In this document: positions 1 to 64,000 of the stretch, in pieces
How positions within the stretch are numbered: position 1 is the first letter of the stretch
How the letters are laid out: each line of letters opens with the position of its first letter
Source of the DNA: Thermoguttaceae bacterium
GTDB lineage: Bacteria > Planctomycetota > Planctomycetia > Pirellulales > Thermoguttaceae
Direction: 5' to 3'
NCBI GenBank assembly: GCA_025060325.1
Contig: JANXBW010000021.1
Coordinates: 1 to 64,000 of the forward strand
DNA: 64,000 nucleotides
The notes under the pieces: model-generated
What the model was told of the DNA's origin: nothing
What the model saw: only the letters and a program-made list of their open reading frames with translations
Database searches by the model: none
Position numbers and translations under genes: made by a program

Positions 1-1
1 G

Positions 2-1240
2 CGTCAGGCGGAGGTGGAGACGCGTGGGGGTCAGGGGGTGGAGGCGACGGCGGAGTGGCAGCCTTCAGGCTCGGCGGTGGGAAGTAAGGTGTCGGGGGTT
101 TCCCGATTGTCAGGGATTTTCGCCAGGCGGTGGTGGTGGGTGGGGGCGGTTGGGGTGCTGGTTGTGGGGTTTGTGGTGGTGTTGGCCGTGTGGGGTGTTG
201 GGGTGGGCAGATCTTCCAATCGGTCGGAGCAGACTGCTGCTGTCAAGGCGGGAAGGGAAGGGCGGAAGAGTCCGTCAGGGCGGCAAGTGCCTGGGGACAA
301 AGGGGTGGTGTATGTGGAGTGGCCGGAGGGGGAGCGGGTGGATGCGCGGGTGGAGGTGGATGGGAAGTTGGAGGCGATTCAGCGGGTAGTTGATCCGAGC
401 AGTCCGGGACGGTTGCGGGTGGAGCTTAAGCCAGGGGCGCATCGGTTGTGGTTTGCTCGGCGGGGTTTTGCGCCGGTGGAGCATCAGGTAGCGGTGGCGG
501 CGGGCCAAGAGCTGACGCTCCGCTTGATATGGGTTCCCGTACCTGGGGGCGTGGTGGAGGGAGAGCGGCCGGCACCACCCCCTTCTGCTTTAGAATGGCC
601 TGACTTTAAAAATGGGCGATTAATTGCGCTTTTTGACGGTCAGCAGTTGGAGGGTTGGCGGGCCGTTGGCCAAGGCCAATGGAATGTGGAGGGTGGAGCC
701 ATCGTGGGCCGATTGGATCGCCCGCGCCCCATTGGCGGTTTCTTAGTGTACGAAAGGAAAAGATTTGGCGATTTTATCCTTCGGCTAAAGTTTAAGATTC
801 CATCGGGCAATAGCGGCATTATGATTCGAAGCTCAGAAGGGGGTTGGGCCGGCTTGATGGGCCTCCAAATCGACCTGGACGCCAGCGATCGGGGGCTCAC
901 GGGAAGTTTTTTTGAAGTTTACGCTGGTCCGCAACCGACAGGTCGGAAAGTGAACATTAGTTCATTAGACGCCGATATTCATCAGCGGGTACGTACCGAA
1001 TGGACCGAGATGACCATTCGGGCGGAAGGCCGAAGCATTACGGTAACCGTGGCGGGCCAGGAGACTGGCCAATGGCCGGACTATAACGGTCCTGCCGACG
1101 GCTTGATCGCCTTGCAAGTCTGGGGCGAAACGGAAGTGATGTTTCGCGACATTGAAATCTGCGAACTTGGTCCGGACCAGGCTACTCAGGTGTCACCAGT
1201 AGGTTCTCAACTTCCCCAGATGTCACAAAAAGGGCAATAG
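2..1240 (+). CDS. Membrane-anchored PEGA + DUF1080 protein, 5-prime partial (possible kinase C-terminal part)
   Basis: The frame is open to the left window edge, so the true start is probably outside; a GTG at 14 is the first possible start inside. Counting from that GTG there is a basic cytoplasmic stretch, one membrane helix at about 40-64, a PEGA-like beta domain at about 97-173, a short proline linker, and a DUF1080 jelly-roll domain at about 203-390 (motifs ALFDGQQLEGW and GNSGIMIRS). DUF1080 members are described as 3-keto-glycoside hydrolases or carbohydrate-binding modules. In planctomycetes this arrangement often follows a Ser/Thr kinase domain, so the missing N-terminus may be a kinase; that is inference. 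The DNA up to about 580 is strikingly G+T rich, unlike the DUF1080 part and the neighbours. Confidence 0.85.
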   Translation, partial: RQAEVETRGGQGVEATAEWQPSGSAVGSKVSGVSRLSGIFARRWWWVGAVGVLVVGFVVVLAVWGVGVGRSSNRSEQTAAVKAGREGRKSPSGRQVPGDKGVVYVEWPEGERVDARVEVDGKLEAIQRVVDPSSPGRLRVELKPGAHRLWFARRGFAPVEHQVAVAAGQELTLRLIWVPVPGGVVEGERPAPPPSALEWPDFKNGRLIALFDGQQLEGWRAVGQGQWNVEGGAIVGRLDRPRPIGGFLVYERKRFGDFILRLKFKIPSGNSGIMIRSSEGGWAGLMGLQIDLDASDRGLTGSFFEVYAGPQPTGRKVNISSLDADIHQRVRTEWTEMTIRAEGRSITVTVAGQETGQWPDYNGPADGLIALQVWGETEVMFRDIEICELGPDQATQVSPVGSQLPQMSQKGQ

Positions 1241-1731
1241 GTGTAGTTCATTCTGTCCAAAGGTTCGCCCGGCGTGGAAGGGGCAAAGTGTCCTGCGCAA
1301 GAAGCTGAAAGGAGTTGTGGTTGAGCCAAAGCTCCGGAACCTTTCCCGGAAGGAAACTAGCGGAAAGCCGTTAAGCGATTAGTCCGGTTTGCGCAAGCGG
1401 AAAACCCTCTGGGGGTTAACGAAAGAGGTCATGAGGCGTCACCTAGAAGGTGAGCCGGCGCTTGCCCAGTGGTGGGCGGGGCGGAGCGAATTTATAAACA
1501 AGGTAAAAGCGGTGACTACTCCTGGCCGGGGCATGTCAATCTCCGGCGGCTTGCCATTTGATAATCGCATGCTTGTCTTGGGGCGGATCGAAACAAGGGA
1601 AAGACTAGATGTAAACAAACAGGGCGCCGCAAAGGGGTCTTCCCTCGAGCAGTGGCGCACCCGCCGCCTACTAGCCTCCACTAGGATTTAAAACACGCGC
1701 GTTTGCACCCCAAGGGCATAGGACTTTGGCA
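1241..1731. other. Intergenic spacer, no gene recognised
   Basis: The spacer lies between the ends of two convergent genes. Short open frames exist on both strands, but they lack a convincing ribosome site and have low-complexity, arginine-rich translations typical of chance frames. I see no tRNA and no clear terminator hairpin. Confidence 0.6.
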
Positions 1732-2940
1732 TCAACGCCTTTCGCCCTCAGTACTACGCAGGAACGATCGATAGAGGGCCGGCAGTGCTTCGCGAAGTGC
1801 CCGCTCATTTTCTTGCGGATCCCCACGGTAATACACGAGGACATTGCTTGGCCCATTGGTAAGCTCGAACTCGTAAACGCCATTATCATGAACGACTACT
1901 TTGCACGGCTTAAGTTCGTTGGGCAAGACAACGTCCGAGGGGTTTACTTCTGAGTCGGGCACCATGCGATAGGTCCCGTCGCTCCGGCGAACAAGCTTTC
2001 GGCCTGTCACGCAAATCCACACACCGGTCTCCCAGACGTAGTGCTCTTTTGCTAGGAGCCCTCTGTCCAGCGGCGGGCCATCAACATCAACGGCACGCAG
2101 AAAATCCACACGCGGAGAACGAGTTAGCGCATATTCTAAATAGCGGCGAAGCGGAGGGGCTAGTTCTTCGATGAACTGCAAATTCGGCAACTTCCAAAAG
2201 GTGTTATGCGAATCGTAACTGAACGCCGGACTGTAAACGCCATAACCCTGCGAACCTGCGTTGTTGGCCGCACATGGATAAAGTGCTATCGGCAGGGAAC
2301 TCCGTAAGAGGCAAACGATCGCCAGGGGATCGAGCGCTACATTCCATTCCAAGTAACCGGGAACCGGTGGCGAGCTTCCCCCGGCGGAAAGGTGAAGCCG
2401 GGCCAACTTTCGGCGAAAAAGTTCGGGATCGCGGTTAAATGCCACAGCGATCGTTCGTGCCGAACCAAAAGAGACAATGTGTACAGGGTCCGGCGACTCC
2501 CGCAGCACACGGAGAATCAGTTCCACGCCTGCTTGTTGAAACGCGGGAACATCCAGCATCGTATCCGCCGGCGATCGCATCCGCGTCCAGGGGCCGGTGG
2601 CGCAAGGAACGTTGCGATCAAAGACATAGTTGAGCTGCCAGACCGGGATGAAGCCCGGCTCCCGCGGGCCATGCGGGTCGGGGAAAAGTCCCGGCCCGGG
2701 GTTTTCCGCCACCGGTTGCCGGAAGGGCTCTGTGCAGTCCAGAATCACCGCGCGCAAATCGACTTCCGGCAAAGCATAGGCCGCGATAAGGTCGAAGTTG
2801 TCGCCGAAGTCTTGGTGTGGATGATAAAGATCGGTGACATCGATTACCGGAATCTTTTTCGGAACCCATCCCGCGGTTGATGGTTCCGCACCAAAAAGGG
2901 CGAAAATGCATATTACCGACGTAACCAATTGGCCGACCAT
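1732..2940 (-). CDS. Secreted nucleoside-hydrolase-like protein
   Basis: The product is about 402 aa. The start at 2940 is chosen because it places a signal peptide at the N-terminus (MVGQLVTSVICIFALFG); an ATG 57 nt upstream adds a charged stretch with no function. After the signal comes a stretch VIDVTDLYHPHQDFGDNFD that resembles the acidic metal and ribose-binding motif of inosine/uridine-preferring nucleoside hydrolases, followed by the family-like strand VHIVSFGSARTIAV. This suggests the IUNH fold acting outside the cytoplasm on a ribosyl compound. The canonical DxDxxxDD spacing is altered, so the substrate and even catalysis are uncertain. It stands alone, with no operon partner. Confidence 0.75.
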   Translation of the reverse strand: MVGQLVTSVICIFALFGAEPSTAGWVPKKIPVIDVTDLYHPHQDFGDNFDLIAAYALPEVDLRAVILDCTEPFRQPVAENPGPGLFPDPHGPREPGFIPVWQLNYVFDRNVPCATGPWTRMRSPADTMLDVPAFQQAGVELILRVLRESPDPVHIVSFGSARTIAVAFNRDPELFRRKLARLHLSAGGSSPPVPGYLEWNVALDPLAIVCLLRSSLPIALYPCAANNAGSQGYGVYSPAFSYDSHNTFWKLPNLQFIEELAPPLRRYLEYALTRSPRVDFLRAVDVDGPPLDRGLLAKEHYVWETGVWICVTGRKLVRRSDGTYRMVPDSEVNPSDVVLPNELKPCKVVVHDNGVYEFELTNGPSNVLVYYRGDPQENERALREALPALYRSFLRSTEGERR

Positions 2941-4920
2941 TGGACGCTTTTCCTTGATTGTCCGTACATTACCCTCTGGAGCGAAGCAATCTTTCACAGC
3001 GGGTCAGGTGTTGGCGCATTGGTAAAGCCAAACGGCGCGGTTTCCTAGAGAACACAGTATACCTTCAAACTCCATCCTTAGCGCTTTGCGACTTAAAGCG
3101 TCGAGCCCGTCTTTGGCAACGTCGTCCTTTCGTGGGAGGACGAGGCCCCGTGCTCATTGTCGTTGTTATTTCCTCTGTGTATCCAAAAAAACGACGCCCA
3201 TCCTCCAGCCGGCAGGTCTCGGATGGCCCCCTCAATGCGCGAGTCAGCTAAATAGTTCCGTGGCCGAAATGTAGCATAAGAAAGCTCGATCTTTCCAAAC
3301 AAAAAGGCTTGGCCCAAAGATCCGGGAAGAAAGTTTCGCAAATTACTTCCAGAACTTGGGAACCCAGCCATGGGAGGCACCAACATTCATCTGTCTTTGG
3401 CTTAAAGAGTGCAAGATCTGTGTACAGGTGCTCCATCTGTGTGCGGATGCCACGTGGAAACCGCCGCGTCCAAGTAGCCTTGGTATCGCGTTTGCAGCTC
3501 GGGGATGAAGCTTCTGGGCCAGTTTCCGGCAGTTTGCCGTCAGCCCGAGCACCGCCCCGCCAGTGAAAAGCGTGATCTGTAGAGAAGAGTGGAGCAAGCC
3601 TTCCGAACCGTCGCGAGAGCCATCGGCCATTTGCCGTTCCGGCTGGGGTAGGGACTCAGCTTGCTGGCCCAGGAAGTTTTGCGGCACTTGCGTTTCATCC
3701 CTTTGCGGCGGACCTGCGACCTGCTGGCCGCGGGCTCAAAAAAAGGATTGCGGTCAGCGCGGAGAGCACTCACCGGTACCTGCGTGGGGGCCGGGCCTAT
3801 AAGGTGTCGACCTGAGCCGGTGTTGATACACAGTGACCCAGCAAAAGAGGCTAAAATCATCCCCCTCCCACGCCTTTTGGGGTCGCTTCCTCCGGACGGA
3901 GCGGTTGTTTTTGGGGAGCAAGTGGACGAGCATTTTTTGTCCCGAGATTTGGGCTCGCCGGATGCAGCGTGGCCAACAAGCAGTGGTGGCACCCCGGGGC
4001 AGGACCGGAGGTGTCAGCGGGCTCACGACACTACGCGATAGGTGCCCTCCCTAACACCATCAGGGCCCCGGTGTGCTACAAGTTCCCGTGCTGAGGGCAA
4101 CTGGCGCTCAAAAGCAAGGATTTTCATTTGGCCGGCCTGTGGGGTTAGCGCCGATGCGAGTGCTCATTTTGCCCATTCGACCCCCAGCAAGATGGCTGGT
4201 TTTTTATCGTCCATTTGAAGATCGTGCAGGAGCGGTTGGGACGTGGCCGAGTCATCCCCTGCATTTCTACGACAATGCTCGGCCGCACAAGCCCCGGGCC
4301 GGAGGAGTTCTCGGCCGGCGTTGGTGCACAGATCCGCCTCCACTTTGTTCGCCCCCATTGGCCTGAGACCAACTTAATGGAATGGGCCTTGCGGCAACCG
4401 GGCGACCATGGCCCCGGCAATCACCGTGGCCAGACTCTGGAGAAACTTCTCCCCGCCGGCAGGTAGCTTATTACCCCTGCGTTATTCTGCCGGGAGTCCT
4501 CGCAGGAATTTGCCAAAAACTCCCCCGGCGGCAGCACTTCCGCCAGCACACGACCTCCTTTCGCAAGTTCTACACCCAACCGCGTTAACCCTCGACTTCC
4601 CCCCGGGAGATATTTGGGAGACTACCGAAGAGCCAATCGGCGCGGTAAAGCTGGGCAATCCTGGTCGTTTGTTAGGGCTTGAGGTGTTAACCGGTGTTTA
4701 GAGGAACAGTCTGGGCAGGAGCTCCCGCTGCAGTCGAATAAACCTCGCAAGCCCCCCAGTCTCGCTAGTCGCCAAACTTTAGCCTTTTTTCAATTTTCGT
4801 TAGTTACGTACCGATCCGGCCGATCATTGATTCGGAGCAATTCGCCGGTAGCGGCACGGTTGTATCAGGCTACGAAGTGTCTCCCGCCAGGCCATCCTCA
4901 GTCGGGACGGCAAACTGTCC
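2941..4920. other. 2-kb spacer without a recognisable gene
   Basis: Open frames here are short, overlap one another on both strands and carry no motif I recognise. Composition is similar to the rest of the window. The only structured element I can point to is a terminator-like repeat at 3185-3227. It may be decayed coding DNA, but no parent gene can be identified from the sequence alone. Confidence 0.55.
3185..3227 (-). terminator. Possible intrinsic terminator, minus strand
   Basis: On the minus strand GCCATCC (3227-3221) can pair with GGATGGGC (3203-3196, one bulge), and a run of seven T (3191-3185) follows four bases later. It lies about 245 bases upstream of the nucleoside-hydrolase-like start, where no minus-strand gene ends, so it may act in that gene's leader or end an unseen transcript. 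Confidence 0.35.
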
Positions 4921-6396
4921 ATGGAATCAGACGGTTATCAGGAAAGAAGGCGTCGGAGGTTGCTAGCCGAGCGGAGCCCGATTGCCCGCCGGAGCCGTCG
5001 GGCCGGGCACAAGCGAAGAAGTGCCGGTGGCTCGTCTCGAGCCGGGAGTCCTCGGTATCCCCCTGATTGGTGGGTTTTAGGCCAACCGCGGCTCTTGGAT
5101 TTGCTTCCTCTCAGCGGCTTCTGGCTCGGGGGCCTTACGGTCTTGGGCATAGTGCTGGCAGTTGCCCTGCCTTGGGTAGGTCATCAAGTGAGGTTACTCA
5201 TCGAGCGGGGACAGTTGCCACAGACCAATGTTTTCACCCCGGGAGGACGAGCGGGCGTCATCGAATGGCTTGCTTCTGTTATCATGCTGGCCAGTGCCCA
5301 GGTCGCATGTGCCATCCTTCTTGTTCGTCGCGAGCGGAAGGACGATCTTGCCGGGCTATATCGACTGTGGGGTTGGGTGGCCTTGGTCTGTTTTGTTCTG
5401 AGTGTGGAATGGGGGACAGGGATCCTAGGCTGGGCCGAGCGTGTTGCGTACAAGCTCTCTGGTCAGGTGCCGGCACAGGACCTTGCCCTTTGGTGGCAGG
5501 TGCCGGTGATGCTGCTTTTTGCGATCCTGGGATCGCGTTTATTTGTGGAATATGAAAACTGTAGTTTAGCCAAGGTGGCTTTGGTAGGGGCAGGGGCCTG
5601 CCTAGCCGGGTATTTTTTCCTTGGGGGGATGCGAGCTGTTGTTGGGCTCCCTGGGGAAAGTGAAACCATACGGCAAGGGTTGATGCTCGCGGCTCAAGTT
5701 GTTTTTCTTTTATCAACGCTCTTTTACGCCCGACATATCTCGGAGGAAGTAAGCCAGGCGGCTAAACTCCGCGAAAGTGGAAAGCCAAGGCGGCAGCCAA
5801 GTAGCAGGGCTTACGCCAACGTAGACGCGCCTCACGGGCTTGCCGGCCCACATGGATGGGGAAGTTCGCCAAGCCGGCGGGATATTACCCTGGGCTCGGC
5901 CATGAGTACCCCGAGTTTGGAAAGGCCGAGTTCTCTTGTCGATTCTTCGGCCAGTAATGTGGGAGTAAGTTCGTTACCGGCTGTGACCGGTCAATTGGCA
6001 AAGGCCCCTAGCACCAATGGGGCGAGCTCTTCGGGAAGTTTCTCCACAACCGCAGCGGCCGCGGCCACATCGGGGCAAGCTAGCGGGCTTTTGACAAACT
6101 CTTCCACCTCGGCGACCACCTCCGGTACTCTTACTGCGGGAAGTCCGCCCGCCTCCGTGGCTCAAAATGGGCTTGGCCAGGGATCTGGGGTGGGTGTTAT
6201 GACAGGTTCAGTCGGCGGCACAGACAGTGCTCAAGGTGTTCGGAAGTTGACGAAAGCCGAGAAGAAGGCGATCCGCAAGCGCTTGGAAGAACTTCGAGCT
6301 GCCAGAGAGAAGCGCTTACAGCAAAGTCAAAATTCGTCTCTTGGAGCCGTCCCAGGAGCAGTGGCTGTCAACACTGCTCCTTCACCGACTAGCTAG
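4921..6396 (+). CDS. Six-helix membrane protein with Ser/Thr/Ala-rich tail, unknown function
   Basis: The 491-aa product begins with about 60 basic, arginine-rich residues. Six probable membrane helices follow between about 67 and 272 (the first is FWLGGLTVLGIVLAVALPW). A long low-complexity Ser/Thr/Ala/Gly region runs from about 290 to 440, and the protein closes with a charged helix LTKAEKKAIRKRLEELRAAR. I do not recognise a family. The tail should be cytoplasmic or periplasmic depending on topology, which I cannot fix because both ends are basic. The ribosome site is weak and a later start is possible, but the hydrophobic core and uniform coding character make the frame secure. Confidence 0.8.
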   Translation: MESDGYQERRRRRLLAERSPIARRSRRAGHKRRSAGGSSRAGSPRYPPDWWVLGQPRLLDLLPLSGFWLGGLTVLGIVLAVALPWVGHQVRLLIERGQLPQTNVFTPGGRAGVIEWLASVIMLASAQVACAILLVRRERKDDLAGLYRLWGWVALVCFVLSVEWGTGILGWAERVAYKLSGQVPAQDLALWWQVPVMLLFAILGSRLFVEYENCSLAKVALVGAGACLAGYFFLGGMRAVVGLPGESETIRQGLMLAAQVVFLLSTLFYARHISEEVSQAAKLRESGKPRRQPSSRAYANVDAPHGLAGPHGWGSSPSRRDITLGSAMSTPSLERPSSLVDSSASNVGVSSLPAVTGQLAKAPSTNGASSSGSFSTTAAAAATSGQASGLLTNSSTSATTSGTLTAGSPPASVAQNGLGQGSGVGVMTGSVGGTDSAQGVRKLTKAEKKAIRKRLEELRAAREKRLQQSQNSSLGAVPGAVAVNTAPSPTS

Positions 6397-6404
6397 CTGA
6401 TAGC

Positions 6405-6587
6405 TCACTTCCGCAGTTCTTTGTACAGGGACACAGCTTTCTTCACAGAGCGCTCGACCGCGCCCGGGTTGAGCAGGCCTTTGCCGTATTGCGGCCATTG
6501 AAAATCCACGCCGGATTTGCCTGGAACCCCCTTTGGTGGTTTTGAAGCATGGCCATAGGAAGGCGGCTTATGAGATCTAGTTGACAC
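6405..6587 (-). CDS. Small basic protein, 60 aa, unknown
   Basis: The frame starts with GTG, preceded closely by GAGGAAAA, and ends eight bases beyond the end of the convergent membrane-protein gene. The translation has mixed, protein-like composition (for example SGVDFQWPQYGKGLLNPGAV, then a basic amphipathic end VKKAVSLYKELRK), which is better than the chance frames in nearby spacers. No domain is recognised. It could still be a chance frame. Confidence 0.4.
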   Translation of the reverse strand: MSTRSHKPPSYGHASKPPKGVPGKSGVDFQWPQYGKGLLNPGAVERSVKKAVSLYKELRK

Positions 6588-6654
6588 TTTTCCTCACGGA
6601 TCGGGACCGGCTAATTCGGCCCAACCCTGTTTTTGGAAGGCGTTTCCCTTGCGG

Positions 6655-6683
6655 TTGACTTCAACCCGTTGCGCCGATATCTT
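6655..6683 (+). promoter_or_regulatory. Sigma-70-like promoter for the PQQ-propeller gene
   Basis: TTGACT (6655-6660) is separated by 17 bases from TATCTT (6678-6683). Transcription from about 6690 would give a leader of roughly 165 nt before the ATG at 6855. Confidence 0.4.
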
Positions 6684-6854
6684 TGGGCGGGGTGTGGGAG
6701 CGGAGCGACTGTAGGCTCCGAATCTAAGGGAGCTTTATCAGCCGCTCGTTAAAGAGGAATTTTATGCTCGCCTTTTCTCCTGATTTTGCGGTGCGATTTC
6801 TCAGGGCTTTTGGGGTCCTTAGGGCACGTTCACTAAGGAGGTGGGGCAATAACA

Positions 6855-8312
6855 ATGATCTACTTGGGCTTTCTCCAGCCGTTTGCTTTGTTGGCAGGGT
6901 TAATCGGCTTTGCTGATGACGAATGGCCGACTTTGCGGCACGATCTTAGGCGGACGGCCCGGGCTGAGGTGGCGGTCCTTCCCCCGTATAAACTGGCCTG
7001 GGTTGTTGCGTTCGAGGGCGAGACTATGCCTACCCACACCGAGCCAATTGTGGCCGCGGGCAAAGTTTATGTCGGTACTTATCAAGGCCGCATTCACTGT
7101 TTGGAGGCATCAACGGGCCAAAAGGTGTGGACGATAGAGCTGCCTGGGGCAATTCTCCACTCGCCAAGTGTGGACAAAGGTGTACTTTATGTGCCCGGTA
7201 CGGACGGACTCTGGGCTGTGGATGCGAAGACCGGCGGCATCTTATGGTATCGACCGGGCCCGCCCGGGGGTTTTTGCACAAGTCCGGCCGTAATCAAAGA
7301 TCTTGTGCTTTGTGGGGCGCGAGACGGGCGGTTTTTTGCTATTGAGAGTTCCGCAGGTAAGGTCGTATGGGAGATTCAGGCGGGTGGACCGATCCGAACG
7401 ACCGCGGCTGTTGACGGCGATACAGTTTTCTTTGCGGCGGAAGACATGCATGTTTACGCCGTCGGAATCCCGGACGGTCGGCTAAAATGGAAGAGTGCGA
7501 AGTTGTGGGGGCAGAGTCTGCGGGATTATGCCCCGGTGGTTATCTCGGGGAAAGTGGTCGTTTGTTCCAATCCGGTGCTTCATTTTGCTGAGCATATCGG
7601 GGCTGATACCGCGTTTCTTGCCCGACAGGCCGGCCTTCCGGATAGCCGCTGGCAAACGATTGACGCTTTTCTGCGAAGCGAAAAAATCCGCGGCTCGCCG
7701 GAGCAAATCAGGGCGGAGCAGGAAGCCATTCGTCAGCGGCTAAGCCGCGAGCCCTGGCGTCGCACTTTTTATATTCTTGATGCGGCCACTGGGGCGGAAA
7801 GTGTAATCGCCCCGGTTTTGTACACGGGTGGATGCGCGGGCGTGGGTAACCCGCCTGCTGCCACAAGCGATGGCAGGCTTGTTGTTATTTATCGCACGGC
7901 TTTTTCGAATTTCTCGCTGGGGGTGGCGCCCTTCGTTGGGGTGGGGCTTCTTAATGTTGGAACGGGGGAGATCGAGCCGCTTTTCCACGCTCATGGGCAG
8001 CAGCCACCCTGGAACACTTTTTGGGGAACGGCCGACGAAGCCCAAAGCATTATGACTGCTGGGGAACTTGTGTACTTTTGTCACCAAGGGACTTTGTCCA
8101 CGTTCAATTTGCGGACCAGGGAGCTTCTGCCGGTGGCAGGCCGCCGCGATAGTTGGGGCGGGTTTGCCAATCTTCCGTGGGTGCTTAACGAATGGCATGG
8201 GCCGGCCCGGGGTTGTGCGGCAATCGCTGGCGACAAGATCTTCTGGCAAACCGGGAGTCGTCTCCTGGCCGTTCAAGGCAGAAGGGCCTTGCCCGAGCGA
8301 AAGGCGCAGTGA
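6855..8312 (+). CDS. Secreted PQQ-like beta-propeller repeat protein
   Basis: The product is 485 aa. The ATG follows a strong ribosome site AAGGAGGTG at 6835. A signal peptide (about 1-20, ending LIGFA) precedes repeated propeller blades with the typical pattern of G.VYVGTYQGRIHCLEASTGQKVW and similar strands (KTGGILWY, SAGKVVWEI, PDGRLKWKS). This resembles the BamB/quinoprotein-dehydrogenase repeat family, common as secreted proteins in planctomycetes. No catalytic quinone or calcium ligand set is evident, so a binding or scaffold role is more likely than dehydrogenase activity. The gene downstream at 8436 is on the same strand after about 120 bases and may be co-transcribed. Confidence 0.85.
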   Translation: MIYLGFLQPFALLAGLIGFADDEWPTLRHDLRRTARAEVAVLPPYKLAWVVAFEGETMPTHTEPIVAAGKVYVGTYQGRIHCLEASTGQKVWTIELPGAILHSPSVDKGVLYVPGTDGLWAVDAKTGGILWYRPGPPGGFCTSPAVIKDLVLCGARDGRFFAIESSAGKVVWEIQAGGPIRTTAAVDGDTVFFAAEDMHVYAVGIPDGRLKWKSAKLWGQSLRDYAPVVISGKVVVCSNPVLHFAEHIGADTAFLARQAGLPDSRWQTIDAFLRSEKIRGSPEQIRAEQEAIRQRLSREPWRRTFYILDAATGAESVIAPVLYTGGCAGVGNPPAATSDGRLVVIYRTAFSNFSLGVAPFVGVGLLNVGTGEIEPLFHAHGQQPPWNTFWGTADEAQSIMTAGELVYFCHQGTLSTFNLRTRELLPVAGRRDSWGGFANLPWVLNEWHGPARGCAAIAGDKIFWQTGSRLLAVQGRRALPERKAQ

Positions 8313-8435
8313 CCGCGATAGCCCCAAGGTCGATGGGCTAAAGGTAGTTTCGAAAACCTGACCTATCGCCGACGAGTGTAATGGGGCGGTTTGCCCGCCA
8401 GTTGGCAGCACAAGGCCCAATTGGGAGTGTGGCAG

Positions 8436-9809
8436 ATGATTAATCAACGTCGGTTAGCCTTCAAATTGGCCTCGCCTGTCGCGTTGACGATCGTTATTGC
8501 AACCTTGATTGCCTTTGGATGGAGGATCGCTTCTTCCCAAGCGCTCAGCCCGGGGGCAGGAAGCTATGACAGCCTTCTCGGACGGCATACGCCGCAAGGC
8601 ACGACCTTTGCGCTTGGGCCAAGCGAAGGCATGCATCTTTCCTCAACGACGGGAAAGGACTCTTCAGGCGAGGAATTATCGAAAGTTATTTCCGCCCTTG
8701 TGAGTAGGCCGGTCTTCCCGCATCGGGATACCCGCAGGCTTTTACCTTCCGAGCTTGAGCCAGTTAGGCAAAGGCTGCAAGCTCACGTGGCAGAGTGGGT
8801 GGAGGGACCGGCACTGGCCCCGCTCCGGATGGAGATCGGTCTTGCCGGGCAGGAGCTTTTCTTTGCGCACAGTAGTGAGGTGATCCTTGCTTTGGCCTTT
8901 GCTTATCCACATCTTGACGACTCGGTTCGTTTGCAAACGGCGACGTTCCTTCGCCGGCAGTGGGAGGAGCATCCGCCGTTTGGTTCAGCAGGCTGGTATC
9001 CGCCGACCCAAGGTGCGCGCCGGGAGCTTTATACCTTGCCGCCGGAGCTAACCCAACGGCTTCAGGTAGGGGAAAAGCCCCACCCAATGGCGCACCTTTA
9101 CTCTGTTTGGGCCTACGGGTACTACCTTGGGGTTGCTGAAGCGTGGCGTGAGGTGTGGACGAACGTCAAAGAGATCTGGCAGGATTTTCGTAAACAAGGT
9201 CTGAAACCGGTTTCCAAACAGGACAGGCTGTGGTCCAATGCATATCTAGGCGGATTAATAGCGATTGCCCGGATGGCCAAGGAGCTTGGGGATGAGGCGT
9301 CGGCTCAGCAGGCCGAGGCGGACTGCCTTATTTTGGCGCAGTGGGTTGTGGACAGGTTTCGGGCAGATGCTCGTCGCCTTGCCATTCCGGAGATTACAAA
9401 CGTCAACGACTTTGACCGTTGGCGAGCGGAGGATTTGGGCGGCTTTTTCCTTGTGCTGCGGCCCCATAAGGCAAAGCCGGACAAAGTCCACGGCCTGGTT
9501 CCGGAAGTGGGGATGCTTCTGGCACAGCTAGAGCCGGACTCGGCTCAGGCCTATTTGGACTTTGTCGACAAAAGTTTGCCCGGCTGGTACCTAATGGGCG
9601 AGGAGCGACAGTTTCATTACGGCGAGAATTTTGTCGACTACCCCGACTTTGCCTTGGGCATCTTTCAAGCCAAGGCCTATTTTGGGAAAGTAAGCCTCCG
9701 TGACCTTGTCCGCTGGATCGACATCCCGTTGTCAAAGGGGGATGCCTATTTTGTTCACAAGGCCGCCATTGTCCTTCACCTGGCCGCCGGAGGATCGGCA
9801 AGCCACTAG
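8436..9809 (+). CDS. Membrane-anchored or secreted helical protein, unknown function
   Basis: The start at 8436 (MINQRRLAFK) is preferred over an in-frame ATG at 8391 because it puts one hydrophobic segment at about 12-29 as a signal or anchor. The remaining 430 residues are rich in Trp, Tyr and amphipathic helices (for example LYSVWAYGYYLGVAEAWREV and LWSNAYLGGLIAIARMAKEL), which resembles the alpha-toroid folds of polysaccharide-active enzymes. I cannot assign a family or catalytic residues. It follows the propeller gene on the same strand. Confidence 0.8.
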   Translation: MINQRRLAFKLASPVALTIVIATLIAFGWRIASSQALSPGAGSYDSLLGRHTPQGTTFALGPSEGMHLSSTTGKDSSGEELSKVISALVSRPVFPHRDTRRLLPSELEPVRQRLQAHVAEWVEGPALAPLRMEIGLAGQELFFAHSSEVILALAFAYPHLDDSVRLQTATFLRRQWEEHPPFGSAGWYPPTQGARRELYTLPPELTQRLQVGEKPHPMAHLYSVWAYGYYLGVAEAWREVWTNVKEIWQDFRKQGLKPVSKQDRLWSNAYLGGLIAIARMAKELGDEASAQQAEADCLILAQWVVDRFRADARRLAIPEITNVNDFDRWRAEDLGGFFLVLRPHKAKPDKVHGLVPEVGMLLAQLEPDSAQAYLDFVDKSLPGWYLMGEERQFHYGENFVDYPDFALGIFQAKAYFGKVSLRDLVRWIDIPLSKGDAYFVHKAAIVLHLAAGGSASH

Positions 9810-9937
9810 CCTCAACGGAAAACGGGGTCTATGGCCTACCTTGTCTCCCGTAAGGGGGCTAAGTTTTGCGGCGGGGAGGTTCCCCTGGGAAGGGGCGGCC
9901 AGACTTCGGCACAATTGGCCGCAGGTGGCCGACCGGA

Positions 9938-10186
9938 TTAATCGGAGCCTTCATCGTTCGGAGTAGGTGTGGGGCTGACGACCCGCAGCGCATCAGGCGG
10001 AAGGTCGTACCACGCGCGGTCTTCGCCTTGGAATTGGACGAGGACCCGGCCATTGTAATTGACACCTTTTACTTGGCCAATCCGCCCGCGAAATCGCGCG
10101 TATTCTGGCCTGCCTGGCACGACTTCGACCTTTTTGCCGAGGAATGTTTGTTTCAATGCTTGCAAGTATTCAGGCGACCAGTCCAT
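9938..10186 (-). CDS. Small SH3/KOW-like protein, 82 aa
   Basis: The translation is compact and well formed: a helix (WSPEYLQALKQTFLGKKVEV) followed by beta strands (YARFRGRIGQVKGVNYNGRV, then VLVQFQGEDRAWYDLPPDAL) that look like a small SH3 or KOW-type barrel, and a charged tail. The function is unknown. It lies 177 bases downstream of prfB on the same strand, so it may be the second gene of that unit. No strong ribosome site is visible before the ATG. Confidence 0.7.
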   Translation of the reverse strand: MDWSPEYLQALKQTFLGKKVEVVPGRPEYARFRGRIGQVKGVNYNGRVLVQFQGEDRAWYDLPPDALRVVSPTPTPNDEGSD

Positions 10187-10363
10187 CGGCTAGACAAACG
10201 GGATTTGCCTGAGGGCGGGCTGAATTGCCGGCCCCCCCTCTGACAGGTCCCAACCCTGCCAAGATTTTCCCAGAACGCCCCGGCCTTCCATGAGCTTGCC
10301 AATCCTTAGGCCCATTCATTGACGACAATTCAGCATGACTGGTTCCCATGTCGATAAGGCTGG

Positions 10364-11507
10364 TCAGTTGTCATCTTGGCTTGGAGCCGATTGAGTTTTC
10401 GCCCCGGATTGTTCCGCAGCGCGCCAACGAAGATAGGCTTCCAGAAAGTCTTGGATTTCCCCATCCATGACCGCATGAAAGTTGTAGACGGTATGGCCCG
10501 TCCGCGCATCTTTGACGCGTTGCTCCGGATGGAGAAAGTAACTTCGGATCTGCGAGCCAAAGCCCACCTTCGGCATCTGACGATATTTAGCTAGTTGCTC
10601 TGCCTCGCGTTTTTCCTCCTCTAACTTCGCCAGCCGAGCAAGGAGCATCTTGCGAGCGGTGGCCCGATTCTGGTGTTGGCTCCGCTCGTTTTGACACATG
10701 ACCACAATTCCGGTAGGCAAGTGCGTGAGGCGAACCGCACTGGAGGTCTTGTTTACATGCTGGCCACCTGCCCCACCGGAGCGGAACACATCCTCGCGGA
10801 CATCCTTTTCCCAGTCGACGTGGATGTCGATTTCGTCCTCAACTTCGGGTGAAACATCCACAGCGGCAAAACTCGTCTGCCGCTTGCCTTCAGCATTAAA
10901 CGGACTAATCCTCACGAGGCGATGAATTCCTGATTCGCCTTTTAGGTAGCCGTAGGCAAATGGTCCCCGCACGGCGATAGTGGCACTGGTGATGCCGGCT
11001 TCCTCGTTGTCTTGCCGGTCAAGAAGCTCCACATCATACTGGCGATGCTGGGCCCAGTTAATGTACATCCTGAGTAGCATCTCGGCCCAGTCATTTGCGT
11101 CCACGCCGCCGTCACGGGCATGGATACTTAGAATAGCGCTTCGATCGTCCATCGGGCCATTAAGGAGGGCCTGTGTCTCCAGCCGGGTCACCTGCTCTTC
11201 AAGGAGTCCCAATTCGCGAATGAATTCCTGGGCCAGCTCCTCATCTTGGTCGGCCATCTCCAGGAGCACCTCCATGTCCTCCAGGCGGCGAAGGGCTTCG
11301 CTCATCGGCCGAACGAATGCCAAAAGCGTTTTGAGTTGGGCGACGGTTTCCTGGGCCCGTACCGGATCGCTCCACAGCTCCGGAGAGGCTTGGAGGGCTT
11401 CAAGCCGTTCGACTTCGCTTTTTTTCCGAGCGTAGTCAAAGAGAGTCCCTTAAGGTTAAAAGCCGGTGGCGCAAGTCTTCGAATTTTTCCAGGAATTCTC
11501 GTTCCAT
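10364..11507 (-). CDS. prfB: Peptide chain release factor 2, with programmed +1 frameshift
   Basis: RF2 recognises UGA and UAA stop codons and triggers peptide release on the ribosome. The gene is in two frames: 23 codons from the ATG at 11507 (ribosome site GGAGGG) ending CTT TGA, then, after a +1 shift, 357 codons to 10364, giving about 380 aa, the usual family length. The catalytic loop is present as SGGAGGQHVNKTSSAVRLTH (GGQ) and the stop-recognition motif SPF is visible in LVRISPFNAEGK. Regulation is by the classic autoregulatory frameshift: low RF2 stalls the ribosome at the in-frame UGA and favours the shift. A purely frame-based caller would give a 5-prime-truncated gene. Confidence 0.96.
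11435..11451 (-). promoter_or_regulatory. prfB: prfB programmed +1 frameshift site
   Basis: On the minus strand the sequence is AAGGGACTCTCTTTGAC. It has a Shine-Dalgarno-like AAGGGA a few bases ahead of the slippery CTT, the UGA stop at 11438-11436 and the conserved C after it, matching the canonical RF2 recoding signal. Confidence 0.93.
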
Positions 11508-11886
11508 TGCGCTGCTCCCTCCGGAATTCTTCCAAATGGGCCCTTTGGCTTGCAATCCTTGTCTCCCGGGGCATCGGGCGGGCAAATTAGCTTGGCAGTC
11601 GCCTCTTTGGGCGGCCCTTCTGCAAGACGCCAAGCAGGGCCAGCACTCGAGCCTTTGGGGCCCCAATTTTCTATCGATCCAGACCGGGCTTTGGCGGCAT
11701 AACAATCCGGCCAACTTTCCATCGTACTCCAGAAAGGCCCGGAAAAGGAATCACGGGGACCTCCGCGGCCCCCGGGCAACCGCAAGGATTAGCTGGTTTG
11801 CCTCTTTTCGGGCAGCGGAAAGTAAGGATCCGGTAAAATCGTGCCGGGGCCAGAGGTTAGTGGCTCAACCCGCTTTTGACAGAGCA

Positions 11887-12066
11887 TTACAACCGCCACG
11901 GATCCACCTTCAGATCACGGAACATCGCCAATTCCGCAAGTTGCGTTCTGGTTAGGGCGTTCCGGAGGCTGCTGCCTTTGATTTGCTGCAGACGGACGCG
12001 GGTGTCTGGGGGATCTGGCCGAACTAGAATTAAAGGGGCCTTAAGACCCCACACAGCAAATCTCAC
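11887..12066 (-). CDS. Possible small protein, 59 aa, unknown
   Basis: A minus-strand frame starting at GTG 12066 and ending TAA 11887 encodes MRFAVWGLKAPLILVRPDPP followed by a helical, charged C-terminus ending AMFRDLKVDPWRL. Amino-acid usage is balanced and hydrophobic and charged residues alternate as in real proteins, unlike other frames in this spacer. The frame stays open about 45 more codons upstream without an ATG, so it may be the tail of a decayed longer gene. No clear ribosome site precedes the GTG, and no family is recognised. Confidence 0.4.
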   Translation of the reverse strand: MRFAVWGLKAPLILVRPDPPDTRVRLQQIKGSSLRNALTRTQLAELAMFRDLKVDPWRL

Positions 12067-12234
12067 GATTACGCCCGCGGACAGGGTGTCCGCGATAAAG
12101 CAAGACCTCTGCCACGTAACTTGCCGACTGGATTTGAGGTTACGCGAACCTTTGCCGGGGCGTGAGGTGTTGAAACAATTGGGCAGACTTTGGGGGCGCT
12201 AGATCCCTTGCCCGTCGCGTCCGAGGGTTTTTTT
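12036..12234 (+). ncRNA. Structured leader or small RNA upstream of BON-domain gene
   Basis: In order on the plus strand there are GGGG/CCCC around CTTAAG (about 12035-12050), a hairpin CGCGGACA-GGG-TGTCCGCG (12076-12094), a hairpin CGTAACTT (12115-12122) with AGGTTACG (12137-12144), and a terminator at 12205-12234. The second hairpin contains a T-G pair that is a U-G wobble on the plus strand but an A-C mismatch on the minus strand, which favours a plus-strand RNA. It could be an attenuated leader of the BON gene or a separate RNA. No known family is recognised. Confidence 0.4.
12205..12234 (+). terminator. Intrinsic terminator just upstream of BON-domain gene
   Basis: CCCTTG (12205-12210) pairs with CGAGGG (12222-12227) and is followed at once by seven T (12228-12234). 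It lies only 35 bases before the ATG at 12270 and no plus-strand gene ends upstream, so attenuation or a non-coding transcript is suggested. Confidence 0.6.
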
Positions 12235-12269
12235 ATTGGAGAAGCCATCCTAATTTCGGAGACATTGTA

Positions 12270-13049
12270 ATGTTTCGTTTGGGATTATCGGCGGGGTGGC
12301 TTATCGCCGGTCTTCTGGCGGGTATTTTGGCGCTGCCGGGGGCTGCGTTTGGTCAGTTTAATAGGACTAATCGGACTGGAACCACCGGTTCCTCGTTGAG
12401 CTTTTCGGCGATGCGCTCCTCGGCTTCGCAGGGGCTTTTCGGCACGCGGACCTTCGGTCAGGGGATGTCCGCGCGCACGGGGACTTCAAGCGGACTGGGC
12501 TTAAGCTCGGCTTTTAGTTCCCGTTTGATGACTAGCCAGCAGCAGACTCGCCAGATGCAAGCGGGACGGCAGCAGGGGCAATTTGTCGGAGCGGATACCG
12601 GCGATGTGCGAAACATTTTGGGATTTGTGACAAACCCCAACCAAGCGGTTCAGGCATGGCGACAGGGTTTGACGTCGTTGCGGTCTGCCTTCGGCCAGCA
12701 GCCAAATCAACCGAGCCAGCCCGGCAGCTTTGGGGGGCGAGGCACTACTCGATCAGGTCGCATCGCAGAAGTACCCGCGGTGGTGGAGGCCGGTTTCCAG
12801 TATGAGCCCCCTGCTCCGCCGTCGGTGGCGAGCACCTTGCAAACTCGGCTGGAAAAGGCAGGCCTGCCCGGCGTGGGAAGCTCGGTGCAAGTGGCGGTCG
12901 AGGGGGATGTGGTTGTGCTACGGGGATCGGTCTCAAGCTCTCACCAGCGGCTTTTGGCGGAGAATCTGGCACGACTTGAGCCCGGCGTCCGACAGGTCCG
13001 AAACGAGCTGGTGGTCGAGCCTTCCGCCTCCGAGTCAGCCCGTCCGTAA
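12270..13049 (+). CDS. Secreted BON-domain protein
   Basis: The product is 259 aa, with the ATG seven bases after GGAGA. A clear signal peptide (about 1-28, ending PGAAFG) is followed by a long Ser/Gln/Gly-rich low-complexity region with no predicted fold. A C-terminal BON domain at about 188-250 carries the pattern VQVAVEGDVVVLRGSVSSSH and LEPGVRQVRNELVVE. BON domains are small periplasmic alpha-beta modules thought to bind membranes or other envelope proteins. An envelope-stress or surface role is plausible but inferred. The upstream terminator suggests its expression may be controlled by attenuation. Confidence 0.85.
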   Translation: MFRLGLSAGWLIAGLLAGILALPGAAFGQFNRTNRTGTTGSSLSFSAMRSSASQGLFGTRTFGQGMSARTGTSSGLGLSSAFSSRLMTSQQQTRQMQAGRQQGQFVGADTGDVRNILGFVTNPNQAVQAWRQGLTSLRSAFGQQPNQPSQPGSFGGRGTTRSGRIAEVPAVVEAGFQYEPPAPPSVASTLQTRLEKAGLPGVGSSVQVAVEGDVVVLRGSVSSSHQRLLAENLARLEPGVRQVRNELVVEPSASESARP

Positions 13050-13670
13050 GTGGTCGGGACCTCGGGCGCTAGGCCCGCTTTCCGCAAGTCCTAGTCGAAA
13101 TAGCCCTTTTCTGCAAGAAGGGATTGGCCGCCGGGGATTTGACGAAAGATGTGTCGGTGCCGCTCCTAACTTTGTCCCGGGTCGCGTGTCGGCGGCCTAC
13201 CCGGTACTCGGAAGTGCCCGGTCGTTCAAAGAATGTCCCTTGTCGATTTGGTTCTTTGCGTTTTCGGCGCATCATTTGGCCTGCGAGCGCTCGGCCCCTG
13301 CAATTAGTCGCCGGCGTTGTGGTGGAGTACTTCCCCCGGCTCCCCTTTTCCCGCCCGATAGCTTCTAGGGCTCACCATCTAGTGATTGTCGGATTTCCCT
13401 GATCGTGTGATATCTTTGTCGCGTGGATTCGGCACGGGGTAGATGGGCGTATTTTCCCAGGGAAAATTGGCTCAGGCATCGGAAGTGTTTATGTGGGGTT
13501 CCGCATCCTGGCTATCGCGCACCGGGGCCAGGAAAATATTTGGACAGCCACCTCCGGATTCGGAATCTTTTTGCGGGGAAAGGGCCGTCGGCCATGCCAG
13601 GTGGGTAAAAAGGAACGCCTTACGCTCGGGGAACGGTCGATAGGCACTGGGGCCATTGGGGAAAAACACG
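13050..13670. other. Spacer, nothing definite
   Basis: A small hairpin CGGGC/GCCCG lies just after the BON gene end (about 13063-13077) and may help termination. A 66-codon plus-strand frame from 13443 exists but its composition is not convincing. No RNA gene is seen. Confidence 0.5.
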
Positions 13671-14657
13671 ATGATCTCGGTTGTGATACCCTGCTACAAC
13701 GAAGAGCCGGTACTGGATACGCTTTACCGCCGGCTAACGGAGGCCGCCCGTACTTGGGGGGAAGAGTATGAAGTTATTGCTGTTGACGATGGCTCGCTCG
13801 ACGGTACCTGGCAAAAGCTTGTGGAGATTCATCAACGGGATGGGCGTTGGCGGGCGATCCGTTTCTCTCGCAATTTCGGCCACCAGACGGCGATTTCGGC
13901 CGGAATGGCAGAGGCTCGGGGCCAAGCGGTAGTGATTCTCGATGCGGACTTGCAGGATCCCCCCGAAGTTGTCAACGAATTTCTCGCCAAATGGCGGGAG
14001 GGGTATCATGTTGTTTACGGTATTCGTCGGCGACGGAAGGAGGGGCTTTTCAAGAAGGCCGCCTATTTTTTGTTCTACAGGATTCTCCGCTCCATCGCGG
14101 CGACTCCGATTCCTGTCGATAGCGGTGACTTTTGCCTGATGGATCGGTGCGTTGTTGACATTCTTAACCGCATGCCGGAACGAAATCGCTTTGTGCGGGG
14201 ACTTCGGGCGTGGACAGGCTTCCGGCAAATTGGCGTGGAGTATGAACGGCAGGCACGAGCGGCGGGTCAGCCCCAGTATACGTTTAAGAAGTTACTTCAA
14301 CTAGCAATAGACGGAATTTTTTCGTTTTCTGTGTGGCCTTTGCGACTGGCGACACGGCTGGGGCTATTGGTGTCGACATTTGCCTTTCTGGGAGTAGTGT
14401 TTACTTTTTTGCAGCGGATATACGCGGACTGGTTTGATAAGTATCTGGGCTTACGCCCGGTGCCAGGCTTTGCGACCACCGTCATTGCCATTCTTTTCCT
14501 GGGCGGTGTTCAGCTTATTTGTTTGGGAATCATTGGGGAATATATCGGCCGAATTTACGAAGAGGTCAAAGGTCGACCGCTGTGGATTATTTGCGATCGC
14601 CTGGATACACCGCCCGCTACTGGTCCGGCTCAAACGTCAACAGGCGGCAAAGCTTAG
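13671..14657 (+). CDS. Family 2 glycosyltransferase, DPM1/GtrB type, with two membrane helices
   Basis: The ATG at 13671 begins directly with the GT2 core MISVVIPCYNEEPVLDTLYR; an upstream TTG adds only five residues. The nucleotide-sugar site AVDDGSLDGT and the metal-binding DADLQD (91-96) are present, along with RFSRNFGHQTAISAG, typical of enzymes that load a sugar onto a polyprenyl phosphate. Two C-terminal membrane helices (about 225-250 and 262-288, ending GIIGEYIGRIYEE) match the GtrB/DPM1-like group. The product would be a lipid-linked sugar used for periplasmic glycan or protein modification. It stands alone, convergent with rsmH. Confidence 0.9.
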   Translation: MISVVIPCYNEEPVLDTLYRRLTEAARTWGEEYEVIAVDDGSLDGTWQKLVEIHQRDGRWRAIRFSRNFGHQTAISAGMAEARGQAVVILDADLQDPPEVVNEFLAKWREGYHVVYGIRRRRKEGLFKKAAYFLFYRILRSIAATPIPVDSGDFCLMDRCVVDILNRMPERNRFVRGLRAWTGFRQIGVEYERQARAAGQPQYTFKKLLQLAIDGIFSFSVWPLRLATRLGLLVSTFAFLGVVFTFLQRIYADWFDKYLGLRPVPGFATTVIAILFLGGVQLICLGIIGEYIGRIYEEVKGRPLWIICDRLDTPPATGPAQTSTGGKA

Positions 14658-14731
14658 GGTTGCGGCAAATGGGAAGGCCCGAGAAGTTAACTTCCTTTTG
14701 CCCCTTGTGGAATAAACTTAGGAGATAAACG

Positions 14732-15640
14732 TCAGACGATCCTCTCAGCGGCCCGAAGTTTAGCGCTTCTTGCCCGGGGATTGTCGGCCACCTCTTGGGC
14801 CGAGGGAGTCACTGGGTGAGGAGTGAGCGCTTTGAGGCGAGAGTCGTTGCGGAAGGCCTCTTTCACCAGGCGGTCTTCCAGCGAGTGGTAGCTAAGGACA
14901 ACCAGCCGGCCGCCAGGCCGAAGCACCTCGGGAATTCGCCGCAGGGCAATTTCCAACCATTTAAGCTCCTCGTTGACAGCAATCCGCAAGGCCTGGAATG
15001 TCCTCGTGGCCGGATCGATTCTGCTGCCTTTTCGGCCAATGGCCCGGCGGATAATCTCCGCCAGTTGAGATGCGGTGCGGATGGGTTGCCGCTGACGTTC
15101 GGTTACAATCGCCCGGGCAATCCTCCGACTGGCCGGCTCCTCCCCATAGCGATAGATCAGATCTGCCAATCGAGATTCGGACAATCGGTTTACCAAACGG
15201 AAGGCCGGCTCACCTGCCGACGGATCGAACCGCATATCGAGTGGACCGGATGAGTCAAAGCTAAACCCGCGCTTGTGGTCGAGCAGCTGGTCGGAGCATA
15301 GGCCCAAGTCAAGCAGCACGCCATCAACCACCGGGATGTCAAGCTCAGCCAGGATCTCTGGGAGATCGGCGTAATTCCCTTGCCGGACGAGGTGTGGGTA
15401 AGAGGCAAGAGCTGCTTCTGCCCGGGGTAATGCTGAAGGGTCCCGGTCGATACCCACAAGGAGACCCTCCGGCCCCAAAAGCTCGGCGATAGCGCGGGCG
15501 TGGCCTCCGCCGCCAACAGTAGCGTCGACAATGACTGTGCCCGGTTTGGGGGCAAGCCAATGCAGCACCTCGCTGACCATTACCGGCTGGTGAACCGTGG
15601 TTGCGGATGCTTGCTGGGGGCCCGTATTGTCCCTGTCCAT
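14732..15640 (-). CDS. rsmH: 16S rRNA (cytosine1402-N4)-methyltransferase RsmH
   Basis: The 302-aa product has the family length and motifs: the SAM-binding loop VDATVGGGGHARAIAELLG, the DLGLCSDQLLDHKRGFSF region, GPLDMRFDP, and VLSYHSLEDRLVKEAF near the C-terminus. It N4-methylates C1402 in the decoding centre of 16S rRNA using SAM. In many bacteria it sits with mraZ and cell-wall genes; here it is isolated, as is common in planctomycetes with a dispersed dcw cluster. The start at 15640 has only a weak ribosome site. A structured minus-strand element with a terminator-like end lies 125-330 bases upstream. Confidence 0.96.
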   Translation of the reverse strand: MDRDNTGPQQASATTVHQPVMVSEVLHWLAPKPGTVIVDATVGGGGHARAIAELLGPEGLLVGIDRDPSALPRAEAALASYPHLVRQGNYADLPEILAELDIPVVDGVLLDLGLCSDQLLDHKRGFSFDSSGPLDMRFDPSAGEPAFRLVNRLSESRLADLIYRYGEEPASRRIARAIVTERQRQPIRTASQLAEIIRRAIGRKGSRIDPATRTFQALRIAVNEELKWLEIALRRIPEVLRPGGRLVVLSYHSLEDRLVKEAFRNDSRLKALTPHPVTPSAQEVADNPRARSAKLRAAERIV

Positions 15641-15762
15641 GCGTAACGACTGTTTGCAAGGAGCTTCAGAAGTAGAGAAGATCCTTTTTCGACCAAATCT
15701 CAGCTCTTATCTCCGGCAGAGGTGGACTTCTGCTCTCGTTTATGATTGTTGCCGGCATAGGG

Positions 15763-15803
15763 AAAAAGCGAATGCCCTTGGGAGCCTTCCTGGTCCCAAG
15801 GGC
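15763..15803 (-). terminator. Terminator-like hairpin ahead of rsmH
   Basis: On the minus strand GCCCTTGGGA, a ten-base loop and TCCCAAGGGC form a perfect stem, followed after six bases by TTTTT (15767-15763). With one mismatch the stem extends closer to the T run. It lies about 125 bases before the rsmH start. Confidence 0.5.
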
Positions 15804-15969
15804 GTTGGGTAGGCGATCGATTCCCGGTGTCGGCCGGCCCACCAGGAATCGGGGTATGCGAAGCCGAGGGCCCTCCATGAACCCTTCGGCCCGTGAGACC
15901 CGGCCCCAGCCCAACGGGACGCCGTGAGAAGCACCAGTTGGTGGCCGAGACTGGTGCTTCGGTCTCACG
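15763..15969 (-). ncRNA. Highly structured RNA candidate in rsmH leader region
   Basis: There are four strong stems. A 9-bp stem (15892-15900 with 15961-15969) encloses a perfect 11-bp stem (15928-15938 with 15950-15960, arms GAAGCACCAGT and ACTGGTGCTTC). Then comes a 12-bp stem (15818-15829 with 15840-15851) and a 10-bp stem (15774-15783 with 15794-15803), followed on the minus strand by TTTTT. One pair in the 12-bp stem is U-G on the minus strand but C-A on the plus strand, so the RNA is probably transcribed leftward. It may be a regulatory leader of rsmH or an independent small RNA. I cannot match it to a known class. Confidence 0.5.
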
Positions 15970-16654
15970 CAACGGAATAGTCCGGTTCGGTCAAGTTTTC
16001 TTATGCCTCCGGCAAATCGCCCCAATTTTCGAAGGGGCAGAGCGGGTCCGATTTATCAGGGCGCGTATGGAATCCGCCTTTTAACCGCAGCTCTTATCAT
16101 CTTCCGAGCCAATACAGTTTACTCCGGAAAGCCGCCGCAAGCACCTGGAAAAGCGTGGCGAAAAGTATCGGGCCGAAAGGAACATCACTAAGTTTCCGTA
16201 CTTGGTAATTAGGTAGCAAATATTACTGGCCCTGGTAAATTTTGGCTCGAAAACCAGCCGCAAATGTAGGAAAAATCGGACGGATTCTCGGCAGGGACAA
16301 CGTGCTGAATCGGAGACCGGATTCTGCTTACTCCAATGGCTTGCGGGTCCCTGGTTAGAGCTTTCGCCCAGAACGTTCGGTGCCTGCACGAAATCCCGTT
16401 GCGGTAACTCAAAAGGCCTAGAAAGTCATCCGAATTGATTAGCTATTAGATAGATAATTTTTGGCCTTATTCGGCAAGCCGAAAGATGAGCTTAGCCCGC
16501 GCGAGGTGCCAGGGTACTGTTTCAAAACTTTCCCCGAAATGAATTAGCAGATTCACAAAGTGCCTTGGCAGGCTCAGGCGCCGGGCTGCCAAACTCGACG
16601 AGACCAATGGGTGTTGTTCGGTTACTCCTTTCCCGCAGATACTTCGGGCATAGC

Positions 16655-17812
16655 TTACCGTGTCGCTTGGCTGACAAGCCTCTCCCAAAGCTCTTCATAG
16701 GCCCCCACCATTCGATCGATGTTAAAAAGGCCCTCGGCCCTTGCGCGATTAAGCTGGCCTAATCGTGCACAAAGATTAGGGTTGGTAAGCAGTGCTCGAA
16801 CCCTTGCTACCCAATCGCTCTCGCACCTTGGCGGTGCTGTTTGGAGTTCGGCGCCTTCGCCAAGTAGCTCCGCCACGCCTTCCACGTTCATAGCCACCAC
16901 CGGTCGCTTGCAGGCCATTGCTTCGAGGATGACATTCGGCATCCCCTCCCACCGGGAAGGCAGCACGATCACTCGGGCCGCGCGCATGAGAGGGATTGGA
17001 TCAGTTAACCACCCGAGGTAGTGCAACCGGCCCTGAAAGTCGGGCATCCGAACAGCCGCTTCCACCTTTGACCGGTCGGGGCCGTCGCCGACAATCACCA
17101 CGTGAGGATTTGTCTGCGGCGCCGCCTCAATCAGTTGAGGCGCAAGTTTCAGTAAAAGATCCACGCCTTTTTGGAAGTCCAGCCGTCCTACGTAGAGGAT
17201 AACGTCCGCTGAAGCCGGAAGACCGTACTGGCTCCACTGGACCGGCGGCTTTTCGTCAATAGCCCGGAGGTCTACTCCGTTGGGAATGACCACGGTTTTT
17301 TGTTGGGGTACCCGGCAATGCCTGACCAGGTGTTGGGCGACCCCAGTGCTCACGCACACGTACCGATCGACCCACCGTTGGGTGAGCCTTTCTGCCCACA
17401 AATGCCACCGCTTGGCTTTTTCGGCCACTCTTACCCCGGCGATAACCGCCGGCACACCGCTCAGTCGGGCCGCAATTCGGGAGAGGAGGTTCGCGTGGAA
17501 CAAGAAGCTTTGCACAATGAGGGGCTTTGTGTGGACAAAAATCCGCCGAAGTCGTGTAAGGGCAAGGAGGCCGGTTAACGGCCCCTTCGCGCCCAAAAAG
17601 ACGGGACAAATGCCGGCGGCTACCAGGCGCGTTAGAAGTTTGCTTCGGTCGGGAGGAGGAGCCGGTTTGAGGGATACGACATCAATTGAAAAGCGCCGCC
17701 GGTCTGCCCTCGTGGCAAGCTCTACGAGATTTTTTTCCGCCCCGCCGGGCTCAAGCTCTGTAATGCACAGGGAAACCCGAATCGGTCGGCAAGGCCCACT
17801 ACTGGACATCAT
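16655..17812 (-). CDS. Family 4 glycosyltransferase
   Basis: The 385-aa GT-B fold protein has an N-terminal acceptor domain opening ITELEPGGAEKNLVELA and a C-terminal donor domain with VVIPNGVDLRAID, VGRLDFQKGVDLLLKL and the E-x7-E signature in PSRWEGMPNVILEAMACKRP. It transfers a sugar from a nucleotide donor, likely onto a lipid-linked or surface glycan; the acceptor is unknown. No other glycan gene adjoins it on the same strand. The start MMSSSGPCRPIRVSLCITE is acceptable and alternatives differ by one codon. Confidence 0.92.
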   Translation of the reverse strand: MMSSSGPCRPIRVSLCITELEPGGAEKNLVELATRADRRRFSIDVVSLKPAPPPDRSKLLTRLVAAGICPVFLGAKGPLTGLLALTRLRRIFVHTKPLIVQSFLFHANLLSRIAARLSGVPAVIAGVRVAEKAKRWHLWAERLTQRWVDRYVCVSTGVAQHLVRHCRVPQQKTVVIPNGVDLRAIDEKPPVQWSQYGLPASADVILYVGRLDFQKGVDLLLKLAPQLIEAAPQTNPHVVIVGDGPDRSKVEAAVRMPDFQGRLHYLGWLTDPIPLMRAARVIVLPSRWEGMPNVILEAMACKRPVVAMNVEGVAELLGEGAELQTAPPRCESDWVARVRALLTNPNLCARLGQLNRARAEGLFNIDRMVGAYEELWERLVSQATR

Positions 17813-18577
17813 GGCCTACTTCACTCTGGGATCCTGTCCCTGCCCAAGCGTTGAACCTTTTGCCCCCGCGGCTAATCAACCGTCCCATGGTTGAGGTCAA
17901 TTTTTGGTTCGCACTCATCAAGGGGGAGCTGCTTACCGAGGCCTGTCGCCGTAAAAAGGCCCCAAAAAATAGGACCACCGAGTTTTGCAGAATAGATAGG
18001 GTAACCAAAAGCGCCCTTTCTGCACCGCAAACCCACACCCCTTGCCGAGAGGTATGCTTTGCCGCCGTAAAATGGCAAGGGAATGGTCGGGATTCAAGGG
18101 CGGGTCCACTTCGATTGCGAATCCCTGCAAATGGGATTTACGGGGGGCTTATCACAAGGGAGGTTTCCTCTCGGTGAGGCTAACCGACCGGGTTTTGCGC
18201 AGGCAGTGGGGTTGGGTGGTGCCCATTGGCTCTGTCCCAAAGCATTGGCGGGTCCGATCGGCTGGGGGGACGAGTGACGGTTGTCTCGGATGGCAAGACC
18301 GTCGGGGAAGATCGCCCGATATCCAAGCGGGTGCGTCCGAGCTTTGAGGAATGGCTTGCGATTGCCGTTCAGAAGCAAAACGAAATCTTGTGAGCGGATA
18401 GGTCGGAAAACTGGATGGTGACAGATCAGATCGGAAGAGCTGGGAGAGTTGGCCGATTACGATAACTTCCGGGGGCTTTGCGGTGAATGGGGGCAACTCG
18501 AAGACCGCCGGGACTTCTGGGGTGCCAATCACAATTCAAGTGAGTCGGTCGTTGGGGAGGGTTTAAGCAAAACTCAC
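17813..18577. other. Divergent spacer between glycosyltransferase and queA
   Basis: The promoters for both flanking genes must lie here, but no convincing pair of boxes is visible. It contains one short protein-like plus-strand frame (18226-18393). Remaining frames are chance-like. Confidence 0.5.
18226..18393 (+). CDS. Possible small protein or gene remnant, up to 56 aa
   Basis: The plus-strand frame reads through RVTVVSDGKTVGEDRPISKR and ends with VRPSFEEWLAIAVQKQNEIL before TGA at 18393. This beta-then-amphipathic-helix character is much more protein-like than neighbouring frames. Possible starts are TTG 18226 or GTG 18274 (GGGGGGA just before it). It may be a small gene or the surviving 3-prime end of a lost one. 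No family is recognised. Confidence 0.3.
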   Translation: MALSQSIGGSDRLGGRVTVVSDGKTVGEDRPISKRVRPSFEEWLAIAVQKQNEIL

Positions 18578-19744
18578 ATGGCAGGTCAGATCGAAGCAAG
18601 TGGACAAAACGAGCTGAGCAAACAGACGGCGGTGGATGTCCAGGCGCAAGGGGCTCTGGCCCCTCGGGGTAGCGGCGGAGTCCCCGCGGAGAACTGGTGG
18701 GAGGATATCAACGTTTACGACTTCGAGCTGCCGCGGCGACTGATTGCTCAGGAGCCGATGCCCAACCGGGAGGATGCTAGGCTCATGGTTGTGCGACGTC
18801 GCCGGGGGACTATCGCCCACCATCGCGTGCGGGATTTGCCCAAGATCCTTCGCCCGGGTGACTGCCTCGTCTTTAACGATAGCAAGGTGATTCCTGCCCG
18901 TTTGGTGGGGTTTCGAACAGCTACGGGGGGCAGGTGGCAGGGGCTGTTTCTTCGAGAAGAACCGGGTGGTTTTTGGCGAGTTTTGGGGAAGACTCGCGGC
19001 AAACTTCGCTACGGCGAAACCCTTACTCTCCTTGACCTAGAGGGCCGGGAGGACGTCCGGCTTTCCGTGGGGGTTCGCGATGTCGACGGCACGTGGATCG
19101 TGCGTCCGGAATCAAACGAACCGGTAGAGAAGATACTGGAGCGGGTCGGTCGCGTCCCGATCCCCCCGTATATCCGCGATGGTCAGATGATTGAATCCGA
19201 TCGGGAACGGTATCAGACGGTTTACGCCCGCCGGCCAGGCTCTGTGGCGGCTCCTACCGCGGGTTTGCATTTCACCCATCGCCTCCTTGCCGAGCTGCGG
19301 GAGACGGGCATCGAACTGTGCTGGGTTACTCTCCACATTGGCCTCGGCACTTTTAAGCCCATCGAGTCCCAGCACATCAGCCAACATAAGATGCATGCTG
19401 AATGGGGGGAAATTGACGAGGTTACGGTCGAGAAAATCTTAGCCTGCCGACAGCGAGGGGGACGAGTGGTCGCCGTCGGATCGACCTCGCTGCGAATTTT
19501 GGAAACGGCGGCCCGCGAGGGGGAACTAAAACCGTTCCGCGGAGAAACAAATCTGTTTATCCGTCCGCCTTTCGAGTTTAAAATCGCCGACGGCCTGTTT
19601 ACGAATTTTCATCTTCCGCGATCGACGCTCCTTGTGCTTGTTTACACTTTCGGCGGCTTTGAACTCATGCGGCGCGCATACCAGGAAGCAATTCGGGAAG
19701 AATACCGGTTTTACAGCTATGGCGACGCGATGCTGATCTTGTAG
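18578..19744 (+). CDS. queA: S-adenosylmethionine:tRNA ribosyltransferase-isomerase
   Basis: QueA transfers and isomerises the ribosyl moiety of SAM onto 7-aminomethyl-7-deazaguanine in tRNA, making epoxyqueuosine. Family motifs are clear: NVYDFELPRRLIAQEP at the start of the domain, CLVFNDSKVIPARL, GSVAAPTAGLHFTHRLLAEL, VTLHIGLGTFKPI, VGSTSLRILE and FTNFHLPRSTLLVLV. The frame is open to 18449, but the start at 18578 is chosen because homologs begin close to the NVYDFELP motif; even so about 40 extra N-terminal residues remain, so the start is uncertain. No other queuosine gene is present in the window. Confidence 0.95.
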   Translation: MAGQIEASGQNELSKQTAVDVQAQGALAPRGSGGVPAENWWEDINVYDFELPRRLIAQEPMPNREDARLMVVRRRRGTIAHHRVRDLPKILRPGDCLVFNDSKVIPARLVGFRTATGGRWQGLFLREEPGGFWRVLGKTRGKLRYGETLTLLDLEGREDVRLSVGVRDVDGTWIVRPESNEPVEKILERVGRVPIPPYIRDGQMIESDRERYQTVYARRPGSVAAPTAGLHFTHRLLAELRETGIELCWVTLHIGLGTFKPIESQHISQHKMHAEWGEIDEVTVEKILACRQRGGRVVAVGSTSLRILETAAREGELKPFRGETNLFIRPPFEFKIADGLFTNFHLPRSTLLVLVYTFGGFELMRRAYQEAIREEYRFYSYGDAMLIL

Positions 19745-20064
19745 TTTCTTTGGAAGGGGGAAGACGCAATCTCAGGCCGTTGTTAACGTCCTAGTCCTGT
19801 CCGCCGGGTTGCTGCTCCAGGTTAGGCCTCTCTTCTAGGCTTTTGAAATGGGGCAGCTTGGCCACCGGGGGATGAGTTAAGTTTTTCTTGCGGTCCGTTG
19901 CCATAGGTCCCGAGCTCCCGTTGGCATTTAGTCGTTTCCGGCTCCGGGCGTTCCTAAGAGGTCCGACTCCTTGGGATAATGGTGCCTGGCCACTCCGACT
20001 TCAGGGGTTGGCGCTAGGGCTAAGGGCTTCCCGAGAACTGGCCGAAGGAAAGTCGCACGCGCGC

Positions 20065-20094
20065 CCCTGCGGAAGGTGCAGGGAAACTCTTTTT
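20065..20094 (+). terminator. Possible intrinsic terminator downstream of queA
   Basis: CCCTGC (20065-20070) pairs with GCAGGG (20078-20083), and TTTTT (20090-20094) follows after six bases. It is about 320 bases beyond queA, so termination there would leave a long 3-prime tail. Confidence 0.35.
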
Positions 20095-20231
20095 CGAAAG
20101 GCAGAAAAATTCTGGGGCCAATCCGGCGCAGTAGTCCCTTCGGGAAGGTAAACCATCCGCCAACCAGTTGAGGCGAACCATGGAAGATTGTCCCGGGACG
20201 TTCGAGTGATTTGGGCGATTCGCCGTGTCAA

Positions 20232-20253
20232 AAAGCCTCTGCTTAGGGGCTTT
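20232..20253. terminator. Hairpin with flanking A/T runs
   Basis: AAAGCCTC (20232-20239) pairs with GGGGCTTT (20246-20253, one G-T pair) around a six-base loop. On the minus strand it is followed by TTTTGAC. Direction is unclear. Confidence 0.3.
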
Positions 20254-20946
20254 AAGAACGCTCGAATTGCAAGAGAGTTAAGCCCTTGCGACCCGCAGTG
20301 CGGGGGTGGAAGGTGATGTAACCTGAGGTAACCGCAAGACTTGGGAAATAGCGGCATCTTCCCGGGACTTTGGGGAACGGAGGCACATCTTTCAAGGGGG
20401 CCTCATGCGTGGGTTGGTTTCCCTCAGCAAAAGTGAAAAACTCTCCGGCTTGAGCATCGTTCGGAAGATCCTCCCCCCACAAGCGGATTTGACCCAGCGT
20501 CGATCCTTGGGCCCCTTGCGCCGAAAAAAATCGCATTTTGAGCTTCGGTGGGACCTCTATCCCCCAAGTTTTCGGGGATTTCCCCGTACCTGGGATCGGT
20601 CGGTAACTATTCCCTCTCCCGAGCGGGAGCCAGAGGGTGCCTGATCTGCACCCCACCCGCGAAATCCTTGGGACGCTTGAGCGATTTCCTGCCGTGCTCC
20701 GTTCCCGGGTCAAAACGGCTGGGCTTTCCATTTAGCCACTTGGTTTTGGAAAACGGCCTAAGCAAAATAGAGTGAGCTTTGGGCCGGCACAACGCCCGAA
20801 TTGTTCCGGCTCAGTAGGCGCATGACAGGGCCGGATAGCTGTCTGGCCGGCTGCGAGCAGGGCCAGGCGGCCGGTAGAGCAAACTGCGAACGAAACCTCG
20901 CCTAGCGACCCCACCTTATTTCATCAGTTTACTTGAGGACAGCACG

Positions 20947-21861
20947 ATGCGCTCCACCCGGCGTTTTTTCCTTGCTAGCAGTGCTCTTTCTGGGATGGGG
21001 GTTGTTGTCGCCAGCGCGTCCCAGTTGACGAATTTGGCTGCGTGGGCATCTCAGGCGGCCGAAGGGGCGGCTATGCGTTTGGGACTTGTCACGTACTTAT
21101 GGGGCAAGGATTGGGATCTTCCCACTTTGCTTGCCAATTGTCGCAAGGCTGAGATCTTCGGGGTCGAGCTACGAACAGAACACGCCCACGGCGTCGAGCC
21201 GGAGATTGGGCCGGAGCGACGTCGGGAAGTCAGGCAGATGTTCGTTGACAGTGGTATTACCTTAGTCGGCTTGGGAAGTAATGAGCGTTTCGATCACCCC
21301 GATGCGGCCGCCCTGCGACGAGCGATCGAGCGGACCAAGGCATTTGTTAAATTGTCCTACGATTGTGGCGGAAGCGGTGTGAAAGTAAAACCGGACCGAT
21401 TCCATCCCAAGGTCCCCCGGGAAAAGACCATCGAGCAAATCGGCCGATCGCTCAACGAGGTTGCCGCCTTCGCCGCCGACTACGGTCAACAGATCCGACT
21501 GGAAGTCCACGGGGAGTGTGCCCCGCTGCCAATTATTAAACAGATTATGGACATTGCCGATCATCCCAACGTGGGCGTGTGCTGGAACTCTAACGCCGAA
21601 GACCTCCAGGGCGAAGGGCTTGAGCACAATTTCCGCTTAGTGGCTCGTCGATTGGGAGCCACGGTGCATGTTCGCGAGCTAAATTTAGGGGATTATCCCT
21701 ACCAACGGCTTATCGAACTGTTAGTGGAGGTGGGTTACCGGGGCTGGGTCTTGCTCGAATGCCGGACCGATCCGCCGGATAAGGTGGCAGCCCTCGTCGA
21801 GCAACGTCAGATTTGGGAAAAGATGTTGACGGCTGCCCTGAACAAGGTGAAAGCCACCTAA
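20947..21861 (+). CDS. Exported sugar isomerase/epimerase-like TIM-barrel protein
   Basis: The 304-aa product begins with a twin-arginine-like signal (STRRFFLASSALSG). The rest is a xylose-isomerase-like (AP endonuclease 2) TIM barrel. Candidate metal and substrate residues occur at strand ends: GVELRTEHAHG, IRLEVHGECAPLP, VGVCWNSNAED, ATVHVRELNLGDYP and WVLLECRTDPP. Export through the Tat route would put it in the periplasm or planctomycete paryphoplasm. It is followed after 111 bases by a DUF1080 gene on the same strand. Family members paired with DUF1080 proteins act in 3-keto-glycoside breakdown, so a joint role on oxidised sugars is inferred. Confidence 0.85.
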   Translation: MRSTRRFFLASSALSGMGVVVASASQLTNLAAWASQAAEGAAMRLGLVTYLWGKDWDLPTLLANCRKAEIFGVELRTEHAHGVEPEIGPERRREVRQMFVDSGITLVGLGSNERFDHPDAAALRRAIERTKAFVKLSYDCGGSGVKVKPDRFHPKVPREKTIEQIGRSLNEVAAFAADYGQQIRLEVHGECAPLPIIKQIMDIADHPNVGVCWNSNAEDLQGEGLEHNFRLVARRLGATVHVRELNLGDYPYQRLIELLVEVGYRGWVLLECRTDPPDKVAALVEQRQIWEKMLTAALNKVKAT

Positions 21862-21972
21862 GTTTGGAAGTGTACAGGGTAATGCCTGGCAAGGGCCTCG
21901 CGGGGAAAGCGAAAAATCTCCGTTAGCTTTCGTCAACAGTAAGGCTGTGCACTAAGAAGTGGAGATGAAGCT

Positions 21973-22647
21973 ATGGAATTTTGCCGCCGAAGTTTGATTG
22001 CGTTGGTCGTTGTGTCGCTCGCCTTTTACGGGGTGGGGGCTGTTGCGCAGAAAGTTACCCTCTCGGCAGAAGAGAAAGCAGAGGGGTTTGTACCCCTTTT
22101 TGACGGGAAAACTTTGAACGGCTGGCAAGGCGACTTGACCGGTTACGTGGTCGAAAATGGGATGCTTGTTTGCACGGAAAAGGGACGTTTCATTTACACG
22201 GATCGTGACTATAGCGACTTTATCCTTCGGCTTCAGTACCGGATCCCGCCCGAAGGCAACAACGGCATTATCATTCGGGCTCCGCTGGAAGGGAATCCCA
22301 GCTTTACGGGAATGGAGATTCAGATCCTGGATGATTATGCGGCCAAATGGGCCAATCTGAAACCGGAGCAGTATAACGGCTCCATTTATGGCGCGGTGGC
22401 TGCCAAACGGGGTCATCTAAAGCCGCCAGGCGAATGGAATGATATCGAAATCTATGCCAAGGGGCACCATATTCGTGTGACACTTAATGGAGCCGTCATT
22501 GTCGATGCGGATGTTAGTCAACTGGGCGAGAAGTCTATCCACGGTCAACAATTGACCGGGCTAAAGCGCTTGACAGGCCGAATTGGTTTTGCCGGCCACG
22601 GCGATCGCGTGGAATTTAGGAACATCCGGCTCAAAGAGCTTAAGTGA
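21973..22647 (+). CDS. Secreted DUF1080 protein (3-keto-glycoside hydrolase family)
   Basis: The 224-aa product has a signal peptide (about 1-27, ending GVGAVAQ) and a single complete DUF1080 jelly roll: FVPLFDGKTLNGWQGDL, the strand DRDYSDFILRLQYRIPPEGN, NGIIIRAPLEGNPSFTGMEI, QILDDYA and GRIGFAGHGDRVEFRNIRLK. Characterised relatives cleave 3-keto-glycosides. A GGAG ribosome site lies seven bases before the ATG. It pairs with the TIM-barrel gene upstream, and a terminator at 22799 closes the unit. A second DUF1080 domain is at the left edge of the window, fused to a membrane protein. Confidence 0.9.
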   Translation: MEFCRRSLIALVVVSLAFYGVGAVAQKVTLSAEEKAEGFVPLFDGKTLNGWQGDLTGYVVENGMLVCTEKGRFIYTDRDYSDFILRLQYRIPPEGNNGIIIRAPLEGNPSFTGMEIQILDDYAAKWANLKPEQYNGSIYGAVAAKRGHLKPPGEWNDIEIYAKGHHIRVTLNGAVIVDADVSQLGEKSIHGQQLTGLKRLTGRIGFAGHGDRVEFRNIRLKELK

Positions 22648-23403
22648 TTTCAGACGGGGGAAGAGTCCCGCCGTAGATCGACCGGGGTCCTTGCCGGGGC
22701 TTGGCGGTCCCGTGAGCGCTTTGGGCCTTTTACGATGCCGCTCTAAGTAATCCCTGCAGCTCAATTGGCTAAGTACCGACCGGTTGCAAAGTGAACTGAG
22801 GCGGGGAGCAACTTAGCCCCGCCTATTTTGTTAATGAATCCGACGGGGAATCGGCCGATTGCGGTGCCTTGCGGGAAGCTTAGCTTCGGAGAAGGAGCAT
22901 CGTCTCGGATAGGCACAAAGGGGTTCTCGTTTTACTGCTTACACCGCACCACTTGGCACAGGTCGGCTAAAACACCGATTTGCCGCCGGTGCCGGGGCGA
23001 TTATCAGTTCGCTTGGGAAGCTGGCCATCAGATTCGCAACTCGCGTGGCAGCTTTGAGCTAGGCGCCTATCCTTTCCTAAACGGGGGTAAAGGTGACGGC
23101 CTGGGGCCTTACCGGTGATAAGCGATCGTTTGATGCTTATTAGCTGAAACGCAGAACTGCGCGCGGAGAGTTCGGGCCATTGCCCACGCATCTGGGGAGC
23201 GGGTCGTCCCGTGCGGTTATCAAATCAAAATTGGCGATTCCCCGCTAATACCCAGAGGTCTTCTCGCAAGAGCCTGCCTTAGCTTTTTCCCAGATGGTGA
23301 CCACATCCATGTTGAATTTCCGGAGAGGGCAAGAAGCTGATAGAGGAAACGCTATGGCTGTTAGCAACTCATATGCGATCGCAGGGGGACTAGTCCTTCG
23401 GCT
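22648..23403. other. Convergent spacer with one terminator
   Basis: Apart from the terminator at 22799-22832 I see nothing definite. A tRNA D-arm-like stretch at 22757-22768 lacks the rest of a tRNA. Confidence 0.55.
22799..22832 (+). terminator. Intrinsic terminator of the TIM-barrel/DUF1080 unit
   Basis: AGGCGGGG (22799-22806), a ten-base loop and CCCCGCCT (22817-22824) form a perfect stem, followed by ATTTTGTT. Confidence 0.65.
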
Positions 23404-23991
23404 TTAGGGTAGCCCGTTGGGGTCGCGGGGAAGATTCCGGGGATAAGGCGGCGGGCACTTCGGGGGCAAGGGTTGGCGGTAACGCACTGCCCAGGCTTGC
23501 CGCTCCGAATCCGAAGCGTAGTAACGAAGCCAAATTTCGGGATCCCCGTCGATGGCCGAGCAGTCCCAGTGGATGTAGTGCGTGGCCTGTTCCAGATGCT
23601 TTTCCCGAGCGGGCAAAATGTAGCGATAAATGACGGTGTAAAGCTCGCGATCCGATAAGTGGTCTGTAAAGTCAAGCACAATCCGTTTTTCGTACAGTCT
23701 GTGGATGATATCCCAAAGGATTTCGCGGAGTTCGTCGTCCGTGAGTGCGTCCGGGCGTGGTGGGCGAAGTTCCGGGTCGAACCACTTGTAAATCGGTAAG
23801 ACCGGTGCCATCTCCCACGCCAGCATCGCCGCCAAGTACTCGTTTTCAGCTCGGATGGGCCAGCGCGTGGAAGTGACTCGGGCGATAGCTTCGTCGAAAA
23901 ACGGCTCAAGTTCTTCCCGGAGCGCCGCATTGCGCAGCAACTCCTCAACCTCGTCGTGGCGGGGGCTGTCCGGTCGTTGTGGCAGGCTCAT
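23404..23991 (-). CDS. Conserved-looking hypothetical protein, 195 aa
   Basis: The start at 23991 is set by GGAGGG located three bases before the ATG; an upstream in-frame ATG at 24216 would add 75 residues with no good site. The soluble product is acidic and aromatic-rich in the middle (AWEMAPVLPIYKWFDPELRP, REILWDIIHRLYEKRIVLDF) and proline-rich at the end. No signal peptide, membrane segment or known motif is visible. Strong coding character and a clean ribosome site make the gene secure; the function is unknown. It stands alone between two spacers. Confidence 0.75.
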   Translation of the reverse strand: MSLPQRPDSPRHDEVEELLRNAALREELEPFFDEAIARVTSTRWPIRAENEYLAAMLAWEMAPVLPIYKWFDPELRPPRPDALTDDELREILWDIIHRLYEKRIVLDFTDHLSDRELYTVIYRYILPAREKHLEQATHYIHWDCSAIDGDPEIWLRYYASDSERQAWAVRYRQPLPPKCPPPYPRNLPRDPNGLP

Positions 23992-24841
23992 CGGCCCTCC
24001 GTCCTCCCGTGCGCTTATGGGTTGACGAACTTTTCCGGATATCTTCTCCCCAGGGAAAAGCCGATAGGGCTGAAGATTGCCCGAGCCGACCAATAGAAGT
24101 GCGTTGACGGCTTGCGCGCAAAGGCCCTCTATCTCGACTCTAATTAGCTCGGGCCGGGTAAACAACCCTGCTGCGAACTTCCCAGATTGGAATTCTCCTT
24201 CTAGTCGTCGACACATCCGCTAGGATCGACGGAGTCTTCGAACTCCGCAGGAATACCTCTCCAAATAGTTGGATGTCCTAAGCGTTCCCATTCGGCTTCC
24301 GGGATGCATTGTGCGTTGGACGAAAGCTTGGGCAGGGGGGATAAAAAGGAGAAACGGAGAAGCTATGAAGGCTGCCGGGGCAACGCGCAAACCCGGTCAA
24401 AGAAACTTCGAAATCGAGATTAGCGATCAAGCCGGCGGGACTTGATGCCGCGAAAACCGCTAAGGGGCTACCAGTTGCTTTCCCAAAAAAGGCGCAAATT
24501 GCGGTTTTCGGAGAAACCCGGGAGGAGGTGGCGCCGGTCACTCTGTGCCGGGGTCTCTCGGGTAGCTTGGAAATTGGGAATTTTGGGCGGCCTTAACTAT
24601 TGCCGGACATTGGCAAAAACGAGGAACTAAGAAAAGCCGAGAAAATGGACCGGGCTTCTCAAGGTTTTCTGGTGGCTCCCCCCTGCTGGAAAGGCGCCTC
24701 CACCTAAAGTCCATATCGTGATTCCGACGATATCGGAATTGAGCCTCTTAGCGATTGCACGGCGCAGACGTCGCCCTATGTCTGAAGGTCAATCCCGGCA
24801 CAGACTGAGAGCCACAGCGATATCGAGGAGGATCCGGGCAC
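23992..24841. other. Divergent spacer
   Basis: It holds the upstream regions of two divergent genes, a small CGGAGT/ACTCCG hairpin near 24228 and a palindrome at 24721-24739. No gene is recognised; frames are short and Arg/Ser-rich. Confidence 0.5.
24721..24739. promoter_or_regulatory. Palindrome upstream of lipoprotein gene
   Basis: ATTCCGA-CGATA-TCGGAAT is a perfect 7-bp inverted repeat about 100 bases before the lipoprotein start, the size and position of an operator. No regulator is known. Confidence 0.3.
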
Positions 24842-25234
24842 ATGAAGAGGTGGGCCCAAAGCCAACACCCATGGATGGTTTTAGTGGGGGCCCTGGCGGT
24901 CGGCCTGCTTGCATGCGGGGCCGGCTGTCAAGTGGAAATGGGAGGCCAAACGCTTCCTAGTCCCTACTACATGCAGGACGATGTCCAGTATTTCGCGCCG
25001 GGCCCGGAATTCCGTTTAGCTCGCGAGGCGGCCGCGCTTAAGGCTGCTCGAGGTGAGGTATTGCCGCCGGCTGCCCCGGCAGGCCAGCCGGGCCAAGCCC
25101 CACCCCCAGAGGCGGGGGCTCAACCGCCGGCGCCGGCCCAGCGGCCAGCTCCAGCACCCGCTCAGCCGCCAGGCCCAGGGCCGCAACCGCCTGCCGGGCC
25201 GGCAGCTCCGCCGCAAGCTCCGCCTATGCCGTGA
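24842..25234 (+). CDS. Small proline/alanine-rich lipoprotein
   Basis: The 130-aa product follows AGGAGG (24828). A hydrophobic signal (about 11-27) ends in a lipobox-like LLACGAGC, with Cys followed by Gln, favouring outer-membrane sorting if proteobacterial rules apply. A conserved-looking core TLPSPYYMQDDVQYFAPGPE follows, then a charged helix, then about 60 residues of Pro, Ala, Gln and Gly repeats that could span a peptidoglycan or protein layer. The function is unknown. A strong intrinsic terminator lies 140 bases downstream, indicating a single-gene transcript. Confidence 0.8.
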   Translation: MKRWAQSQHPWMVLVGALAVGLLACGAGCQVEMGGQTLPSPYYMQDDVQYFAPGPEFRLAREAAALKAARGEVLPPAAPAGQPGQAPPPEAGAQPPAPAQRPAPAPAQPPGPGPQPPAGPAAPPQAPPMP

Positions 25235-25375
25235 GGTAGTGCAAATCGACTGCCGGCCCCTGCGATCTTGAGCCGGGTGGGTTGACCACCTCACTCAGGA
25301 GTTTTGATGGGCGGTTGGTGTGGCTCAGGGGAATCGGCATACGGGAACGTATCGGGATCTACGCCCTCCCTTCCC

Positions 25376-25415
25376 GCCCCGGACCTGCTGTGTGTAAAGG
25401 GTTCGGGGCTTTTTT
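25376..25415 (+). terminator. Strong intrinsic terminator after lipoprotein gene
   Basis: GCCCCGGACCT (25376-25386) pairs with GGGTTCGGGGC (25399-25409) over 11 bp with two G-U pairs, followed immediately by TTTTTT (25410-25415). Confidence 0.8.
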
Positions 25416-25475
25416 ATGCCTTTAGCAGAAGGGCATCGAACCTTTGTTCAGATTCCACCTCTGGGCTAAAACGTC

Positions 25476-25868
25476 ATGCCGACGGGGGACGTATCACCGC
25501 TGAAGATGGCCCCCGGCTCTGAGCCGTGGGTGGCCGTTCTCTTGATGTGGCTGGGGTACTCCCTGGCGGTTGGCTTGGCGGCTCGCGCGGTTGTCCCGTT
25601 GCCGCGTCCCTTGGGGACTTTTGCCACTGTGCTCATTGGGCTTGTGGGCGTGACCATGGGACCGTTGGCGTTGGAATGGGGCTATTTTCGCCAAACGATT
25701 TCTCCCCTTCGTCCGGAGGCTTTCGTGGCCGCTGTGGCAGTTTCAGTACTCGTCTTGTTGGCATATCGCTTTTCGATGGTCCTAGGCCGGCAGGAGACGA
25801 CTTCCCGGCGCTCACCCGGCGAGAAGACCGTGACAGAAAGAGTGCCCTCCTCCCCGCCCCAATGCTGA
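25476..25868 (+). CDS. Small integral membrane protein, unknown
   Basis: The 130-aa product has three probable helices: VAVLLMWLGYSLAVGLAARA (about 20-39), LGTFATVLIGLVGVTMGPLA (46-66) and AFVAAVAVSVLVLLAYRFSM (83-102), ending in a charged Ser/Arg-rich tail. The glycine pattern is reminiscent of small GlsB/YeaQ-type membrane proteins but I cannot assign the family. The first codons may be a later start (ATG at 25506). Its position after a strong terminator implies its own promoter in only 60 bases, or read-through. Confidence 0.6.
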   Translation: MPTGDVSPLKMAPGSEPWVAVLLMWLGYSLAVGLAARAVVPLPRPLGTFATVLIGLVGVTMGPLALEWGYFRQTISPLRPEAFVAAVAVSVLVLLAYRFSMVLGRQETTSRRSPGEKTVTERVPSSPPQC

Positions 25869-26485
25869 GCATACAGACGAAGCCTCAGGGGCTTCGAAGC
25901 CCCAGGAGGTACCCGCCCCATTTTCGATCTGAGAGGGGAAGTAACATCGCTGCTTGTTAGGGCCGATCGGTAACCGGCCATCGAAGAGCTCGGTGCCGAA
26001 ATGGCGAGCGGTCTTTCAGGGCCTAGTTGCCCTTCCTTCCTGAGTAGGCTGGCGTCTGGCTTTTCAGCTTTTGCCGACAAAAGTAGCCTGTGGATTTACG
26101 TCGGCGGTACTTCCAGAGCGTGTGTCTGAGACCCCCGCAGCCGGTGATTTAACTTGGCCTCCAATGGAAGCCCACCCTCTTTGATTTCGCACCTTTTTCC
26201 GCCCTGATAATAATGGTCGGGTTTAGCCCGGCCTACCCGGTTGAGAGCACCGCAGTACACTTTCCCAGCTAACGGTGGCTTGAAGGAACCCGAAGATCGG
26301 TGGAACGAAAAAAGAGACTCCGGTGGCCGCGATCGTCTCCTGAGGAGTTGCTTCTAAAGATTAACCGGTACCGATGACGGGCCAGCTTTTTCACCATGTA
26401 GTCTCCTGGTTCTCCATGACCACCGGCTAGGCTTCGCAGCGCGGGTCAAAGGAACATCGTATCTGCAAGGAAAAGGTGCCCATTC
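25869..26485. other. Spacer with one strong hairpin
   Basis: GGGGCTTCGAAGCCCC at 25888-25903 is a perfect palindrome just after the small membrane-protein gene and could terminate it, though no T run follows. Nothing else is recognised. Confidence 0.5.
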
Positions 26486-29257
26486 ATGCTGTTTCTCCAC
26501 CCCAAGCGAACCCGTAGGCCCCAGTGCTTTCTCATCCTCGCTTTCTTATGGGGCTTACCCGGGTTGGGGGACGGTCGGACCCTGGCCTCGGAATTATCAA
26601 CCGGAGGCCGGGAGCCGTTTCAGGCCGAGGCCTACGTTGGCCAGCCTTTTGGTGTTGGTGTGTTGGAAATGCCGGCCGGTTGTGACGATCTTGGTCCGAC
26701 GGAGCTTCTGTCGTTGAGAGTGCGAGATCGGGCACGGCGAGTGTTTTACCCGGCCGTGGAGTTTCCGAAAGGCTATGTCGTGCTAGACACGGCGCGGCAG
26801 ATTCTCGGCCGAAGCGATCGCCCCGTGGCCCAGCTGGCGGCTGGCCTTCTCAGCCAACTCCCCAGGATTAGGCTTTACTTCCTTTTTCGGGGCGGAGAAC
26901 CGCTCGAACTTACGGTCTCCGGTCCCGTCGAGGCAGCGGTAGTAATCCGACCTCGAGCCGACGGGCGTAAATGGGCCCGACACCTAGCGGAGTGGTGGGA
27001 GGCGTTTCGAGATTGGGATAGGCCGATTGCGCCTGGGTTGCCGGAGGAACCGCTTCTTAGGGAGTTCATGCCTTACTTGGAATGCATGCTGGCAGACCGG
27101 CTTGGGCTAAAGTATGCCCCTCTGGATAACCAGCAAAGTGAGGAATGGGCAAAGTGGCTCCGGGAATATGGCAACCTATTTTCAAGGCCAACGGTGGGAT
27201 CCTTCCTAAGGATGGCTTGGGGCGAGCGAGCGGGCTTTCGGCCAAAGGACGCCATTGTTGACCTCCCGGTCCCTAGGCAGGGAACGACGGTAACAGAGGT
27301 TGCGCAGCCTGAGGAAGTCGCCGTTGAGCCAATCGCTCACCGAGTTCCCAAGGTGTGTTGTTATATCCGGTTTGGCAACTACCAGAATTTCGTCTGGTTT
27401 CAAGACTTCATTGGGCGACTGGGAGGTGACTGGGAGCACCTGTTTCGGCTCAGGCGCTGGCGCAGCTCTGTGTCCGCGCAGATTGAACAAGCCCTTGCCC
27501 TTCGCCAAACCGTATTGAGCCGCACTTTTGGGCCTTTGGTTGTAGACGATGTGGCCTTGGTCCTAGGCGATTTTGCTTTTGAGGACGGCGGCACCTTCGG
27601 AATTCTGTTTAGGGCCCACAACGACGCCGTTTTGTCAGCGGATCTCCTCCGGCAGCGAGCGGAGGTGTTGGCGTCCGATCCAACCGTTACCGAAACCTCC
27701 GTCGAGATTAGCGGGCGAAAGGTGAGCTTACTTAGTTCGAAGGATGGCTCGGTTCGCTCGTTCTACGTGGCTGAGGGTGGTTACCACTTCGTAACCCGCT
27801 CTCGGAAGCTGGCCGAGTTATTCTTGGCGACAGCCGACCCCACCCATTCGCTTGCCGGCAGTGTGTACTTTCGGAAACTTCGCCGGCTCATGCCGCCGCA
27901 AAAAGACGACACGGTGTTCGCTTATATCGGTCCGGAGTTTTGGACGAGGTTTTTCGGCCCGGCGGTGCAAATCGAGCGATTTCGCCGGCATCAAGCACTC
28001 GCGGACATTCGGCTTGTAAAACTGGCCCGACTTGCTGCGGCTGCGGAGGGCGCCGACAACTCCTCATTGGCGGCCTTAGTGGGAGGTGGATTTTTGCCGG
28101 CCGATTTCGGCCCGAGAGCCGACGGCAGCGAGGCGGTGCTGAACGGCGGCGATGTCTTAGATAGTAAACGCGGCAAGGCTGGGGCGTTCGTCCCGATCTG
28201 GGACCTCCCTCCCGAGCGGGTTACTCCAAGGGAGTTAAGTGTTTACGCTGGTTTAAGCGCTCAGGCGGCGGATATTTCCTGGATTCGATGTCCGATAGGA
28301 TTGGCCGTCAGCCGTCAGATAGGCTTGCCAGCCGATTCGCAACGGGAGAGCTTGACTTTCCGCCTGTGCATCATCGACGAAACCCATCGTCTAGGGCTCG
28401 CAAAGAGGGAAAGCGGGGAAGACTTTGATTGGGGTATTGTACCACCCCCTCGCGACGGGTTTTTCGTGGAATATGCCTGGGAGGGGGAACACAAATTCGT
28501 AGGGGTTCGGGAAATCCGTCTCCCGCAGCGCTTAGGCGGCCGGGTGGTGGGAGTCTTGCCTCTGCGCGACATCTTCGTGGGCTATTGGGGGGAGGTCCTG
28601 TCACGGCCTTTAAGCCCGGGCCAAACCGAAGACCGGGAGCTTCCGAGGGACCTAGGGGCAAGCAAAGTTAGGCCAAGTCCCGCCCCGGCCGTTCCAGCTA
28701 TCCCGCCGCGAATTTCCAGGGGACCTCTAGGTGCCTGGGAGCTGCAGACCGGCTCGTTCGCTGCACGGTCTTTTCACCGGGAGGTGCTCGAAGAACTTGC
28801 CGGCAATTGGCGGCTCGAAATGTTACCGGAACCTACCCAGGCGAGGGTCTTTATCGCTGACCTAACCGGTCGCCCGGCTGAGGCAGGGTTCAAATGGCTT
28901 GCTTGGGCGCGGGCAGTTGGGGTGAACGCAAACCACGTCCGCTTTTTGCACGGGCTTGAGGAACAGTTTCGGCTGGAATTTGGCAGCGGAAAGGCCGCTG
29001 GTAAGGAGATCCTCGGCGCGGAGCTGGCCTGTCCTTTCGGCGGCGATTATGTTTGGAAGGAGGGGCTCTGGCAATCTTCGAAATTACCGGCGGAAAGGAC
29101 CGGGCGTCGCACCTCCTGGTTAGAAGAGGTTCCCCGCGGCTTCCACGCTCCGCCCCTCGATTGGTTTCGTGGGGCAGCGGCGGAGGTAGTGGCAAAGGGC
29201 GATACGATTTGGATATCGGCCCGAGTGGGCATGGAAGTTGCACACCGGGCTCCTTAG
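26486..29257 (+). CDS. Large secreted protein of unknown function, 923 aa
   Basis: The ATG follows AAGGTG seven bases upstream. A signal peptide (about 15-35) leads into an extracytoplasmic protein without further membrane helices. A middle region (about 350-470) has the pattern VDDVALVLGDFAFEDGGTFG, then SDPTVTETSVEISGRKVSLL and YHFVTRSRKLAELFLATADP, which resembles the DUF3352-type proteins that compare paired substrate-like strands. The C-terminal third contains another alpha-beta unit around ARVFIADLTGRPAEAGFKWL. No catalytic motif is seen. It stands alone on the plus strand. Confidence 0.8.
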   Translation: MLFLHPKRTRRPQCFLILAFLWGLPGLGDGRTLASELSTGGREPFQAEAYVGQPFGVGVLEMPAGCDDLGPTELLSLRVRDRARRVFYPAVEFPKGYVVLDTARQILGRSDRPVAQLAAGLLSQLPRIRLYFLFRGGEPLELTVSGPVEAAVVIRPRADGRKWARHLAEWWEAFRDWDRPIAPGLPEEPLLREFMPYLECMLADRLGLKYAPLDNQQSEEWAKWLREYGNLFSRPTVGSFLRMAWGERAGFRPKDAIVDLPVPRQGTTVTEVAQPEEVAVEPIAHRVPKVCCYIRFGNYQNFVWFQDFIGRLGGDWEHLFRLRRWRSSVSAQIEQALALRQTVLSRTFGPLVVDDVALVLGDFAFEDGGTFGILFRAHNDAVLSADLLRQRAEVLASDPTVTETSVEISGRKVSLLSSKDGSVRSFYVAEGGYHFVTRSRKLAELFLATADPTHSLAGSVYFRKLRRLMPPQKDDTVFAYIGPEFWTRFFGPAVQIERFRRHQALADIRLVKLARLAAAAEGADNSSLAALVGGGFLPADFGPRADGSEAVLNGGDVLDSKRGKAGAFVPIWDLPPERVTPRELSVYAGLSAQAADISWIRCPIGLAVSRQIGLPADSQRESLTFRLCIIDETHRLGLAKRESGEDFDWGIVPPPRDGFFVEYAWEGEHKFVGVREIRLPQRLGGRVVGVLPLRDIFVGYWGEVLSRPLSPGQTEDRELPRDLGASKVRPSPAPAVPAIPPRISRGPLGAWELQTGSFAARSFHREVLEELAGNWRLEMLPEPTQARVFIADLTGRPAEAGFKWLAWARAVGVNANHVRFLHGLEEQFRLEFGSGKAAGKEILGAELACPFGGDYVWKEGLWQSSKLPAERTGRRTSWLEEVPRGFHAPPLDWFRGAAAEVVAKGDTIWISARVGMEVAHRAP

Positions 29258-29808
29258 CAGGTGGGTATCGGCTCCCGTTACAGGTTGTGCGTGTGATCTG
29301 GGCGAGGAAGGGCAAGAAAGGCCTCTTCTTTCCGGAGGTAGATGGGCGGGTGTTTGAACCGAGGCGGAAAGAGGTCAGCGCGGAAGTTTGGTGGGGCTTA
29401 AGCCTCGGGGGCGGCAGGTGGCCGTTCGTTGACAGCTCCTCGAGGCCGACTTAGAATCGGGGAGTGTTAAGCCACAAAAACTGGGTAAATTTCGCAGGAT
29501 TAAGACAGTGGAAGACCGTTGTATTGAGGCGGCAGTGGAAACGGAGCTACAGGCGGGGCGTTCTTTGCGTTTCGCAATGAACTTAACTGCTGGTCTTTGT
29601 CGGCCCACGTGTGGATAAGTTGCCGGAGGAGGGGAGGAGTTAGTTCAATTTGCACAGTTGGCCAAGACAGCTCTCCGGTCGACTGGTCAGCGCGAGTCCT
29701 TCCCCTTAACATAACCGGATTAGCCGATAGTTGAGTGAGGGACTTTCGGGCGAGGCGCAAGAAGGCAACACCTAAGGGACATAAGTCCCCCATAGGAGCG
29801 GACCGAAG
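29258..29808. other. Spacer
   Basis: No gene or terminator is clear. A small hairpin GGGAC-ATAA-GTCCC (29776-29789) sits immediately before the ribosome site AGGAG of the next gene and could affect its translation. Confidence 0.5.
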
Positions 29809-31221
29809 ATGGCGCGAGAATCGCAAGGCCTCCAGATCGCCCTGATTGTTTTCGTAATTCTGACGCTTTTCCTAGGCGTCCTCACGTTTTTGTTTTACAA
29901 GCAATGGGACGAGGCAACCAAACGCGCACTGGCCGCCGAACAGGAGGCCAAGAAGAACGCAGAGGCCGCACGCAATACCCTCACAGAAAACGAGCGACTC
30001 AAAGAATATCTAGGTGTTCCGCCGTCCATGCAGGTTGACGAAATCGGTGAGGAGGTCCGGCGGGACTTTGAAACTTATGCACCGCAGTTCCCCGGAGAAA
30101 CTCGGACCTATCGAGCGGTAGTCGAATACTTAGGCAAGACGCTCCGCAGCCGCGATGAAGCGTTGGCGGCCGCCATGGCAGAAAACGATCAGCTGAAAAA
30201 TCAAATTCGCCAGTTAGAGGTTAGCAAAGCCCCCCTTGTTGACCAAGAACGTGCCCGTGCTGATAGCGCAAACAGCCAACTGGCGGCCGAAAGGCAAAAG
30301 TTTAACGAAGCCCGGCAGCGATTGCAGGACCAGGCGCAGCAACTCCAGGTGCGCCTGGATACGGTCCAAAAGGAAGCCGACCAAAAGGTTCAGGCCGCAG
30401 AGGCCAAGTTGGCCGAAGAGCAGAAGCGGTTGCAAACGACGCTCAGTTTGCTACGCGATCGGACGGAGACCCTGCGGCGAGTGACCGAACCGACTTTCGA
30501 GCGACCGGACGGCGTTATTCGCTGGGTTAACCAGCGAACAAGGACCGTGTGGATCAACCTAGGTCGGGCGGACGGGCTGCAGCGGCAGACCACCTTTGCT
30601 GTTTATCCATCCACTGCTACCGACGTGGGTAAGGCAGAAAGGAAGGGAAGCATCGAAGTTACGGAGATTTTGGGCGATCATTTGGCCGAGGCGCGGATTC
30701 TGGAAGATAACCCGGCCGACCCGATCATGCCTGGCGATTTCGTTCACACGCCGGTGTGGACACCCGGCGAAAGGCAGCGGTTTGCCTTGGCCGATGGTAT
30801 GGACATTGATGAGGACGGGAGGAGCGACCTGGATCTGGTGATTAGCATCATTCAGCTCAATGGCGGTATTGTTGACTGCTACTTAGACGATGAGGGGAAC
30901 AAGACAGGCGAAATTTCCAGCGAGACCCGCTATCTTGTGCTCGGCGTGGAGCCGGACGAAAAGGCCTCCGATGCTCGACGAAAGGCCCGCACGGACTTGC
31001 TCCGAACGGCGGATGTGTACGGTTTGACCAAGATCGGCCTGAAGGAGCTGCTTGGCCGAATGGGATGGAGTCAACAAACACCGGTCATTCGCTACGGTGC
31101 CGGGGCCAATCCGAAGGACTTCCGGGCAAAGCCGCCGGGAGGAGTGCCGCCGGTCTCATCTGGGGCAGTCAGTGAGCTCTTCCAACCCCGTCGTCCACAG
31201 CCCCGCGGAAGCCGGTACTGA
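29809..31221 (+). CDS. Membrane-anchored coiled-coil protein with C-terminal BRCT-like domain
   Basis: The 470-aa product has one N-terminal membrane helix (about 8-29), then coiled coil (about 30-60 and 125-225, heptad-rich such as QRLQDQAQQLQVRLDTVQKE). A beta-rich segment follows (TVWINLGRADGLQRQTTFAV), then an alpha-beta domain (about 320-395) with FALADGMDIDEDGRSDLDLV, IIQLNGGIVDCYLDD and TRYLVLGVEPDE. That order resembles a BRCT-type fold, an inference from pattern only. The tail is Pro/Arg-rich. The topology suggests a periplasmic rod with a globular head. It is convergent with the 160-aa membrane-protein gene that follows. Confidence 0.8.
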   Translation: MARESQGLQIALIVFVILTLFLGVLTFLFYKQWDEATKRALAAEQEAKKNAEAARNTLTENERLKEYLGVPPSMQVDEIGEEVRRDFETYAPQFPGETRTYRAVVEYLGKTLRSRDEALAAAMAENDQLKNQIRQLEVSKAPLVDQERARADSANSQLAAERQKFNEARQRLQDQAQQLQVRLDTVQKEADQKVQAAEAKLAEEQKRLQTTLSLLRDRTETLRRVTEPTFERPDGVIRWVNQRTRTVWINLGRADGLQRQTTFAVYPSTATDVGKAERKGSIEVTEILGDHLAEARILEDNPADPIMPGDFVHTPVWTPGERQRFALADGMDIDEDGRSDLDLVISIIQLNGGIVDCYLDDEGNKTGEISSETRYLVLGVEPDEKASDARRKARTDLLRTADVYGLTKIGLKELLGRMGWSQQTPVIRYGAGANPKDFRAKPPGGVPPVSSGAVSELFQPRRPQPRGSRY

Positions 31222-31437
31222 TACATCTTTCGCCGGGGATTGGACAGTTGGCCACAAGTTGGACGGAGACAGCCCCAAGCTGGAAGGAGGCGCTGAACCC
31301 CTAGCCCTTTCAAGCTGTCGACGAAGTCAGACGATCTCCTTTTGTTTAAAGCAAATGGTTCGCCTCATGGGCCGCTGCGCTTGGTCGGCAGCTCTTTTGT
31401 TGACTCGTCGGCGGCATAGCAGGGAATGCATCGTCAC

Positions 31438-31920
31438 TTAGGTTGACTCCACTCTGGCCGTGTCATGCTCGTTAGAGCTTTCGTTGACAAGTCCTCCAAA
31501 AAGCCGATCTTTAAGCCGGGAAAGAATTGCCCCTCGATGAGCCGCCGGCGCAGAGGTCAGTCGGTCGAAAACATCAGGTAGGGCGAAAATTTCCACAGGA
31601 TTGTCGAGGCCAACCTGCCGGCACTGCCGCCAGAGCTGAAGTGTTTCCACCGAGCTCAACCGATGAGCCCGGGCAAGTTGCCAAAAGAGCCTACGAGCAC
31701 TTGGCCGCCGGGGCGAGGCACCCCCTGACGTAAAAATTACCCCAAGATACCACAGGACCAAAATGGCCAGTGTGAGGACCGCCAGGAAGAGGAGGACCTC
31801 AACCAGATTAGCTTGGGCGTGGCGTTGCTGAAATTCCCGGGCCATTTGGCGGAGGATTGTGTCCCGGTTATTACCGAGACTGAGGAGGGAAGCAGAAAGC
31901 AGGTAATAAGTTTCCGTCAT
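31438..31920 (-). CDS. Single-helix membrane protein, 160 aa, unknown
   Basis: A membrane helix at about 37-62 (LVEVLLFLAVLTLAILVLWY) is followed by a cytoplasmic helical region ARRLFWQLARAHRLSSVETL and a segment QVGLDNPVEIFALPDVFDRL that looks conserved. I recognise no named domain. The ATG at 31920 has a poor ribosome site, but an internal ATG at 31845 has none at all. It lies 300 bases downstream of the HEAT-repeat gene on the same strand and may be co-transcribed with it. Confidence 0.65.
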   Translation of the reverse strand: MTETYYLLSASLLSLGNNRDTILRQMAREFQQRHAQANLVEVLLFLAVLTLAILVLWYLGVIFTSGGASPRRPSARRLFWQLARAHRLSSVETLQLWRQCRQVGLDNPVEIFALPDVFDRLTSAPAAHRGAILSRLKDRLFGGLVNESSNEHDTARVEST

Positions 31921-32223
31921 GGTTGACTCGCTATCTTGGTGGGCTTTTTACTGGGGGGTATTTGACTCTTCTGGGAGGTGAGCTCCGGTCCTTCTGCGGG
32001 GCTTCAACCTGCTGTGGACTTAAGCATCCGCCCGAGCCCATGTTGGTTAGCCAGAGCTTGCGACTTTATCCCGCCCGGCCTCCTCAAATTGCCGAGCAAC
32101 CGAGGCTTCCGCTCGAGATACGTGTCCTCAGGTGCTAGCCAGCTGGGCATCCTTCCGTCCACCGTTTCCTCCTGCGGATAATCTTTGAGGGTAGGGCCCG
32201 CCGCGTTGACGATCTACCTTATC
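31921..32223. other. Spacer between HEAT-repeat and membrane-protein genes
   Basis: Nothing is recognised; the two flanking genes are both on the minus strand. Confidence 0.5.
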
Positions 32224-33852
32224 TCAACCGGGCATCTCCGCTATGCTCAAAAGGCTTGAACCCACGGGATAAGGCGGCGGTTGCACCGAACCATGCTCCA
32301 AGGCTGTCCGGGCCGCATGCTGGACCGCGGCGGCCGAGTCGTTAAGCGCTTCGAGAATCGCCTGGTGGGCCTCGGTTGATGACACGCTGGCTAGCGCTTT
32401 CACCGCTGCCGCCCGCACCAAGTGATCAACGTCTTTTGTCAAGGCGATTAGTTCTTGTTCGACATCGGTAAGCGCGTGTAAGGCTTCCGCCATCGCAATA
32501 GCCCGCAATCGCCGGGCACGAATTGGGGAAGCTAGTTCTTGCCGAAGCCGGTCTACGGCGGTCGGGTCAACTTTGCGAACTAGCCACCCCGTGGTGTGGC
32601 GAACCCCTTCATCCACAAGATCGAAGGCCGCTAGGAAACGATCGAAGCGGAATTCCTGAAGGCTTTCTCGAGCGGCTTCCTGAACCACAGGTTCCGGACT
32701 TTCCAATAGATCGATTAGTCGCGGAATGGCCCCCACGATTCCTCGTGATCGCAACTGTCGGGCTGCCGCCGCCTTTACCTCCGGTTCAGGATCCTGGAGC
32801 GCCTGGCAGATAATCACATTGGCTTGTGGACCGGTGAAATCGGCAAGGGCGTTGACGGCTGCCGTGCGAGCCGCCGGAAGGCCCAGCCGGACAATTTGCC
32901 GAAGAACCTCCTGTGCCTGCAGGCGGCGAATACCCGAGACTTGTGTGAGCCGGACCAACCCTAGTTGCTGCTTAGCGTCGAGTTTGGGAATGAATTCCTC
33001 GAGGTCCTCAAGCCAGCTAAACCCCCGGAGCCTCCCCAGGTTGCGGGCAAGTTCGGCGGAGCCGTTCTCTGACAGAAGGGAAAGCAGAGCACCAACGAAG
33101 GTTAGGTCCCGCCTTTTGGCAACTGCTCGGAGAACCACCGAGGGCGCGTCTGCTTGCTCAAGTTGCCGGAGGATAAGCCGCAGGACCTCGGGCCTTGAAC
33201 TCTTAAGAAGAAGTTCTGCCAACGCTTTGTGGGCCTTATGGCCGGGGTCATCGAGCACGCGGCGCCAGAGAGGATCGAGGGGATCGGCCAATATGAGCGC
33301 GGCCACTAACACTTCCGTTCGCTGGTGCAGGTCGTAGTGTTCAATTGCCCGGCTGAGGCTCCGAAGGAATTGGGCCTTGGCAGTTTGCAGGGCAGGTGGG
33401 ATCCCAGTCGGCGGAGCCTTCTCAAGCTCCTCTGCCAAAGCTTGCGCCAACTGCAGCACGGCGTCGGCCGCCACCGCCCCCGCCGAGCTAGATGGACAAA
33501 GGAGCATGTTGACCAGAATGGGTGCCAGATCGTAATCGCGGAGCCACACCGCAGCCTGTAACCCGCGGAGAGATTGCTCGAAATCCGGACTGAGAACGAA
33601 GTCGCGAAGGGTTGCTCCTAACCGAGCGCGTTCCCTCCAGACAAGTTGACGAAGATCTTTGGGCCAGTGGGCTAGCCGCTCCAGAATCGCACGATGTCCT
33701 TCGGGGTCTCTCCGGGTAAGAAGGGCCTCGACGGCTAAACGACGAATCTTGGCCCACGGGGAGTCTAGCGCAGCAATAAGCACGGGCAAGGCGGCAGGAT
33801 TTCGGGTAGTTGCCAGCACTCGGAAAGTTAAATCGACGCCTTGCAATCCCAT
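32224..33852 (-). CDS. HEAT-repeat protein, 542 aa
   Basis: Almost the whole protein is built of paired helices of 30-40 residues, for example NPAALPVLIAALDSPWAKIR and RLAVEALL near the start, PRLIDLLESPEPVVQEAARE in the middle and DHLVRAAAVKALASVSSTEA at the end. These are typical HEAT/PBS-lyase-type repeats that form a protein-binding superhelix. No signal peptide is apparent, so it is probably cytoplasmic, and it carries no catalytic motif. The start at 33852 follows AAAGG by about nine bases. Its partner is unknown. Confidence 0.85.
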   Translation of the reverse strand: MGLQGVDLTFRVLATTRNPAALPVLIAALDSPWAKIRRLAVEALLTRRDPEGHRAILERLAHWPKDLRQLVWRERARLGATLRDFVLSPDFEQSLRGLQAAVWLRDYDLAPILVNMLLCPSSSAGAVAADAVLQLAQALAEELEKAPPTGIPPALQTAKAQFLRSLSRAIEHYDLHQRTEVLVAALILADPLDPLWRRVLDDPGHKAHKALAELLLKSSRPEVLRLILRQLEQADAPSVVLRAVAKRRDLTFVGALLSLLSENGSAELARNLGRLRGFSWLEDLEEFIPKLDAKQQLGLVRLTQVSGIRRLQAQEVLRQIVRLGLPAARTAAVNALADFTGPQANVIICQALQDPEPEVKAAAARQLRSRGIVGAIPRLIDLLESPEPVVQEAARESLQEFRFDRFLAAFDLVDEGVRHTTGWLVRKVDPTAVDRLRQELASPIRARRLRAIAMAEALHALTDVEQELIALTKDVDHLVRAAAVKALASVSSTEAHQAILEALNDSAAAVQHAARTALEHGSVQPPPYPVGSSLLSIAEMPG

Positions 33853-35356
33853 CGAGTGTTGCCTTTGAACAAAGCGAATTTAGCAGCTGGGCGGTTTCGG
33901 CGGGCAGTGTCCTTGCGAGAACTCATTCCCCTCCTGCAAAAATAGCATTTACAAAAAGTTCGCAACCTCTCAGTCGTCGGGTCTGTGAATGCTGCTTGAA
34001 AAGCGGTCCTCACCACCCGGGCTAATCCGCCGAGCGGTGTTCCGAAAGACTGTACTGGACGTGCGAAGCTTGTCGCTTACTCTGGCCGATGCTTTCGCGG
34101 GAAGATTGCCGATTTTGCAGACAGTTCCGATTCTCGGGGCTAATGGGCTTATTTCCTCGAAAACCCTCGGGAGTCCCCGACATTCTCGGCCGCAGTCTTG
34201 TCCACGCCCGAAAACCTCATTTGTTCCTCAACAATTTGTCCCGGCCGGTGGGAGTTTTTGAACGGAGGGAAGCTGATGAGCGTTAAGTGGAGCCCAAGGA
34301 ATTCAAATTTTTCGAAAGAAACACATCGCTTGTAACCAATGTGAAGCTTTGGACTGGCCCAGCCACGGAAATGACCTGTACTTTCAGGGAGGACTTAGGA
34401 AGACCTCCGCTGCCTGACCTGCGGCAGATTGCGCCGGGGCCGCCTCGGGCTTTTGGCCGAGGCTGGCCCGAATGCCGGGGTATCTTTCGCATGCCGGGTG
34501 GGGAACCGTTCCTTTCCAGCTTGACCGGGGCGGTCTCCTCTTCCTAAATTCCCCCACAAGGATAGGCTTGCGTTGTGTTAGTATCATTACCGTTTTAGTG
34601 ATCTATTTTAAAGAGGAGCTTTTTGGTGGGCTTGGTTCAATCGGGGCAAGAAGCGGCGGCTTAAGCGGTCCGCGATGCGGCGGTTCCCCGGGGGGACCAA
34701 ACAGGGGTTAAGTCGGATCGCCATCGGTTTGGTGTCTTCTTGCCTTGGTTAGGGGCAATCGACTGCCGCAAGCCGCACATGCCAGAGGCCCTAAGAGCAC
34801 CACCTGTGGTTGGGAATAACCCGCGAGGGGAGTTCTGATAAGGTGGCGGAGGTGTTTCCCGCGGGTAGGAGAGAAGCGGGCCAGTTCGGAAGAAAATGTG
34901 CGGAGTCAAAAGAGTCCTTCCCGGGGGTGCCAAAAAGCCGCTTTTGCCACAAGGGGGAGTTGGCTTTCATCCCGGGGGGATGATCGCCGACTGGGACGGG
35001 CCGATTGGAATCAAATGCGGATTTTTGCGTGGTCCTGGGCGAATTTTGGCGCTCCCTGAGAGACTGTTTTCGAATCCTGTGAACCGAACCATCCCCTGGC
35101 AGCTCGGTCTTCCCGGGTGCCTCCGTGCCATTGGGCATCCGAGCCGCGCTTATTGCGACGATCCCGCAGGGTAGGGGGTAGGCCGAAGTGGAAACGCCAG
35201 GGTGATTCTGCGGCTTAAAGCCGGCGTTGGGGGGCGGGGAGACCGTCTCTAGAGCTGGGAGGCTTCGCCGAAAACCCAGGGGCAGTTGTTAGGGAAGCTT
35301 GTCCTTAGCTGACAAAGGCCGAAGTGGCCAAACGCCAACATCCAAGGAGGGGAGGC
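33853..35356. other. 1.5-kb divergent spacer with several hairpins
   Basis: It holds perfect inverted repeats GCCTCGG/CCGAGGC (34443-34464) and CATCCC-GGG-GGGATG (34968-34982), and an AT-rich stretch near 34560-34620 that could hold a promoter. A GTG-started frame from 34287 has a protein-like first half but becomes Pro/Arg-rich; I do not call it. No gene is recognised. Confidence 0.5.
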
Positions 35357-37447
35357 ATGAGCCAACGGAATGTAGACACACAGGCTAGTACACGTAGCAC
35401 GGTCGGGGGGCCAGCAAGGCCATCCATAAGGTCGATGACCGTTCTTTTGCTCCTCGGTGCTTCTTCCCTCGGCCTGATAGCACTTTGTGGACTGCTGCGC
35501 TCTTGGTACTTTGAGCGGAGTGTCCTGGCCCAAGGGATTCGTTTTCAGCCGGCGGTCCGCCCTGGGCAGCAACCACAGCCGGCCGGGGAAGGAGCACGTC
35601 AGCCGGCGGCGGCAGGTTCGCCTACTGCGAGGTCGACACAAAGTGCAAGGTCGACACAAAGTCCGGCAACCCAAAACCAAGCTGGGGCAGATCGGCCTTT
35701 TGACCCCAATGGGCCATCCCAGCAAAGGGCCGCTGCTAACGCCGAGGCAATCCCCAAAGTCGTTGCGGTTGTCAACGGCGAGGAAATCACCCGCGACGAG
35801 CTTGCCCGGGAATGTCTGCGGCAGTTTGGCGAGGTGGTCCTCGAGATCTTAGTCAACAAGCGGCTTATTGCTCAGGAATGTGCCCGGCGGGGCATTGTCA
35901 TCACAGAAAAGGAAGTCTGGGCGGAGATTGACGCTACGGCAGCGCGGTTTAATCTCTCCCGCGAGCAACTCCTCAAAATGCTCCGTGAGGAACGATCCAT
36001 CGATTCCGACCGCTATGCGGAGGATATCATCTGGCCCATTATCGCCCTTCGCCGTTTGGCAGGGGAGCGACTCCAGGTAACCGACGAAGAATTGCTCCGC
36101 GAATACGAAAGCCGCTATGGCGAAGCCATCCGCGCGCGGATGATTGTCTGCCACGATCGCGCTACGGCAGAAAAGCTCCGCCAGGAGGCGTTGGCCGATC
36201 CGGAGAAGTTTGGCCTTCTTGCTCGTCAGCATTCGGCGGACGCGGCCAGTGCAAGCCTCGACGGACTCGTGCAACCTATTCGTCGGCATCTCGGGCCCAA
36301 AGAGGTGGAGGAGGCCGCCTTTGGGCTGCCCGATGGCGGAATTTCTGAGGTCATCCCGGTAGAAGGTCAGTATGTTATTTTGAAACGGGAAGGTCGAATT
36401 CCGCCCAGTAACATTCCCTTTGAGCAGGTGCGGATGCGACTAGTGGAATTGGTTCGCGATCGAAAGATCCGCGAGGTGGGAGCCGAGGTTTTCCGCCAGC
36501 TTCAGGATGCAGCCAAGATCGTTAACGTCTGGAATGATCCGGAGCTAAGTAAGCAGATGCCCGGTGTGGCCGCCCTGGTCAACGGCGAGAAGATCACCTT
36601 GCGCGAGTTGGCCGAGGCCTGCCTCGATCGGCACGGTACCGAGACACTGGAAGGGCTTATTGAACGCCGGCTCATTCTCCAGGCCCTTCGCCGTGCTCAG
36701 AAGGAGGTAACCCCGGAGGATATTGATGCGGAAATTGCCCGGGTAGCGGCTTCGATGCTTCCGCCCACGCGTGACGGAAAACCGGACGTCCAGAAATGGA
36801 TCGCCCTGGCCACCGAGCAAATGGGCATTAGTGAAGATTTGTACCGATCGGAGGTGGTGTGGCGGTCGGTTGCCCTGCGAAAACTTGTTGCCGATCGCGT
36901 CACGGTTAGCGAAGAAGATCTGAAGAAAGGCTACGAAGCTAACTATGGGCCGCGGGTCCGGGCACTGGCCATCGTCCTTGATGACCTTCGCCGAGCACAG
37001 CGGGTGTGGGAACTTGCCCGGTCCAATCCGACGCGGGAGCATTTCGCCCAGTTGGCGGCGGAGTACTCGATCGACCCGGCAGCCAAGACTCTCCGTGGGG
37101 AAATCCCGCCTATTCAAAAACACGGTGGTCAGCCAACTTTAGAGCAAGAAGCCTTCCGGCTTAAACCCGGCGAACTGTCGGGGATCATCGACATTGGTGG
37201 CGGCAAGTATGTGATTCTCTTTTGCGAGGGGCAGACTAAACCGGTGGATGTTGACTTTCAATCGGTTCGGGACCTCCTTTTCGAAGATATTTACGAAAAG
37301 AAGCTTCGGGTGGAGATGGCGCGAGCGTTTGACACTCTCAAAGATCAGGCGCGAATCGCCAATTTCCTTACTGGGACACGGAAGGAGCCGGCTGGTCAGG
37401 CGGCCACTGTGCCGGTCCAAAGATTTACGCCCTTGCCAAGGCGGTAG
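35357..37447 (+). CDS. Membrane-anchored SurA/parvulin-type peptidyl-prolyl isomerase with two tandem units
   Basis: The start at 35357 is set by AAGGAGGGG five bases upstream. The product is about 696 aa: one membrane helix (about 27-48), a Gln/Pro/Ser linker, then two copies of a SurA-like unit. Each copy opens with VAVVNGEEITRDELARECLR or VAALVNGEKITLRELAEACL, has a helical chaperone part, and closes with a parvulin-like domain (LLARQHSADAASASLDG and LAAEYSIDPAAKTLRGEIPP, then KYVILFCEG). It would assist folding of exported proteins outside the inner membrane. Tandem duplication is clear, with both repeats diverged. Some parvulin active-site residues appear replaced, so one or both domains may be chaperone-only. 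Confidence 0.9.
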   Translation: MSQRNVDTQASTRSTVGGPARPSIRSMTVLLLLGASSLGLIALCGLLRSWYFERSVLAQGIRFQPAVRPGQQPQPAGEGARQPAAAGSPTARSTQSARSTQSPATQNQAGADRPFDPNGPSQQRAAANAEAIPKVVAVVNGEEITRDELARECLRQFGEVVLEILVNKRLIAQECARRGIVITEKEVWAEIDATAARFNLSREQLLKMLREERSIDSDRYAEDIIWPIIALRRLAGERLQVTDEELLREYESRYGEAIRARMIVCHDRATAEKLRQEALADPEKFGLLARQHSADAASASLDGLVQPIRRHLGPKEVEEAAFGLPDGGISEVIPVEGQYVILKREGRIPPSNIPFEQVRMRLVELVRDRKIREVGAEVFRQLQDAAKIVNVWNDPELSKQMPGVAALVNGEKITLRELAEACLDRHGTETLEGLIERRLILQALRRAQKEVTPEDIDAEIARVAASMLPPTRDGKPDVQKWIALATEQMGISEDLYRSEVVWRSVALRKLVADRVTVSEEDLKKGYEANYGPRVRALAIVLDDLRRAQRVWELARSNPTREHFAQLAAEYSIDPAAKTLRGEIPPIQKHGGQPTLEQEAFRLKPGELSGIIDIGGGKYVILFCEGQTKPVDVDFQSVRDLLFEDIYEKKLRVEMARAFDTLKDQARIANFLTGTRKEPAGQAATVPVQRFTPLPRR
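35630..35662 (+). repeat. 18-bp tandem repeat in the linker of the parvulin protein
   Basis: AGGTCGACACAAAGT occurs at 35630 and again at 35648, encoding ARSTQS twice. The in-frame duplication lengthens the unstructured linker without disturbing the domains. Confidence 0.85.
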
Positions 37448-37500
37448 GCGCCCGGCGTGTTAACTTTCGCAAGATTCGACCCGGCCGTTGACGAAAATTT

Positions 37501-38466
37501 TTACATGCCACTTAGTTGCGGTGTGCCCAATTGATCGCCTGCTTTCATGCGGTAACCACGGAGGAATTCGGCCGCGGTTAGCACGTTCCGGCCTTCCGGC
37601 TGGATGGAGAGCACTGCCAGCTGCCCCTGCCCAGTGTTGACGATAAGGCGATCTTTTTCAGCTTCCAGGACTGTGCCGGGCGGCTTTTCGCCCGAGGCCT
37701 CGGAGGCAACATCAACACGATGGAGAATGAGCCGAACCGGCGGCCGATCGTTCCGCAGCCAAAAGGTATAGGCCCGCGGCCAAGGTGACATCGCCCGGAC
37801 CTGGTTCTTGATCTGCTGGGCCGAGCGAGCCCAGTCAATTTGGCCGTGGCTCTTTTTCAACCGGGGGGCTTTGGAGGCAAGCTGGGGGTCTTGAGGAATG
37901 GGCTTTGCTTCCCCCGTAGCCACTAACTCGATGGCTTTAGGCAGGAGCTCAGCACCGAGTTGCGCAAGTCGCACCTCAAGTTCCCCGGCTGTCTCCTCGG
38001 GGTCAATCGCCAAAGCTGCCTGGGCGATCACCGGCCCGGCGTCAACCTCCGGGGTCATGTGGATGACACTTACCCCGGTTTCAGTCTCCCCGTGGTAAAT
38101 GGCCCACGGAATTGGGGCGGCGCCCCGGTACTTAGGTAGCAGCGAAGCGTGGAGGTTAACCCCCCCAAGTGGGGCAAGGCCGAGTGTTTCCGCCGAAAGA
38201 ATTTGCCCATAGTCACAAAGCACGAGGAGATCCGGCCGGAGTGACCGGATTTGCTGGTGAGCTTCCGAAGAATTGATTCGTTCCGGCTCGAGGAGTGGTA
38301 TACCGCGGGAAAGGGCAAATTCCCTCACTGGGCATGGTGGGGCTACTCCTTTGCCCAGAATCTTTATCGGTGTAGTAACGACACCGACAATTTCGTGAGG
38401 ACCCTCGGCTAGGCGTTCGAAAGCCGGCACGCCGAAAGGCCCTGTCCCGATAAGCAATAGTCGCAT
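37501..38466 (-). CDS. fmt: Methionyl-tRNA formyltransferase
   Basis: Fmt adds a formyl group from 10-formyl-tetrahydrofolate to initiator Met-tRNA. The start at 38466 gives MRLLLIGTGPFGVPAFERLA directly; the frame is open 50 codons further but AAGGA lies eight bases before this ATG. The formyl-binding motif GGVNLHASLLPKYRGAAPIP and the downstream HMTPEVDAGPVIAQ are intact, with a C-terminal OB-like domain for tRNA. Length is 321 aa, normal for the family. Peptide deformylase is encoded 600 bases away on the opposite strand rather than in the usual def-fmt operon. Confidence 0.95.
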   Translation of the reverse strand: MRLLLIGTGPFGVPAFERLAEGPHEIVGVVTTPIKILGKGVAPPCPVREFALSRGIPLLEPERINSSEAHQQIRSLRPDLLVLCDYGQILSAETLGLAPLGGVNLHASLLPKYRGAAPIPWAIYHGETETGVSVIHMTPEVDAGPVIAQAALAIDPEETAGELEVRLAQLGAELLPKAIELVATGEAKPIPQDPQLASKAPRLKKSHGQIDWARSAQQIKNQVRAMSPWPRAYTFWLRNDRPPVRLILHRVDVASEASGEKPPGTVLEAEKDRLIVNTGQGQLAVLSIQPEGRNVLTAAEFLRGYRMKAGDQLGTPQLSGM

Positions 38467-39072
38467 GCGTTGGGTCCTTCTTTGCGCGGACTCATCCCCC
38501 TTGGAGGAAGGGGTTTGCTCTGAGGCCCCGGTTAGTTCTTCCTTCGGGGATGCTCCCTCCCGCTTCTGCTGATGTGTGCCGCCGGCCAAGCCCGACAGCG
38601 AAGCTTTTCCTCCCAACGCCCCGTGGGGCCTTCACTTTGTATAGCTCGCGGCCTTTACCGAAATCGTGGCCGGAATAGCTCAACTGGCAACTGTGCAGAA
38701 GCCAATCTTTTGGTATCTACCGAAGGCACTGGTGGGAAGAAATTTTGTCACTGAAGATCTGGCCAATTGGCTCTGGGTCGCCCAGCGGTTAAGTAGCCGA
38801 GGCTGAGGCCGCTCTCATTAGGACGCCTTTTACAGTCGGTTAAAAAGCCCAAATGTCAGAAGAAAATGTAACTTTTGCGTTCGGGCGGACATAGTAGAAT
38901 ACCAGTGCGGGTTTATCCGCCAGCACCGAGCTGGGTCTTAATGCGCTGTTTCCATTGAGCGGTTTGGTCGAGAGGCGATTGGTTGATCGCCTCCTGAGAG
39001 GACGCTTTCCGGCTTGGGAGTTGCCGTAACTTTCGGCCGGGATTGATTGCCTGGGTAGTTGCGTAAGGGAGT
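38467..39072. other. Divergent fmt/def spacer
   Basis: Promoters for both genes are expected here. It contains a tRNA D-arm-like stretch TAGCTCAACTGG (38676-38687) preceded by GGCCGGA, which can pair with TCTGGCC about 90 bases later, but no T arm or anticodon stem. Confidence 0.5.
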
Positions 39073-39684
39073 TTGGAATTGTCCGGGTCAAACGGCCGAC
39101 AACTGTCGCTCATTTACTATCCCCACCCGACGCTTCGGCATCAATCGAAGCCGCTCCGGCGGGTCGACGCTGAGTTACGCCGGATGGTGGCGGAGATGTT
39201 TGAGATCATGTACGAAAACAATGGGATCGGTTTGGCAGCCAACCAGGTCGATCTCCCTTATCGCCTTTTTGTCCTCAATCTGAGCGGCGATGCCTCGGCC
39301 AGGGACGAGGAAATGGTGTTGATCAACCCCGTCATTGTCCGTCGGAAAGGAACAGAGGAAGAGAGCGAAGGGTGCTTAAGTTTGCCGGGAATTCGGGCGC
39401 CGGTAGTTCGGGCGGCCGAAGTCGTCCTCCGGGCGTATAGGCTCAGTGGGGAGGAGCTGGAGTGGCGGGCCTCCGGATTGGCCGCTCGGGCCATCCAGCA
39501 CGAAGTCGATCACCTTGATGGGGTCCTTTTCATCGACCGTTTGACGCCGCAAGCGCTTGAGGAGATTCAGGACCAGTTAAGGGAGCTTGAGTCTGCTTTT
39601 CACGAAAAGCGATCTTTAGGCGCTATTGCCGACGAGCGACAGATTGAGTTGCGCCTGCGGGAGCTAGAAGCGGCCCGGACCTAG
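39073..39684 (+). CDS. def: Peptide deformylase
   Basis: Def is a metal hydrolase that removes the N-formyl group from new proteins. All three motifs are present: GIGLAANQVDLP, EGCLSLPGIRAP and QHEVDHLDGVLFID, with Cys of motif 2 and both His of motif 3 as metal ligands. The product is about 203 aa. No ATG start is available: TTG 39073 is only two bases after AAGGGAG, while TTG 39079 has better spacing and is equally likely. A charged C-terminal helix extends the core. It functions with Fmt encoded divergently upstream. Confidence 0.95.
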   Translation: MELSGSNGRQLSLIYYPHPTLRHQSKPLRRVDAELRRMVAEMFEIMYENNGIGLAANQVDLPYRLFVLNLSGDASARDEEMVLINPVIVRRKGTEEESEGCLSLPGIRAPVVRAAEVVLRAYRLSGEELEWRASGLAARAIQHEVDHLDGVLFIDRLTPQALEEIQDQLRELESAFHEKRSLGAIADERQIELRLRELEAART

Positions 39685-39882
39685 TTCCCGGCCTCATTTC
39701 CGGCAGCTCGAGCCTTAAGCGGCGGACCTTGCGATCTTTTGCGCGGATTGTCGCTCCCGCCATTAAGCCACGGGCCAGTAGGTACAAATGCCGTGCGAGT
39801 CTTGCTAGTCGACGCTCAATGACAGCCGATTGACGAAGTGTACCCGGAGAGCTTCTCGAACAATTCCTTAAGTGGGTTGCGC

Positions 39883-39896
39883 TTGTCTTAAGACAA
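39883..39896. repeat. Perfect 14-bp palindrome
   Basis: TTGTCTTAAGACAA reads identically on both strands and is flanked by an AT-rich stretch. It could be a protein-binding site, but it lies between convergent genes. Confidence 0.4.
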
Positions 39897-40008
39897 CAAG
39901 TTTATTATCACGATTCCGCACACAAAAAGCACATAGGTCGAAAGCCGGCCAACCGCAACGGCCCTTCCTGCAAATAGTCCAGGGGGCGCTAGGAGCGTTC
40001 CCTAAGTG

Positions 40009-40030
40009 CCCCGACCGTGCCGCGTCGGGG
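40009..40030. terminator. Hairpin between convergent genes
   Basis: CCCCGAC (40009-40015) and GTCGGGG (40024-40030) form a perfect stem around eight bases. There is no T run; a terminator role is inferred from position only. Confidence 0.35.
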
Positions 40031-40180
40031 AATCCACTTCGTCATCATAAGCAGTTTCGTTTGCGGAAAATCCTGGCTATTCAAGCGCTACAGGTTTGTC
40101 CCATGGGCGATTGAGGAAAGGCATTGCTTCCTCGCTGGGATTTTCTTCGTGCTCCCGCCGCCAGGGGGGAGTGGATCACC

Positions 40181-42097
40181 CTACGGCACCTTGCGAACAA
40201 GTATCGCCCAGTCTTCGTTTTCGTCTGAAGGGGGTGGTCCAAGAATCACAGGTTTGCCGCCGGTAACTTCCGCCACCTTTGCCTTTTGCAGTGGGCCACC
40301 TTGCCGCGGATTGTACCATCCAACCTCGAACGTGCCTTCGGTATGAGAAAGATCAAGCTCACACGAACCGCCAGAAGGCAAGTAAACAACGTAAACCTTA
40401 CCGGCCAGCGCCAGGCACCAGCGGGAATTGTCGTCTCTTAGATTGCCGACCAGATGATTGGCATTTTTCATGTCCCAAAAAGGTATCTTGTTGTTGACGA
40501 AAAATTCCAGGGCATAGCGGCAATAGTCCCAGGAGCGGTCCCGGCTGCGGAAATCCTCGCAGTCCAAATCGTTCTGTGGCAGCCGGTAACCGAAGTAGTA
40601 TTCGACCCCACCACCCCCGGCCATTAGGTTCCCCCACAGGGTGTATTTGCGGATGTCATCGAGCGTATAACCTTTTGCTTCGGGTGCCAAGCGGGCGATT
40701 CCGTCAAAGCCGGCATAGCCGGGATCGGGCGGCACTCCTAACTCGGCCGGGTTTTGTTCGTCGTTGGCCACGACCCAAGGGCGGCCAGCTTCGGCGGATG
40801 CCCAGATCCAGCGGAGAGTCCGCCGGTGTACCTCCTGCCAGCTGTTTTGGAGGGACGCCCCGGTCAAGAGCGAACGCCCGCCCAAAAGCTCTCTGTACAC
40901 GCGATCCTGCCAATTGGGGAAGGTGTGGACGACGATAGGGTGCTTGTAGGGATCGGTTTCCCAGATATAGCGGATCATTTCCCGTTGTTCCTCGGGCGAC
41001 TGAGTGTTTTCCTCGCCGATGTTCCAAGTAAGGGCCAGGTTGTGCGCGAATCGAGCAATTAATTCGCGCAGATAAAGTTTACGCTCCGGTCCCAACTTGC
41101 CGCCGTCGAGTGCCTCCGGCACAAAGCCCTCACCTTTTTCGCGGCGATTGTCATCCATTTCCTGTTCTTGGAGCTTAAAGTGGAGATGGAGCCCGATCGC
41201 CGTGGCATGATCGAAGACAATCCCCCATTGATCCAGTTTGGAGCAGTCGTAGTGCAGCTTATCGTCCCTGTCGACAAAAGGCCAAACATTGTCGCCATCA
41301 CCTCCTGCGTTATAAGTGATAAACGAAATGCCGTTGACTCCTTTGGAAGCAAGATAGTTCAACGCACCGATCAGCCCCTTGCCTTTTTGCCCCTGCCACA
41401 CGGGGTTGCCGGGTTGCCAGTCCTGAATGTGGGCGCTCCAAGTTTTAAGCGGGGCATTGGCCCGGCGAGCGATTGTTCCGTCAAAGTCAACATACGCGAG
41501 AAGTGTCTCCGGGGCATCGGCACCGGCTTTCAAGAAATACTCACCACTTCCCAAAAACTGCAGGTGATGTTTGCCCACATAAGCGAGCCTACCTTTTGCC
41601 CGAAAGTCGCGACCGGCTTTATCGGTTTCTTCGACGACAAAGAAGCCCGTCTGACCGTGATACGGCGCAAGCGGAACGCCCGCCCCGCCAATGGCCACGT
41701 GTTTACCGGCTAAGAACAAAATGCGGTAGCTCCATCGCCCAGTTTTGTCCGGGGCAAAGTGAGCCCGCCAGACATTTCCCGCTTCGGCCGAAGTTTCCGC
41801 CGCATTTCCATCGGCGGCAAAGTAGCCCGGAACAAGATAAATCGGCTCACCCGACTCGTGCCGAAATGCCACTGTCAAAGAGTAGTCCGTAAACGGATTA
41901 GGATCGCTGTCGCGTTCACAGGCATATGGCCCGGAGAGAGAAAGGGTCACCTTATGCCAACGGCGAAGCTCTCCGGAAATCGTCACCGAGCCGTCTCCAT
42001 CTTTACGTGGAGGCTCCAAAGCTTGCAGGGATTGTGGATGCAAACAAGCCCCGACAAGGCAAGTGGCAGCAAACGTCGTAAACGTTATCCGATTCAT
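40181..42097 (-). CDS. Secreted DUF5060-domain putative glycoside hydrolase
   Basis: The start at 42097 follows AAGGAGG by four to five bases; an ATG 54 nt upstream is in frame but lacks such a site. After a signal peptide come a DUF5060 beta-sandwich at about 30-125 (WHKVTLSLSGPY, SLTVAFRHESGEPIYLVPGY, then FAPDKTGRWSYRILFL) and a TIM barrel at about 150-540. Candidate catalytic acids lie in LALTWNIGEENTQ and WVVANDEQNPAELG. A small C-terminal beta domain ends at GPPPSDENEDWAILV. Relatives are glycosidases or collagen-binding-type proteins acting on plant or bacterial polysaccharides; the substrate is unknown. Length is 638 aa. Confidence 0.85.
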   Translation of the reverse strand: MNRITFTTFAATCLVGACLHPQSLQALEPPRKDGDGSVTISGELRRWHKVTLSLSGPYACERDSDPNPFTDYSLTVAFRHESGEPIYLVPGYFAADGNAAETSAEAGNVWRAHFAPDKTGRWSYRILFLAGKHVAIGGAGVPLAPYHGQTGFFVVEETDKAGRDFRAKGRLAYVGKHHLQFLGSGEYFLKAGADAPETLLAYVDFDGTIARRANAPLKTWSAHIQDWQPGNPVWQGQKGKGLIGALNYLASKGVNGISFITYNAGGDGDNVWPFVDRDDKLHYDCSKLDQWGIVFDHATAIGLHLHFKLQEQEMDDNRREKGEGFVPEALDGGKLGPERKLYLRELIARFAHNLALTWNIGEENTQSPEEQREMIRYIWETDPYKHPIVVHTFPNWQDRVYRELLGGRSLLTGASLQNSWQEVHRRTLRWIWASAEAGRPWVVANDEQNPAELGVPPDPGYAGFDGIARLAPEAKGYTLDDIRKYTLWGNLMAGGGGVEYYFGYRLPQNDLDCEDFRSRDRSWDYCRYALEFFVNNKIPFWDMKNANHLVGNLRDDNSRWCLALAGKVYVVYLPSGGSCELDLSHTEGTFEVGWYNPRQGGPLQKAKVAEVTGGKPVILGPPPSDENEDWAILVRKVP

Positions 42098-42425
42098 AAA
42101 CGCCTCCTTCGATCGGCTTGAATTAAATCGATGGGGGGAGGGGACGGGCAAATTGACATGGAAGGGATAGACACTTTGGCGAGTACCCCGTCCCCTGACC
42201 GAACCGCTTTTCCGTGGGTTCCCACCTGCAGCTAGGATAGTCGCCCCGGTAAGCCACCGGTAGAGGAAGGGCTGTCAAACGGGGTCAAATACTTGGGCCC
42301 CAGGAAGACCGGCGGTAAGCTTCTTTAGGTTAAAGAGGGGCATAACCTAGCGAAGGCCGACTATTGCCGAAGTGAGTAGTTAAGCTGACGGAAAGGGTAG
42401 AGCAGCAAGAGGAACCACCGAGGCT
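42098..42425. other. Spacer between TPR lipoprotein and DUF5060 genes
   Basis: Both neighbours are on the minus strand. A weak hairpin CCGGT-AAGCC-ACCGG lies near 42247. No gene is seen. Confidence 0.5.
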
Positions 42426-43004
42426 TTAAGGTTGCGCGGGCGGGGCAGGCGAGTGCCCGGAAGGAGGTGATAGGGCTTCGGCCAGCTGCTCGTAGCAGGC
42501 AAGGTAAACTTCGTTGGCAGGGTCAAGAAGAATGGCCTTTTCGTGATGGTAAAGAGCACGCCGAGGTTCGCCGAGGGCGTCCCAGGCCAGACCCAGAAGA
42601 TGGTGGACGCGTGCATCCTGTGGAGCTGACAGTTCCACCTGGGCCAGGATTGTCAGGGCCTCGGCCGGACTGCCCGCTGCCAAAAGCGTGTCGGCAAGGA
42701 AGAGCTTTACCTCCAGGTTTGTGGGATCGCGCCTAGCAAGCTCCTTTAGCCGGGCTATCGCTGCCGGATAGTCGCCCCCAAGCACTTCCGCGTGCGCTTT
42801 TTGCCACTCCGAATAAACGATTTGCTCCTGGAGATTTGTTGACGTATCGGCTGGCCTTAAACTCCGGTGAATCCCGCTTAAGGATTGAGCGGGTAACCGC
42901 CCGGCGGGTAGTTGGCAACCACCTGTGGATAAACTTAGGGCACACACCAGGAGGAGCCTGCCAAGAAGCGGATAAGCTTGGTGCTTTTTCGCTCCTGTGG
43001 ACAC
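42426..43004 (-). CDS. TPR lipoprotein, PilF-like
   Basis: The GTG start is preceded by AGGAG with good spacing. The 192-aa product has a hydrophobic signal and lipobox (SLSTGGC at about 30), then helical tetratricopeptide repeats (AIARLKELARRDPTNLEVKL, EALTILAQVELSAPQDARVH, RALYHHEKAILLDPANEVYL), ending in a proline tail. PilF/PilW-type TPR lipoproteins help the secretin assemble in the outer membrane, and this gene starts 41 bases after the secretin gene ends, so that role is likely. Part of the minus-strand pilus/secretion unit. Confidence 0.85.
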   Translation of the reverse strand: MSTGAKKHQAYPLLGRLLLVCALSLSTGGCQLPAGRLPAQSLSGIHRSLRPADTSTNLQEQIVYSEWQKAHAEVLGGDYPAAIARLKELARRDPTNLEVKLFLADTLLAAGSPAEALTILAQVELSAPQDARVHHLLGLAWDALGEPRRALYHHEKAILLDPANEVYLACYEQLAEALSPPSGHSPAPPAQP

Positions 43005-43045
43005 GGCATTTCTCCTGCCATGGGGCCGGTCATTAAGCTTTCATA

Positions 43046-45565
43046 TCACTTTGGCTGTGAAGATCGCCTCTCCGCGGAACGGAGAGTTTCTGTCTTAGGA
43101 TCTCGCGGCGCTGCCGGGGGCGGCTCCTGTGGTAAGAGGAATACCGGTGCTTGCTCCGCTTGCGGGGGAGGAAGAGGGCTTTCGGTCCCAAGGGTGGAAA
43201 CCGCAGGGCCTATGGGACCAAGGGGGCCGGCCACTGCCTCGCGGAGAGCGATCGCTTCTTCAAGGTGGGGGTCAAAGTGGAGGGCAAGCTCGGCCAATCG
43301 GCGTGCCCGTTGACAATCGCCCGCTTTCCAAGCCGATTCCGCCAGGCGGAAGAATCGGCGGGCGACGTTTCGCCGGCCAAGGGGGGTGGATAGCTCGGCG
43401 GCTACAGCGAACTGCTGGTCGAAGCGGGCCTTTGCCTCCAGAGCTTGCTGCCAGGCTTCCGCATCGCCGATTATGTGCGGCGTGATAAGCACGATAATCT
43501 CTTCCCGGAGCTGCTGACTTGATCGGCTGCGAAACAACGCCCCGACCCAAGGGATATTACCTAGGACCGGGATTTGCGAGCCGCCCGAAGATAGTTCGTG
43601 GCGAATAAGCCCCCCTATGACCACCGTGGCTCCGTCGGGCACTAAGACATTAGTTGTCACCTGAGTGATGTCTTTTTGTGGCACGGTAAAACCGGCCAGC
43701 TCCCGCACATCGCCGTCGGAAAGCTCCGGGTGGACCTCCAGGCGAACCATCTTGTCCCCCAGCACGAATGGCCGGATGCGTAAAAGCGTGCCGGTGTCCA
43801 AAAATTCGACACTCTGGGAGGCGGCGGTTTCCGTGATAGTCGTGCTGACATAGCCCTGCTCTTTTCCGATCTGAATCTCCGCCCGATGTTTGTTGAGTAC
43901 AAGAAGCCGTGGTGCCGCGATGACATTGGTGTCGCGAATCTGCTGCAAAGCCGACACAAAAGAGCTGATACTGCCGTCCAGAAAGGCTACCTTTAGCCCT
44001 GCGTCGAAACGAATATCGGCCAAAGAGGCCGGGGGATCTTCCCAGCCGAGGCGGAAGCGTGGACGGTTCCGGAAAAGTTCGAAGTTGATCCCAAGGGCAT
44101 CCTCGTCGTTGAGTCGCACAGCGAGGATCATTGCCTCGATGGCAACTTGGGGCGGTTTTTTGTCAACTTCTGCCACCAGTTGATCAAGTCGGGCAAGGAC
44201 CGACTCGTAATCGCGAACAATCACCACGTCGCCACCGGCATAGCTATCTCCGCCGGCTCGAGTGGCATCGGAGGCAATGCCGCTTTCGGCCGGGCTGGAA
44301 ACGCTCACAATCCCCACGCCAGTAGTGATGAGTGGCTGAAGCAGGGCTTGGAGTTCTTTGGCCGAGACAAATTTGGGCCGATAAACTCGCAATCCCAGCC
44401 CGCCGTGGATTTGGTCCATTTGTTCACATTCCTCGGCTGTGCCCACGAAGATGTAACCCTCGTATTGGCGGGCCACATAGCCGGTGGTGCGAAGAATGGC
44501 CTGCAGGGCTGCCTGCCAGTCTAAATCTCGCAAAGTAGCGGTAATTGTGCCTTGGACAGACTTGCTGACTAAGATGTTGACACCGGCCTGCCGGGCAAGG
44601 ATAGTCAACACGGTCCGGATTTCTTCGTTGTCGATTTCGATAAGGAGGGGGGAGCCTAGAGCCGGTGGGCTTGCGGGCGGGGCGGTACCCTCCGGCGATG
44701 GTGCTCGCTCCTGTGCGACTGGACGGACCTTGACCCGACTGGACGGGGCGAGCAGCTGGGGACTAGCGGATTCCGCTCCGTCTTGTGGACTAGGCGGGGA
44801 GGGAGGGGTACTTTCCGGGGCAGGCGTGGGATTGCCTTGGCTTGGTGCTTGAAGGCGGTTGGATAAAGTGGGCATTTCCGCCTCGGCGATAGAGCGGGGG
44901 CTCGCACAAGCTTGATCTTGAGGTTCGGTCGGGACTAGGAGCACATTAGTCGGAGCATTGGGTGGTTCCGCCCCGGTGGTTGGCTGGTTCGCAAACTCCT
45001 CTTGGGGTGTCTGGCTCTCCCCGAGGTTTGGATGGGCAACCGGGTTTGTCGTGGATGAAACAGGCGGATCAGTATGGGCCCGAGTTTCGGCTAAGGCCAC
45101 GGTCTTGCCAGTTGGAGACCGATCAGCGGGCGGCCCACCGGCGGATTCTCCTTGGCGGATTTCGGCTGCAGGCGGAGGTGCTGCGGGGGCGTCTGTCTGC
45201 GGGTCATCAGCAATTTCGGCCTTTAAGTCGTGGATGGAAGATCCAGGGGGCCGGCTGGAGAGGGAGCTATTTTCCGGATGATGGAGCGTTAAGGCCGATT
45301 CGGCAGTGGACGAATCGTGGGAACGATTGATTATGTTGGGAGAAGGGGCGTTTTCTTGTAAAGCTCCTTGGGGTCTTCTGCCCCGTTTACCTTCCGCAAA
45401 TATGTTGACGCGGTCAGCCGAGGTAGTGCACTGGCCGGCCGCTTTCGGCCCAGTTGAGTGGCGGAGGAATGTTAGCTCCGGCCCTTTCTGGCTAATTGCA
45501 AGGGCAAGGACAATCCCAGCCGCCACGGAAAGTATGCTAACGATAAGACTTATCCAGCGATTCAT
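43046..45565 (-). CDS. Secretin (type IV pilus / type II secretion outer-membrane channel)
   Basis: The start at 45565 (MNRWISLIVSILSVAAGIVL) is preferred over a GTG at 45604, as GGAAG precedes it. The product has an N-terminal hydrophobic segment and then about 270 residues rich in Pro, Ser, Thr and Ala. An STN-type domain follows (about 300-380, IDNEEIRTVLTILARQAGVN), then N1-like domains, then the secretin barrel domain with VLVPDGATVVIGGLIRHELS and IPVLGNIPWVGALFRSRSSQ, ending REEIIVLITPHIIGDAE. A short helical tail follows. It forms the outer-membrane ring. The long Pro/Ser linker is unusual and may span the wide planctomycete periplasm. PilQ and GspD cannot be told apart here. Confidence 0.93.
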   Translation of the reverse strand: MNRWISLIVSILSVAAGIVLALAISQKGPELTFLRHSTGPKAAGQCTTSADRVNIFAEGKRGRRPQGALQENAPSPNIINRSHDSSTAESALTLHHPENSSLSSRPPGSSIHDLKAEIADDPQTDAPAAPPPAAEIRQGESAGGPPADRSPTGKTVALAETRAHTDPPVSSTTNPVAHPNLGESQTPQEEFANQPTTGAEPPNAPTNVLLVPTEPQDQACASPRSIAEAEMPTLSNRLQAPSQGNPTPAPESTPPSPPSPQDGAESASPQLLAPSSRVKVRPVAQERAPSPEGTAPPASPPALGSPLLIEIDNEEIRTVLTILARQAGVNILVSKSVQGTITATLRDLDWQAALQAILRTTGYVARQYEGYIFVGTAEECEQMDQIHGGLGLRVYRPKFVSAKELQALLQPLITTGVGIVSVSSPAESGIASDATRAGGDSYAGGDVVIVRDYESVLARLDQLVAEVDKKPPQVAIEAMILAVRLNDEDALGINFELFRNRPRFRLGWEDPPASLADIRFDAGLKVAFLDGSISSFVSALQQIRDTNVIAAPRLLVLNKHRAEIQIGKEQGYVSTTITETAASQSVEFLDTGTLLRIRPFVLGDKMVRLEVHPELSDGDVRELAGFTVPQKDITQVTTNVLVPDGATVVIGGLIRHELSSGGSQIPVLGNIPWVGALFRSRSSQQLREEIIVLITPHIIGDAEAWQQALEAKARFDQQFAVAAELSTPLGRRNVARRFFRLAESAWKAGDCQRARRLAELALHFDPHLEEAIALREAVAGPLGPIGPAVSTLGTESPLPPPQAEQAPVFLLPQEPPPAAPRDPKTETLRSAERRSSQPK

Positions 45566-45679
45566 GCCGCTTCCATGCTGCCGGTGCTTCCTGACTAAAC
45601 TCACTCAATCGAAACCGGTCGACTCTCTTTTAAGCGGCCGCCCTAATGAGAAAATTCAGCCCTTTCCCCCAGTGGATGT

Positions 45680-46489
45680 TTACAGACTGTGATCGCCATG
45701 GCTTGCCGTCGCGGGGCGGCCGCCGATGTCAATCCGTATCCGGGGCTCCTTCGAGCCAACGGGAAGGCGAATGATGCGATCTTCCTTTCGCAAGACAATT
45801 TCGCCCGGCTCGATGGCGGTTAGCTCAAATTCTTCCTCGCGCTCGCCTGTGCGGAGGGCAACACGCGGGGAAGGCTGGCCCGGCTCAAGGACTAGAAGAC
45901 GATTATCCACCACAGCCGCCCGAAGGCCCTTGCTGATGACCACAGCGCGAACCACGGGCAAGGGTTGAGCCACGGCTGTCCCCTGCAGGCCGCCACGGGC
46001 GAGCTCCGTCGATGGCCCGGTAGGTTCTTCTGATGGTATGCCCGGGCACGACCCTTCCCTCGACGCCTCGGAGACCGGTGATTCCGCTGGCCGGAAGGGA
46101 TTCTCCAGTTGACTTAAGTCGGGGAGCCCTGCCAGACTGGCCTGGGAGAGGAAGCGTTCCAGCTGGTCAATCCAGGGAAAACCCCCGGGTACTTGGGCAT
46201 TTGTTTTGACGGGGGCCACGGTCCCCTGGGCCTGACCCAGTTGGCTGCCCCCTTTGGCACCGGCCGGGCCGGAGCCCGGTTCGCCGGTCGGATTGTTGAC
46301 TTTGACGAGGCTGGCGGTCTGTTGACCGCCCATCAGATGCGTAAGGCGTGGTCCCCAAATGACCGCCGCCACAAGGAGGAGGACGCCAAGAACCGCGGCC
46401 TTTGCCGGTTGGAGGGCGACCTCCCGGCGCAGCCGACCGACGATTTCCGCTAACACTTGGTTGCCTAGCTCAACCTGAGAAGCCGACAT
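45680..46489 (-). CDS. PilP/GspC-like inner-membrane protein
   Basis: The 269-aa product has a single helix at about 33-47 (AVLGVLLLVAAVIWG) and then a Pro/Gly/Ser-rich periplasmic linker. A C-terminal beta domain runs from about 185 to 260 (VVRAVVISKGLRAAVVDNRL, LVLEPGQPSPRVALRTGERE, FELTAIEPGEIVLRKEDRII). That domain pattern matches the homology region of GspC or PilP, which contacts the secretin N0 domain. It lies 75 bases upstream of the secretin gene on the same strand. The ribosome site is poor, but the position within the cluster supports it. Confidence 0.75.
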   Translation of the reverse strand: MSASQVELGNQVLAEIVGRLRREVALQPAKAAVLGVLLLVAAVIWGPRLTHLMGGQQTASLVKVNNPTGEPGSGPAGAKGGSQLGQAQGTVAPVKTNAQVPGGFPWIDQLERFLSQASLAGLPDLSQLENPFRPAESPVSEASREGSCPGIPSEEPTGPSTELARGGLQGTAVAQPLPVVRAVVISKGLRAAVVDNRLLVLEPGQPSPRVALRTGEREEEFELTAIEPGEIVLRKEDRIIRLPVGSKEPRIRIDIGGRPATASHGDHSL

Positions 46490-46901
46490 CTTTTACAACT
46501 GCTTTGACCGTTTTCACCAGCCTAATGGGGGGAACTTTTTGGCAATCCCGGTCCTAAAACACAGATAGAGACCTCTTCTGCCGGGCCGGACTGCTACCAC
46601 GTAGGTTGCCTCACCCCCGAAACCACCCAAGCCTTCGGCCAACCCGAGAATCCCCGAACTTTGTTTCCTGGAAAAGTTTAGCTTTTTTGCCGACAAAGGG
46701 CGTTATCAGACGGCGGAGCGTTCACGAGGTTGGTAAGATAAAACCGCAATGATAAGATGTTTAGTAAATCAAGAAAGTTTCTCAATTTTTTCGAGCTGCT
46801 TCGTAATAGAAAAACCTCCGAAGGAGCTGGTTTTTGGCCAACAGAGACGAGTGTTCGCCTCGACAAGCGAAAGATGTTCTGTACCTCGGCGGTGCCGCCC
46901 T
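46490..46901. other. Spacer inside the pilus cluster with bidirectional terminator
   Basis: This unusually long and AT-rich gap separates the pilO-like gene from the secretin part of the cluster. It carries a bidirectional terminator at 46811-46835. A new promoter for the downstream genes is expected between 46500 and 46800; TTGAGA-type elements occur there but no pair is convincing. Confidence 0.6.
46811..46835. terminator. Bidirectional terminator-like hairpin within the pilus cluster
   Basis: AAAACCTCC-GAA-GGAGCTGGTTTTT forms a CTCC/GGAG hairpin with flanking A and T runs able to pair. T runs follow the stem on both strands. It lies about 70 bases after the pilO-like gene end. Confidence 0.55.
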
Positions 46902-47501
46902 TTATCTATCGGCAGCGTCGCCCGCTTTTTCCCCAATCACTTGAGAAAATTGCTCGCTTGAGTCTTGGTTTGTTTTTTCTTCGCAAATTGCCTCAATCTC
47001 TAATTCCTCCCCTTTTGGCTCCTTTGTGCGACAAGAAAGTTCCACGACGAAAGGTGCCCCCGGGTTACTCTCCAATTTTCGTAGAAACTGGACACACTGG
47101 GGGAAGGATCCTTTCCAGGTAATTTGGAGAGATTCGGCCGAGCTGCTAAGCGATGTTTCGCTGGTTTGGCGCAGTGGAGAAAGCTGGGTGAGGGTGATTC
47201 CTGTGCTGCTAGCGGCCTCAATCACGGTGGAAAGGAGGTCTAAACGCCCGCCGGATAGGCCAGCACTTGGCGTAACCTGCGCTAGGAGTCCCTCCGCCCG
47301 GCCAAGTGCCGACCTCAGGGAAACCACTTCAGCGCTCAGCCTGGCTTCTTCTTCCCAAAGATGGCCCGTCCGAGCCAGTTCGGCCCGAAGTCGGCTGATT
47401 TCTTTGTGGCGGGGCAATACCCCAATTACAAACCAGCCAGCGACTGCCCCCAAAGCGAGCAGGACCGCGACGATTTGTCGTTTCTCTTCAACCGGGAACA
47501 T
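46902..47501 (-). CDS. pilO: PilO-like pilus alignment protein
   Basis: The start at 47501 (MFPVEEKRQIVAVL) is preceded by GGAAAA; an in-frame GTG at 47534 adds 11 residues. A membrane helix at about 10-28 is followed by a coiled-coil segment (RLRAELARTGHLWEEEARLS) and a ferredoxin-like alpha-beta part (STGITLTQLSPL, LQITWKGSFPQCVQFLRKLE, GAPFVVELSCRTK). This matches PilO, which pairs with PilN to link the PilM ring to PilP and the secretin. Assignment rests on topology plus neighbourhood, since sequence motifs are weak in this family. Confidence 0.75.
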   Translation of the reverse strand: MFPVEEKRQIVAVLLALGAVAGWFVIGVLPRHKEISRLRAELARTGHLWEEEARLSAEVVSLRSALGRAEGLLAQVTPSAGLSGGRLDLLSTVIEAASSTGITLTQLSPLRQTSETSLSSSAESLQITWKGSFPQCVQFLRKLESNPGAPFVVELSCRTKEPKGEELEIEAICEEKTNQDSSEQFSQVIGEKAGDAADR

Positions 47502-47778
47502 CTGTTGTCGTTTTTCCGTTCCAAGGGGTACCAAAGCTGCTCCGTTTGTCGGTTAGCCAGTTCCCGTCTACCTGAGCTCGATCAAACTTTCGGATTAGCA
47601 AGTGGCCTGCCAGCAGTAACGCATCGACCTGTGAGTTGACAAATCTTCGCTTAATTCATCCTTCTGGGGAACCTCCGGGCCGAGCCGTCGGCCTTAAGGA
47701 GCCCTGCACTTAGTCGGAGGAAGACACCCGGAGTTTCCCTGAAACAGCCGAAATTCTTTCCGCCGGTAATTCACCTCC

Positions 47779-48516
47779 TTACAGTCCGCCCTTTGCAATT
47801 GCCTGACCGGGGTTTGTTTTGGCCTGGGCAACCGCCGATGGTAGGGGGTCAAGCGGTTCGGCAAGCGCGTGGGGCGACAGTTTCAAAACGATTTCAAACT
47901 CAAGGCACTTGGGGCGGCTTGGGTCTGCCTGGAGTCGAACGATTTGGACGCCGCCGGTAGCCGGGTGCCTCTCAATTTGCTTGACGTAAGCAACCAGCTG
48001 ATCAAGGGACCTCACCAACCCAATAAGGCGCACCTGGGTGGCAGGCGGAGGTTCCTCACCCTGGGAATAGTCGACAGAACCTTCCGATTGCATGGCTGGC
48101 CGATCGGAGGCAGAGCTCGCCGGGGACCTGGAGCGATCGGTGCCTATATGAATTTCCTCCCACCATAGATCCTTGGGCCGGATACTAGCAAGCCACGCGA
48201 TGATGTCGCTTCGCCGTTGCCAAGCCGAACTTCGCAGAAACTCCCGAGCGCGGGCTTCGGCTGTTGCCAAGGCCTCACGCAGCCTTTTGCCTTCCGCTTC
48301 GAGCTCGGCTTTTCGCTTGGCAACATGCTGGGTCGCCGCGGATACCTGTCGCAGGCGGGCAAGCTCGTATTCCAGCCACCACTGGACAGCCACGACTGCA
48401 CCGGCCAGGATGACAACAACAAGACAGCGTGGCCGCATATGCCGGCACGCTTGGCACCGACGTTTATAATCTTCCGGAAGGAAGTCGATTTGGAATTCGG
48501 CGGTTTCGGGTCTCAT
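47779..48516 (-). CDS. pilN: PilN-like fimbrial assembly protein
   Basis: The 245-aa product starts with the PilN cytoplasmic motif IDFLPEDYKRR, which inserts into PilM. A helix at about 31-48 (LVVVILAGAVVAVQWWL) follows, then coiled coil (AKRKAELEAEGKRLREALAT) and a periplasmic alpha-beta domain that includes IIAWLASIRPKDLWWEEIHI and VRLIGLVRSLDQLVAYVKQI. The ATG overlaps the stop of pilM by four bases (ATGA), a sign of translational coupling. The gap to the next gene (pilO-like) is 277 bases, unusually wide for such a unit. Confidence 0.85.
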   Translation of the reverse strand: MRPETAEFQIDFLPEDYKRRCQACRHMRPRCLVVVILAGAVVAVQWWLEYELARLRQVSAATQHVAKRKAELEAEGKRLREALATAEARAREFLRSSAWQRRSDIIAWLASIRPKDLWWEEIHIGTDRSRSPASSASDRPAMQSEGSVDYSQGEEPPPATQVRLIGLVRSLDQLVAYVKQIERHPATGGVQIVRLQADPSRPKCLEFEIVLKLSPHALAEPLDPLPSAVAQAKTNPGQAIAKGGL

Positions 48517-49574
48517 CTGTTAACTTTCGACAAAGCCAGGCCCAAGGCGATGTCCCATCGACCTGGGATGCCTGCGGTAGGTGCATTTTTAAACGGCAGG
48601 AAGGGATTCCCTGCGCGCACCGGGACGCCTAGGCGCCGTGAGAGGACTTCTGCATGGTCGGCCGTTGCTTCCGCGCCGCTGAGGATGATTTCTCGGGGAG
48701 CTTGGCCGCGAAATGTCACCGAGCAGTAGCGAAGACAAAGCGCCACTTCGGCAGCCAGTCTTTCGAGCGGGGCGACCGTGGCCTGGGCAATAGCGGCCGA
48801 AAGTTCCGGGTCACGATTATCCTGTCGCCGATCACCTTGATGTCGACGCAAGGCGGCCGCCTCCTCTACTGACAGACCGAGCGACCGGGCCACCGCTTCG
48901 TCAAAATGCCCGGAGGTAACCTCCACGGATTTGACAAAATACGGTTGCTCGCGGCTTCCTGCGACGACAAGGGTGCCGGTTTCGCGAACACTCACAAAAG
49001 CGATAGGTTGTTGACGATCGGCCTCCCGTCGGAGCTGAAAGCGATAGCAGCGAAGAAGGGCTGCCGGATGCACATCGATGCCCTGGCAGCGTAAACCTGC
49101 TTCGTCCACAACGGCAAGCTTGTGTTCAATTGCCTTTCGCTGACAAGCAAAAACGATAACTTCCTGTCGGATGTTCTCCCCTTGCCGCACCGTTCCGGCG
49201 GGAACATACCGCAGTTCCATTTCTTCTAGGGGATAAGGTATGCGGTTTGCCACTTCCGCGCACACCGCTGCGTCAACATTGGCGGCGTCTTGAGGGAGGC
49301 GGATATTTTGGAGGAAAAGTTCGCCCGGGCCGAGACTAAGGTAAACATCTCTTCCGCGAAATCCCGCTTGCCGCCAGACTTGGCGCAAGAATGCTGCTTG
49401 TTGATGAGAATCGACCGCTTCGCCGTTTACTTTTTCGCCTGGGGCAAGCCGGCGCTCTGCCAAGCGGATGACTTCAAGCCGGGCCAGATCCAGTTGCACG
49501 AGGCGAAGGAGGCCCGCCGCCCATTCGGCGCCGACTACGCTAGCTCTCTTACCGGTAAGTAGGTGCCAGATCAT
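48513..49574 (-). CDS. pilM: PilM-like actin-fold pilus assembly ATPase homolog
   Basis: The 353-aa cytoplasmic product carries the actin-like phosphate and adenosine regions VVGAEWAAGLLRLVQLDLAR, VYLSLGPGELFLQNIRLPQD, IAFVSVRETGTLVVAGSREQ and EIILSGAEATADHAEVLSRR. Other PilM features include the segment EVANRIPYPLEEMELRYVPA. PilM forms a ring under the inner membrane that binds the N-terminal tail of PilN. It overlaps pilN by four bases and follows the pseudopilin gene by 34 bases, so these genes are probably one transcript. Confidence 0.88.
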   Translation of the reverse strand: MIWHLLTGKRASVVGAEWAAGLLRLVQLDLARLEVIRLAERRLAPGEKVNGEAVDSHQQAAFLRQVWRQAGFRGRDVYLSLGPGELFLQNIRLPQDAANVDAAVCAEVANRIPYPLEEMELRYVPAGTVRQGENIRQEVIVFACQRKAIEHKLAVVDEAGLRCQGIDVHPAALLRCYRFQLRREADRQQPIAFVSVRETGTLVVAGSREQPYFVKSVEVTSGHFDEAVARSLGLSVEEAAALRRHQGDRRQDNRDPELSAAIAQATVAPLERLAAEVALCLRYCSVTFRGQAPREIILSGAEATADHAEVLSRRLGVPVRAGNPFLPFKNAPTAGIPGRWDIALGLALSKVNR

Positions 49575-49608
49575 CGTGGCCCAGTTTTGCGTCCTTAGCT
49601 TTGAACAA

Positions 49609-50262
49609 CTACCGTGGTGGCGTTGTTGTGTAATTCCCTACCGGGGTGTCCGAAGGGCAAAAGGGTTCGCCGAGCTCACAACGTCCCGTCACGGCATCCA
49701 CTGTAAGCATAACCCGCCACTCGCGAGCACGTTGAGTTAAGCCCAGAACGATCGACACATTTTGGTCCCGATTAAGGCTGCCAAATGGAGTGAACTCGAC
49801 CGCCGCTTGCGATGCTGGCCCGGTGGGAAGCACGGTCAACACTCGCGCAGTTCGGCCGGCTTGGGGAATGTCGCTTAAGCGAAAGGCAAGTTGTCCCTCC
49901 TGTTGGCCCCCGGCCGTAAACGGCAAGGAGACCGGCAGTCGGCCAGGGGGATCCGGCACGATCGTGTACTGGTCCCCATCAGGTGCGAAAATGACGCGGT
50001 AGGTTTTGCCTTCCAAGAGGGCAAGACTCCGCGCCAAGGCCAAATCGGCGGCCAAAACTTCCCCCGCCACGCGAAGAAGTTCTGGCTCAGCGGTGTGGCT
50101 TGAAGGAATAAGAAGTCCCCCCGCCAGCGCAATGAGGACGATGACAATCAACAACTCGATAAGTGTCATTCCCGAATAATGGGAGCCAAGCAAAAGATGA
50201 GCGCAAGCGGGGAAGCGGCGAGATAAATCGTGCGGTGCTTGAGGGCCCAAAGCAGTGAACAA
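49609..50262 (-). CDS. GspH/FimT-type pseudopilin
   Basis: The prepilin peptidase site is clear: SG before MTLIELLIVIVLIALAGGLL (cleavage near 50169). A beta-rich GspH-like domain follows, with VIFAPDGDQYTIVPDPPGRL and VEFTPFGSLNRDQNVSIVLG. The start is uncertain: TTG 50262 behind AAGG gives a 31-residue leader, longer than usual; a GTG at 50406 would overlap the preceding gene by 61 bases. Glu at position 5 of the mature helix (TLIE) is kept, as needed for pilin ordering. It is the minor-pilin component of this cluster; no major pilin gene is in the window. Confidence 0.85.
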   Translation of the reverse strand: MFTALGPQAPHDLSRRFPACAHLLLGSHYSGMTLIELLIVIVLIALAGGLLIPSSHTAEPELLRVAGEVLAADLALARSLALLEGKTYRVIFAPDGDQYTIVPDPPGRLPVSLPFTAGGQQEGQLAFRLSDIPQAGRTARVLTVLPTGPASQAAVEFTPFGSLNRDQNVSIVLGLTQRAREWRVMLTVDAVTGRCELGEPFCPSDTPVGNYTTTPPR

Positions 50263-50344
50263 GATCCCTTTGTGCGACCTTGGGAGTAAGGTGCGATGGC
50301 GGCAGGAAATCTCCGGTTGTGCCGAGCTTTGATGAAGCCCGGCA

Positions 50345-50602
50345 CTATTTGGTAGTGTCTTTGGCCTCAGCTGCCGCCAGTTTTCGGAGTAGCTGCACCT
50401 GTTCACGAATCAAGTCATTTTGCTCGCGCAGTAAAGCCCGGATCGCTCGGAGCTCCTGGATCATCTCCGCCCGCTGTTCGAGGGGATTAGCCAAGGTGGC
50501 GGGTGTTCGGGTTTGGGCCACCGAAAGCTTCCCAAAAAAGCCTAGCATAAAAGCCGCACAGGCAGCACCCACAAGAAGAAGAGCCGTCAACTTCCGCAGC
50601 AT
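50345..50602 (-). CDS. Small secreted or membrane-anchored protein, 85 aa
   Basis: The start at 50602 follows AAGGGAG with seven bases spacing; earlier in-frame ATGs lack this. A hydrophobic segment (LTALLLVGAACAAFMLGFFG) serves as signal or anchor and is followed by a charged helix EMIQELRAIRALLREQNDLI and another helix, likely a short coiled coil. The function is unknown. It is the first gene of the minus-strand pilus/secretion set and may be a structural helper. Confidence 0.7.
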   Translation of the reverse strand: MLRKLTALLLVGAACAAFMLGFFGKLSVAQTRTPATLANPLEQRAEMIQELRAIRALLREQNDLIREQVQLLRKLAAAEAKDTTK

Positions 50603-50963
50603 CGGAGTTCTCCCTTCTTGCAAATAATCATAGCGCATTGTGTTGCTCATTTACCGGCTTATTTTACCGGCCCTCCGGCCCGCCTTGCTTGTGGGGATTA
50701 AGCGTGTTTGCTTAGGGGCAGTGGTAAGTATTTTTAGTTGAGCGTATGCCCGGCCGGGTTAGCAAAATTCCGCGCAACCCCTAATCGTTTTACGAAGGGA
50801 GGACGTCGGAGAGGGCAGCAGGGTGTTTATTTTTGAGCACAGTGTCTCTTTTGGGCAACTTTGGAGCTGCGACTTTGTTTGCCATTTTGAGCCCTGGCAG
50901 AGGGTCGTGTCTGCGCCCTAAGTCATTTTCTTCGGAGGGGAACCTCTCGCTTGCGACACTATC
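50603..50963. other. Spacer upstream of the pilus cluster
   Basis: This region would hold the cluster promoter on the minus strand; TTTACCGGC is repeated twice near 50650-50675 but no clear promoter is found. No gene is recognised. Confidence 0.45.
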
Positions 50964-51491
50964 CTACAGCGGCAGGCCGAGGACTCGGAGAAAGTGAACA
51001 AGAAAAAGTATAGTACCGATCAAAGCCACCCCAAGGGCCGCCACAAGGACTGCCCCACTTCCAATATCAAGAGCATCCCGAATCTGTGGATCATAATCGT
51101 TGCGAATAGCCCGAGCCAATCGCTCAAAAGCGCTGTTGAACATTTCCGCCGTCCACACCACGACGATACATAGTCCCACAACCAACCATTCGACAAGGGA
51201 CAGGCGGAAGACTGCCGCCGCCACTAGGGCAGCAATGGTAAACAAACCGTGCACAAGAAAGCTATTCTGGCCCCAAATCCCCAGAGCTACCCCCCGAAAA
51301 GCATCGCGGAATTTTTCCGGCCAAGAGCGTTTTCGCCGCCAAAGCGGCTCGAAACTCCCGGTCGGCGGCTCCGAGTGGTCTGGATCGACGCTTTCCGTTG
51401 ATGGTTGCTCCCCTCGCTGCGGGGAGTGCTCGGAGTCTTGAGCGGACCAAGACATAATCGCGGAGATTTCAGCCGTTTGAACTGAGTTCAT
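50964..51491 (-). CDS. dgkA: Diacylglycerol kinase, DgkA type
   Basis: The small integral membrane kinase phosphorylates diacylglycerol or undecaprenol at the inner membrane. After a hydrophilic 60-residue N-terminus come three helices, including LVHGLFTIAALVAAAVFRLS, WLVVGLCIVVVWTAEMFNSA and GSGAVLVAALGVALIGTILF. The catalytic and metal motif WTAEMFNSAFERLARAI and the following RDALDIGSGAVL match the family (E, N-S-A, E and K/R-D pattern). The N-terminal extension is longer than in typical DgkA. A dyad repeat lies 70-115 bases upstream of the ATG. Confidence 0.9.
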   Translation of the reverse strand: MNSVQTAEISAIMSWSAQDSEHSPQRGEQPSTESVDPDHSEPPTGSFEPLWRRKRSWPEKFRDAFRGVALGIWGQNSFLVHGLFTIAALVAAAVFRLSLVEWLVVGLCIVVVWTAEMFNSAFERLARAIRNDYDPQIRDALDIGSGAVLVAALGVALIGTILFLVHFLRVLGLPL

Positions 51492-53327
51492 AGCCGCGTC
51501 CAGTACTTAAATCTTTGAGCGTGAAGCTGTTGGGCGGTTGTGCGGTTGTGCACGCGTTTGGCAAAACCGGTACGCCTATGTTTGCATATTAAAACCGGTT
51601 TGCCGGTTGCAGTAGCCGTTCCGAAGCAAGGGGAAAGTTCCCGTCCCTTGTAGCTCCGTGCTAAGTTGTTCTGCACCGCGTCCACCGAGGGTTGCAACCT
51701 TGGAGCTTTGCCCTCTCAGGGAAGTCGCCACCTTCAGGGGATGGTCCAGTGCCCTACCTTGGGGGTGACTTGCCAGGTGCCCAGGGGAGCTGCGCGAGTG
51801 ACCGCAGATCTTGCCCTTGGCAGACACGAGGAGGCCCCGTTCCCCGGCGGAACCATTCCCTAGTCGAAAAATTAGACCCCAGACCTTGGGGGCTCTCCTC
51901 AAGAGTCCCTTCAAAATCGAGGCCAATCAAACGACTCGCAAGGGATGAACGGGGGAAACTCTTGAAGCTAAGCCCGGTACCTTAGCACCTGACGCGGCCG
52001 GCAGTTTGCCGAAAGTTCCGCGACCGGTAAAGCTTTCCTAGCAATCTTCGTGCGAATGTCCCCAGTGCAGCCAGGGGTTTGGAGAAAGGCTTTTCAAAAT
52101 ACCGTTCAAAATTGGGGGTATCCGACCAGCGGCCAACGATTCGCAGGGCTAGTTTATTCGAATTTAAGGGGTCACATGCCGGCGCGGGTGCTGCTCGTCC
52201 CTCGGGGTGGGATTGGCACGCCCTTGGAGGTCGCCAAAGGATCTCCTCCGCCGGGAGGAAAGATTCCCAGACTTCTCGGGGATCAAAGTGGTTCAAACCC
52301 TGCCGGATATTATGTATTCCTCAGCCACTCACTATCCCCAATCACCGCGATCGGCCGCGGCCCGTAGGATGCTTGCTCTCGCACCAGCCTCCGTAGCGCT
52401 TAGGGTTACTTCTTCTCGACCCCCCCATGCCCCTATGGGAAATAGACCTTCTAGGCCCTCTTCCAACAGGGGAAACCCCATAAGCACGTTTGAACCGGAA
52501 AGGCGTGAGGACCGTCGAAATGGCGGGGCGCAAGCTCAGGCAGCAGTCGATCGGTCCCCAAACAGGGCTTCCTGGCAGGGAGAATCGATGCTTTCTCAAA
52601 CCTACAGCTCTTCGGCCGTCAAAATGTAGCCCTAAAAGTGGTAGTCGGTGTGTGGCCGCATCGGTACCCGCCCATGGTCCTGCCTCCCCTTGGTTGGGCT
52701 GGTCCCTGCTTCCTCGTCCCGAGCCCGAATGTGGAGGTCGTGCCTTTCTTTTCTCCTCCGTGTCAATTCTTAAGACAGTGGCTCAAGCGCACGGTCGAAT
52801 TCTGGTAAGGAGTTTCCTCGAAAGCGGCTAACCAATCGTCCGAAAGGTCGAACCTCCTTCGGCTGGCGCTTTTATAGTGTTGTCGTGGTGCTCAGCCCTC
52901 CTCGGCCATAAAACTAATTCCCCACTCCTGTCACCTGGAAACTACGGTTACAGCTCACCTAGAAGCTCTGGTTCCCCCTGGGAGCGCCAGGCGTTCCGGT
53001 ATCTGAGGCGTTGCTTTGGGTCTGGTCCGGGGAAGTTGCCCGGTAGACACGCTGCTCTTTAAAGCGAGGATTCCAGATTTGGTGGCGCAAATCCTCGCTC
53101 ATCTAACCGTCCCTTAATCGGGAGGGAGGACCTCGAGCCGATTGCCAAGCCCACTTCGAGGCCGGCCAAGTGGCTAATGGCAGCGGGGACTAGGGTCGAC
53201 TTCTGGGTCAGACCGCGACTGTCTTGCGGATTGTCGTCCGGTTCGAGCAGGCCGTTTGCCGGCTCATTGCACCCGCGCGAGACGGTGTCAACTTAACGAT
53301 CGGGGGCGATTTATGGGAGGGAATGCT
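51492..53327. other. 1.8-kb divergent spacer
   Basis: It contains the dyad at 51560-51604 and a hairpin TCCTCC-GCCG-GGAGGA (52244-52259). Frames of about 100 codons occur, but they overlap on both strands and are Pro/Arg/Ser-rich. No gene or RNA is recognised. Confidence 0.5.
51560..51604. promoter_or_regulatory. Dyad repeat upstream of dgkA
   Basis: GGCAAAACCGGT (51560-51571) and ACCGGTTTGCC (51594-51604) are inverted copies with one base inserted, about 70-115 bases before the dgkA start. Position fits an operator or leader hairpin; no regulator is known. Confidence 0.35.
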
Positions 53328-54527
53328 ATGTACACGAGAACTAATCTGCTCTGCACCGCCATGACGGCGATTGTGGCGATAACGCTTAGCCTCGATGGAA
53401 CCATCGGGCAAGCTCGTGGCCAAACCTTCCAGCCGTTAACTAACCCCTCTGGAGCCAAGCCGCCAGAGCTTCACTCCATTCCCGGCCGGGAAAAGGTGGT
53501 TTTTTACACGGTGGTTAGTGAAGGGCGGCAGATTTTGACTTTAGCCCGTTGGGTAGGCCCACCTTCAACTTCAGCCGAAACCATCTCTGCCGAGCGACCG
53601 ACAGATTTGTCCATTAATCCTGCGCAAGACGTATCGCAAGGTACAGATTTCCTGCGAGGTGTGTTTCTAAGTGAAGAGGCGCGAGCTTGCTGCGAGCAAG
53701 TTCGATACGGCAATTATGCGGAGAATTGTTTCGTGGGTGCATCTGTCGCGGCAGGAAAACGCCAGACGCTCACCCAAACTGTTGATGACAGCCCGCTTTT
53801 TGTAGCCCTAAGTCAACATGGCCGCGAAGCGCGGGAAAGGTTTCCGGAAGAATACCGTGGGGATGTGGAACAGGCGGCCCCTGGCGAAACGGCCCGAAGG
53901 CAAGTGCTGGGCCATGTTCGTCGCCTCGTTGCCGCCGGTAAACTGGCCGTAGAAGCTCGAGGAGATGGCCTCAGCTCTTTAAAGATAACCGTTCGCAACT
54001 TAACGAGAGAAGAGCTCGAGGTGTGGATAATTCCGGGGCTTTACTTCGTTCCATCCAGCGCGGAGATTCAAACCATGGTGGTCATGGAGAGAAAGCGGTT
54101 GGTTCTCCAAGCGGAAGAAAGCACCACAGTAACCGTTGCGGCGGCCTGTGCCTCTCGGACTAAGCACACACCCTCCTCTTCCAACGTTTTCACCTTGGGA
54201 GATTCCAGCCAACCTGAACTGGAGCGGATAGGTGAGCTGGCGGAGGAGCGGCATTGCGGCAGGAATGTGATTCAGGCGGCTGTATGGATTGTTACTGACG
54301 ACGCGGACTTCGAGGACCTGGGAAGCCTTCGCGTTTTGACCCTTCCGGTGCTAGCAATTGTGCGGGCAATTGGCCCAGTGGAAGCAGCTGAGGCCATGAG
54401 GATCTGCCACGACGCCGGCGTTGACATAAAGAGGAAAGCAATTTGGAGGGATCGGCACGCGATCTTGGCGGAGCTTCCCGATGGGGAGCTTAAGAGCTGG
54501 CTTGAAAAGATGATTGAGAAGCCATGA
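53328..54527 (+). CDS. Secreted protein of unknown function, 399 aa
   Basis: The start at 53328 is set by GGGAGGG six bases upstream; the frame is open 24 codons further with poorer sites. A signal peptide (about 7-32) is followed by an extracytoplasmic domain containing LHSIPGREKVVFYTVVSEGR, a charged helical region (REARERFPEEYRGDVEQA), and a beta segment SLKITVRNLTREELEVWIIP with GLYFVPSSAEIQTMVVMERK. I recognise no family. The C-terminal third is helical with Asp/Glu pairs. The gene is isolated between long spacers. Confidence 0.7.
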   Translation: MYTRTNLLCTAMTAIVAITLSLDGTIGQARGQTFQPLTNPSGAKPPELHSIPGREKVVFYTVVSEGRQILTLARWVGPPSTSAETISAERPTDLSINPAQDVSQGTDFLRGVFLSEEARACCEQVRYGNYAENCFVGASVAAGKRQTLTQTVDDSPLFVALSQHGREARERFPEEYRGDVEQAAPGETARRQVLGHVRRLVAAGKLAVEARGDGLSSLKITVRNLTREELEVWIIPGLYFVPSSAEIQTMVVMERKRLVLQAEESTTVTVAAACASRTKHTPSSSNVFTLGDSSQPELERIGELAEERHCGRNVIQAAVWIVTDDADFEDLGSLRVLTLPVLAIVRAIGPVEAAEAMRICHDAGVDIKRKAIWRDRHAILAELPDGELKSWLEKMIEKP

Positions 54528-56777
54528 AACAGTAATCTGGCAAATGAACATCCCTTGCCAGAATCCAGAGGGAAATAAAGGAAACGCAACCTTAGTAAAA
54601 ACGGTGGTGGCTTTAAGCGGGGCAAAGCCTGCGGTATTATGGCTAAGACGGTGGCTAGTTTGGCCCTGGTAGGCGCGCGGGATACAACCTAATGGCGTAA
54701 ACAATTGGCAGCCCGCAATAGGCGAGTGCGATAAGTCGAGAGTTTGGGCAGCCTTTGTCAACTTTTTGATGAGTGCGCCACCTCGAGCTGGCACAAGCAT
54801 GGAAGATTCACTTGAAGCAGTTTTGGAGTCTCAACTAATTGGTCTCTCGACGGCTAGGGTCTGATTGCCGCGGCAAACCGCTAAGCGTTTCCGGTGCGTG
54901 ACTCCGCATCAACGGTACCGGATGAGCGAATAGTTGGAAAGGCACCGGGCCCTGCTGTTCACCTTCGTATCGCGGGTGGCTGTTCATTGGCGGGCTTCAA
55001 TATGCCACATCTCGGCCAAACGCATCGACCCGGGAGGGGCAGAACGAGGGGCATGACGGGCATAGTTTGCCCCGCACTTTTGGACCCTGGCGGACTTCGT
55101 CCTTTGATGCCCTTTCGTCAACGCTAATTTGATCTCCGCATGTCTCGAGGCTGTTTGCGGCATTGGCAAAGCTCTGGGTTAACATGGGAACTTCGGCCAG
55201 AAGAATTACCAATTTGGCTACCCACGTTCCGCGAGCATCCGGGGGCGAATAACATCCCCTTGCGTAACCTGGTAAAACCAATCAATCCATTTGCAGAATA
55301 CGGTTTGCGGTTTTTGTTCCGGAGCAGTTGATAAGGCAAGGCCGGCTTTGGGCGAACATCTTATCTCCGTTGTCGCCCCCTCCGTTCCCATCGGCGGAAA
55401 GAGGCTTAAATCTAGGTACTTCGAGTTCATGGGCGGCTCGGGAAGATGCGGGTTAATTCTCGGGCGGCAGAAGGCGGAGGGAAGATCTTTTCCTTGTGGG
55501 GAGGCGTTTTCTAGATCAGCTCCCCTAGTAAGTTGACAGTACTTCTTTAAGGGCCTTTTGAAAGGCGAGTAACGCCCCTTCGCCGTGGCAAGCCGGAGCT
55601 TTCGGCGAAGCTTTCTGCTGCCTGCGGCACCTAAATAAGCCAAGCCCACACGTAGGAATCCACTTGACACCTCAGTCGACGACGTTCTCATGCCGTGGAC
55701 AACCGATCACCCGTACGGGGTATTGGATTGCTCAAGTTACATGGACGGGGGCCGGCTTCCGTTGTTCCTGGACACCGTGGGATGAAGGTGTAGTTCAATG
55801 GGCAGGGGCCGGGTCGTGAGCTAATCTGCACCCCGGGGTCCGTTTTTACCCCGGATGCCCACCGGCTGGCTTACGTCGCGACGAAGGGTAAGATTTGCAT
55901 CCTCGTGATCGGCCGCCGAGAAGTTACAGCGTACGAGGGGATCGTCGACGGCCTGTTTAGCCCGGCTAGCAAGCGGGTGGCCTCTTTGCCCATCCGGGGC
56001 GACAAACAGCACAGTGGTTGTTGGCGGCCAGGAAGGGCCAAGTACACCGGGCTTATCCGAAACAAGCCGCGGTTTCGCCCGGACGGTTCCTTTGACTTCC
56101 TTGCGATCTGCGGATGGGCGCTATTCCGTCTGACCATTCCCTCGGGCCGGTTTCCCACAAATAGCCGGAAACCCCAAGGGCGAGACACCGTTTCAAAATC
56201 CGGGCCGGTAGTTCGTCAAAATCCCGGGCGATAGCGGATGTTGCACGAACCCATCCCCCGGAGCCGGAAAAAGAAAAGACCTGTACTGTCTCCGCGGTAG
56301 CCCCTTTATTACCCCGGGCGTTATGCCGCGGGGAGTTCGAAATGAAGCTCCGGCCAGGGACATAATTTCTCGGGAATGACTCGTTAAAGGTATCACGGCG
56401 TTGGGGCCCCCAGGGCGGCTGCCCATACTCGTCGCGTTTGAATCTCCTTGGCTTTTTGGGCAGTTTTGTCTGCTCAGACGCCCTTCCGGCCGAACGGGGC
56501 CCGCCGTACTTTTCTCGCCTCTCCCGGGCCCAGGGTTTGAAGATTAGGCTACAGCCCTGAACAATAGTCCTCCAAATCTTAATAGCCCGGGTTAGGGTGG
56601 TCAGAAGTGGGACAACCGAATCGGGGTGCAAGTAGCCTTGGCTCCCCCACAGAGCATCAAATTTAAAAGTGGAGAGGAATGCAGTGGTGTCGGGGCAGTG
56701 GTAGACCGCAGGGTGCTCATCGTGGGATACAGCCGGAGTTTTGGCCCAAAGGAGGTGGCAGGCCAGCAGCGCCCTGC

Positions 56778-56807
56778 TTGAAGGGGGAACCTAAAACTGA
56801 CTATAAT
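56778..56807 (+). promoter_or_regulatory. Sigma-70-type promoter for metK
   Basis: TTGAAG (56778-56783), an 18-base spacer and a perfect TATAAT (56802-56807). Transcription from about 56814 would give a roughly 310-nt leader before metK. Confidence 0.6.
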
Positions 56808-56965
56808 GCCGCCTCAAGGTAACTTAGGCCTTTTTGGGGGAAAAACCAGCAGAGGATAGCAGTGACTTGATGCCTTCGAACCTAGGCAAAACTCTTTCGG
56901 GGGCCAGGAACGCTGCTGCGAACACGTCCCCAGAAGCCGGTCGTCTGGTTGGAGTCTTAATCGGG

Positions 56966-57048
56966 GCCGGTGAACGGAAGTGAAATCGTTGAGCGGAATA
57001 GCCTCGGGTTAAGCCGCTCGGCGGGGACGCTGAGGGCTTCATACCGGC
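56966..57048 (+). promoter_or_regulatory. Branched structure in the metK leader, possible riboswitch
   Basis: An outer stem GCCGGT (56966-56971) with ACCGGC (57043-57048) encloses AACG/CGTT (56973-56990) and GAGCGG (56991-56996) with CCGCTC (57014-57019), a junction-like fold of 83 nt. Long leaders before metK are often SAM-sensing, but I do not see the conserved core of the common SAM riboswitches. Assignment is inference. Confidence 0.35.
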
Positions 57049-57122
57049 AGGGAAGGGTCTGTCCGTCCGTCCAGTCGAGCAACTGACTATTTCTTCGTTT
57101 CCAGCTGAAGGAGTGCCACCAG

Positions 57123-58310
57123 GTGGTCCGAACCGGACGATATCTTTTCACTAGCGAAGCGGTCAGCATGGGCCATCCCGACAAATTGGCTGACCAAATT
57201 TCCGACGGCATCCTCGATGCGTTCATTAAAGAGGATCCTTACAGCCGGGTTGCCTGCGAAACGCTCGTCACTACGGGCATCGCTTTTGTAGCCGGCGAGA
57301 TCTCTTCGAAGGCCCGGATCGATTACGCCGAGGTGGTACGCGACATTATTTGTTCGGTGGGTTATACGGATGACGAGCTTGGCTTTAACGGCCGGACATG
57401 TTCTGTCGTTTTGGCCATCGACCGGCAAAGCCCCGATATTGCCCTGGGCGTTGACGCGGATCCATCGCGGGGTAAGGACATCGGGGCAGGCGATCAGGGG
57501 ATGATGTTCGGCTATGCTTGTCGACAAACTCCGGAGCTAATGCCCTTGCCCATTTCTCTGGCCCACCGCATTCTTAAGCGTCTAACGGCCATTCGCCAGA
57601 CGGGCAAGGTGTCGTGGCTTCGGCCGGATAGCAAAAGCCAAGTCACCATCGAATACGAAGGCGATCGACCGATCCGTGTGGACACCGTGGTGGTGTCGAC
57701 CCAGCATGCGCCGACGGTCAGTCTCCAGGAAATCCGCGAATTTGTCATCGAGGAGGTAGTCAAACCGATTCTTCCGGAGGAGTTAGTCAACGGGGAGATT
57801 CGCTATTTTATTAACCCAACCGGCCGCTTTGTCACCGGAGGGCCACTGGGCGACACCGGACTCACTGGGCGAAAGATAATGGTCGACACCTATGGGGGGT
57901 GGGCTCGTCACGGAGGCGGGGCATTTAGCGGTAAGGATCCTACCAAAGTGGACCGAAGTGCCGCCTACATGGCCCGCCACATTGCTAAGAATATCGTAGC
58001 TGCGGGCTTGGCCGACCGGTGCGAAGTCCAACTGGCTTACGCTATCGGCGTCAGCGAACCGGTCAGCGTTCTCGTCAACACGGAAGGAACCGGTGTGATT
58101 GACGATGGGAAACTCTGCGAGATGATTCGGGAAATGTTCCCCCTCACGCCTAGCGGGATCATTCGATACCTGGATCTGCTTCGGCCGATTTACCGCTTGA
58201 CTGCTTCCGGGGGGCACTTCGGTCGGTCTGAGCCGGAATTTACCTGGGAAAGCACGCATCGGGCTGCCGAGCTTGCTGCGGAAGCTGGCTGCCCCGGCAC
58301 AGCGCGATAA
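57123..58310 (+). CDS. metK: S-adenosylmethionine synthetase
   Basis: MetK makes SAM from methionine and ATP in the cytoplasm. The 395-aa product has full family length and motifs: [20 protein letters not shown] near the N-terminus, [20 protein letters not shown] in the middle and [20 protein letters not shown] toward the C-terminus. The GTG start is eleven bases after GAAGGAGTG, and no better ATG exists. SAM is used by RsmH and QueA, also encoded in this window. The gene ends 24 bases from the end of the convergent response-regulator gene. Confidence 0.97.
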
Positions 58311-58334
58311 GTTCCCAGGAATCCAGGATAAGCT

Positions 58335-58787
58335 TTAGTCGCCGGCCAAGCCGTCTCGCCACGCTTCGACTTCTCGTAAGGCATACTCAATCAGCACAAG
58401 GAGCGCCCGCGGGTCATACGGCTTGCGAAGAAAGTATGTCCCTCCGGCGGCCCGAACTGTTCGGACGATGTCCTCTCGCTCCCATCCACTCACCACAATG
58501 ATGGGAATCCCACAGGTTTGGTGCCCGTCCGCCAGCCGCTGGCAGACTGTCAAACCGTCGATGTCCGGCAAACACAAGTCGAGGATGATCAGGTCCGGAT
58601 GTTCGCTTTGGGCAAAAGCGAGGCCTGTCTCCCCGTGGGTAGTCCATGAGGCTTGAAACCCCATCCGCTCCAGGATGGAAGCGAGCGACTCGGCCACGCT
58701 GATGTCGTCGTCGATGATTAGAACTTTCCGCCCCTTTCCCTGCCATTTGTGGCGGGGTTTTGGCTGGGTGAGGAGACCGGTACTCAT
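58335..58787 (-). CDS. Single-domain response regulator
   Basis: The 150-aa product consists of a short basic N-terminus and one receiver domain: the acidic pocket VLIIDDDISVAESLASILER, the phospho-acceptor Asp in LIILDLCLPDIDGLTVCQRL, the switch residue Ser in IIVVSGWEREDI (where Thr is more usual) and the conserved Lys in YFLRKPYDPRALL. No output domain is attached, so it acts by protein contact like CheY or Spo0F-type relays. No histidine kinase is nearby. A hairpin AGCCAC/GTGGCT lies about 70-90 bases upstream in its leader (58859-58877). Confidence 0.9.
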   Translation of the reverse strand: MSTGLLTQPKPRHKWQGKGRKVLIIDDDISVAESLASILERMGFQASWTTHGETGLAFAQSEHPDLIILDLCLPDIDGLTVCQRLADGHQTCGIPIIVVSGWEREDIVRTVRAAGGTYFLRKPYDPRALLVLIEYALREVEAWRDGLAGD

Positions 58788-59313
58788 CCGCTTTGGCTCC
58801 TAAGTTGGCGTGACCCGAGGGTGAGCCTCTGTACAGAACGTCCCTGGCGGAGAGGTAAAGCCACCTCCTATGTGGCTCCACCGCGAACTTCAATCTACTG
58901 CCCATCAGTCCCTTAACTTTGCCCCTCGGGGGTCCTGGCGTAAACAACCCTAGCTTACAAATCGGAACTTGTCAAAACTGCCGAAAAAGCAAACCAGTGG
59001 GCCGGGCGGCTCCGGGGAAAATGTGCCGACTATTCCGACTGTACCGAAAATTCGGGCTTGAGGTTGTGACTGGCGTCCGACATTTGCACTCCGAAGCCCT
59101 GGGGAAGCCAAACTCTCGCCCCCCAGCTAGGCCCGGAGAAAGTAGGGGCACATAATCCGGCACGAAAGCCGAGTGTCAGTAGGCGTACGGGATGCCCTCG
59201 TTTGGACGCTACCCAAACGTTCTAAGAAATGGGCAAGCTGCACATCGCCACTTGTTGATGAGGTCTGTGCGGAAAGGGCTCTGGTTACTTCGGGGATTTG
59301 CCCGGGCAACTCC
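58788..59313. other. Spacer between response regulator and GarR-type genes
   Basis: It contains the response-regulator leader hairpin at 58859-58877. No gene is recognised. Confidence 0.5.
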
Positions 59314-60255
59314 CTAAGCGGACCGGCCAGGATTTCCCTGCCGATCCCGCCAGTTAATCTGCGACAGCGATGCCAAGGCTAAGAGAAGCGCATGTGTACC
59401 ACATCGTCCGTATCCTTGGGCCTGCGTGGACATATAAAGCTGCTGAATAAGCCCGAGGCCAGGCAGACTCAGGTTCATCCGCCGGGCTTCGTCCAAAGCA
59501 ATGGCCATGTCCTTAACGAAATGTTCCACAAAAAAGCCAGGATCGAAATTGTTCCGGATCATCCGGGGGGCAAGATTACTTACTGCCCAACTGCCGGCCG
59601 AGCCTGCGCTGACAGACTGCAAAAACTTCTCCAGGTCTAACCCAGCTCGATAGGCATAGAGTAACCCCTCGCACACGCCGACCATGTTTCCCGCGATGAT
59701 GATTTGATTAGCTAATTTGGCATGTTGACCCGCCCCGGGGCCACCGTGATGAACGATCGTCTTACCCATCCGCTCGAGGCAGGGCCAAATGGCCTCCACT
59801 GCTTCGGCTTCCCCTCCCACCATGATGGAAAGGGTTCCCTGCCGTGCACCAATATCGCCCCCGGTCACAGGGGCATCCACTGCGTAAACACCACGTTTCT
59901 TAGCTTCGGCAGCAATTTCTTGGGCTAAAGCCGGCTCGCTCGTTGTCATGTCCACAATGATATTCCCCGGCTTGCAGCCAGCAAGGACGCCCTCCGGCCC
60001 TAGAATGACTTCGCGCACATCTTTGGGGAATCCAACAATCGTGAAAATGATGTCCGAAGCCTCGGCTACAGCCTTGGGGGAATCGGCCCAACTTGCGCCG
60101 CGATCAAGCAGTGCCTGAGCCTTGGACTTCGTGCGATTGTAAACTGTGATTTGATAGCCGGCCGAAAGAAGATGGCCACACATGCTGGCCCCCATCACTC
60201 CCGTCCCAATCCAGCCAACGCGAGTCTTGCCTGGCTCCGCTTTCGCTAGCGCCAT
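59314..60255 (-). CDS. 2-hydroxy-3-oxopropionate reductase / 3-hydroxyisobutyrate dehydrogenase family
   Basis: The start at 60255 (MALAKAEPG) follows GGGAGAG; six residues further upstream are possible. The product is about 313 aa with an N-terminal Rossmann domain ([20 protein letters not shown]), the family signature [20 protein letters not shown] and the catalytic Lys region [20 protein letters not shown]. It reduces tartronate semialdehyde or oxidises a beta-hydroxyacid with NAD(P). The exact substrate is unknown, and no glyoxylate-pathway gene is adjacent. A short C-terminal extension beyond the usual helix is seen. Confidence 0.9.
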
Positions 60256-60505
60256 CCCGCACTCTCCCACCACCTTTAAGCAAGCCTGTCCGAGATTTAC
60301 TCCACCATGTTCGTTTCTTATTGCACTCGCTACCCACGCGGGACCGGGCTTTTAGTCCCCCGGCACATCTCCTTCCACACCGCAGTGGCTGTGAGGCACC
60401 CCCTTACCCCTACACCTTCCGCTTTGATCCCGGCTTGGTCTCGTCTTCCTTTGCGGTTTCAGCGTCCCAGCATCATAACGGTTTGCCGCCGCAAGCCAAG
60501 GGGGA

Positions 60506-60829
60506 CTAAATCTCCGCGCTGCCTTCAGCCGGGAACCATCTTTCCTCCGGCCGCCGAAGAATTTCGGCCACCACAATCGCCGCGGCAATCCTTTCAGGGT
60601 GGGTGAGCATGCAGAGTACCTGGGCGGCAAGCGATCCGTGGACAAAAGGTGCCCGCTTCGGTTTGACTGCTGGCGGCCCTTCAACTTCCGAGGCTGCGAA
60701 TGGCTCAGCCAGAGAAAGCCGCGGTCCCATGTCAAATCGCACGAATGAGTCTTCGAAAGGTAAGCGGGTGGTTCGGCTCCCAGGAGGTCGGGGAACTTCC
60801 GATTCCAACTTGCTTCCAGACTTTTCCAT
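60506..60829 (-). CDS. Small hypothetical protein downstream of floA
   Basis: The start at 60829 is chosen because GGAG lies eight bases upstream; the frame is open further to 60919, which would overlap floA. The product is about 107 aa with a C-terminal region HGSLAAQVLCMLTHPERIAA and IVVAEILRRPEERWF that has good helical coding character. The function is unknown. It begins about 60 bases after floA ends, on the same strand, so it is likely the third gene of the nfeD-floA unit. Confidence 0.5.
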   Translation of the reverse strand: MEKSGSKLESEVPRPPGSRTTRLPFEDSFVRFDMGPRLSLAEPFAASEVEGPPAVKPKRAPFVHGSLAAQVLCMLTHPERIAAAIVVAEILRRPEERWFPAEGSAEI

Positions 60830-60890
60830 CAGGACGGCTCCGATCGCGATTTGTACCGGCTCAGTAAAGAAGCAGGTCCCAGCGTTGACA

Positions 60891-62045
60891 TTAGGAGGAC
60901 ACCTCGGGCGACGTTGCACTGGGCTGACTCTCTGGTCGATGTCCCAGCCCCGCTGTGGCCACTGCTAGGCGCATCTCTGTATCGGCCTGAAGGTTTCGCA
61001 GTTTATAATAGTCCACAACGCCCAATTTGCCGGTGCGGAAGGCCTCGGCCATCGCGCGAAAGACTTCCGCCTCCGCCTCCACAAGCCGGGCGCGATTCTG
61101 TTCGATCAGAGCACGGTACTCCTGCTCCTTAGCCTTGGCCATAGCCCGCCGCCCTTCGGCTTCGGCTCGGGCAACTTCCATATCAGCCTCGGCTTGGTCC
61201 GCCTGCAACCGTGCCCCGATATTCTCTCCCACGTCAATGTCGGCAATGTCGATCGAGACAATCTCGAAGGCTGTGTTTGCGTCCAACCGCCGCTGGAGAA
61301 CCGTCTTGGAAATCAACTCCGGATTGGCCAGCACGTCCTGATGCGTTTCCGCCGATCCAATGGCGCTGACGATCCCCTCACCGACTCGAGCTATGATTGT
61401 CTCCTCTGTGGCCCCGCCAATCAGCCGTTCCAAATTCGCCCGCACTGTGACCCGCGCCTTGACCTTCAGTTGGATACCATTCTTGGCCACTCCGTCCAAA
61501 GAATCCCGGCCTGAGCCAGGCCGAGGACAGTCGATTACCTTCGGGGTCACGCTCATTTGCACCGCTTCCAACACATCGCGACCGGCAAGGTCAATGGCCG
61601 TGGCTAGCCGCCAATTGAGCGGAATGCTCCCGGCTTTGTGGGCGGCAATAAGTGCGCGAATGACCTGCGGCACGTTGCCACCGGCAAGATAGTGCGACTC
61701 GAGTGCCCGCGTGGTGATCTCCCGGGGATCAAGACCCGCTTGAACCGCCATAATCTTGCTGCGAACGATAACCTCCGGATCAACATGCCGGAGTGTCATC
61801 CCAATCAAATCCCAGATACTAATCCCCGCCCGCGTTGTCTTAGCTTGAATCCACAGCCGGAAGAAAAAAGCAATCCCCAGCACCATGATAACAAGCACCA
61901 CTAGGGCAAAAATCGCGAAGACAATGAGGAGCACAGTGCCCACTTGCGTCCACAGGGGGTTTTCCCGTAAGGCACCGGCAATTTGAGTGATCCAGTCGGA
62001 GACGTGCTTCGTCACCTCACCAACTTGCGACCACCAATCATTCAT
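60891..62045 (-). CDS. floA: Flotillin-like protein FloA
   Basis: The start at 62045 ([10 protein letters not shown]) follows AAGGGGGTG; a GTG 78 nt upstream is in frame but less likely. The product is about 384 aa. An N-terminal membrane segment (about 27-50, [20 protein letters not shown]) anchors it, followed by the UPF0365/SPFH domain ([40 protein letters not shown]) and a heptad region [20 protein letters not shown]. Flotillins scaffold membrane microdomains. A short Ser/Pro tail ends the protein. It is encoded 345 bases downstream of nfeD, a common pair. Confidence 0.92.
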
Positions 62046-62390
62046 CCGTTCACCCCCTTTTCGAAACGCCGCAAATCTGACTGGGCGTCGTGCATGCCGG
62101 AATGAGCCGCTAGCAGTGTCCACGAAACGGCAACGTGTGATGTGTTAATAGTTTCTATCCGGCGGGCGCGAGACCTTTCGCGCACTAAGGAACCCCACTT
62201 GGGTAAGCCTTCCGAATCCGTGCCGTCACTTGGTAGGCAATTCCTGGACCATCTACGGATCGTAATCTTGCAAACCGCCCAGGCCAAAGCATTTTCCCGG
62301 TTGTTGCAGGGGGTCTCGAGTAACCGCCACCCCGCAGCCGGCTGGATCGGACCTAACCCGGCCGGGCCAACGTCAGTTGCTTTGGAAGGC
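62046..62390. other. Spacer between nfeD and floA
   Basis: This gap is wide for a pair usually adjacent or overlapping. No gene or hairpin with a T run is visible. Confidence 0.5.
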
Positions 62391-62996
62391 TCAGGAATTC
62401 CTTCTTTGGTGATTCCCCTCGGGCACAGGTGGGCACACTTCCGGAAGATCTGGCCGATCTTCCCTGTCAACATCTGCCTGGGGCATTTCCCCCGGCTCGA
62501 CGACTAAATATCCCGCGCGGACCTCGCGAACGACAACCGGCGTGCCCTGCGCTAGCGGACCCAGGCGACAAGTCGCTGAAAACTGCTTTCCCGCCACCGA
62601 GACAACCCCGCCGGGGCGAAGGTCCGTGACAGCCAAGCCCACCATCCCAACCAGCCGATCGTTGGCTTCGTTTCGGGACCCGGCCGAATCGGGTTCACCC
62701 GGCGAGGGTGGCCAAAGGATCATCTTTCGCCCCAGAGACGTTCTTGGCCACAAAGAAAGTCCCCAAACCACAATGGCCGGGGTCATCACGGCGATAATCA
62801 CTAGGACTACAACGCCAAATCCTTCTCCATACAGCGTAAAGGCCGCGACCACAGCGGCAGTTAAAAAAACAGCCGCCGCAAAACCTAGAAGTCCTCCCGA
62901 CGGCACAAAAACTTCAAGGACAACGCAGAGAAAACCAAAGACAAGAAGAATCACCGGCACCGAAAAAAGATAAGTCCACACCCCCCATTCATCCAC
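62391..62996 (-). CDS. nfeD: NfeD-family membrane protein
   Basis: The 201-aa product has three to four N-terminal membrane helices (VPVILLVFGFLCVVLEVFVP, LLGFAAAVFLTAAVVAAFTL, FGVVVLVIIAVMTPAIVVWG). A C-terminal OB-fold follows with GMVGLAVTDLRPGGVVSVAG, KQFSATCRLGPLAQGTPVVV and VREVRAGYLVVEPGEM. It lacks the N-terminal serine-protease domain of long NfeD proteins, so it is the short form that works with flotillins. The floA gene follows downstream on the same strand. Confidence 0.92.
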   Translation of the reverse strand: MDEWGVWTYLFSVPVILLVFGFLCVVLEVFVPSGGLLGFAAAVFLTAAVVAAFTLYGEGFGVVVLVIIAVMTPAIVVWGLSLWPRTSLGRKMILWPPSPGEPDSAGSRNEANDRLVGMVGLAVTDLRPGGVVSVAGKQFSATCRLGPLAQGTPVVVREVRAGYLVVEPGEMPQADVDREDRPDLPEVCPPVPEGNHQRRNS

Positions 62997-63548
62997 GGCC
63001 TTTTTTTACCTCCGCTAGCGTGAAATCGCAATTGCCGCCCTTCGGCCGATGCCCCAAAGTTCCTTAGCTTTACTCGTACAAAAGAAGCGGTTCTTACAAA
63101 GGGCAACTGCCCCGATGCTTTCCCCATCCTAACCGGCCTACGCCAGCCGGCGGGCAAGCCACCCTCGAAGATTCAGGAAAACCACCGTTTCAGCCAATGG
63201 TGTACTCCCACCTTCGATAGCCGGCTGAGTCAGAAGCTTGGGCAAGACAAAAAGTCTGAGTTAAATCCGATGCTAGGCCCTGTGTGGGACTCATCCCTCC
63301 GCGCGAAAAAGTCAGCGGCGAATCACCCCTCGTGAAAAAGTCAAGGAGGCAGGCCACGTGCCCCATGCCTCGGCAGGGGCCTCCGCATTTTGCTCAAGAA
63401 AGCCGTGTGCTGGCCCCCACCGCGCACAAATACTTGGGCGTCTGACTTACGACGGAAAGATGAAACGGCTAGGAAGTGCTTCGGTGCTTCGTTATCGCTT
63501 CAGACCTTTTTTGCGCGGGGCGATGCAACTACGGCTCGATGTGGCCAT
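62997..63548. other. Spacer between aminotransferase and nfeD genes
   Basis: The 10-base element GAAAAAGTCA is repeated at 63305-63314 and 63334-63343. No gene is recognised. Confidence 0.5.
63305..63343. repeat. Direct repeat GAAAAAGTCA, two copies 29 bp apart
   Basis: The copies start at 63305 and 63334. Their meaning is unclear; they lie about 200 bases after the aminotransferase gene end. Confidence 0.5.
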
Positions 63549-64000
63549 CTATTTTGCACTTAGGAGGAACTTTTCGAAGCGGTTAAGGGCTTCCTCAAGG
63601 GCCTCCATGCTAGCGGCAAACGACAGCCGTACATAGCCCTCTGCGCCAAAGGCCGAGCCCATTACCGTAGCCACGCCCTCCTTCGCCAGGAACTCAAGGC
63701 ACCAATCGGCCGTGTTGTTGATGATCTTTCCGTTATAACTCTTGCCTAAGTAAGCACTTATGTTGACAAATGCGTAGAAGGCCCCGGTCATTTCCGGGAA
63801 GCTAACTTTGGGAATAGCTGCCAAGCGCTGGCGCACGTAATCCCTTCGACGGGCAAATTCCGTCCGCATTTCGGCGACACACTCCTGCGGACCATTCAAA
63901 GCAGCCAGAGCGGCATATTGGCTGATGCTACACGGATTGGAAGTTTCCTGACTTTGCAGGTCGCCCATCGCCGTGGCCACATGAGCCGGCGATAATGACC
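63549..64000 (-). CDS. Aspartate/aromatic aminotransferase, N-terminus outside window
   Basis: The minus-strand frame is open to the right window edge (reading SLSPAHVATAMGDLQSQETS), so only the C-terminal 150 residues are seen. The segment QSQETSNPCSISQYAALAAL and the small-domain strands MTGAFYAFVNISAYLGKSYN and GVATVMGSAFGAEGYVRLSF match class I PLP-dependent aspartate aminotransferases, and Arg in GYVRLSFA is the substrate carboxylate-binding residue. The PLP-lysine and N-terminal part lie beyond position 64000. The substrate, aspartate or an aromatic amino acid, cannot be decided here. Confidence 0.9.
   Translation of the reverse strand, partial: SLSPAHVATAMGDLQSQETSNPCSISQYAALAALNGPQECVAEMRTEFARRRDYVRQRLAAIPKVSFPEMTGAFYAFVNISAYLGKSYNGKIINNTADWCLEFLAKEGVATVMGSAFGAEGYVRLSFAASMEALEEALNRFEKFLLSAK

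Follow-up and report, generated by a model that had tools for sequence, protein, structure and literature searches.

Hairpin cluster upstream of rsmH

A dense cluster of hairpins lies just upstream of rsmH in a 64,000-nucleotide stretch of contig JANXBW010000021.1 from a Thermoguttaceae bacterium (the window), which raises the question of whether these hairpins form an RNA and, if so, on which strand and with what role. An earlier note on this DNA had claimed four stems between positions 15763 and 15969, and all four are present there on the minus strand (Table 1). Two elements absent from its list, P3 and P4, are also conserved. The 12-bp hairpin occupies the position at which relatives carry P5, and its sequence is not conserved in those relatives. 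The terminator-like end that had been noticed is likewise in place, i.e., the P6 stem is followed by a U5 run on the minus strand.

Table 1. Features of the locus in the window, numbered from its first letter
Feature	Position	Strand	Basis
rsmH (16S rRNA methyltransferase), the gene that follows the RNA	14732-15640	minus	ORF; relatives' proteins related
U5 run after P6 (the P6 stem is followed by CGCTTTTT)	15763-15767	minus	sequence
P6, terminator-type hairpin, loop AGGAA (GGA), bulge beside loop	15771-15806; arms 15771-15783 / 15794-15806 (13 nt, 92% complementary)	minus	predicted fold
12-bp hairpin at the P5 position of relatives	15818-15851; arms 15840-15851 / 15818-15829	minus	fold
Covariance-model match, P0 to P4	15852-15977	minus	82.2 bits (R2), 65.8 bits (R3)
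P4, hairpin, loop AUGGA (GGA), of CsrA type	15862-15891	minus	fold
P1, 9-bp closing stem of three-way junction	arms 15961-15969 / 15892-15900	minus	fold
P3, variable second branch of junction	15901-15924	minus	fold
P2, perfect 11-bp hairpin	15928-15960; arms 15950-15960 / 15928-15938	minus	fold
Apical loop of P2, GGCCAC, nearly invariant	15941-15946 (plus-strand positions)	minus (RNA)	alignments
Glycosyltransferase-like gene, upstream, sense	16655-17812	minus	ORF

The region from 15755 to 15995 folds at -115 kcal/mol on the minus strand (z = -3.88), a value reached by none of 200 shuffles, and at -112.5 kcal/mol on the plus strand (z = -2.90), reached by 1 of 200. A simple scan of positions 14600 to 16700 found no sigma-70-type promoter. 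The same scan missed P6 of the window, we think because of the bulge near its loop, and returned three terminator-like sites, which equals the shuffle mean of 3.0. Two terminator detectors were used; the first missed bulged stems, and the second missed P6 of the window and hairpins without U-runs.

Relatives and distribution

A DNA search of 60 genomes recovered two relatives of the same genus, both 89% identical to the window, over 126 and 37 bases. A three-sequence covariance model (R1) matched 16 of 119 genomes of the family; 14 of these matches were judged credible, and the weak matches L035 and L036 were dropped. A sense rsmH follows 12 of the 14 copies, including that of the window, and the other two lie at contig edges; among the copies not used in model building, 10 of 11 are upstream of rsmH. 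Because synteny with rsmH played no part in the search, these matches are independently supported.

At E 1, the model R2 found matches in 39 of the 119 family genomes, from which those in G106 and G026 were subsequently removed; at E 0.1, it found matches in 70 of 396 genomes of the order, from which those in G207, G260, and G285 were subsequently removed. Seven of 78 R2 matches were dropped as chance matches (L104, L139, L140, L141, L142, and L143 twice), five of the loci being judged by reading and L143 by score and context. L102 was excluded from the alignment of R3 and retained in later counts. Eight loci (L274, L277, L282, L285, L286, L292, L293, and L294) were fetched through rsmH; they are left out of the synteny fractions and included in the terminator and P6 hairpin counts given below. 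The core model score is only 17-19 bits in L277, L292, and L294, and the RNA of L286 was also found independently of rsmH. L292 and L294, at 17-18.5 bits, contain near-identical intergenic stretches just upstream of rsmH, in which a GGGCGCATGGATGCGCC hairpin with a GGA loop is followed by a T-run; these stretches are perhaps a strongly diverged version of the RNA. A pattern scan returned at least 80 loci (at least 119 stretches). R3 was applied to the 12 whose titles were of planctomycete type and matched nine of them, but not L174, L185, or L213.

At E 0.001, R3 was positive in 60 of 296 genomes of the order, and many order genomes had no match. The RNA is single-copy, with one R3 match per genome in all 60. 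The positive genomes belong to families f1, f2, f3, f5, f13, f14, f16, and f17; we infer that the order is Pirellulales and that f16, with Rhodopirellula baltica BR-MGV and Rubripirellula obstinata, is Pirellulaceae. Positive genomes numbered 12 of 198 in a sample of the class and 2 of 199 in a sample of the phylum (both from the family of the window), and none in either sample lay outside the order, an absence that is weak evidence because the filters were strict and few candidates were scored.

Conserved structure

The relatives share the architecture P0[P1[P2,P3],P4], to which P5 and P6 are added in many species. The core takes the form of nested three-way junctions, and the GGCCAC in the loop of P2 is the most conserved stretch of the RNA. 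This structure was scored on two alignments. A4 is a sequence-only MAFFT alignment of 14 copies, and the scored structure was derived from A4 itself. In the sense direction 82.1% of its cells pair, compared with 74.9% in the antisense direction, 75.3% in shuffles, and 38.0-48.8% in slid registers, and 53 cells carry double changes, compared with 23.6 in shuffles and 15-34 in slid registers. Of 500 shuffles, 16 had at least as many further pair types as the alignment. RNAalifold, run unaided on A4, recovered P1, P2, and part of P4, together with little of P3 and no P0. The second alignment, A6, contains 70 copies aligned to R2; it is fitted to the structure and for that reason leans towards it, with 87.6% of cells pairing in the sense direction (antisense, 82.3%; shuffles, 67.8%; slid registers, 34.9-43.6%), double changes at 37 of 39 pairs, 586 double-change cells (shuffles, 186; slid registers, 90-148), and a covariation score of 0.541 versus 0.211.

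Among the individual helices, P1 is paired in 95.8% of cells in the 70 copies and has double changes at nine of nine pairs. The corresponding proportions of paired cells are 87.4% for P2, 73.4% and 78.9% for the two helices of P3 (helices 4 and 5), 85.9% for P4, and 90.3% for P0. One of the five P0 pairs forms in the window, and none forms in its nearest relative.

The stems are thus kept in relatives with compensatory changes, the kind of support that the earlier note had named, and the hairpin cluster is confirmed as a strongly conserved structured RNA on the minus strand. A leftward RNA had been proposed from the single non-Watson-Crick pair of the 12-bp stem, which is indeed a U-G pair when the minus strand is read and an A-C mismatch when the plus strand is read. 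The same strand is favoured across the relatives, because G-U pairs raise sense pairing over antisense pairing in both alignments. Conservation due to an overlapping protein frame, which would have undone the proposal, was checked in 81 copies: the best reading frame is open in 49, no frame is open in all 81, and the core lengths span all three classes modulo 3 (23, 27, and 31 copies). A protein-coding explanation is therefore rejected.

In 27 of 81 copies, an exact TCCGTCCG is located no more than 75 bases ahead of the core; this element of the 5' flank is seen in L073, L111, L286, and L302, for example, and could act as a promoter, as the site of a regulator, or as a single-stranded element of the RNA. 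An outer helix between this 5' flank and the 3' flank was considered and rejected, as it paired no better than partner-shuffled flanks; its pairing rose above that of base-shuffled flanks only in the 26 copies without mraZ or rsmH.

Genomic context

The usual order of the locus is mraZ-RNA-rsmH. In the 81 curated copies, mraZ is upstream in 41 and a sense rsmH is downstream in 50; when the eight loci obtained by way of rsmH are set aside, the values become 36 of 73 and 42 of 73, respectively. The window has the order glycosyltransferase-RNA-rsmH with no mraZ found between. The upstream gene, which we take from its sequence to be glycosyltransferase-like, also precedes mraZ or the RNA in many relatives. 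The approximately 660 bases between the RNA and this gene (15990-16654), where relatives have mraZ, gave no mraZ match.

No sense rsmH is found in 31 of the 73 copies, 4 of which are at contig ends, and rsmH is convergent in 6 of 81. In G026, a one-contig genome, the RNA is located approximately 975 kb from rsmH and is followed by a terminator-like hairpin and by a sufS-like gene in convergent orientation. In Pirellulaceae, a divergent gene, presumably kinase-like from its sequence, lies upstream of the RNA in 11 loci. On the downstream side, 7 loci have an antisense NUDIX-like gene with a CCA-adding-enzyme-like gene beyond it (names likewise presumed from sequence). Because it is kept without mraZ and with a convergent or distant rsmH, the RNA is discrete and not an obligate rsmH leader, and it does not depend on rsmH in cis. 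The two readings offered by the earlier note consequently part ways: a discrete small RNA agrees with these loci, whereas a leader of rsmH does not hold as a general explanation, since copies of the RNA are retained at loci that lack a sense rsmH downstream. We had favoured the leader-only reading at first, on the rsmH genes that follow 12 of the 14 R1 copies, and abandoned it as a general explanation on the Pirellulaceae loci without a sense rsmH.

CsrA-type loops and the 3' hairpin

Copies with mraZ or a glycosyltransferase upstream, or with a sense rsmH downstream, are referred to here as ancestral-type. The set of 21 others consists of 20 Pirellulaceae (f16) copies without mraZ, sense rsmH, or glycosyltransferase nearby and L046, a contig-end copy from the genus of the window. 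The P4 loop contains GGA in 41 of the 46 copies linked to mraZ or rsmH, for which shuffling of the loops gave a mean of 13.5 and a maximum of 23, and in 11 of 24 other copies (mean 5.3, maximum 11). In the P6 region, a GGA hairpin with an unbroken stem is found in 40 of 59 ancestral-type copies, compared with 414 of 2215 sense and 325 of 2222 antisense control windows. RCANGGANGY is present in 32 of the 59 (controls: 37 of 2215 sense, 4 of 2222 antisense) and ACANGGANGU in 12 (controls: 2 of 2215 and 1 of 2222). In the P6 region of the 21 other copies, a GGA hairpin is present in six, RCANGGANGY in one, and ACANGGANGU in none. Because the copies share common descent, these contrasts in P4 and P6 do not count as independent events. 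At least two GGA hairpins occur in 32 of 59 ancestral-type and 5 of 21 other copies. The strict P6 hairpin test is failed by 19 of the 59 ancestral-type copies, including that of the window, whose P6 has GGA in the predicted loop yet fails on the unbroken stem.

Genes for the global regulator CsrA were found in 70 of 70 genomes tested, all from the order and carrying the RNA, with 2 to 18 PF02599 matches per genome. The genome of the window encodes two CsrA-like proteins, both of which begin ML-L-R and keep VHR, which we take to be the RNA-contact residues of CsrA. Judged by sequence, the RCANGGANGY of the P6 region has the form of the published CsrA site, RUACARGGAUGU, which was obtained by SELEX mostly in hexaloops with the upstream AC paired to the downstream GU (PMC7652899), and hairpins of many copies look like CsrA docking sites. 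The stems of P6 are long, and the same source states that high structural stability may work against the binding of CsrA. CsrA binding cannot be the universal role of the RNA, since the 21 other copies are mostly without the P6 features.

A terminator-like hairpin is present somewhere in the 230 nt that follow the core in 51 of 81 copies, 35 of which have GGA in or beside the loop; under a lax test, 107 of 378 control windows gave such a hairpin, and 17 of these had GGA. A terminator-like hairpin ending no more than 95 nt from the core was detected in 36 of 60 ancestral-type copies and 3 of 21 others, by a detector that misses some, including that of the window. A GGA hairpin is kept by many of the 24 ancestral-type copies in which no terminator was detected near the core. 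A T-run within 45 nt is missing from 17 of 41 GGA hairpins at P6, and the loop is thus retained independently of termination. In many copies, P6 with a U-run intervenes ahead of rsmH. L131, L136, and L302 keep P6 with GGA though no sense rsmH follows.

Possible functions

The reading that we prefer, tentatively and at somewhat less than an even chance, is a small RNA with a conserved core that binds and probably titrates CsrA. A discrete structured RNA of approximately 200-230 nt would be transcribed leftward, with P1 enclosing P2 and P3, followed by P4, as its core, which P0 would close in most species. In the ancestral mraZ-RNA-rsmH type, the GGA loops of P4 and P6 would bind CsrA, and the RNA would either titrate CsrA or itself come under CsrA control. 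P6 would double as an intrinsic terminator where a U-run follows. We infer transcription, CsrA binding, and the resulting titration. The core must have a further role because it outlives the P6 hairpin in Pirellulaceae, and an attenuator or leader role for rsmH is possible in the linked species. Planctomycetes are a phylum with unusual cell division, and the host bacteria are not known to have FtsZ. If CsrA does bind, the RNA would be of Csr type in such a phylum, with several CsrA genes per genome, and a planctomycete Csr network could be tested in cultured species such as Rhodopirellula baltica.

It is conceivable, if doubtful, that the RNA is a composite at the head of the division and cell-wall cluster. 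The core would then have a function of its own, exerted by the GGCCAC loop, and CsrA hairpins that can be lost separately would link the locus to CsrA in bacteria with multiplied CsrA genes, one lineage having later lost the hairpins and kept the core elsewhere in the genome. Rather unlikely, in our estimate, is a discrete single-copy noncoding RNA whose main job resides in the core (GGCCAC loop, P1-P3, and P0), e.g., as part of a ribonucleoprotein or through RNA pairing, with the GGA loops as lineage-specific accessories. The persistence of the core and its GGCCAC in Pirellulaceae, mostly without P6 and often without the GGA of P4, is consistent with such an RNA, as is the single match in each matched genome. 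By itself, however, it leaves the strong enrichment of CsrA-type loops in ancestral-type copies unexplained.

We regard as improbable an attenuator that acts in cis on rsmH and the cluster behind it, in which transcription from mraZ would be ended or passed at P6, perhaps under the control of CsrA. The frequent position of the RNA between mraZ and a sense rsmH, also among copies not fetched through rsmH, and the P6 with a U-run that intervenes in many copies point in this direction. On the other hand, the RNA is also retained at loci with a convergent rsmH and at loci where the stretch examined downstream contains no rsmH, the GGA of P6 is retained in three loci without a sense rsmH, and the U-run is missing at 17 of 41 P6 GGA hairpins. 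That the cluster consists of chance hairpins or unrelated terminators is next to inconceivable: although G+C-rich DNA forms stems easily, as the terminator-like control windows illustrate, and the fold of the plus strand is good too, this reading is already refuted by compensatory changes that greatly exceed those of shuffles and slid registers, and the conserved loop and the conserved locus of matches found without synteny also speak against it.

Comparison with known RNAs

The earlier note could match the element to no known class, and the Rfam scan agrees: at the gathering score, no family matched at the window or at the loci of seven relatives. With lax thresholds, the window gave one match of 16.5 bits (E 1.7), which was taken as chance, and locus L073 gave none up to E 10. 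Literature searches, whose coverage left out most subscription papers, found no account of the planctomycete RNA. By these comparisons the RNA has no match and is new to Rfam 15, the Rhodopirellula-1 motif having been weighed only by its table listing.

We take mraW to be the same gene as rsmH. In stating that no such element was linked to rsmH, the earlier note overlooked the actinobacterial mraW motif (RF01746), a structured RNA near mraW (PMC2864571; PMC5784534). Both are conserved RNA structures beside rsmH, but the planctomycete RNA belongs to another phylum and also occurs away from rsmH. Identity of the two was rejected because the covariance model of RF01746 gave no match in the scan of all Rfam families. 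The Rhodopirellula-1 motif, from Proteobacteria and Planctomycetes, is described as probably cis-regulatory and ambiguous as an RNA, with no Rfam entry given in the table of that source (PMC2864571); by this table listing, the two share the occurrence in Planctomycetes. The decRNAs are small RNAs of the same operon region that lie inside coding regions (PMC6156199), whereas the planctomycete RNA is intergenic and independently structured. 6S RNA (RF00013) was also rejected, as its covariance model gave no match at the window. Seven of 40 genomes gave a 6S RNA match at E 0.001, with 4 of the matches above the cut-off, and 5 of these 7 genomes (G003, G004, G006, G012, and G037) carry the planctomycete RNA on another contig.

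The CsrA-sequestering RNAs of the CsrB/RsmZ type carry many repeated sites and can hold several CsrA dimers. The planctomycete RNA resembles CsrB/CsrC and RsmX/Y/Z in having GGA in hairpin loops of the SELEX form, a trait that is found in ancestral-type copies and is missing from most of the 21 others. A candidate 3' terminator hairpin in many copies and the presence of CsrA genes add to the likeness. In contrast to those RNAs, it has few GGA hairpins instead of many, with approximately two GGA sites per RNA, and it is built around an elaborate junction core with a GGCCAC loop.
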